Positions 1 to 29,326 of a stretch of 29,326 nt of DNA are shown here, piece after piece. Numbering within the stretch: position 1 is the first letter of the stretch; every line of letters begins with the position of its first letter. A program made the translations under genes and the position numbers. The notes beneath the pieces are model-generated. The model saw only the letters and a program-made list of their open reading frames with translations. It searched no databases and was not told where the DNA came from. Source of the DNA: a virus; the IMG/VR virus record IMGVR_UViG_3300037882_000675, positions 1 through 29,326 of that record, one strand, 5' to 3'.

Positions 1-1
1 C

Positions 2-442
2 CTTGATGGCTTCCTTTCTCAACTTGCTCGGATGGCAGGTGAAATGATTTTGCAGGAATTCTTGCCTGAAACTGTGATGAGGATAGCTGGCCCCGGTGCG
101 GCTTGGCCGGTCACGCCCGACATGAAGGCGGACCTTCTTAACGAAATCCTATTACAGATTGAAGCAGCTTCTAGTGGTCGACCCAACAAGGCATTGGACC
201 TCCAAAACTGGTCTCAACTCGCTCCTTTGTTGCAAGCCTCTGGTGTTAACCCAGCATTTATTGTAGAGGAAAGCGCAAAACGCTTGGATGACAACATCGA
301 CGTTTCCCGCCTCTTCCCTCTTACCCCTGACCCCTCTTTAATGTCGCCTTCTGGTCAACCCCCTGTCGCGCAAGCTGACTCAGGACCAGCTCAACCTCCC
401 TCCGCGCCAACTCCAGCAGGTGGCCCAATGGCGACAGCTTAA
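2..442 (+). CDS. Portal protein, C-terminal part (5' end outside window)
   Basis: The frame is open from base 2 with no required start in the window, so this is the tail of a longer gene. The portal forms the dodecameric ring at the capsid vertex through which DNA is packaged and ejected. What is seen: a helical stretch ending in QEFLPETVMRIAG, then an IEAASSGRPNK segment followed by a stretch that reads as 'N-W-x-x-L-x-P-L-L', the pattern typical of the C-terminal stem of podovirus portals, and a Pro/Ala/Gln-rich tail that is low complexity. It lies directly before the scaffold and capsid genes, the standard portal position, with 3 bases to the next start. An internal ATG at base 32 could be mistaken for the start but the upstream codons continue the same helical pattern. 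Identity is by motif pattern and context, without a search. Confidence 0.7.
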   Translation, partial: LDGFLSQLARMAGEMILQEFLPETVMRIAGPGAAWPVTPDMKADLLNEILLQIEAASSGRPNKALDLQNWSQLAPLLQASGVNPAFIVEESAKRLDDNIDVSRLFPLTPDPSLMSPSGQPPVAQADSGPAQPPSAPTPAGGPMATA

Positions 443-445
443 TTT

Positions 446-1498
446 ATGTCAACCGACATCACAGACGTTAATACCGATTCAGCCCCGTCAACTGAATCCG
501 CAACGGCCAGCGTGGGAGCCGAACAACAGGACGCTAATACAAACGCAACGGATTCGTCCACCAATGCAACTGCCACCCAAGAGACGGAAAAGACTTTGGA
601 GCAAGTCGTTCAAGACGCTTTCAAAGAATCCTCAGCGTCGGAGGATGGGGAAACCAAGCAGCCGGAGACAGAGACAGAAAAACCTACTGATGAAAAAGAA
701 CAATCAGTAGACCAACCACCAAAAGAAGAAGAGAAAGGTCCCATCCCTTACGAACGCTTCAAGGAAGTTAATGAAGCAAAGACCAACTACGAGAAACAGA
801 TAAATGAGTTCAAGCCTCTCGCGGAAGCCCAGCGGAGTATTTTTGACTACTGCCAGAAAAACAACATCGCGCCGGATGATTTTAATTATTGGCTTGAGGT
901 TGCTGCATTGGTCAAAAACGACCCCGCAAAAGCTCTTGAGGTTCTGCAACCCCAGCTCGACCAACTCCAATCTTTCAAGGGTGATAAACTCTCCCCTGAC
1001 CTGATGGCGGCGGTTGAGAATGGTGAGATTTCTTTGCAATATGCGAAACGTATCGCAGCAGCAGAGAATCAGCAGAAATTCACCGCAGAACGTTCTAAGC
1101 AAACCGCACAGCAAAGGCAACAGGAACTTGCAAACAAATACCAAACCGAAATGACCAACTCCCTCGTGAGCTGGGCAGAGTCGAAGGGTAGCAAGGTTCC
1201 TGATTTCAAGCCAAAGGTTGCGCCTAATGCGAAGGATGGTATGTATGAACTGTTTATCAACAAGCTCACAGTTGAACTGCCCCGTGCAGATATCAAAGAT
1301 GAGAAGTCTTTGATTGCCTTTGCTGAAAAAACCTTCGAGAGCGTTCTTGAGACGGTTGGTGGCTTTACTACCAAACCCAAGGCGGCTGGACAAACAGTTC
1401 TACGCACTTCACAAACGAACGGTTCCCCGAAAGGTGAACCAAAAACACTCGACGACGCCATCAAGCGTGCTGCACAACAGCATGGTTTGGTGGTTTAA
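446..1498 (+). CDS. Capsid assembly scaffolding protein
   Basis: 350 residues. Scaffolds guide coat protein into a procapsid and are then released. The N-terminal ~100 residues are strongly acidic and rich in Thr, Ser, Glu and Gln with no hydrophobic core, as expected of a disordered scaffold arm. The motif IPYERFKEVNEAK at about residues 100-112 is a recurrent signature of phage scaffolds and starts a coiled-coil-prone helical region. Residues ~185-245 are again charged and Gln-rich. The C-terminus (about 330-350) is a short basic helix of the kind that contacts coat protein in other systems. It sits between portal and major capsid genes, 3 bases after the portal stop and 12 before the capsid start. 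No Shine-Dalgarno is clear; the start is preceded by TTAATTT. Confidence 0.75.
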   Translation: MSTDITDVNTDSAPSTESATASVGAEQQDANTNATDSSTNATATQETEKTLEQVVQDAFKESSASEDGETKQPETETEKPTDEKEQSVDQPPKEEEKGPIPYERFKEVNEAKTNYEKQINEFKPLAEAQRSIFDYCQKNNIAPDDFNYWLEVAALVKNDPAKALEVLQPQLDQLQSFKGDKLSPDLMAAVENGEISLQYAKRIAAAENQQKFTAERSKQTAQQRQQELANKYQTEMTNSLVSWAESKGSKVPDFKPKVAPNAKDGMYELFINKLTVELPRADIKDEKSLIAFAEKTFESVLETVGGFTTKPKAAGQTVLRTSQTNGSPKGEPKTLDDAIKRAAQQHGLVV

Positions 1499-1510
1499 CA
1501 ATAACAAAAT

Positions 1511-2557
1511 ATGGCAACGATTGGATCATTGGCAATAGCAGCAGACATCGCAAGCGCGGCCCTCGACTTTCATGTTCGGGGTCCAGCCTTGCAGCAAACC
1601 ATTCAGGACCGCCCGCTGTTGAAATTCCTCAACGCGGGTAAGGAAACATTTCCGGGTGGTAATCAATACGTAACTCTCCCTGTTCAGGGTGCAGTTATGT
1701 CTGACACGGCAGGCTTCTTCGCGGGCTATACCCGAGACGATGCTCTGACCTTCACTCAAAGCGCGAACATCCTTCGTCCGCAGTATGCATGGAAGGAGGT
1801 TCATTGCGGGTTTGTTATCACACAGACCGAACTTAAGCAGGACGGCATCAATGTGACGGATGGCGAACAGTCGGTTAAGGACAACAGTGGTGTCCAGCTG
1901 ACCCGTCTCACAGCCATTTTGAAGAACCGCCTTGCTGACTTCGCCGATAGCTATGCTCGCGCCATGAACGAAATGCTCTGGCGTGACGGCACACAGGATA
2001 GTAAGCAGATTCCGGGTATCCAAGCCCTTCTTGGCGACTCGAATAATGCTAACACCGTCGGTGGCCTTGCTCAGGCAACCTATCCTTGGTGGCGTCAGCG
2101 CGTGAACCTTAATCTGGTTCCCAGCGCAGAAAACCAAGACATTAGCAAGTTCTTCCGTAATGAGGTCAAACAACTTCAGCGCTACGGTGGAAAGCCCAAC
2201 AAAGCCCTTTGCGGTTCTGCCTTTTGGGACGCGCTCATGATTGAGGTCGAAAAGAAAGGTATCTACACCCAGCAGGGTTTTGCTAACAAGACCAACGACA
2301 TTGGTCTCTCCACCATCTCTGTTGCGGGTATCGGCACATTTGAGTATGACCCCACTCTCGACATTCTTGGCCGCGACAAATACTGCTACGTGTTTGACTC
2401 CCGTCGTGTTAAACTTCGCCCGATGGAAGGTGAAGAGAACAAGACTCTCAAGCCTGCTCGTCCATACAATTATATGGTCATGCTCAAGAGTATGACCTAT
2501 ACGGGCGCGCTTGTTGTGGATCAACTCAATGCCCACGGCGTTTACGCGATTGACTGA
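1511..2557 (+). CDS. Major capsid protein (HK97-fold type)
   Basis: 348 residues, a usual length for a podovirus coat protein. It follows the scaffold gene, the classic order. The N-terminus is hydrophobic and Ala-rich, then comes LLKFLNAGKETFPGGNQYVT, a pattern seen in coat proteins of this class at the N-arm/E-loop region. Aromatic-rich segments around residues 70-110 (FFAGYTRDD, RPQYAWKEVHCGFVIT) and a long amphipathic helix around 135-165 (NRLADFADSYARAMNEMLW) fit the spine helix and P-domain of the HK97 fold. No decoration or protease domain is visible. The start ATG lies 12 bases after the scaffold stop in an A-rich leader without a clear Shine-Dalgarno. A 404-residue open frame on the opposite strand is a shadow of this gene. 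Confidence 0.8.
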   Translation: MATIGSLAIAADIASAALDFHVRGPALQQTIQDRPLLKFLNAGKETFPGGNQYVTLPVQGAVMSDTAGFFAGYTRDDALTFTQSANILRPQYAWKEVHCGFVITQTELKQDGINVTDGEQSVKDNSGVQLTRLTAILKNRLADFADSYARAMNEMLWRDGTQDSKQIPGIQALLGDSNNANTVGGLAQATYPWWRQRVNLNLVPSAENQDISKFFRNEVKQLQRYGGKPNKALCGSAFWDALMIEVEKKGIYTQQGFANKTNDIGLSTISVAGIGTFEYDPTLDILGRDKYCYVFDSRRVKLRPMEGEENKTLKPARPYNYMVMLKSMTYTGALVVDQLNAHGVYAID

Positions 2558-2576
2558 TAACAAAGGACCAACTATA

Positions 2577-3293
2577 ATGAAAAAACTCCTTCTCTCTATT
2601 GGCTTGTGCGCGTTTGCATTTGGTGCAAGCGCACAAGATTTCGTTTCCCAGAACTTTCTCAATGTTCGTTCATTGAATGTGGGAACCAACACGCCAGCGG
2701 GTCTGCGAAGCTTGACCAACTTGGCGAACGTCACAACCAACGCGGGGATGATTCTTAATCCGACTAATATTGCTTACACCAATCTTAGCGGTGCTTATGT
2801 CCATCCCGGTTTGTCGGCTGTGACTAATGCAGTGGGAACCACGAATCAATATACAACTCCTGTCCTTTTTAAGGACGTTGTTTTGTATCCTGATCGTAAT
2901 GGGTTGCCTATTTACACTTATGTCCCAACTGACGTAGCTAATGCTCAACTTACTAACTCTACGATCATTTCTGGAGCGAATGTGTTTATTGAGTATGTCA
3001 ATCCTTGGGTAACCAACGGAGCTGTTGGTCTCCAATTCCGTCCCATTTGGGATGGAGTTACGCCGAACAACTACACAGCCGATGATTGGTGGGTCGTGAT
3101 TCCGACTTCGGCCGGTGTGAATCGTCCGAAAGGTCACCTCTCAACCAATGCTCCTTTGTGGCGTTGGCCCGGAGCTGCGGCCCTTCGGCTTGTTAGTATC
3201 ACTAACAATGTCACAACCATTACTGGAACAGCCGACACTGTCACCAACAGCACGGTTCTCACAAAGATACTGCTGAATGGCTTCCGCCCGTAA
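2577..3293 (+). CDS. Exported Asn/Thr-rich protein with signal peptide
   Basis: 238 residues. I chose the ATG at 2577 over an in-frame upstream ATG at 2511, because 2511 lies inside the capsid gene, while 2577 is preceded by AAAGGA at 9 bases and starts a textbook Sec signal: MKKLLLSIG, a hydrophobic core, and an ASA cleavage site before QDF. The mature part is rich in TN, TNL and TNST pairs and predicted mostly beta. No enzyme motif is seen. Similar Asn/Thr-rich compositions are common in secreted proteins of Verrucomicrobiota (inference). An exported protein directly behind the capsid gene is odd, since virions assemble in the cytoplasm; it could act on the envelope, or the leader could be an uncleaved hydrophobic anchor. 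The gene ends 4 bases before a palindromic repeat (3298-3314). Confidence 0.7.
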   Translation: MKKLLLSIGLCAFAFGASAQDFVSQNFLNVRSLNVGTNTPAGLRSLTNLANVTTNAGMILNPTNIAYTNLSGAYVHPGLSAVTNAVGTTNQYTTPVLFKDVVLYPDRNGLPIYTYVPTDVANAQLTNSTIISGANVFIEYVNPWVTNGAVGLQFRPIWDGVTPNNYTADDWWVVIPTSAGVNRPKGHLSTNAPLWRWPGAAALRLVSITNNVTTITGTADTVTNSTVLTKILLNGFRP

Positions 3294-3297
3294 GTCC

Positions 3298-3314
3298 TGT
3301 TTAGTCGCTAAACA
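3298..3314. repeat. Dispersed 17-bp palindrome, copy 1 (intergenic)
   Basis: TGTTTAGTCGCTAAACA, 7-bp perfect arms around a TCG centre; with the flanking C and G (3297 and 3315) the arms are 8 bp. It begins 4 bases after the stop of the exported-protein gene. Read on the minus strand it becomes CTGTTTAGCGACTAAACAGGACT, which matches copies 2-4 including the asymmetric right flank GGAC. Confidence 0.85.
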
Positions 3315-3335
3315 GAATTAGAAAGTAAGCCGCTG

Positions 3336-3362
3336 GCCCCGTCGGTCTCAAAATAACGGGGC
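3336..3362 (+). other. Stem-loop in the 90-base gap before the coiled-coil gene
   Basis: GCCCCGT (3336-3342) pairs perfectly with ACGGGGC (3356-3362) across a 13-base loop. It is followed by AATTAACC and not by a T run, so it is not a standard intrinsic terminator. It could be an mRNA processing or stability element, or a weak terminator separating the capsid genes from the tail genes. Together with palindrome copy 1 it fills most of this gap. Confidence 0.5.
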
Positions 3363-3383
3363 AATTAACCAAAAACCTCAAAT

Positions 3384-3905
3384 ATGAAACTCGCAAACGT
3401 TAGATTGAAAATGGATAAGGTTGGCTCGAATGTGGAGATCAAACACGTGTCTCCGGCCGAGGCTATCCTTCTTGTGTCAGACCATCACGCCAACGCTGGT
3501 GGCAGCCCGATTGAGCAAATTGTTGTGCTGGACGATAATGCCGAACAACCCCAAATCGACATCCTTGAAGCTGATGTTGAACGGTTGGAGAAGCAAATCA
3601 CAGACCTTGACACCAGCGAAGCCGCCTTTGATGTTAAAGAACGTCGGGCCACCTATCTTCGCGATCGTCTTACTTCTGTTAAAGAACGTCTTGCCCGGTT
3701 GCTCGCCTTACAAACTCGTCGTAAATTTACTCCCACTCAAGAGGTCAACCGTCTCCGTGCCAAATATGGCGCAGGTAGAACGGATAAAGCCTTCCCCGGT
3801 GCGATTCCTCAAATTCCCGACGATTTCCCCGAAGCGGTTGAGGCGGGATTAAAAATCAAAACCACAAGTGATCGCCTCTTTACTGTCGGCGATAGCGGAG
3901 AATAA
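3384..3905 (+). CDS. Coiled-coil virion-region protein of unknown function
   Basis: 173 residues. I do not recognise a named family with certainty. The N-terminal ~50 residues (MKLANVRLKMD, then VSPAEAILLVSDHH) resemble a small conserved domain that I have seen in proteins of other short-tailed phages near the head-tail genes, with a pattern of 'MKL-x-NVR' then 'TPAE'. Residues ~55-115 form a charged coiled coil rich in Leu, Glu, Arg and Lys. The C-terminal part is basic, then Pro-rich. Its place between capsid and adaptor, 3 bases before the adaptor gene, suggests a structural or assembly role. There is no clear Shine-Dalgarno; the leader carries AATTAACCAAAAAC, which recurs before the holin-like gene. 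Confidence 0.6.
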   Translation: MKLANVRLKMDKVGSNVEIKHVSPAEAILLVSDHHANAGGSPIEQIVVLDDNAEQPQIDILEADVERLEKQITDLDTSEAAFDVKERRATYLRDRLTSVKERLARLLALQTRRKFTPTQEVNRLRAKYGAGRTDKAFPGAIPQIPDDFPEAVEAGLKIKTTSDRLFTVGDSGE

Positions 3906-3908
3906 CCT

Positions 3909-4616
3909 ATGTCACGCGGGGTAGTATTATCAACGGTTCGAGCCAAACTCAAAGCAGAGTTGCGGGATGCGCAAGAGACCAACACAGTTCTTGACACCGA
4001 ATACAACTATGCACTGGCTAATAAACAGCAAGACCTCGCCAACGCCTACGATTGGCCGTTCTTGCAGGACCGTTGGGACCTTGCTGTTTCTACTAGGTAT
4101 GTTGCCCTCCCCACCTCTAACATTCGTGGCATCTCGGCTACGATTAACTTTGAGCGGCCAGTGTTGGCTGAGGTTTTGTTTGGCACCCATTATCGTGTTT
4201 TGGATTATGGTATTGGTTCCACCCAATACAATGCCATTCACGAGGGTGTGACACAGGACCCAGTTCAACGCTGGTCGCTTGATACTAATATTGGTGATTC
4301 CAGTAACCCTAATGAGGCTGAGTTTTGGCCAACCCCTGCCACCTCACAAACAGTTCGCTTCACGGGCCAACGAGCAGTGAGGACATTTAGTGCCGACGCT
4401 GACCTTAGTGACCTCGATGACCTCTTGCTTGTTTATATGGTTGCATATGAGTATCTTTTCCAACGCCAACAAAACAACGCCGAAGCTATGTTGCAAAAGG
4501 CCAACCAACACCTTGTTAAACTCCGCGCCTCCTATTCCGTCAACGACGACCGGCTTGTGCTTGGTCGTTCTGATACCTTTGACCGTAAAAATGTAAAACT
4601 CATTGCAGTTCGATAA
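3909..4616 (+). CDS. Head-tail adaptor (gp4/gp6-like connector)
   Basis: 235 residues. Adaptors bind below the portal ring and carry the nozzle. The N-terminus is a short helix (LSTVRAKLKAEL), then helices with the pattern LANKQQDLANAYDWPFLQDRW followed by beta segments starting YVALPTSN. That 'helix, W-P-F-L, then Y-x-x-L-P' pattern is characteristic of phage adaptor proteins. The C-terminal third has long helices (DDLLLVYMVAYEYLFQRQQNNAEAM and on) rich in Gln and Ala that would pack against the portal stem. GGAG lies 8 bases before the start. It sits in the standard order portal, scaffold, capsid, adaptor, although two extra genes intervene between capsid and adaptor. Confidence 0.7.
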   Translation: MSRGVVLSTVRAKLKAELRDAQETNTVLDTEYNYALANKQQDLANAYDWPFLQDRWDLAVSTRYVALPTSNIRGISATINFERPVLAEVLFGTHYRVLDYGIGSTQYNAIHEGVTQDPVQRWSLDTNIGDSSNPNEAEFWPTPATSQTVRFTGQRAVRTFSADADLSDLDDLLLVYMVAYEYLFQRQQNNAEAMLQKANQHLVKLRASYSVNDDRLVLGRSDTFDRKNVKLIAVR

Positions 4617-4618
4617 CT

Positions 4619-5329
4619 ATGAACATTTCACTAGCAGCCGCTGACCTTACCAAATGGGTAGCATTTGGACCAGTTAAGGTCGATAAACTTTTTGGACGAA
4701 ACGATAGTGGGGCGGAGCTTTATTTGCAACTCCATCAAAGCCCTGTTGTGCTGGCCAACGACGTGCCCGTGCCGAATGGTGTTTTGACTGTCCCCACGGG
4801 AGAGTGGTTTGATTGGTTCTTCGAGCCGGGAATTCAGTTGAGCGAACTAACCATTGCCGTTTCAACAACTAAGCTTCTCTACACCGCTCCCGGCGCTGGG
4901 CTTGGTGTAACCGCAACCTGTTTGTTTTCCTCTGATTTTGCGGTTTCTAACTTCTCTGGTTTGGCCGTTGCAGGTGACCTCACAACCAATGTCGCATCCT
5001 TAGCTGTTTGGGCTGACGTAGTAGGACCAAAGCGCCTTTATCGTTTGGATGTTTTGAACAACGGCAATGACTCCTACCCCTATATCTCTGCTCGAAACTC
5101 CCCAGCGGCCAAGAATTCAGCCCAAAATAGGTTGGAGACAGTTCTAAGCGGCAACCTGAAATCGTATTTCTTTGGTGTTGGTGGGTATAGTCCAGTTGAG
5201 CAGTATCAGAGTGGAACTTCCACCTTAACGGCTGATGGCTGCACGGTGGTTTTCTCTGCCTCGCCCGATATTGCCACTACAACCCTTGATGCAACGGCTG
5301 ACAAAAGCGTGCGTGCGATTTATGCTTAA
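4619..5329 (+). CDS. Tail-associated beta-rich structural protein
   Basis: 236 residues, no signal peptide. The N-terminal half contains AELYLQLHQSPVVL, then a turn, then FFEPGIQLSELTIAVSTT. This succession ('L-Y-L-Q-L-H' followed by 'G-I-x-x-S/L-x-I-A-x-S-T-T') is a small beta domain frequent in phage tail and fibre genes. The second half begins again with a beta strand (KRLYRLDVLNNGND) and may be a second, diverged copy of the same fold. It starts 2 bases after the adaptor stop, without a Shine-Dalgarno, and its last codons overlap the start of the beta-helix gene by 8 bases. A role as tail collar or fibre-attachment protein is inference from position only. Confidence 0.6.
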   Translation: MNISLAAADLTKWVAFGPVKVDKLFGRNDSGAELYLQLHQSPVVLANDVPVPNGVLTVPTGEWFDWFFEPGIQLSELTIAVSTTKLLYTAPGAGLGVTATCLFSSDFAVSNFSGLAVAGDLTTNVASLAVWADVVGPKRLYRLDVLNNGNDSYPYISARNSPAAKNSAQNRLETVLSGNLKSYFFGVGGYSPVEQYQSGTSTLTADGCTVVFSASPDIATTTLDATADKSVRAIYA

Positions 5330-7004
5330 TATTTTTATTCTTCTTTTGTTGGCCTGTGTTAGCGGGTTTGCTGCAACTGGTGGTGGTGGAGGTGGCGCGC
5401 CGAATGTTGTAACCATCTCGCCGGGCGCAAACCTTGCCACTTACAACTTCCAATCTTCCAACGCCTACTATTTCGGCAAGGGCAATTACACGCCGGGAAC
5501 GCCCTCGCTGTTGCAGTCAAACTTGAACCGATCTACGACGTTCACGGGCATCCTCAAAAGTAATCTGTCGCAAGTGTCCTTCATTGGCGTGCCGGGACAG
5601 ACCGTCATCAACGGGCGCGGATCGCTGGGTGACTCGGCTTTGTTTCTCCAATGCACGGGGCTTTACTTCTACGGCATCACCTTTCTCGGCTACACGAATC
5701 ACAACATCTTGCAACTGCCAGAAATGGGGACCGGCACCAATACGGGCGCGTATCTCGGAGCCATCGTGAACTTGGCCGCGTGTGAGGACATCGTTTTCGA
5801 GAACTGTGTCTTTGACGGCTCTTGGGATCACGGACTGCTGGACTTCGCCGCGAATAACTCGGGCTACCCTTATGGCAACATCATGTCCAAACGGGTGAAG
5901 CTGATTAATTGCCGCTACCGCGACATCGGCGGCTTTCGGCGTGCCGGTGGAGCGAATACCAGTTGGGACGGAACATGCGTCATCCCCGGTGCGTGGGATG
6001 CGGATGGCTGTGTCTTTGAAGACTCGCTCCGGGCGTGGGAACCCTACGACGAGGGCGACCCGGGGGAAAAACGATTCTTCGGAGCGACGCTCCGCAATTC
6101 CACAATCCGCAATATGAACGTCGGCGGGGTGCTGACGGCAGGCACCACGAACGCGGTTGATTCGAGGGTCATCAACTGCGCGTTCACCAATCAGCTTGGC
6201 TGGACCTACCACGGGAGCAACTACACCGTGGCCGATGAACATGGCGCGATTGACTGGCGTGCGTCGGATGGACTGATTGCCATCGGCAACACGATTGACG
6301 GCGTTTGGGGCAGTGGAATCTTCGGCTACGGATTCACGCGGGGCGAGATTCGCAACAACACCATCCGGCACCTGACGAACGTGGCTGGCGTCAATGCGAT
6401 TGGCATCAAATTGCAGGGGACTACCAACGTCATCGTCAGCGGGAACACCATCCTCGCGCCGAAGACCTACGGCATGTATCTCTACGGGACCAAGGATTCG
6501 GTGGTGGAAAACAACGACATCCGCGACCCCGGACTCGGAACGGGCATCTTGATTGCCACGTTCGCGCCTTTCACTGCCTCGAATAATTTCATCCGCAACA
6601 ACTTCATCAAGGCGACGACTGGAATTAGCGACCAGCTTGGAGGGCTGCTACCGCAATACATCTTCAACAACGAGATCGTCGCCACCACGAAAATTTCCAA
6701 CCTGTCCGGCGACAATATGCAGGTGGAAGGACCGCCACGAGTTTGGAACTACACCAACGATTTCCCTTCGATTGCAGCTGGCGGGAGCTTCAGGACGAAC
6801 TTCCCGGCACCGGGAGCGCGCACCAACGACTTCGGCTATCTCATGACGCCGGACCAATTCTTCCGCCTCGGCACAAACGTCTTTCCCTACGGATGGGCTT
6901 CCAATGACACTTTCTGGATTTGGGTGCAGAACGTCGGCCCAGCGGCGTCAGACCCCGGAAGCGTGAGGTTCAAGGGCATGGTTAAACAGGTTGAGGCGTA
7001 TTGA
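5322..7004 (+). CDS. Right-handed beta-helix (pectate-lyase-like) protein with signal peptide
   Basis: 560 residues. I chose the ATG at 5322: it starts MLNIFILLLLACVSGFAAT, a clear signal-peptide or anchor sequence, while the in-frame ATG at 5235 lies inside the previous gene. After a Gly linker come parallel beta-helix rungs, most regular at residues ~330-470, with repeated 'V/I-x-x-N-x-I' patterns such as VIVSGNTI, SVVENNDI and FIRNNFI. The last ~85 residues (from about VWNYTND) form a separate small domain whose 'W-x-x-N-D-T-x-W-I-W-V-Q-N' pattern resembles C-terminal domains of phage fibres. The fold suits a polysaccharide lyase, depolymerase or tailspike; no catalytic residues can be assigned. 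GC content jumps just after the Gly linker (about 5390) and stays high, so most of the gene looks imported. The stop overlaps the next ATG as TGATG. Confidence 0.75.
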   Translation: MLNIFILLLLACVSGFAATGGGGGGAPNVVTISPGANLATYNFQSSNAYYFGKGNYTPGTPSLLQSNLNRSTTFTGILKSNLSQVSFIGVPGQTVINGRGSLGDSALFLQCTGLYFYGITFLGYTNHNILQLPEMGTGTNTGAYLGAIVNLAACEDIVFENCVFDGSWDHGLLDFAANNSGYPYGNIMSKRVKLINCRYRDIGGFRRAGGANTSWDGTCVIPGAWDADGCVFEDSLRAWEPYDEGDPGEKRFFGATLRNSTIRNMNVGGVLTAGTTNAVDSRVINCAFTNQLGWTYHGSNYTVADEHGAIDWRASDGLIAIGNTIDGVWGSGIFGYGFTRGEIRNNTIRHLTNVAGVNAIGIKLQGTTNVIVSGNTILAPKTYGMYLYGTKDSVVENNDIRDPGLGTGILIATFAPFTASNNFIRNNFIKATTGISDQLGGLLPQYIFNNEIVATTKISNLSGDNMQVEGPPRVWNYTNDFPSIAAGGSFRTNFPAPGARTNDFGYLMTPDQFFRLGTNVFPYGWASNDTFWIWVQNVGPAASDPGSVRFKGMVKQVEAY

Positions 7005-7507
7005 TGAAAACCCTCCTGACCATTCTGGTGCTCTGCGTCTCCGCGTCTTTGCGGTTATACGCCACGCCGCCGCTGCCAGTCGCGGCCATCACAACCACCA
7101 AGCAACTCGCATGGGGACCGTCCACCACGCCCAACGTCCGGTATCGGCTTTACCATTCCACCAATGACGCGACCTGGCACACCAACTACCTGACCACGGC
7201 GACGAACTACACGGTGACGGTGCAGGCCGGTTCAACCAACTGGTTCATGGTGAAAGCCGTGAACGCGGACGGCATCGAGAGCGACCCGAGCAATGTCTAT
7301 GAGCAACCCATCCAACCCAAGCCCGCGCCCGCTGGTCCATTGCAGGTTGTTCCCATAACAACTAGTCTTGAAACTCGGATACCGGGTGGCGAATGGATTG
7401 AAGTAAAAACCTTCACAGCCAATGTAATTGTAGAATCCGAACCTGGACGACTTTTTCGCAGTAAGCTAAACATCGGCCAGCCTCAAGAGTTGGTCAAACT
7501 CCGTTAA
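7004..7507 (+). CDS. Exported fibronectin type III protein
   Basis: 167 residues. The ATG at 7004 overlaps the previous stop (TGATG), implying translational coupling; a TTG one codon upstream is less likely. MKTLLTILVLCVSASLRLYA is a signal peptide with cleavage near YATPP. Residues ~25-105 make one Fn3 domain: LAWGPSTTPNVRYRLYHST, NYTVTVQAGSTNWFMVKAVNADGIESDPSNV. That ending is typical of bacterial Fn3 domains that bind carbohydrate or act as spacers in secreted enzymes. A Pro-rich linker (QPKPAPAG) follows, then ~55 residues of unknown fold. GC drops to phage-typical values at about 7340, inside this linker, so the gene looks chimeric. Likely partner of the beta-helix protein. Confidence 0.7.
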   Translation: MKTLLTILVLCVSASLRLYATPPLPVAAITTTKQLAWGPSTTPNVRYRLYHSTNDATWHTNYLTTATNYTVTVQAGSTNWFMVKAVNADGIESDPSNVYEQPIQPKPAPAGPLQVVPITTSLETRIPGGEWIEVKTFTANVIVESEPGRLFRSKLNIGQPQELVKLR

Positions 7508-7540
7508 TTAACCAAAAACAACAAGGTAACAGGAAAATGA

Positions 7541-7819
7541 ATGAGCAATCTTCGGCTGAGTTTCAAGGAATGGCTGCACCAACTCTGGGATGCAGCAGTG
7601 CAGGGGGGAGCCAACGCCGCCCTCGCAGCAATGGGACTGGCAGGAGCCAACTCCTTGGGAGTGGCAGTCCAGCCCTTGGACTACAAACAAACGGGGGCAA
7701 TTTTTGTGGCGGGGGGAGTGGTGAAGATTCTCGAATTTCTCCGAACAAAACCATCACCGGACTTGGATTCATCCGAGGATGGTTCAAACACAGAATCCAC
7801 TACAACAGGAAAACAGTAA
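7541..7819 (+). CDS. Holin-like small membrane protein
   Basis: 92 residues. Holins permeabilise the inner membrane at lysis. An amphipathic N-terminus (LSFKEWLHQLWDAAVQGG) is followed by two hydrophobic stretches, about residues 22-43 (ANAALAAMGLAGANSLGVAV) and 50-66 (TGAIFVAGGVVKILEFL), and a hydrophilic C-terminus rich in Ser, Thr and Asp. Length and topology suit a holin, and the layout 'Ala-rich segment, QPLDYKQTG, second segment, LRTKPSP' resembles small proteins seen in lysis regions of related phages. I chose the ATG at 7541 with AGGA 8 bases upstream; a second ATG at 7537 is in another frame. No endolysin is adjacent, which weakens the call. The stop overlaps the next start as TAATG. 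Confidence 0.55.
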   Translation: MSNLRLSFKEWLHQLWDAAVQGGANAALAAMGLAGANSLGVAVQPLDYKQTGAIFVAGGVVKILEFLRTKPSPDLDSSEDGSNTESTTTGKQ

Positions 7820-8319
7820 TGAAATGGTTGCTTCGATTGATTGGAACGATTGGTTTTGCCCTTGCTATGTTGCTGGCTCGAAAAGCTCCAGCAGATGATC
7901 TTTTGGGTAAGCTCACGGTGGCTCCGTTCGCCTCTTTGAAGGGCGCGGAGATTACCGGTGACAACACCCTTGGGGCGGGTCTTGATGCTGGTCTTGGTGT
8001 GAATGACTTTGTTTCAATTCACATTGCCAACATAACGCTTGAGTTGAATGGTTGGCGTTCCAGCGTGGTGGATGAGACTGAAGCCTATGGCCGGGCTGAT
8101 TTTAGCCCGCTCAAGGACATATCGTTTGTTCTATATGGCAAAGGTGGAGCCACTCGTAATTGGAATAACGACGCTTGGGCGTTGGGCGTTGGCGTTGGTG
8201 CCCAATACAGCTTCACAAAAAATGTTGGTATTGGGGCTGACTACACCATCAATGCTTGGTTCAATGGTCCTGAAGATAAAAGTTCTTTGGCCCGTGCCTT
8301 TTTCCAACTAAGCTTCTAA
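7819..8319 (+). CDS. Outer-membrane beta-barrel protein with signal peptide
   Basis: 166 residues. I start it at 7819 (TAATG overlap with the holin-like gene, AGGA 8 bases upstream); the longer frame from 7537 only mirrors the holin gene. The first 29 residues are a signal peptide (MKWLLRLIGTIGFALAMLLARKAPADD). The rest is a run of alternating amphipathic strands with Gly turns: LGAGLDAGLGVNDFVSIHIANITLEL, DISFVLYGKGGATRNW, ALGVGVGAQYSFTKNVGIGADYTINAWF, and it ends LARAFFQLSF. A terminal Phe is the signal read by the BAM machinery, and the size fits an 8-strand barrel like OmpA-N, Ail or lambda Lom. Likely inserted in the host outer membrane, perhaps to alter the surface or block superinfection (inference). 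Confidence 0.75.
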   Translation: MKWLLRLIGTIGFALAMLLARKAPADDLLGKLTVAPFASLKGAEITGDNTLGAGLDAGLGVNDFVSIHIANITLELNGWRSSVVDETEAYGRADFSPLKDISFVLYGKGGATRNWNNDAWALGVGVGAQYSFTKNVGIGADYTINAWFNGPEDKSSLARAFFQLSF

Positions 8320-8320
8320 C

Positions 8321-8638
8321 ATGCGTTACCTACTCTTAGCTCAAGTTGCTCCAAGTGCAACAACTGATACCGAGCTTATTTCGGGTAATAAGCAGGACTA
8401 TCAGCGGGCTAAGTTTTTGGTAATCTGTAACCGTGGCGGCACGAATACCACCTTTCGTGTCCGCCACGCTAAAGCTAATGCGGCAGCGAGTAATGAGCAG
8501 TATTGGTTTTATGATACCCCGATTCTGGCGAATGACTCTTTGACGTTGGCGGTCGACGCGGGCATTGAGAGCTACGATTCGGTGTTTGTTTATGCTGGTA
8601 ATGCAAACCTTTCCTTCAACATCTACGGCGAGGTATGA
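8321..8638 (+). CDS. Small virion protein of fibre/tail type
   Basis: 105 residues, all-beta. It begins MRYLLLAQVAPSATTDTELI and contains VICNRGGTNTTFRVRHAKA, YWFYDTPI, and ends DSVFVYAGNANLSFNIYGEV. This series ('C-N-R-G', 'Y-D-x-P-I', 'V-x-V-Y-A-x-x-A-N-L-S-F-N-x-x-G') recurs as a short protein beside tail-fibre genes in many phages, probably forming a small trimeric or ring structure. It starts one base after the beta-barrel stop and overlaps the next gene by 4 bases (ATGA). Exact role unknown. Confidence 0.65.
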   Translation: MRYLLLAQVAPSATTDTELISGNKQDYQRAKFLVICNRGGTNTTFRVRHAKANAAASNEQYWFYDTPILANDSLTLAVDAGIESYDSVFVYAGNANLSFNIYGEV

Positions 8639-9567
8639 GCTTTACTAGCCGCTACGATCGCGTTAAGGTTCAAATCAAGGACGCCACAGGGACGTTGCTT
8701 GAGGTTGGAACTATAGTTGATGGCGAGTTTCTAAAAAGAACTGGTTCAACTATTGTTAGCGCTGCGGCTGGTGGAGGTGGAGTTTCAGACGGTGATAAAG
8801 GGGATATAACGGTCAGTGGAGGCGGCGCAACTTGGACTATTGACGCTACCGCTGTTACCTTTGCTAAGATTCAAAACATTGCTACTGATAGGCTGTTGGG
8901 TCGAGATACCGCGGCGTCGGGAAGTCCAGAAGAGATTAGTCTTAATGCGACGCTTGAGTTTACGGGTGCCACCGCGATTCAAAGAGCGGCTTTAACTGGC
9001 GACGTTACTGCTAGCGCCGGTAGTAATGCAACAACTCTAGCGGCGGGCAGTGCATCGGTGCTGAATTCTGGCACCTTGCCCGCTGGTCGGATGCCAGCGT
9101 TGACGGGTGACGTAACGACAATCGTCGGCACGGTAGCAACTACTATTGCAAATGATGTAGTGACGTATGGAAAGATGCAGAACGTCTCGGCTATCTCAAA
9201 GTTACTTGGTCGGGGGTCGGCTGCCGGTGTGGGCGATGTAGAAGAAATTACTCTTGGAACAAATTTAAGCATGAGCGGGACAACGCTTAATGCAAGCGGT
9301 GGAGGGTCGGCAAGCATAACAGCAACAACAGTCACGGTTCCATACGGCACTAGGGATGCTTTGATAGCTGTTACCGACGCTTCTGTAACTGTAGCTAGTA
9401 AGATACTTTTGACTGTTGGTGCCTATCTTCAAACTTTAACAAACGATCCTTCTGACGCAGATTTTTCTGTTGAAGATATCGGAACTGGAACATTTAACGT
9501 TCGAGTTCGAGCTAAGGGAAGAGAGTCGATTGGTGGTCCTTTTAATCTTAACTACATTCTAGGATAA
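8635..9567 (+). CDS. Tail fibre protein with internal repeat
   Basis: 310 residues, no signal peptide. The N-terminus (MSFTSRYDRVKVQIKDATGT) could be the virion attachment part. A Gly-rich linker leads to two related modules: one at about residues 52-120 with GDITVSGGG, VTFAKIQNIATDRLLGR and EEISLNATLEF, and one at about 155-222 with GDVTTIVG, VVTYGKMQNVSAISKLLGRG and EEITLGTNLSMSGTTLNA. This 'G-D-V/I-T ... K-I/M-Q-N ... L-L-G-R' module is widespread in phage fibre shafts. The C-terminal ~80 residues form a different domain, probably the tip. Start overlaps the previous stop as ATGA. Confidence 0.75.
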   Translation: MSFTSRYDRVKVQIKDATGTLLEVGTIVDGEFLKRTGSTIVSAAAGGGGVSDGDKGDITVSGGGATWTIDATAVTFAKIQNIATDRLLGRDTAASGSPEEISLNATLEFTGATAIQRAALTGDVTASAGSNATTLAAGSASVLNSGTLPAGRMPALTGDVTTIVGTVATTIANDVVTYGKMQNVSAISKLLGRGSAAGVGDVEEITLGTNLSMSGTTLNASGGGSASITATTVTVPYGTRDALIAVTDASVTVASKILLTVGAYLQTLTNDPSDADFSVEDIGTGTFNVRVRAKGRESIGGPFNLNYILG

Positions 9568-9570
9568 TTT

Positions 9571-10377
9571 ATGATTTTATATGACGCGCGCGGCAATGAA
9601 CTTCTCAGTAGTTTTCCGGACATTACAACGGGGCAGACCTTCACGGATGCCCGGACAATCTCGGCCACGCTGGGCGCGCTCAATGCCGAGACGGTGATGG
9701 ACCTGATGGGCTGTGCCACGGTGACGTATGACGTGCGGACAGCAGCGGCGGTGTTGACCTATCTATGGGAGGGCACCATTGACGGGACGAACTATTTCGC
9801 GCTGCCGGCCTTCGTGAATTTTCAACTGCTCGCGGCCACAGCTACGGCGGAGCAATACGCGACCTCGGTGACGACCGCCACAACCCATTCTGGCTCTTAC
9901 ACGGTGGGCGTGACGGGTCTGCGTCGCGTGCGCTTGCGCGTGTCGGCTTACACGTCGGGCAACATCACTGTCTCGGCGCGTGGCTCGAAGGCGGATTCGT
10001 TGATTTACGCCCGTCCGCTGCCTTCCACCCTGCACGTCACGGCGACTGCAGCGGCGAACACGGCGGCCACGGCCACACTGCCGGCGGCGGGTGCGGGCAT
10101 GTTCCATTACATCACGAACATCAACCTGACTCGCAACGCTACGGCGGCGTTGGCGGGCACAGCGACCCTGATTCATACTTCGACGAATCTTCCCGGTTCC
10201 CCGGCGTGGAGTGTAGGCAATGCGATGGCGGCGGGCGGCACGCAGATTGATTTGGCTTACACGCCGACGACGCCGCTCAAGAGCAGCGTGGCGAACACCA
10301 ACACCACGGTCGTCATGGCTGCTGGTGGAGCGGCGGTGTTGAACCGGGTGAACGTGAGTTATTACGTTGGTTTCTAA
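9571..10377 (+). CDS. Beta-rich tail/virion protein, high GC
   Basis: 268 residues. AGGA stands 6 bases before the ATG. The sequence is Ala/Thr-rich and beta-prone with no signal peptide: a first domain to about residue 145 (including TYLWEGTIDGTNYFALPAF and VGVTGLRRVRLRVSAYTSGNITV), then a second from about 150 ending NRVNVSYYVGF. The 'Y-x-W-E-G-T-I-D-G-x-x-Y/W' and 'G-L-R-R-V-R-L-R-V-S-A-Y-x-S-G' patterns are common in phage structural proteins of unknown function. Its GC is far above both neighbours (43 of 60 bases in 9901-9960 by hand count), which points to recent exchange. The gene ends 5 bases before palindrome copy 2. Confidence 0.65.
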   Translation: MILYDARGNELLSSFPDITTGQTFTDARTISATLGALNAETVMDLMGCATVTYDVRTAAAVLTYLWEGTIDGTNYFALPAFVNFQLLAATATAEQYATSVTTATTHSGSYTVGVTGLRRVRLRVSAYTSGNITVSARGSKADSLIYARPLPSTLHVTATAAANTAATATLPAAGAGMFHYITNINLTRNATAALAGTATLIHTSTNLPGSPAWSVGNAMAAGGTQIDLAYTPTTPLKSSVANTNTTVVMAAGGAAVLNRVNVSYYVGF

Positions 10378-10382
10378 GCTGC

Positions 10383-10399
10383 TGTTTAGCGACTAAACA
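10383..10399. repeat. Dispersed 17-bp palindrome, copy 2 (intergenic)
   Basis: TGTTTAGCGACTAAACA with perfect 7-bp arms around CGA, followed by AGAC. It fills the 27-base gap between the high-GC gene and the first nozzle gene, ending 5 bases before that ATG, where a ribosome binding site would be. It is the exact reverse complement of copy 1. Confidence 0.85.
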
Positions 10400-10404
10400 A
10401 GACT

Positions 10405-11838
10405 ATGGCAAGATTTGAAATTCCGAGTTTTAAGTATGGGTTGGATACCCGAAGGGATGTTTTAACCTCCACAGTGGGAACATTAACAACGGCAAATAAT
10501 GTTTTTGTTAATCAAGGTGGGGAGTTAGTTAAACGCCTTCCCTTTATTCGTTGGCTTGACCTTAATTATACTGATTCAACTTCTAGTTTGCAGGGAGTTT
10601 TCTTTGGGCTTGTTGTTGATAATAGTAACTTTACTGTTTTTGGCAGTTCACTTTTGTTTGGAGCAACGGTTACGCAGTCGCAGCCTACCTTGAGTGGAGC
10701 GTTGCCTGCGAGCATCAAGGCGGGTTTTGTTATCAATTATGTGCAGCTGAAACACCCGAGCTTGACAAACGACAGTTCAGAGACTTATAACGCCACTTAT
10801 CATCGGATGACTAAGTTGGTTTATGTAAGCGTTTTTAATGGTCTTTCGTTGTGCGTTGCAGAGTTTAGTGACGGGAATAGGTTTCTTTACTATAATGGGG
10901 ATTTGGTGCAACATTCGGCGAATGGGCTAGTGTTGGAGGGTCGCGTAGCGGTAACGGATTTATCCAATGACCTTTTGAGGCAGTTTCGGGCCGTGCAGTG
11001 GAATGGAATTGCGAACACTGACGAGGCTCTTGCTACGGAAAACGGTTCGACGATTATCAATTCACCCCCAACAGATTACTTTGGCGCCGACTTGGATAGC
11101 TCGTCAACGAGTGGGTTGTTTGGGGTTAAATTTATTAGTAAGGATAACGCAGCCACTCCGGGTGTTAGGGCCATCGCAAAGTTCAAGGTCACAAATGCTG
11201 GAACATTTGAAGTCCTAGCGCCGATTAACATTGATGGAACTGGAAGCACAAATCTGTGCGGTGGGAATGTGACAGCGGGAACGATAGCGGCTTGCGTGAC
11301 TGCTATTATTAGGGCTATCAATGACTTTACTTCATTTCATGGTTACTCGGCTGTGGCGACAGCGGCAACGGTTGATGAGGTTCAAGTAAATGCTCCAGAA
11401 GGGTTTGACCTAACAACTGCAATTGATTTGACTGTTAACGCCACCGCAGGTGGAACAACTGGCGCCGCTACTGGTGCAACGCCTTTCACGGCTAGATTTG
11501 TAGCGCAGACCGGGCAGCTAAATGGTGGTGTCTTAATTCAAACACGAGCTGTGACACAGTCTCAGTTTGAGCAAATCTTTACTGTTGGCGCTACTGCTGG
11601 GGTGCAAACAACAGGTGGGGCTGGCACAACGGTTATTACAATCACTCCGTTGCCCGGTGCAATAGGACAACCAATGCAGGCAAGAACTGGGGTAAATGGG
11701 TCATCGCCTTGTGCGTTTTCGGCTCAACTAAAGTTTAATGGCGCGCATGAGTCACAGGCTTCGTTTTCAATTCTTGTAACTAATGGCGCTGAGTCGGTTA
11801 CTCTTAATCTTACAGTCTATTTGGTCGTAACCATTTAA
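10405..11838 (+). CDS. Tail nozzle protein, part 1 (T7 gp12 / P22 gp10-like N-terminal half)
   Basis: 477 residues. The N-terminus FEIPSFKYGLDTRRDVLTS, then ANNVFVNQGGELVKRLPF, is the typical opening of podovirus nozzle or DNA-stabilisation proteins ('F-x-x-G-L-x-T ... A-x-N-V-x-V ... G-x-x-x-K-R'). Beta-propeller-like strands follow, interrupted at about residues 230-390 by an insertion with VRAIAKFKVTNAGTFEVLAPINIDG and further beta modules. The protein stops in the middle of what is usually a single ~700-800 residue chain; the next gene, 2 bases downstream in another frame, continues the pattern. I therefore read 10405 and 11841 as two subunits of a split nozzle. The gene has no Shine-Dalgarno; palindrome copy 2 occupies that position. 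Confidence 0.65.
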   Translation: MARFEIPSFKYGLDTRRDVLTSTVGTLTTANNVFVNQGGELVKRLPFIRWLDLNYTDSTSSLQGVFFGLVVDNSNFTVFGSSLLFGATVTQSQPTLSGALPASIKAGFVINYVQLKHPSLTNDSSETYNATYHRMTKLVYVSVFNGLSLCVAEFSDGNRFLYYNGDLVQHSANGLVLEGRVAVTDLSNDLLRQFRAVQWNGIANTDEALATENGSTIINSPPTDYFGADLDSSSTSGLFGVKFISKDNAATPGVRAIAKFKVTNAGTFEVLAPINIDGTGSTNLCGGNVTAGTIAACVTAIIRAINDFTSFHGYSAVATAATVDEVQVNAPEGFDLTTAIDLTVNATAGGTTGAATGATPFTARFVAQTGQLNGGVLIQTRAVTQSQFEQIFTVGATAGVQTTGGAGTTVITITPLPGAIGQPMQARTGVNGSSPCAFSAQLKFNGAHESQASFSILVTNGAESVTLNLTVYLVVTI

Positions 11839-11840
11839 TT

Positions 11841-13289
11841 ATGGCAACCTTTGCTTTTTCGGGTGGCGTGGCTCCGGTTTACGGGGCAGGACAGAAATCT
11901 AAGTTCCGTCATGGTGGAACATGGGCTGCTGGAGATACTTGGAGTGCGCAGGTTACCAGTCAGCTTACGGGGGATTTTACCATTGGCCTGGGTAACATTG
12001 CCGGAAAGGTTTATACCTCTTGTCTAACCTTCAAAGAACGCGCCATCCTTGGTTACGAGGGCGGTTTCGCCATTAGCGAAATTGACGATCCAACCGGCTG
12101 GGAAGAGCAAAACACCGGCGCAGCAACGTTTCCTTTTTCAAACACCTATGGCCTTGTCGATACCGTTGTAGGGTTGAGCACTACAACTGGTCGGCTCTAT
12201 ACTTTCGGTGAAAGAACAATTCAAAGTTGGGCCACTGATGCCGATCCTACTAAATGGGTTTTGACACAGGTAATTGACAATTCTGGAACAGTCTTTGGTG
12301 GCAGTGTTCAGGCTATTGGTGAGATTGATGTTTACTATGTTGACCGGATTGGGTTTAGGAGTGTTCAAACCAAAGAGCTAACCGGCGACGCTTTTGTTGG
12401 CGACATTGGGACGCCTATTGATTCTGTTATATCCAATCTGATTCCTAATATCTCAAATCCAGAAAGTGTTTGTTCTGCTATTTCTCCAGTTACAAAGAAC
12501 TACATGTGTTGGTTGACGTCATCGTTTTATAACTTTGCAAAGTATCCAACCTCGAAAATAAGTGCATGGAGTAGGTTCACAGCGGACTACACTAATACAG
12601 CCGGGGCCGTCAGCGGGGCTGGGGTGTTTAATGGTTCTGGTCAAAGCACTATTGCTACTACCATAGGCGTAGTTTACGCTTGGGTTCGTGGAAGCGGAGC
12701 TACTTCAATTTCACTGGTCAATGGAACAGAAACGCTTAATTATGAAACTCACTTTACGGCGCAAGGAGCAACAGTTACAATAAATGGAACGGTTGGAGAG
12801 ACGGTAACCGATAGCATTGTACCTATTGTTACGTTTACACCGACAAAGTTAATAACACAAGAGGCTTCTGTTTATGCTTATGCTAGTGATAATTATATTT
12901 ATCGACAATTTGGTTATGAAGATGGTATAGCAGTTGGCACTGATGATCGTTCCAAGGCTACTGTTATTACTCCTTGGTTGGCCTTGAATGGCGGAAAACA
13001 AGTTCAACTTCAAGCTATCGAAATTAACTGTGTTGGGCAATGGGCAGTGCTCGTTGCGACTAATCCGATGAACCCTGTTGATGTGCTTGTTTGCACGACC
13101 CCAACGGCTGGAGTTCCACAAGCTGAAACATCTTCGACAGTTGGGCTACGTAGGTATGCTGTTAGTGGAAATTGCTCGCATGTTAGAATAACCTTTGTTT
13201 CGATTGCAACTGGTTATTATGCTCCTTCTTCGTTTCCTGCAAAACTTTGTTCGGCGGCCGTGATTTTCCAACCTTCCAACGAAAAATAA
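11841..13289 (+). CDS. Tail nozzle protein, part 2 (DNA-stabilisation, P22 gp10-like C-terminal half)
   Basis: 482 residues. Repeated beta-propeller blades are visible: YTSCLTFKERAILGYEGGFAIS, SEIDDPTGWE, GRLYTFGERTIQSWATDADP, AIGEIDVYYVDRIGFRSV, and SKISAWSRF. The sequence 'F-G-E-R-T-I-Q-x-W' and the late 'AWSRF' are characteristic of P22 gp10-type stabilisation proteins, where they read as 'S-R-x-S-I-Q-x-W' and 'A-W-S/T-R'. An inserted beta domain lies at about residues 255-340. The C-terminal part (residues ~350-480) is a separate beta domain ending in a short polar tail. In the virion it would close the tail tube and hold packaged DNA. It starts TTAATTATG, 2 bases after part 1. Confidence 0.7.
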   Translation: MATFAFSGGVAPVYGAGQKSKFRHGGTWAAGDTWSAQVTSQLTGDFTIGLGNIAGKVYTSCLTFKERAILGYEGGFAISEIDDPTGWEEQNTGAATFPFSNTYGLVDTVVGLSTTTGRLYTFGERTIQSWATDADPTKWVLTQVIDNSGTVFGGSVQAIGEIDVYYVDRIGFRSVQTKELTGDAFVGDIGTPIDSVISNLIPNISNPESVCSAISPVTKNYMCWLTSSFYNFAKYPTSKISAWSRFTADYTNTAGAVSGAGVFNGSGQSTIATTIGVVYAWVRGSGATSISLVNGTETLNYETHFTAQGATVTINGTVGETVTDSIVPIVTFTPTKLITQEASVYAYASDNYIYRQFGYEDGIAVGTDDRSKATVITPWLALNGGKQVQLQAIEINCVGQWAVLVATNPMNPVDVLVCTTPTAGVPQAETSSTVGLRRYAVSGNCSHVRITFVSIATGYYAPSSFPAKLCSAAVIFQPSNEK

Positions 13290-13291
13290 CT

Positions 13292-14203
13292 ATGAGTTTT
13301 ACCAGCACCCTTACCCATAACGTTATACAGCCAAATGGAGGATCGGTTACTAAGCTGTATAAGATGAATGAGAAGCGTCGACAAGGTTTGATTAACCTCG
13401 GTGAGCAACAAATCAACGCAGCTTTTGAAGGTGGGAGCGCACCTTTTTACTCGCTTGCGGATTACAGAGGACCGATTGGTAAAAATGGTGGAGGGTTGGG
13501 AAGAGTGGCTGCGCGGCCAAATGGTGGAAGTATGTATGCCCCTCCCGGTCAAAGGGACTTTGGACAGGAATTTAGAGCACCAGCTACACCAACTTCTTAC
13601 TTTAAGCAAAACGGTCAAGGGCAGTTTATGGCCGTGGCTAATCCTAGTTCAAAAAGCTTGAAAAGGGGTTTGTATTTTAATGCCCCGGAGACTAAAACCT
13701 TTGAAGGTTATACAGATAAGTTCTACAACGAACGTGAAAAAGCTTATACTGACTTTGCTATGCCACAGGTTGCGCAGCAGTATAGGGATGCCAAGGCTGC
13801 CACCTTATATGGATTGGCCAACCGAGGGCAGATTGGTTCTTCCTTGGACACTAAAGCACAAAGCAATCTCGAACGCACAAGCGCCGGTGCCCGACAAGCG
13901 GTTGTGGATAATGCGATTGACCAGAGTTCGAAGCTAAGAATGGACCTTGAGAATGCGAGACAAGCGCAACTGCAACAGTTGTATCAATCCACAGACCCAA
14001 GCAAAGCAGTAGCCAGCGCGATTGCTACAAGTCAAAACTTCCGACGCCCGAGTTCCTTTGCACCAATCATAAACGCCTTCGCTAACATTGCAAACACTTA
14101 CGCCACAAACCAAGCAATCCAAGGCTACAATAAACAGGCCCAAGTCTATGGCGGTCAAGACCAACAAAACCAACCTCAATCATACGTTGCTCCGATTAAC
14201 TAA
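13292..14203 (+). CDS. Internal virion / ejection protein (1)
   Basis: 303 residues. I chose the ATG at 13292, two bases after the previous stop; an in-frame ATG at 13247 would run through the nozzle gene. The first ~130 residues are polar and Gly/Pro-rich. Residues ~150-270 are long Ala/Gln/Arg helices (YRDAKAATLYGLANRGQIGSS, then ARQAVVDNAIDQSSKLRMDLENARQAQLQQ) and the C-terminus is Gln/Asn-rich (about 285-303). This composition is typical of T7 gp14-class internal virion proteins, which leave the capsid and span the host envelope during DNA injection. It heads a run of four such genes ending in the giant protein. Confidence 0.55.
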   Translation: MSFTSTLTHNVIQPNGGSVTKLYKMNEKRRQGLINLGEQQINAAFEGGSAPFYSLADYRGPIGKNGGGLGRVAARPNGGSMYAPPGQRDFGQEFRAPATPTSYFKQNGQGQFMAVANPSSKSLKRGLYFNAPETKTFEGYTDKFYNEREKAYTDFAMPQVAQQYRDAKAATLYGLANRGQIGSSLDTKAQSNLERTSAGARQAVVDNAIDQSSKLRMDLENARQAQLQQLYQSTDPSKAVASAIATSQNFRRPSSFAPIINAFANIANTYATNQAIQGYNKQAQVYGGQDQQNQPQSYVAPIN

Positions 14204-14848
14204 ATGAGTGCCGCCGGATACATGCAAGCCCTGCAAATTGCAGGAGGGGTGATAGAGAGCGTTGCGGCTAGTCGGGCAGCACAGGAGATGCGCGATGAAA
14301 CTGCAAGAGAAATACGTCGGCAAGGAAAATATCGTAACGAGGGTTTCTCGGAACTCGGTGCCACTATCCCAACACAAGGGGTGGAGAGTGCTAGAGAGTC
14401 TATCGCCGACAACACTGCAAAAAGAGAAGGAAAATATCAAGATGCGAATCAGAGAAAGTTTGACACAACTGGAAGCGGCCCGTCGCAGAGAGACCAAATG
14501 GCTATTGGCATGTCTGGTAGTGCTAGGGCTAACTTGGGTGCTTATAGCGATTGGCAACTGAATCAAATGATTAAGAGGTTGAGGTTGCAGGAGAAGTTGA
14601 ATAAGATTAGTAGTTTCTCTGGTGGAGAGGCGCAGATATTTCCTAGTAGGTTGAGCGATGCGCAGCATAGTCAGGATGAACTGGGGGCTTTTGGGGCTTT
14701 TCTAGGGTCGGTCGGTGGGGCTGGGTCGAGCTACGCAGCGTATGCGAAACAGAATCCAAACGTGGCAACTGATTACAACAAGGGTTATGACTACACCCCA
14801 CAAGAAGGTCAAATCAATACCAACGACGGTCAACAGATGTGGAGTTAA
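14204..14848 (+). CDS. Internal virion / ejection protein (2)
   Basis: 214 residues, starting directly after the previous stop (TAAATG). An N-terminal hydrophobic/Ala helix (YMQALQIAGGVIESVAASRAA) leads into a charged helical region rich in Arg, Glu and Gln (QEMRDETAREIRRQGKYR). A second Gly/Ala stretch at about 160-185 (GAFGAFLGSVGGAGSSYAAYA) could insert in a membrane or pack in a channel, and the C-terminus is polar. The layout, one helical block flanked by small-residue stretches, resembles T7 gp14-like proteins that form the outer-membrane part of the ejection channel. The assignment rests on composition and on its place between two similar genes. Confidence 0.5.
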   Translation: MSAAGYMQALQIAGGVIESVAASRAAQEMRDETAREIRRQGKYRNEGFSELGATIPTQGVESARESIADNTAKREGKYQDANQRKFDTTGSGPSQRDQMAIGMSGSARANLGAYSDWQLNQMIKRLRLQEKLNKISSFSGGEAQIFPSRLSDAQHSQDELGAFGAFLGSVGGAGSSYAAYAKQNPNVATDYNKGYDYTPQEGQINTNDGQQMWS

Positions 14849-14850
14849 TT

Positions 14851-15774
14851 ATGGCTGATTATTATACACCTTGGGGTGAAGCGAGTCAAGGGTTTGACAG
14901 GTTGGGCAGCGCGGCTGGGAATGTGCTTTTGCAGTTGGCACAGAATCGGGCTGGTATGGCAAGGGCAGGGTATGAGTATGATTTGAACCGTCAGAAGTTG
15001 GAGATGGAAAGGGAGCAGAACCGTGAGAGGGGCGCGCTGTATAAGGCACAGAGTGCCCTTGCTCAAGCCGACGAAGCTTTGACAAAGAAGAAGGCTGATG
15101 AGATTCAGGTTGGACAGGACTTGGCTTCTTCTTTTGGAACTACGATTGAGAATTTGGTCAAGGCTCAACAAGGCGTTACACCTTTGCATGCACCGAGCTT
15201 GGAAGCAATCGCGGCTGGTCAGGCAGGACAGATGGCCGGGGCTGGGTTGAGGTTTGCTCCACAAAATTTATCGCAGCTTGCGAGCTTTGGTGATCCACGC
15301 TTGCGCGCGCTAATGGCAACTGACACAAGAATTCCCGCTTCGGTTAATGTTAATGAGATACCATTGAACGCAGCTAGTGGACAACCGATGAACTTTGGCA
15401 CCTTGGCTACTCCGCCGGGATATACGTTGACTGATAGAGCAACTGGTGCGCAGACTGTTACACAAGATAGGCAACCGAATGAGGGGGCTTTTGGTGGGAT
15501 TGTTGGGCCTGTGTTTAATGACGCGGCGAAGTTTCAGGCATTGATTGCTCAGATGCAGAGTGATGGTGAGGAGGTTCCTGCTGAGTTGCAATCGCAGGCA
15601 AACATTGCTAATCAGTTAAAGGGCTTGGTTACACAAGGCTTGACACAGAGGTTGCAGAAGGGACAGACCAATGCTCCTGCAAGTGGCGGTCCGGCCGTTG
15701 GAGAGGTACGAAAGGGTTATAACTTTAAGGGCGGCAATCCTGCGGACAAGAACAATTGGGAAAAGGTTCAATAA
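14851..15774 (+). CDS. Internal virion / ejection protein (3)
   Basis: 307 residues. GGAG is 6 bases before the chosen ATG at 14851; an earlier in-frame ATG at 14839 overlaps the preceding gene. The N-terminal ~100 residues are a long helix or coiled coil: LGSAAGNVLLQLAQNRAGMA, then LNRQKLEMEREQNRERGALY and QADEALTKKKADEI. The middle is Ala/Pro/Gly-rich, the C-terminal third is again helical and Gln-rich (about 220-265), and the end is KGGNPADKNNWEKVQ, basic and polar. This fits a T7 gp15-like core protein that carries the giant partner. It is 2 bases from the giant gene and is almost certainly co-translated with it. Confidence 0.5.
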   Translation: MADYYTPWGEASQGFDRLGSAAGNVLLQLAQNRAGMARAGYEYDLNRQKLEMEREQNRERGALYKAQSALAQADEALTKKKADEIQVGQDLASSFGTTIENLVKAQQGVTPLHAPSLEAIAAGQAGQMAGAGLRFAPQNLSQLASFGDPRLRALMATDTRIPASVNVNEIPLNAASGQPMNFGTLATPPGYTLTDRATGAQTVTQDRQPNEGAFGGIVGPVFNDAAKFQALIAQMQSDGEEVPAELQSQANIANQLKGLVTQGLTQRLQKGQTNAPASGGPAVGEVRKGYNFKGGNPADKNNWEKVQ

Positions 15775-15776
15775 TT

Positions 15777-18700
15777 ATGGCTGACTTTCCTTGGGAAGAT
15801 TTTCAAACTAACAGCACGGCCACTGTGGAGAAGGGACCGTGGGAGGATTTCGCCACGCCGAAGGTTAAGAAAACTCGTGCTCAGGTTACAAAAGAGGTTG
15901 AAGCGGCACAGGCGGCGAGACCAGTTGAGCAGATGTCTACCTTGGATAAGGTGGCTGACGCGGCTTATTGGCCAACCTATGTGGCGAGTAAGATGGACCC
16001 GGTGTCGGCGATTCTTAGTGCAGCGTCGCCGAATAATCCTGACCTCATTCACGCTCCAACCATCCCGGCTGAGCTGGTTAAAGAAGCGTTGAAGTATAGC
16101 ATGATTGCGCCCAACCGGCCAGATAGTACAATGGCTGGTGTGCAGAACTTTACTGCGGGAATGGTGTCGGGAATGTCTAGTCCTCATGGGTTGGCTGGGC
16201 TAATGAGCGGTGGAATTAATAGGGCACTACCTGCGGCGACATTTATTCCGCCAATGGTTAGTTCTATTCCACAGACAACGGAACAGTTGTTGCAAGCGCA
16301 GAATCCAGCACAGGCGACAGAGGGTGGGTTGAATCTTTTGAGTTCGCTTGTGTTTCCTTTGTTAATGGCGAAGCACGCGGAGCAGCCGAGAACTGGACAG
16401 GGTGCGCGACCGTCGGATTTTGGTCCGTATATTATTGAACCCGATGTCTTGCCGCCAGCCCCACCGAGGCAGGTAGCTCCGGGTAGAAGGTTGGGCCAAG
16501 GGGAACCTTTGACTATTGATGTTGAAGGACCGACACAGATTCCATTGACTAGTGCGAGCACACTTGCGGAGAGGAATAATCCACAGCCGTTTGGACAGGT
16601 TATTAGGTCACAGGAGCCGGTTGATCCGGCAACGTATCGCTTGGGACGTGAGAGGGAACCAATGCAAGTTCCACAGCCTGAGGACCTTCGCACGGTGGTT
16701 AGACAGAGCGTTGAAGAAGCGATGGGAAGGTTGATTAGTAATGAAAAGAGGCCGTCGCAGGAAGCTCCTGTTTTGCTTGGTGGACAACAAACACAAGCCC
16801 CGATGGTTTACGGACCTCGGCCAGTGCCGTTGGATGTGAAGGTTGAGCCGGGACAGGCATTCGTCCCTCGTGAACGTGAGAGCCAATTTCCACCAGCCGG
16901 GCCTATGCCATATAAGCCGGGTGAAGTGCTTAGTCAAAGTGAATTAGCTACAAAAGATTCTGGCGTGCCGTCTAGAAGGCTGGCTGCCGAATTACAAGAC
17001 CAAGAATCTCGTTTAGCGACTAAACAGGACCAGCCAGCGGCTTTGCCTGTTGAGCCAGTGGCAGAGCAGAAGCCCGTTCCTTTTGTGTATAAAGGGATTC
17101 AACCGGGCGTGCCGGAAGCTGGAATTCCTGACTTCCATTTGTATAACATGACTGAGACGGTTGGGAAACTGGCTAAGGGGAGCACGGTTAGTGAGATGAG
17201 CTTGAAGGCGGCTGGGTTTGAGATACCAGAGGGAATGCCTAAGAGTGGGGGAATGAAGGTTAAGGAAGCGCAAGAAAAAGCCGCCAAGCAGAGGGGTGAA
17301 ACAGGTGCCGTTTTTCCAGAAGGAAATGAGAAAAGGTTTTCCAAAAAACTAGAAGACGAGATTAACTACATGCGTCAGACGTTTGATGAAGACGCCGACC
17401 CTGGTGAGACGCTTTCTCGTAACGATGCGATACGAAGACTACTGGAAGACTACACCGATAAAAGTCACTGGTCAAGTGAGTTCAAAAAAGAGCTTGAGGA
17501 CTATCAAATTTCCACTGGAATTGTAAAACCATATACGGCAAAACAGTTAGAATCAATTACTGTTACTAAAGGTAAGAAATACGACTTTCGTCGTGGAGAT
17601 ATTTTTTATCGTTTTGAGGGTTGGGGGCATCTGAAAGAACCGTTTGACGGTGGCCCAGTTCAGGGCATGAAGCTTAAAGAAGCAGTGGAAAAGAACAAGG
17701 AAGCGGGTTCGATTCTTAACCCTTTTGAAGGATTGCGGGAAAGGTTCAAGAAAAAGGAAGAAGAACAACGTGGAGATTTTGCTCTTGATGGTCCACGCTT
17801 GGTGCTTGACCCTAAAGCTGGTGGGTTTACTAATCCGACCAAAGAGGTTGATAGTGCGCAGTTGTGGAATAGGGTTAGGAATAGGATTAGTAAGACTGAG
17901 GTGGAGGGGTATGAGAAGAGTGGAGTTGCGGAGAAGATTCGTAACAGTGGAAAGATTAGTCCCGAGAAGGCTGCTGAGTTGATGCAGGAAGGTGGGGAAA
18001 GGGTGGAGACTGCTGTCTATGGGATGGAAGGGAAGGTGAGTGAATTCAAAAAAGAATTCGACGACCTTACTCATTCTTGGTATGATACGCTTGATAATCG
18101 TAGAAAGAATGCGATTAACTTTATCAAAGGTCGCGCGGAACTAGGTTCGATTGATCCTTTTGATGGCTTGCCATTGTCTGTTAAGTCAGAGATTACTGGG
18201 ATTGACCAGACAAAGCTTAAACGTTACGTTGAATTAGCAAGCATAACAAGTAAGGAACGTGTTACTGGCCCCCGCGCAACTTCCGCCTACGACACAGTCT
18301 CTGCATTCTCCACAAAGGAACCAATGCCAGAGTGGACGAAGACGAAGAGCGGGAAGAATGTGCAGAGAGTGGATGTGGTGATACCACAAGAATATAAAGA
18401 GGGGTATAAAGTAATAGATAAAGATGGTAAACAGTATGGTCAATACCCTGACCATGAAATAGCCGTAGAAAACAAAGAAAGGCTAGAGCAAGAATATCCA
18501 GAACTAAAACCGTGGAGAACTGCATATGGCGGAACTGAAACCTTCCCAATAGCTAAATGGAAGCAAGACAACCTCCACGAAAACCTCCCCAACACTCTCG
18601 GATGGGCGATGATACAGTATAAGGATGGACCTAAGGGGGAGAAGATAGCGGTGATAGCTGAGGCACAGAGTAGGTGGGGGCAGTCTAATAGAGAACGTAT

Positions 18701-21700
18701 AAAGCAATCTAGTGAACTACTCAAACGACTGGACTCTGGAGAAGCTGATGCTAGTGGGTATAAACGTGATATGGTAGAAAAGCAAGCTAAGGATGACCAC
18801 CCCCTCCTCCGCGACTACAACCGTCTAATCCTCAAAGCCGCGATTGACCAAGCCCGTAAAGAGGGTGCTACGCATATTGTGGTGAGTGATGCGGAGAGTG
18901 CAATGATGACGGAGGGGCATGATATAAATGTAAGTGGCTACAGTGTGCTAGAACATGGTAGTGATGTTATACCCTTCAAAGACCTAGCAACCATGAACGA
19001 ATACATAAATACTCATGGATATAAACGCTATGGTGTAGAAATAAATGAAGGAAGACATAGTGGGCCAATTTACCAAAGAGAAGATGGTAAACTGTATCAA
19101 ATGCGCGTAAGTCCGAACAACGAAAAAGGTGTAGGGCTGCAAGAAATAACGAAGCTACAAGAAAATAGACCTGCTCAAGAAAGTGGTATGCGTCTCAACT
19201 ACGACACCATCCTTCCAAAGATTGCAGAAGAACTTACAGGAGTTAAGGGAGAAAGAGTGAGTTTAGGGGAGCATAAGAATGCGTTTGACGCACCGCATGG
19301 GCGAGATAGGCGTAACGAAATTGAACAAATGGTAGAGCGTGGTGACATATCGCGTCAAACTGGTGATAGACTAATAAAAGAAGAAACAGCACAAAAACTC
19401 CGCTCCAACCTCATCTTTCGCAATTCTGACGGCACACCAAAGACGGATGTGTCTGGTTTGATGTATCCACTAGACAAAGTGCCAGCGCAGAAAGCGTCTC
19501 TCTATGAGAAGGATAGGCCGGAAACTAGGGGAACAAAGCTCTACGGTGGAGCGTTCTTTTTTGATCCTGATTTTTGGCGTGATACGTTTAGCAAGGGGAA
19601 GGGTGGGAAGCCCGAACGTGTAGTGGGTGGATTGCAGAAGCTCGATACCTACGAGAAAGAATTTGCCCGAGCGAATAAGGTTCAAGGGGCTGGGAAGTTG
19701 GGCAAGACAATTGGTGGCTTGCTCGACCCTCGCCGGAAAGCAGTTGGGAATGAGGTTGCTCAAGCCCTTGTAGCGTGGCACTCGCAGGTTGATACGGGTA
19801 GGAAGATGGCTACCTTGTGGGCTGAAAGCCGTAAACGACTTGGTGATATTGTGGCCGACGAGAAGGATGGTAAGATTGCCCTTGCTGATGGCAGCCGTGG
19901 GTTCATGGGCGACGTGTTTGAGCGTGAGATTGCCAAGCCGGGTTCACAACCTTTGACCCCGCAGCAGAAGCAGGCGGTTGAGTTTGCAAAGCGGGCACTT
20001 AGGGATACGGGGGTTGAGTTGACCAAGGAAAATGTTAAAGGGTTTCTTGAGTCTGATAAGGATTCGATTGACCTTAGTGAACCATATTTTCCTCGTCCGG
20101 CCATTGGGAAGGTTGATAAGAAGATGGAAGCCATGCCGGGTAAACGGGCAATTGGCTCGGAGAGGTTTTTTCAAAAGGGAAGGAAGTTTCCGACTGAACA
20201 GATGGGCTATGAAAGTGGGATTAGGTATGAGCCGTCCTTCTATGGTAGGGTTTCGGATTACTTGCAGAACTATTATAGGGCTATTGCTGACGAGAGGTTG
20301 GCTACGCACCTTGAAAAGCTGAGTGAGAGCGAACACAAGTTCATGGAGAACGCGTTGACCTACCATCCGGCTTTCCGGGGACGTTACTTCTCAGACGCTG
20401 GTTATCAAGCGATCAATAAAAGTTTGGATAGACCATCCCACCAATTTGAAAAGATTGCTCGTGGGGTGCAGAACTATAAGAAGGTTAAGTTCACAGCGGA
20501 TGTTAGTTATTTGTTTAATCAGCTGTTGCCAACCTTGGTTATGAACCCTGTTGGTTGGGGCACAGCAGCCAAGCAAGGGTTCAAGGCGTTAGTTAATGAG
20601 AATGCTTTGTCGGAGTATCTTGCTAAACCTGTGAACCTTAAAGCGGCACAACGGATTGTGCAAAATGGTGGCGGGATTGGGAACCTGTGGGAGTTCATTG
20701 GCGGGGCTGAACGCGAGGGAATCGTGGATAAGATTCGACCAATCAAGGCTAGTGGTCGAGCGATGCAGGTTGCCCTTGACACAGCGAAGATTGAACTGTA
20801 TAAGTCGCTTGAACCTGTAATGAAGAAACAAGGTTGGAGCGAGGCTGAGCTTGTTGAGGCGATTGGGAATGCTGTTTATTCGGCACCGGCTAAGGGAATT
20901 GGTGTTAGCGATACGAGGGCTATCATTGAGAAGTTGGCTTTCAATGCGCCAAACTATCTGAGGGCTACCGCTAACATTCTTGCGAACCTTGGAACAGAAG
21001 GGTTGAAAAACAACCCCGCTGGCTATGTGGCAAGGCGCGCTGTGGTTGGACTCGGAGCGGCCATCATGATACAGTTTGGTGTCCTGTATATGTCGATGGT
21101 TAAGCTGGGATTGATGGATGAAGATGAGATGAAAGATAGGTTGAATCCGACTAAGCCACAGTTTTTGAAGCTACCTGTTAAGGTTCCAATGGGGAAAGAG
21201 GGTGGGCTGGAAGGTAGCGCTGATGATAAGGTGGTGGAGATGAGCTATGGTAATATCTTCTTGAGCCTCGCTCGTGCGGCTGGGGCGATGGGGGCGATTG
21301 CGACTGGAGAAAAGGAAGGAGCTTTGCTGGGTGGGGATAATCCGGGCATCCGGTTTGTGTCGGCTAGGTTGAGTCCTTGGTGGAATGTGGTGCAGAAGAT
21401 TATTACAGGGGAGAACTATAAGGGGCAGAAGAAACCTGCGCTTGAGTTAATCTCTGAAGAGTTGCTGCCGATTGTTTTGAATCCGGTGTTGGAGGAAGGG
21501 GTGACTAGTAAGGCTGGAGCGGTTGCTGCGGTGGGGAGCGGGATTGGGTTTAGCACTTCAATCGAAAGCCGTGGAGCTAGGCAGAAGAGGTTGGAGAAGG
21601 AGTATGCGCAGCAGGTTTATAAGGCTCCGATTGACAAGCTCAACGTTACGCAAAGAAGGAAGGCTGGTGCAATGGCGGAACTAGCACTAGCTGGGGAGGA

Positions 21701-22064
21701 AAAGGAAGGCCCGAGCCTTTATTCCCTTGAGGCACCAAAGAAACGTGCTGAGAAGGTTATGGGGTTGCTTAGTCCTGAGAGCCGGGCAATGTTGGAGAAT
21801 GCAAAGTTGGGAGTGCCAAACATTATCGCTTCGCAAACAAAGAACGCAAAGCCTTTGAAGTTAAACAAGGAGGAACAAGTATTTTTCCTTGAAGCTTATG
21901 CTAAAGAGTTGGATAAGCGATTACAGAACGTGAAGCGAAGCGGGCTGAGTCTAAACGAAAAAAGCTTTGAGAATATCACTCAAAGCGTTGGACAGGCTAC
22001 ATGGACTAAGACTAAGGCTATGATCAACACCCGCGCAAAAGGAGAAGTAAGCTCACAAAGATAA
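15777..22064 (+). CDS. Giant multidomain internal virion / polyvalent ejection protein
   Basis: 2095 residues from the ATG at 15777. The N-terminus has two PWEDF motifs (residues 5-9 and 21-25), then a helical region, then a Pro/Gln-rich linker to about 460. Residues ~870-1200 carry a domain found in large phage proteins: IAVIAEAQSRWGQ (in relatives 'E-x-Q-S-D-W'), later HPLLRDYNRLILKAAIDQA and THIVVSDAESAM, and at about 1137 MRLNYDTILPKI ('Y-D-x-x-L-P'). Its activity is not known to me. The last ~550 residues are helical with hydrophobic stretches (RRAVVGLGAAIMIQFGVLYM near 1755) and the ending RFVSARLSPWWNVVQKIITG, a pattern typical of giant ejection proteins. Residues 412-417 (RLATKQ) are encoded by palindrome copy 3. 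ATA codons cluster in the 870-1200 domain. It is the last late gene, before the terminator. Confidence 0.7.
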   Translation: MADFPWEDFQTNSTATVEKGPWEDFATPKVKKTRAQVTKEVEAAQAARPVEQMSTLDKVADAAYWPTYVASKMDPVSAILSAASPNNPDLIHAPTIPAELVKEALKYSMIAPNRPDSTMAGVQNFTAGMVSGMSSPHGLAGLMSGGINRALPAATFIPPMVSSIPQTTEQLLQAQNPAQATEGGLNLLSSLVFPLLMAKHAEQPRTGQGARPSDFGPYIIEPDVLPPAPPRQVAPGRRLGQGEPLTIDVEGPTQIPLTSASTLAERNNPQPFGQVIRSQEPVDPATYRLGREREPMQVPQPEDLRTVVRQSVEEAMGRLISNEKRPSQEAPVLLGGQQTQAPMVYGPRPVPLDVKVEPGQAFVPRERESQFPPAGPMPYKPGEVLSQSELATKDSGVPSRRLAAELQDQESRLATKQDQPAALPVEPVAEQKPVPFVYKGIQPGVPEAGIPDFHLYNMTETVGKLAKGSTVSEMSLKAAGFEIPEGMPKSGGMKVKEAQEKAAKQRGETGAVFPEGNEKRFSKKLEDEINYMRQTFDEDADPGETLSRNDAIRRLLEDYTDKSHWSSEFKKELEDYQISTGIVKPYTAKQLESITVTKGKKYDFRRGDIFYRFEGWGHLKEPFDGGPVQGMKLKEAVEKNKEAGSILNPFEGLRERFKKKEEEQRGDFALDGPRLVLDPKAGGFTNPTKEVDSAQLWNRVRNRISKTEVEGYEKSGVAEKIRNSGKISPEKAAELMQEGGERVETAVYGMEGKVSEFKKEFDDLTHSWYDTLDNRRKNAINFIKGRAELGSIDPFDGLPLSVKSEITGIDQTKLKRYVELASITSKERVTGPRATSAYDTVSAFSTKEPMPEWTKTKSGKNVQRVDVVIPQEYKEGYKVIDKDGKQYGQYPDHEIAVENKERLEQEYPELKPWRTAYGGTETFPIAKWKQDNLHENLPNTLGWAMIQYKDGPKGEKIAVIAEAQSRWGQSNRERIKQSSELLKRLDSGEADASGYKRDMVEKQAKDDHPLLRDYNRLILKAAIDQARKEGATHIVVSDAESAMMTEGHDINVSGYSVLEHGSDVIPFKDLATMNEYINTHGYKRYGVEINEGRHSGPIYQREDGKLYQMRVSPNNEKGVGLQEITKLQENRPAQESGMRLNYDTILPKIAEELTGVKGERVSLGEHKNAFDAPHGRDRRNEIEQMVERGDISRQTGDRLIKEETAQKLRSNLIFRNSDGTPKTDVSGLMYPLDKVPAQKASLYEKDRPETRGTKLYGGAFFFDPDFWRDTFSKGKGGKPERVVGGLQKLDTYEKEFARANKVQGAGKLGKTIGGLLDPRRKAVGNEVAQALVAWHSQVDTGRKMATLWAESRKRLGDIVADEKDGKIALADGSRGFMGDVFEREIAKPGSQPLTPQQKQAVEFAKRALRDTGVELTKENVKGFLESDKDSIDLSEPYFPRPAIGKVDKKMEAMPGKRAIGSERFFQKGRKFPTEQMGYESGIRYEPSFYGRVSDYLQNYYRAIADERLATHLEKLSESEHKFMENALTYHPAFRGRYFSDAGYQAINKSLDRPSHQFEKIARGVQNYKKVKFTADVSYLFNQLLPTLVMNPVGWGTAAKQGFKALVNENALSEYLAKPVNLKAAQRIVQNGGGIGNLWEFIGGAEREGIVDKIRPIKASGRAMQVALDTAKIELYKSLEPVMKKQGWSEAELVEAIGNAVYSAPAKGIGVSDTRAIIEKLAFNAPNYLRATANILANLGTEGLKNNPAGYVARRAVVGLGAAIMIQFGVLYMSMVKLGLMDEDEMKDRLNPTKPQFLKLPVKVPMGKEGGLEGSADDKVVEMSYGNIFLSLARAAGAMGAIATGEKEGALLGGDNPGIRFVSARLSPWWNVVQKIITGENYKGQKKPALELISEELLPIVLNPVLEEGVTSKAGAVAAVGSGIGFSTSIESRGARQKRLEKEYAQQVYKAPIDKLNVTQRRKAGAMAELALAGEEKEGPSLYSLEAPKKRAEKVMGLLSPESRAMLENAKLGVPNIIASQTKNAKPLKLNKEEQVFFLEAYAKELDKRLQNVKRSGLSLNEKSFENITQSVGQATWTKTKAMINTRAKGEVSSQR
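17010..17026. repeat. Dispersed 17-bp palindrome, copy 3 (inside the giant gene)
   Basis: CGTTTAGCGACTAAACA, arms GTTTAG/CTAAAC perfect, first base changed from T to C, followed by GGAC. It encodes R-L-A-T-K-Q in frame in a low-complexity linker of the giant protein. Confidence 0.8.
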
Positions 22065-22092
22065 GCCAGAATAGGGTTGGGGTTTGGTAGCT

Positions 22093-22125
22093 GGGCGAGG
22101 GATTCATACCTCGCCCTTTTTCTTT
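22093..22125 (+). terminator. Intrinsic terminator ending the late operon
   Basis: GGGCGAGG (22093-22100) pairs perfectly with CCTCGCCC (22109-22116) across an 8-base loop and is followed by TTTTTCTTT. It lies 29 bases after the stop of the giant gene and overlaps the last codons of the minus-strand ATPase gene. The minus-strand reading of the stem lacks a T run after it, so it works mainly for plus-strand transcripts. Confidence 0.9.
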
Positions 22126-23306
22126 ATCTCGTCGTAGCGGGCTTTGTTGACAATTACGACTTCATTTTTGCCTTTGACCTCGGCGAGGACTTCATAAATT
22201 TGGTCGGTTGTTTTTAGGAAGTTCTTAACGGAGATGTATTCGGACTCGGTCATATTCGAGGAAGCCATCATGTGGAAACGCTTCTCGGTCATCATGCCAG
22301 AGTTGGATGAGAGGTTGACCAAAAGAAGGTGTTGGTAGGCTGCGAGTTCATTACGACCAGCGGCGACCGTTAAAGAGGGGAGGTTTTCTTCATTCGACTC
22401 AAGCATAGCAATAGCAGCTTCAAGGATAGGTTTAGTGAATACGAAATTGGGTTCTTCCTGAGAAGCGCATAGTGCAATAGCAATCTTTTGCATGATGATG
22501 TCTTTGGAACCATAGTAGCCTTCGAGGATTGGGTCTTCGGGGATTTTGATTTGTTCATACCAGTCACGGAAGAAGGCGCGACCGGTTGGGTCCCATATAA
22601 CAGGGGAGGCAATGGTTGAGATTTTACGGAGATGGGCAATGCACCAGTCCCATGCCTCGATTGATTCTTGGGAGCGAAACGGAAAAGCAACGCGGGCGGG
22701 AGTGACCGGTTCGTGGATAAGAATCATCCGGCGACTAAACCCGCCACCAACAAGAGATGATTTGAATTTCTCATGGATGTCTTTGGGGGTGGTGCAGCCA
22801 ACGAAGTTTAGACATGGGTTGAGGATGGGTTCTTTGCCACGGACAATGGTTGAGGAATCAAAGAACTTTGTGTCGTAGATGCCGGTGAGGAATTGAACCA
22901 TCCCGACGGGGTTGAAGGAAAGGAAGTTTGCGAATTCGTCGACAAAGAGGTAGAAGGGTTTGTAGGAGATAACGGAGCCGAGTTCGTCGGTGTAGGTGCG
23001 AAGACATTCATCGGAGGACATGCGTTTGACAATATCTTCACGGGTGGTGATAGATGCGCCAAGGGGGTGGTCGGGCCAGACCTCTTGAAACATGGTGGAT
23101 TGGGCAACAAGGGCCGTGGTCTTTTTGATGGAAGGGGCACCAACAAAAAGCATATACATCATTGGTCGGATTTGGAAGTAACCATGGTCGACGTAAACAC
23201 GTCGAGCAAGGATCATGTTAATGAGGGAGACCGCTGCCCAAGCGTGGTAGAGGGTGGGAACAGCGGTGCCTTCGTTGGCTTTAAGGTAACGGCTAATGAA
23301 TTCCAT
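22104..23306 (-). CDS. DUF3987-like ATPase, putative replication helicase/primase partner
   Basis: 400 residues, last gene of the replication block. A P-loop is recognisable at residues 56-63 as GAPSIKKT, where the usual 'G-K-S/T' has a Lys in place of the Gly. Walker B is FYLFVDE (118-124, D123 and E124), with FANFL after it. A later GGGFSRRMILI resembles the Arg-finger segment of DUF3987 proteins ('G-F-x-R-R/F'). The N-terminus (YHAWAAVSLINMILARRVYVDHGYF) matches the opening domain of that family. In phages such proteins lie beside polymerase genes and are thought to act as helicase or primase-linked ATPases. A small winged-helix-like region could lie at the C-terminus. It starts 3 bases after the 60-residue gene. 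Confidence 0.65.
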   Translation of the reverse strand: MEFISRYLKANEGTAVPTLYHAWAAVSLINMILARRVYVDHGYFQIRPMMYMLFVGAPSIKKTTALVAQSTMFQEVWPDHPLGASITTREDIVKRMSSDECLRTYTDELGSVISYKPFYLFVDEFANFLSFNPVGMVQFLTGIYDTKFFDSSTIVRGKEPILNPCLNFVGCTTPKDIHEKFKSSLVGGGFSRRMILIHEPVTPARVAFPFRSQESIEAWDWCIAHLRKISTIASPVIWDPTGRAFFRDWYEQIKIPEDPILEGYYGSKDIIMQKIAIALCASQEEPNFVFTKPILEAAIAMLESNEENLPSLTVAAGRNELAAYQHLLLVNLSSNSGMMTEKRFHMMASSNMTESEYISVKNFLKTTDQIYEVLAEVKGKNEVVIVNKARYDEIKKKGEV

Positions 23307-23309
23307 TTG

Positions 23310-23492
23310 TTAGGAACCTTTTACTTCAACGATGTTTGTGAGTTGGTGAGGGAAAGCGGTGTATTCGATTTTGGTGAAGAGACTGCGAACACGGTAACGA
23401 GTGGGTGGGTCGGGATAGAGGAAAAGGATTTCGACGATAGCTTCGCCGTTGGGCTGTTCCTTTGGACCGAGTCGGAGGGTTGCACGGGTCAT
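23310..23492 (-). CDS. Small hypothetical protein between polymerase and ATPase
   Basis: 60 residues. I start it at 23492, whose ATG overlaps the polymerase stop as ATGA; a longer start at 23528 would run inside the polymerase gene. The sequence is basic, then beta-prone: MTRATLRLGPKEQPNGE, AIVEILFLYPD, RYRVRSLFTKIEYTAF. It could be a small accessory or DNA-binding protein made by coupled translation with the polymerase. No family is recognised. Confidence 0.5.
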   Translation of the reverse strand: MTRATLRLGPKEQPNGEAIVEILFLYPDPPTRYRVRSLFTKIEYTAFPHQLTNIVEVKGS

Positions 23493-26248
23493 AGGGTTCC
23501 TTTCTTGTGGGTGGAGTCCATGGACCATGCGGTCCCGTATGCGCCGTCGTAGGGGATGGTTAGTTTTTGGTTGGCGACTATCATTGGGTTATTAAAGTAG
23601 GATTTAATTTTAGCAGTAGCCCAAGCGGTATCTTCGATTCTGAATTGCATAAGGAGTTCGTCGTGGACTTGGTGGAGAGGTTCGATTCGGAGGTAGGTTC
23701 GGCCAGCAACTGGTGTAGTTCCTCGATTGATGAGGGCCAATCCGGCTGGTGATAAACAAGGGTCTGTGGTTCTGTTTTCTAGGTCTGTCCAAAGTTTGTT
23801 GGCTGCGAGTAGGGTAGCATATGTTGTAACAACTTGAGGTAAATGAGCAAGGGCTTGACCGAGAACTTCGGTTTTCCGACCAAAGAATTTACGGATATGG
23901 CCATTAGGAGCGACTAGTTGAGCGGGGTAGGGTTGTTTGGCAAGGTAGTTCTGCATCCAGTCTTGCCATAGGCGGGCACGATAACGAACGAGGATGCATT
24001 GTTGGAAGGTTTTGGATTGAGCAGACGACAGGACAACGGCCCCTTCACTTTGGATGAAGACATTACGAGCAAGGGAGACTGGTCCCATGGTGTAGAAGGT
24101 TCCCCAAATACCGATTTTGGAAACGAAGTATTGCCACATGTCTTTCTTGACACACTGGACAGCTTCGGCTAGAGCGGCTCGATTGTTGGCTACTTTGTGG
24201 TAAGCATCCGCTCCGTGGATTAGGATGTAGGCGACCACCTGAGCGGGCTTGATTCCATACAGCAAGTCATCAAGCATTGTCCGGTCACCCAGCATAGCCA
24301 TATAAGCACCGATGGTCCAACCATCTGCACCCTTGAGGTCGGCTTTGGCGAGGTAGCAACCGGGGTCGGCAACAAGCAGGTCCCTCATCCCTTGACGAAC
24401 AGGGTGGTTCTCGTCAAAGATTTCCCAATCGTCGGGGACGGTCTGCATGTTTGCGCCGACGCGGTTTTTACCGCCGACATAAATCATGGATTTGCTACTG
24501 GTGACGCGACCGGTCTCGGAGCCAACGAGATTGTAGGAACAGTGCATCCGGCCTTTGTAGGACCGGATAGCAAGCATCTGAGCGCGGGTTCGGAAACGGG
24601 ACAACTCTAACGCTGCTTGCAAGGCTGGGTGGTCGGAGTCCTTTGCAAGGTGAAGGAGAGCGTTGTAGTCGGTGGTTGGACGCATCTCCTTTGTCTTGAG
24701 GTCTTTCTTGTATTGAACCGGGAGACCAAGGTGCTTGTATAGAAAGTCCTTAAAGCCCGGTCCTTTGGTGTTCATGGATGCACCAACCAAGGCAGAGATT
24801 TCTCCCTTGAGTTGAGGGGTTAGCTCGGTTGTTTCTTGGAGTTTTTTGAGGATGGAGAAGTAGTCTTCGGCGTAGTCTTTTTTAGGGATTGTCTGGTCTT
24901 TCTTGTAGCAGCAGGATTGCTGTATCCTTGCAATGATAGCAGGAACTCCGCTACCAAAATCAACTGGGTCAGGGAGGGCACCGACCTTGGAGGCTTCTTG
25001 GTCGAGCAAGGCTTGCTGGGTATAGACATGGTCTTGCATTTCTGCGAGACGTTTGTTGGCTTCTTCTTGGTCATATTTGATTCCTCGTAGTTCCATGTAT
25101 AGGAGAACGTTGAGGGCGACGAGGTTGAATTGGTAGTGTTCTTTTTGCGGAGGGGTGAGGCAGCCATCGAGGGTTTGGTTTATCTCGTAGGTAACGGCTG
25201 CGTCTTTGGCGCAGTATTTGTAGTAGGTTTCTTGGTCCTCGGTCTTGCGCTCGAACTTATAGAAGGGCTCGTCGGTATAGATGGAGCACTGGAAGCCGAG
25301 GGATTTTTCCATCTCGCAGTAGAGGGACCAGTGTTTAATCATTGTGTCGTCCGCTGAGTTGCGGATGACAAGATTGTGTGCCCACTGCAAAACAAAACGG
25401 TCGTAGAGACCGTTCTGCCAGACCTTTTTAATATGTGGTGAGGCTAGGATAAATGCTACTCGTCGCCAGAGTTCAGCCTCTTGGTCAATTGGCCAATAGC
25501 TATCTCCGTTGAGAAGAGTAAAAGGAACAACAAAGCCAGTTGCTTTTGAAGTGGCGAATCCAATGCAAGAAACGTCTCGAACACCACCTTCAATGTCACA
25601 GCTAACTGGAGCGCGCGAATTGACAATTTGGTCAAGAGCAACAATAGTATTCGTATAGGGAAGGGTGGCATAGAGTTGGCGCAGAGGTAAGCGGAGGTCG
25701 GGGAAGGTTGATTGGTGCTTGGCTCGACGAAGGTCGAGAGATAGTAGGGGGAAGCCGTCCCATTGACGGAGAACGAAGGATGGGTCAAGGATGCCTAGAC
25801 ATTTGAGGTTGGCAAAAGGAGAGTCTTGTTTGCCAATAAAGAGCGACCCTCTCCAGTCGAAGATAGAGCCGTAGCCGTGGGCTGCTTTGAATGGTTCAGA
25901 GCCAAGGAGCAAACAAAGGTTTGGTTTGAATTGAGCTAGGTCAAGGGAAAGTTGGGCATGGTCGGTTGAGTCGGGAGATTGGGTTAGGTTAGCAACGAGA
26001 CACTGCATCCTCGGGATGCCGTGTTTGGATAGGAGTTGGTCCAACAGGCGACCGGCCATGCCGCTGAAGGGTTTGCCTATGGAGATGTCGTCCTCGGTTG
26101 GGTGAGAACCGATGATGGCAAGACGGAAGGTGGAGGGCGGGATGGTTGGGTGTTGGTTGGGGACAACCTTGCTGGAGAGGTCGATGATGGCACTGGCTGG
26201 TTGGTCAAGAGGGTCGGAGTCGAAGGCAGAGAATGCGTCGCGGGGCAT
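23489..26248 (-). CDS. Family A DNA polymerase with 3'-5' exonuclease and N-terminal UDG-like domain
   Basis: 919 residues. Residues ~40-180 resemble family 4/5 uracil-DNA glycosylases: IIGSHPTEDDISIGKPFSG aligns with 'G-E-A-P-G-x-x-E-D-x-x-G-x-P-F-x-G' and ILDPSFVLRQ with 'H-P-x-x-L-L-R', but key positions are changed. The exonuclease has Exo I D218-I-E220, Exo II N279/D283, and Exo III Y345/D349. The polymerase has TGRVTSS with NMQTVP (579-605), motif A at D637, motif B with K711 and Y719, and motif C VHDE (861-864). It replicates the phage genome with proofreading. UDG-polymerase fusions are known from SPO1-like phages. Start codon 2 bases after the preceding stop; stop overlaps the next ATG. 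No inteins or frameshifts. Confidence 0.88.
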   Translation of the reverse strand: MPRDAFSAFDSDPLDQPASAIIDLSSKVVPNQHPTIPPSTFRLAIIGSHPTEDDISIGKPFSGMAGRLLDQLLSKHGIPRMQCLVANLTQSPDSTDHAQLSLDLAQFKPNLCLLLGSEPFKAAHGYGSIFDWRGSLFIGKQDSPFANLKCLGILDPSFVLRQWDGFPLLSLDLRRAKHQSTFPDLRLPLRQLYATLPYTNTIVALDQIVNSRAPVSCDIEGGVRDVSCIGFATSKATGFVVPFTLLNGDSYWPIDQEAELWRRVAFILASPHIKKVWQNGLYDRFVLQWAHNLVIRNSADDTMIKHWSLYCEMEKSLGFQCSIYTDEPFYKFERKTEDQETYYKYCAKDAAVTYEINQTLDGCLTPPQKEHYQFNLVALNVLLYMELRGIKYDQEEANKRLAEMQDHVYTQQALLDQEASKVGALPDPVDFGSGVPAIIARIQQSCCYKKDQTIPKKDYAEDYFSILKKLQETTELTPQLKGEISALVGASMNTKGPGFKDFLYKHLGLPVQYKKDLKTKEMRPTTDYNALLHLAKDSDHPALQAALELSRFRTRAQMLAIRSYKGRMHCSYNLVGSETGRVTSSKSMIYVGGKNRVGANMQTVPDDWEIFDENHPVRQGMRDLLVADPGCYLAKADLKGADGWTIGAYMAMLGDRTMLDDLLYGIKPAQVVAYILIHGADAYHKVANNRAALAEAVQCVKKDMWQYFVSKIGIWGTFYTMGPVSLARNVFIQSEGAVVLSSAQSKTFQQCILVRYRARLWQDWMQNYLAKQPYPAQLVAPNGHIRKFFGRKTEVLGQALAHLPQVVTTYATLLAANKLWTDLENRTTDPCLSPAGLALINRGTTPVAGRTYLRIEPLHQVHDELLMQFRIEDTAWATAKIKSYFNNPMIVANQKLTIPYDGAYGTAWSMDSTHKKGTL

Positions 26249-26250
26249 GG

Positions 26251-26502
26251 TTAGCGTGATTGAAGTTTGCTAATATCGTCTTCTAGGTCGCTGATTTTGG
26301 TATTAAGTTCCTCGACTTCGATTACATTGTCAGCGACTTTGTTTTCCAATTCGCTGATAAGGGGCTGGCTTTCGTTCAGTAGAAAAAGAACCTGTTCAGC
26401 CTGTTGCCAGTCTTTGAATGTGCCAATATATTCACCAGTGGAGTCGAAGAGGTCAACGTTGGAGTTGTGCTGTTGCAGGTAGCAGGGGAGTTTTATTGCC
26501 AT
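26251..26502 (-). CDS. Small coiled-coil protein upstream of the polymerase
   Basis: 83 residues, taking the ATG at 26502; the longer frame to 26556 has no reason to be used. An N-terminal part (MAIKLPCYLQQHNSNVDLFDSTGEYIGTF) reads as a small beta unit, followed by a Leu/Glu-rich coiled coil from about residue 40 to the end (SELENKVADNVIEVEELNTKISDLEDDISKLQ). The start overlaps the end of the upstream membrane-protein gene by 10 bases, and the polymerase starts 2 bases after its stop. Function unknown; co-expressed with the polymerase. Confidence 0.55.
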   Translation of the reverse strand: MAIKLPCYLQQHNSNVDLFDSTGEYIGTFKDWQQAEQVLFLLNESQPLISELENKVADNVIEVEELNTKISDLEDDISKLQSR

Positions 26503-26786
26503 AGGTTTATTAGGAGTTTGAATAAAAGGAACCAGATGAATGTGCCGAGTAGACAAAACAGGGCCATGACTACAAGGAACTTAGTTACAACAAGGGCTTT
26601 CTTTTTGTTAATGGATTTGATTTTGTTTACTATCTTGTGCTTGACTTCATCCGGGAGGTTGGAGAAACCAACCACACGACCGACGCTATTTGCGTCGGAG
26701 AAACGTTGGATGAGGTAGACCATGGTTCCGGCAAAGGTGACTTCGTAGAGTTGAGAGTCGTGCCAGATTGGGATGGTTTGTTTCAT
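26493..26786 (-). CDS. Small C-terminally anchored membrane protein
   Basis: 97 residues. About 65 polar residues (MKQTIPIWHDSQLYEVTFAG at the start, later PDEVKHKIVNKIKSINKKK) are followed by a hydrophobic segment of ~25 residues (ALVVTKFLVVMALFCLLGTFIWFLL), so it should sit in the inner membrane with a soluble N-terminal domain. It starts with an ATGA overlap on the upstream gene. The basic patch just before the segment favours a cytoplasmic N-domain. It could tie replication to the membrane or act early in takeover, both inference. Confidence 0.5.
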   Translation of the reverse strand: MKQTIPIWHDSQLYEVTFAGTMVYLIQRFSDANSVGRVVGFSNLPDEVKHKIVNKIKSINKKKALVVTKFLVVMALFCLLGTFIWFLLFKLLINLWQ

Positions 26787-27070
26787 GAAATTCGTTTGAA
26801 GGTTCGGATGGCCGTTTTATCGTAGCCAATTATGGTTGGCCTGAAAGAGATAGTGGTAAAACTTTCTGTTGTCGGGTTGTCGAAGTTGGACCAGGCAATA
26901 GGCGGACGTGGCCTAGGCACTCTACATTCACCTAGTGTCCAATAATACGGAGAAAAGGAACTAGCGTAAACATAATCTCCAACCTTTGCTTCTAACGGTT
27001 CATATCCAATGTCAGGTAAATTGGAGAGATGAGTCAAGCTTAAGATAGTGGTGCTGTTTGACGTTCTCAT
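26783..27070 (-). CDS. Small hypothetical protein overlapping the ParB-methyltransferase gene
   Basis: 95 residues from the ATG at 27070, which lies inside the ParB-methyltransferase gene and overlaps it by 59 bases in another frame. A TTG at 27037 would cut the overlap to 26 bases and is a fair alternative. The part outside the overlap (EPLEAKVGDYVYASSF, PYYWTLGECRVPRP) looks like a small beta-barrel domain and is clearly coding-like, while the open frame further upstream is only a shadow. It ends with ATGA coupling to the membrane-protein gene. Function unknown. Confidence 0.45.
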   Translation of the reverse strand: MRTSNSTTILSLTHLSNLPDIGYEPLEAKVGDYVYASSFSPYYWTLGECRVPRPRPPIAWSNFDNPTTESFTTISFRPTIIGYDKTAIRTFKRIS

Positions 27071-28547
27071 AGAGGGCAGCGTAGTGGTTAGGGTCAAGCT
27101 CAACACCGAAAGCGTTGTAGCCCATACGAAGGAAGGAGATGACGCCGGAGCCACGGCCAGCGAAAGGGTCGAGGATTGATTGACCGGGCAATGCAACTGA
27201 GCGAGCAAGGAACTCCCAGATGGCGAATGGTTTAGAAAAGGGATGACCGAGGTCGTTCTGTAACTCATCACGGCCAGCGGTGATGATGGAGGTTTGAGGT
27301 TGAGACTGGATGGTTGCGCCTTTTTTACGGCAGATCATAGCGATTTCAAAATCCTTGGTGAAGTTGTAACCAATGCAGTTGTTCATGCATTGGTAGGTTT
27401 TGGACCAAATGATTGGCCACTTCTGCACAGCGAAGCCAGCCTCGGTTGCGAGTTCAAACATGAATTGCCATTGAGATTGGTCGCACCAAGTGATGAGGAA
27501 ACTGTGATCTTTTAGGCAATGGAATCCTGCGGAGAAGAACTTCTCCATTAAGGATTCGTTATAGGAAACGTCGTGGAGGTCTTCAACAGTATCAATGTTC
27601 TTCATTCCGCCGTGGATGTTGGATTGGTTGAGCATTTCCAGGTCGATACCGTAGGGGATGTCGGTGATAATGTGGTCGAACCGCTCTTGATTTTCCAGCA
27701 TGAAGTCGATACAGTCGCGGTTATGGAGGCGGCCTGATAGATGGATAACCTTTTGGCTCTGTTTAGCGGCTAAACGGGACTGATAATATTCGTCGAACTT
27801 ATCAGGTGGGTTGAGTGGGTTAGAGAGGTAACGGGTGCGGGCCTGCTCTTTTGCGTGGTCTAGGACATTGGCTTCAACACCGGGCAAAGAGGTTGGCGCG
27901 TTCTCGAATTCCTCTAGTCCGACTAGCTCTTCTTCAAAGATGGTCTCGCTTGATACATTGGCTTGCTGGCGTTTGAGAAGCTCGGCACGAAGCGCATCTT
28001 CTTCGTCACGCATTTGTAACCGGAGCGCGTCCGCGAGAGAACCACAGTTCCAGAAGCGAGCGGTCGGGAGGGGCTTTTTGTTTTCATCAAGTTCCTTTAG
28101 GAGTAGCTTTGCGATTTTGAGGTTGAAGTTAATGTTGGCCGCAGACTCGTTGAGCATCGCGCCGGTCTCGCGTTGGCCCCAACTCTGGGAGTCGATGGCT
28201 TTGAGTTGAACTTTCTTATCGTGGATTGTTTTGATGTTCAAACATTTCTCCTGCCACGTCATGTCCTTGCGTTGGATGTTCTCTTCGAGTTCGAGCATGA
28301 AGAGTTCATCTTCGGTGAGGGCAGAACGTTTGACCGCTTGGATGGTGGTCCAACCTAGCTTGGTTGCGGCAGCAAAGCGTCGGCCACCGGCGATGAGACG
28401 GTTGGAGTCGTCGAGCAGGATGGGTTGGATTTGGCCGAGTTTGGATAGACTGTCGCAAAGGGCATCAAGGTCACCATAGTCGAGTCGTTGACGGTCGATT
28501 ACTTTGATTTCGGCTAAGGGAATGGAGTGGAAGGTAGGAGTTGTCAT
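27012..28547 (-). CDS. ParB-domain / DNA methyltransferase fusion
   Basis: 511 residues from the ATG at 28547. Residues ~8-90 form a ParB/Srx-type domain: KVIDRQRLDYGDLDALCDSL, then LGQIQPILLD and LIAGGRRFAAA (ParB box). Residues ~120-150 (SQSWGQRETGAMLNESAANINF and following) look like the HTH found in chromosome-partition ParB. A charged linker leads to a methyltransferase with motif IV TDIPYG (295-300, in place of 'DPPY'), HPFSKP (435-440) and motif I DPFAGRGSG (460-468), an order as in beta-class N4/N6 enzymes. Such fusions in phages likely methylate phage DNA against host restriction. Residues 258-263 (RLAAKQ) are encoded by palindrome copy 4. A longer start at 28583 is unlikely because it would remove the candidate promoter. 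Confidence 0.8.
   Translation of the reverse strand: MTTPTFHSIPLAEIKVIDRQRLDYGDLDALCDSLSKLGQIQPILLDDSNRLIAGGRRFAAATKLGWTTIQAVKRSALTEDELFMLELEENIQRKDMTWQEKCLNIKTIHDKKVQLKAIDSQSWGQRETGAMLNESAANINFNLKIAKLLLKELDENKKPLPTARFWNCGSLADALRLQMRDEEDALRAELLKRQQANVSSETIFEEELVGLEEFENAPTSLPGVEANVLDHAKEQARTRYLSNPLNPPDKFDEYYQSRLAAKQSQKVIHLSGRLHNRDCIDFMLENQERFDHIITDIPYGIDLEMLNQSNIHGGMKNIDTVEDLHDVSYNESLMEKFFSAGFHCLKDHSFLITWCDQSQWQFMFELATEAGFAVQKWPIIWSKTYQCMNNCIGYNFTKDFEIAMICRKKGATIQSQPQTSIITAGRDELQNDLGHPFSKPFAIWEFLARSVALPGQSILDPFAGRGSGVISFLRMGYNAFGVELDPNHYAALYENVKQHHYLKLDSSLQFT
27760..27776. repeat. Dispersed 17-bp palindrome, copy 4 (inside the ParB-methyltransferase gene)
   Basis: TGTTTAGCGGCTAAACG, arms GTTTAG/CTAAAC perfect, last base changed, followed by GGACT on the plus strand. 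On the coding strand it encodes R-L-A-A-K-Q, nearly the same peptide as copy 3. Confidence 0.8.
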
Positions 28548-28554
28548 GCGAGAT

Positions 28555-28583
28555 AGGATAGGGGATTTTTGGCCGATTGCCAA
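28555..28583 (-). promoter_or_regulatory. Candidate sigma-70-type promoter for the ParB-methyltransferase gene
   Basis: On the minus strand, TTGGCA (28583-28578) is followed after 17 bases by TATCCT (28560-28555), a 5/6 and 4/6 match to the -35 and -10 boxes with ideal spacing. The ATG at 28547 lies 7 bases after the -10 box, so the transcript would be leaderless or nearly so. It sits in the only sizeable gap of the minus-strand block (28548-28675, 128 bases), where no gene is visible. Confidence 0.3.
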
Positions 28584-28675
28584 GGCTAAAATAGGGCGGA
28601 TTGCCGGGCCGGAAAGGGCGCAAGGCCAAGCCTTTAGGGCAGAATCGGATGCTGATAGATTTTAATTCGGCCAAG

Positions 28676-28894
28676 CTAGAATCGAGCTAGCATGGAATCT
28701 TGTTTCAAGTGCCAAGCCTCCAGTTGTTGTTTGAGTTTTAGGTATTCATTCTCTGCTAACTCAGCGGAAGGATAGTCATAGAGGTGTTGGTTGTCCCTTG
28801 CACCGTGAAGAGTGATGGTTTGGTCATCGATGCTAACTCCCACAATGTAGGAGAAGAGCCAGTGGTCACGGTCGATGGTTAGAAAATTAGTCAT
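28676..28894 (-). CDS. Small hypothetical protein after MazG
   Basis: 72 residues, starting with an ATGA overlap on the MazG-like gene, so probably coupled to it. The N-terminal half is beta-prone (YIVGVSIDDQTITLHGARD), the C-terminal half a charged helix (AELAENEYLKLKQQLEAWHL). It resembles no family I can name. It is the last gene before the 128-base gap, so it could end the first minus-strand transcription unit. Confidence 0.5.
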   Translation of the reverse strand: MTNFLTIDRDHWLFSYIVGVSIDDQTITLHGARDNQHLYDYPSAELAENEYLKLKQQLEAWHLKQDSMLARF

Positions 28895-29235
28895 TGTTTA
28901 TCCTTTCTCTCTTGGGCGCTTTTGTCGGAGTAGGTAGAGCCGTATCGGGTTTGTAGTTTGATAATGTTGTGTTCAATGGTTTCATCGCGGTCGATATTAA
29001 GACATTGACGCAGGGCTTCGAGACCAAATTCAATATCTCCAAGTTCCTCACGAACATGGACAAGGTCAATGGGCTGGCGGTAGATGATTGCTTTTTTGAG
29101 GGAGTCTAGGAGTTCGCCCGCTTCTCCACTGATGAGAAGGACAGCATGTAGGAGTTGACAATCAAGTGGCCCGAGGGATTGCAGGATGTCTTCGCCGGGT
29201 TTGAATAAACGTTTTACGAGTTCGGGGTGTTCCAT
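28891..29235 (-). CDS. MazG-type nucleotide pyrophosphohydrolase
   Basis: 114 residues, a full length for a single-domain phage MazG. These enzymes hydrolyse NTPs or alarmones such as ppGpp, or cleanse the dNTP pool. The metal-binding helices are visible: LISGEAGELLDSLKKAI at about residues 34-50 gives 'E-x-x-E', and REELGDIEFGLEALRQ at 62-77 gives 'E-x-x-D'. The end (NIIKLQTRYGSTYSDKSAQER, about 90-110) matches the closing 'N-x-x-K-L-x-x-R-Y' motif with YSD of phage MazG proteins. It begins 2 bases after the partial zinc-ribbon gene. The start at 29235 follows from that spacing; no Shine-Dalgarno is clear. Confidence 0.8.
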   Translation of the reverse strand: MEHPELVKRLFKPGEDILQSLGPLDCQLLHAVLLISGEAGELLDSLKKAIIYRQPIDLVHVREELGDIEFGLEALRQCLNIDRDETIEHNIIKLQTRYGSTYSDKSAQERKDKQ

Positions 29236-29237
29236 AG

Positions 29238-29326
29238 TTATTTAGGTTTACAATTATTACAAAAGGGTCTTTGTTTTTGGTAATGGGTTTGGAGGATTGT
29301 GTCTGCGAGACCACCACAAACGCAGC
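29238..29326 (-). CDS. Zinc-ribbon protein, C-terminal part (5' end outside window)
   Basis: Only the last 28 codons lie in the window: CVCGGLADTI, then THYQKQRPFCNNCKPK and a stop at 29240-29238. The two pairs C-V-C and C-N-N-C, 18 residues apart, make a zinc-ribbon or zinc-finger knuckle. The spacing of 2 bases to the MazG start and the coding-like residues support a real gene. It could be a small DNA- or RNA-binding protein or the end of a larger one. Confidence 0.5.
   Translation of the reverse strand, partial: CVCGGLADTILQTHYQKQRPFCNNCKPK

Follow-up and report, generated by a model that had tools for sequence, protein, structure and literature searches.

A holin-like gene overlapping a likely outer-membrane beta-barrel gene: a possible lysis cassette in an uncultured podovirus-like phage

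The gene pair and its surroundings

What role may a small holin-like protein and a likely outer-membrane beta-barrel play when their genes overlap and are squeezed between genes of the tail-fibre type? This question is raised by positions 7541–8319 of the window, i.e. the whole IMG/VR record IMGVR_UViG_3300037882_000675 (29,326 bases), which is linear and partial, so that some genes may be missing from it. Its source is a tailed, uncultured phage that looks podovirus-like. The capsid protein is 36% identical to that of Microcystis phage Mae-Yong1326-1, the portal of the closest relative is P22-like, and relatives of the capsid were registered on just two bacterial contigs. Other parts of the window encode a DNA polymerase A (23489–26248, minus strand) with an N-terminal domain of the uracil-DNA-glycosylase superfamily (PF03167, 7.9e-11) and a 3'-5' exonuclease domain, as well as an N6/N4 DNA methyltransferase fused to a ParB N-terminal domain (27012–28583, minus strand). 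UDG and DNA_pol_A domains are also found in the record of locus L011, described below.

The holin-like gene occupies positions 7541–7819 and the barrel gene positions 7819–8319, both on the plus strand. The stop codon of the former (TAA, 7817–7819) and the start codon of the latter (ATG, 7819–7821) merge in a TAATG overlap (7817–7821, plus strand), and the coordinates, frames and overlap given for the pair by the initial annotation proved to be correct. Such an overlap suggests that translation of the two genes may be coupled. Also real is the leader AACAGGAAAA, resembling a ribosome-binding site, which precedes the holin-like gene (7528–7537, plus strand) and, being located inside this gene, the barrel gene (7804–7813, plus strand); the window has only these two exact copies, one per gene. 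However, the significance ascribed to its repetition was not borne out. In L002, the only close relative found in IMG/VR, AACAGGAAAA is missing ahead of both genes; the repeated leader is therefore not conserved, and its role as a shared regulatory signal was ruled out. An ordinary ribosome-binding site, AGGA, lies about 7–8 nt from the start codon of either gene.

The upstream neighbour (7001–7507, plus strand) codes for an FN3-like protein with similarity to tail-fibre protein J, and the downstream one (8321–8638, plus strand), beginning 1 nt past the barrel gene, for a tail-fibre-like protein of 105 aa. The pair is tightly packed in a late operon. We also considered a moron with its own promoter and rejected this variant, since no promoter was found for the pair and there is no room for it.

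The same pair with the same TAATG overlap stands at the same place in L002. Identity between the window and L002 is 67% for the holin-like protein and 78% for the barrel, predicted loops included, and the dN/dS values (about 0.15 and 0.08, respectively, with synonymous sites near saturation) indicate purifying selection on both genes. Since the neighbouring FN3 fibre gene is only 31% identical between the two phages, the barrel does not track adsorption proteins. Between the FN3 and holin-like genes L002 additionally carries a gene for an 87-aa one-helix protein with CxxC pairs (5712–5975), which is absent from the window. Beyond this contig, the only viral one with direct homologues of the pair, tblastn searches of the phage collection (up to E 1 or 10) returned unrelated matches only for either gene, and no barrel homologues were found in genome contigs.

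A longer frame also runs through this region. It opens with an ATG at position 7537, 4 nt 5' of the holin start (the ATGAATGA start), and reads on across the holin-like gene as far as the barrel gene and through it (7537–8319, plus strand, 260 aa), remaining open in L002 too. We judged it to be a chance frame rather than a coding one: over the holin part the fused proteins of the window and L002 share 35% identity, the holin frame is under purifying selection, and 6–7% of protein-preserving codon permutations leave the fused frame open by chance.

Predicted properties of the two products

The upstream gene encodes 92 aa with two helices predicted by a low-confidence structure model (residues 3–38 and 48–69) and a hydrophilic C-terminal tail. 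The protein is weakly hydrophobic (the highest mean hydropathy over 19 residues is 1.33). No holin family was matched above the cut-off in Pfam (the best was PF16945, E 0.18), none was found in PHROGs or NCBIfam, and the fold search with its model gave noise. We therefore call it "holin-like" on account of its size, the two predicted helices, weak hydrophobicity and synteny.

The downstream product (166 aa) begins with Lys/Arg followed by a hydrophobic stretch ending in ...RKAPA|DD, and both the hydropathy maximum at residues 1–19 and the reading of the sequence point to a signal peptide of residues 1–25 (7819–7893, plus strand). Its strands have an alternating hydrophobic pattern, whose real level was matched by 50 of 2000 shuffled sequences (9 of 2000 for the L002 protein), and the last residue is Phe. 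A signal peptide, alternating strands and a terminal aromatic residue, all three features of outer-membrane beta-barrels, are therefore combined in one protein. The Pfam profile PF13505 (OMP_b-brl) matched it with E 9.5e-6, slightly below the curated cut-off; the two scores obtained in this test were 26.3 and 24.4 bits against the required 28.7 bits. Weak sequence matches in the PDB were mostly porins. The best BFVD match, obtained by Foldseek with the structure model described below, was a phage protein named "Outer membrane protein beta-barrel" (A0A6J7XB88, uncultured Caudovirales phage; E 1.7e-6, 36% identity over the full length), and the top matches in this database were outer-membrane barrels in general.

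The structure prediction that the initial annotation had proposed was performed with AlphaFold2 on the basis of two sequences and gave a poor model (pLDDT 38) with a signal helix and seven strands; residues 63–76 look like a possible eighth strand, by our own judgement of this low-confidence model. A Foldseek search with it against the PDB found mostly outer-membrane barrels (E 0.26 and above), with the PP7 coat protein also among the weak matches. Based on these data one can assume that the 166-aa protein is likely an outer-membrane beta-barrel. The expected barrel pattern and terminal Phe thus hold, but attribution to the Lom/Ail type does not, as the Ail_Lom profile gave no match to the protein in Pfam up to E 1.

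Counterparts in related phages

A four-sequence alignment of capsid proteins fetched 80 relative loci, many of which are fragments. HMMs of the window's two genes found nothing credible in relatives other than L002. Among the surveyed loci a barrel version of the cassette is present in the window, L002 and L010 only. The record of L010 (56% capsid identity) has a terminal direct repeat of 77 bp and that of L011 one of 124 bp, so both are probably complete. At the same place as in the window, L010 has genes for three products: a protein with one helix, a holin-like protein of 74 aa and a protein of 179 aa with a signal peptide and barrel character. The gene of the last overlaps the holin-like one by ATGA, and the whole cassette lies between spike/fibre genes and two "stabilisation" genes. 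A response-regulator receiver-domain gene (16252–16686) is located immediately upstream of it. The 92-aa protein of the window and the holin-like protein of L010 share a motif in register, with weak homology (hhalign E 0.026). No homology was detectable between the two barrels (hhalign probability <1%), so only their position and type suggest that they are the same part. As queries, the holin and barrel of L010 retrieved their own contig only.

In three other relatives the barrel position is taken by a lipoprotein. L009 carries, at the same place as L010, genes for a holin-like protein and a lipoprotein, preceded by one for a one-helix protein. In L011 the genes for a coiled-coil protein with an N-terminal helix, a holin and a lipoprotein all overlap, and the holin matches the curated family PF23987 (Phage_holin_10, 1.2e-9). 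L016 encodes a one-helix coiled-coil protein, an Amidase_2 endolysin (9.9e-15), a holin-like protein and a lipoprotein, the last two directly 3' of the amidase. The spacing from the holin-like gene to the lipoprotein gene in these three loci is −8 to +2 nt. Unlike the cassettes among the tail genes in the window, L009 and L010, those of L011 and L016 precede the terminase gene. The pairs of L009, L011 (with its holin of the Pam3 gp28 type) and L016 resemble that of the window in that a holin-like gene is followed by a gene for an exported envelope protein; they differ from it in having a lipoprotein instead of a barrel, with no detectable sequence similarity. Among other features of these records, the large terminase subunit of L016 (892 aa, 3988–6666) seemingly contains an intein-like insertion, and one protein encoded in the record of L011 (G003) bears an Acb2/Tad1 hairpin domain (PF24729, 1.5e-7) and may serve in counter-defence.

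The paired inner- and outer-membrane factor suggested from the start thus acquired a tie to lysis, as the pairing recurs in relatives, with an amidase beside one pair and a curated holin in another; the spanin-replacing part of that idea is still a matter of inference. As had been noted, the window shows no recognisable endolysin (Pfam and PHROGs on the main genes) and no recognisable canonical spanin. Lipobox scans found no lipoprotein resembling an o-spanin or u-spanin, their hits being confined to the N terminus of the tail spike and to short ORFs that lie out of frame within other genes, and the search for i-spanins gave just two small ORFs with an N-terminal TM segment, overlapping or opposite called genes. 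No endolysin was present among the Pfam and PHROGs matches listed for 83 proteins of the L009 and L010 records (at least 25 families, with 44 of the 83 proteins listed in full), nor in Pfam searches with 35 proteins of the L011 record. Since no endolysin was found beside the pair or in these long relative genomes, location alone is no proof of lysis. Some ORFs were left out of the endolysin search and giant proteins of 1500–2100 aa have no class, so a divergent endolysin may exist. The giant protein of the window (2102 aa, 15756–22064, plus strand) matched nothing credible in Pfam or NCBIfam, and tblastn against the phage collection gave no match to it; relatives have their 1500–2100-aa proteins at its place.

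Lysis cassette and competing explanations

Taken together, the data lead us to favour, tentatively and with somewhat less than even confidence, the view that the pair supplies both membrane components of a lysis cassette, one for the inner and one for the outer membrane, and that the barrel occupies the slot of the holin-linked lipoprotein found in relatives. In such a scheme the 92-aa protein, as a small holin, would permeabilise the inner membrane late in infection, and the 166-aa protein would be exported via Sec and inserted into the outer membrane as a barrel of roughly eight strands. There, acting as the outer-membrane partner at the position of the relatives' lipoprotein, it would weaken the outer membrane or link it to the inner one during lysis, and the tight stop/start overlap would hold both products in a fixed proportion. 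The barrel may in this way replace spanins or play a spanin-like role. A bolder version, in which lysis is spanin-free, an integral barrel, co-produced with the holin, breaks the outer membrane or unlocks it, and a single slot of the cassette accepts a lipoprotein or a barrel depending on the phage, seems to us doubtful.

Known surface proteins include small outer-membrane barrels of phages, for instance Lom of phage lambda, whose gene lies between J and stf. The barrel might accordingly be a late surface protein that blocks adsorption or DNA entry of further phages, or virion binding to debris, its adjacency to the holin being incidental. Many phage barrels in BFVD and the neighbouring tail-fibre and spike genes speak for it, and the window protein shares with the Lom/Ail family its size, signal peptide, barrel character and place between fibre-type genes. 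It differs from this family in lacking the profile match, in being paired with a holin-like gene and in showing no sign of lysogeny. Conservation of the barrel unlike that of the FN3 fibre gene, the lack of an own promoter together with the 1-nt gap to the next gene, the absence of integrase families among the Pfam matches listed for the long relatives, and the recurrence of the pairing in L010 all argue against a surface role. Surface exclusion, initially put on a par with lysis, is therefore less likely than a lysis role, and we regard the surface reading as a whole as unlikely.

Still lower we place an outer-membrane pore that alters permeability or envelope stress (uptake, sensitising of the envelope or timing of lysis) and is not needed for rupture of the outer membrane; the late operon agrees with it, as do the weak matches in sequence and fold to porins and small barrels, but the recurrent tight pairing with holin-like genes would remain unexplained. 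Least probable in our estimation is that the 166-aa protein forms no membrane barrel and belongs to the tail-fibre module as a beta protein that is either secreted or associated with the virion. Fibre genes on both sides, the low confidence of the model, the Pfam match below cut-off and the PP7 coat protein among fold matches fit this possibility; the signal peptide, C-terminal Phe, amphipathic strands of the barrel type and outer-membrane barrels at the top of the BFVD matches contradict it. As for the 92-aa protein, weak hydrophobicity and the lack of a holin family match would allow a regulator or anchor of the barrel, such as an antiholin or another small membrane protein. This is improbable given the position of its gene, which in relatives belongs to holin-like genes (the L011 one matching a curated holin family), and the motif that the protein shares in register with its L010 counterpart.

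If the lysis cassette is accepted as the working explanation, it differs from the known systems nearest to it. Two-component spanins (lambda Rz/Rz1; PMC6139136) similarly combine inner- and outer-membrane proteins encoded by overlapping or adjacent genes and perform the last step of lysis, as is proposed here. However, the barrel has no lipobox (KAPA|DD contains no Cys) typical for an o-spanin, and the 92-aa protein has two helices instead of the N-terminal TM segment and periplasmic coiled coil of an i-spanin; the pair looks like an integral barrel in the outer membrane combined with a holin in the inner one. With unimolecular spanins (T1 gp11; PMC6139136) the barrel shares a beta-rich nature, a likely envelope location and proximity to probable lysis genes; judging from sequence and hydropathy it has neither a lipoprotein signal nor a C-terminal transmembrane helix. 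Neither protein is of the disruptin type; disruptins are short amphipathic peptides of cationic character whose target is the outer membrane (PMC12819732).

In about 13% of the surveyed genomes of phages infecting Gram-negative bacteria no spanin can be recognised (PMC6139136). It has been called an open question whether spanin-less phages rely on disruptins or on another kind of outer-membrane disruptor (PMC12819732). Judging from BFVD matches, phage-encoded outer-membrane barrels are common and mostly have no assigned use, and no description of a holin-linked one was found in the open-licence literature. Because the pair occupies the place where related phages have a holin and an outer-membrane lipoprotein, the barrel may represent a novel type of lysis factor acting on the outer membrane. 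Linked to a holin-like gene in three phages of one group, and standing where a relative has its lipoprotein, it is a testable candidate for an outer-membrane disruptor.
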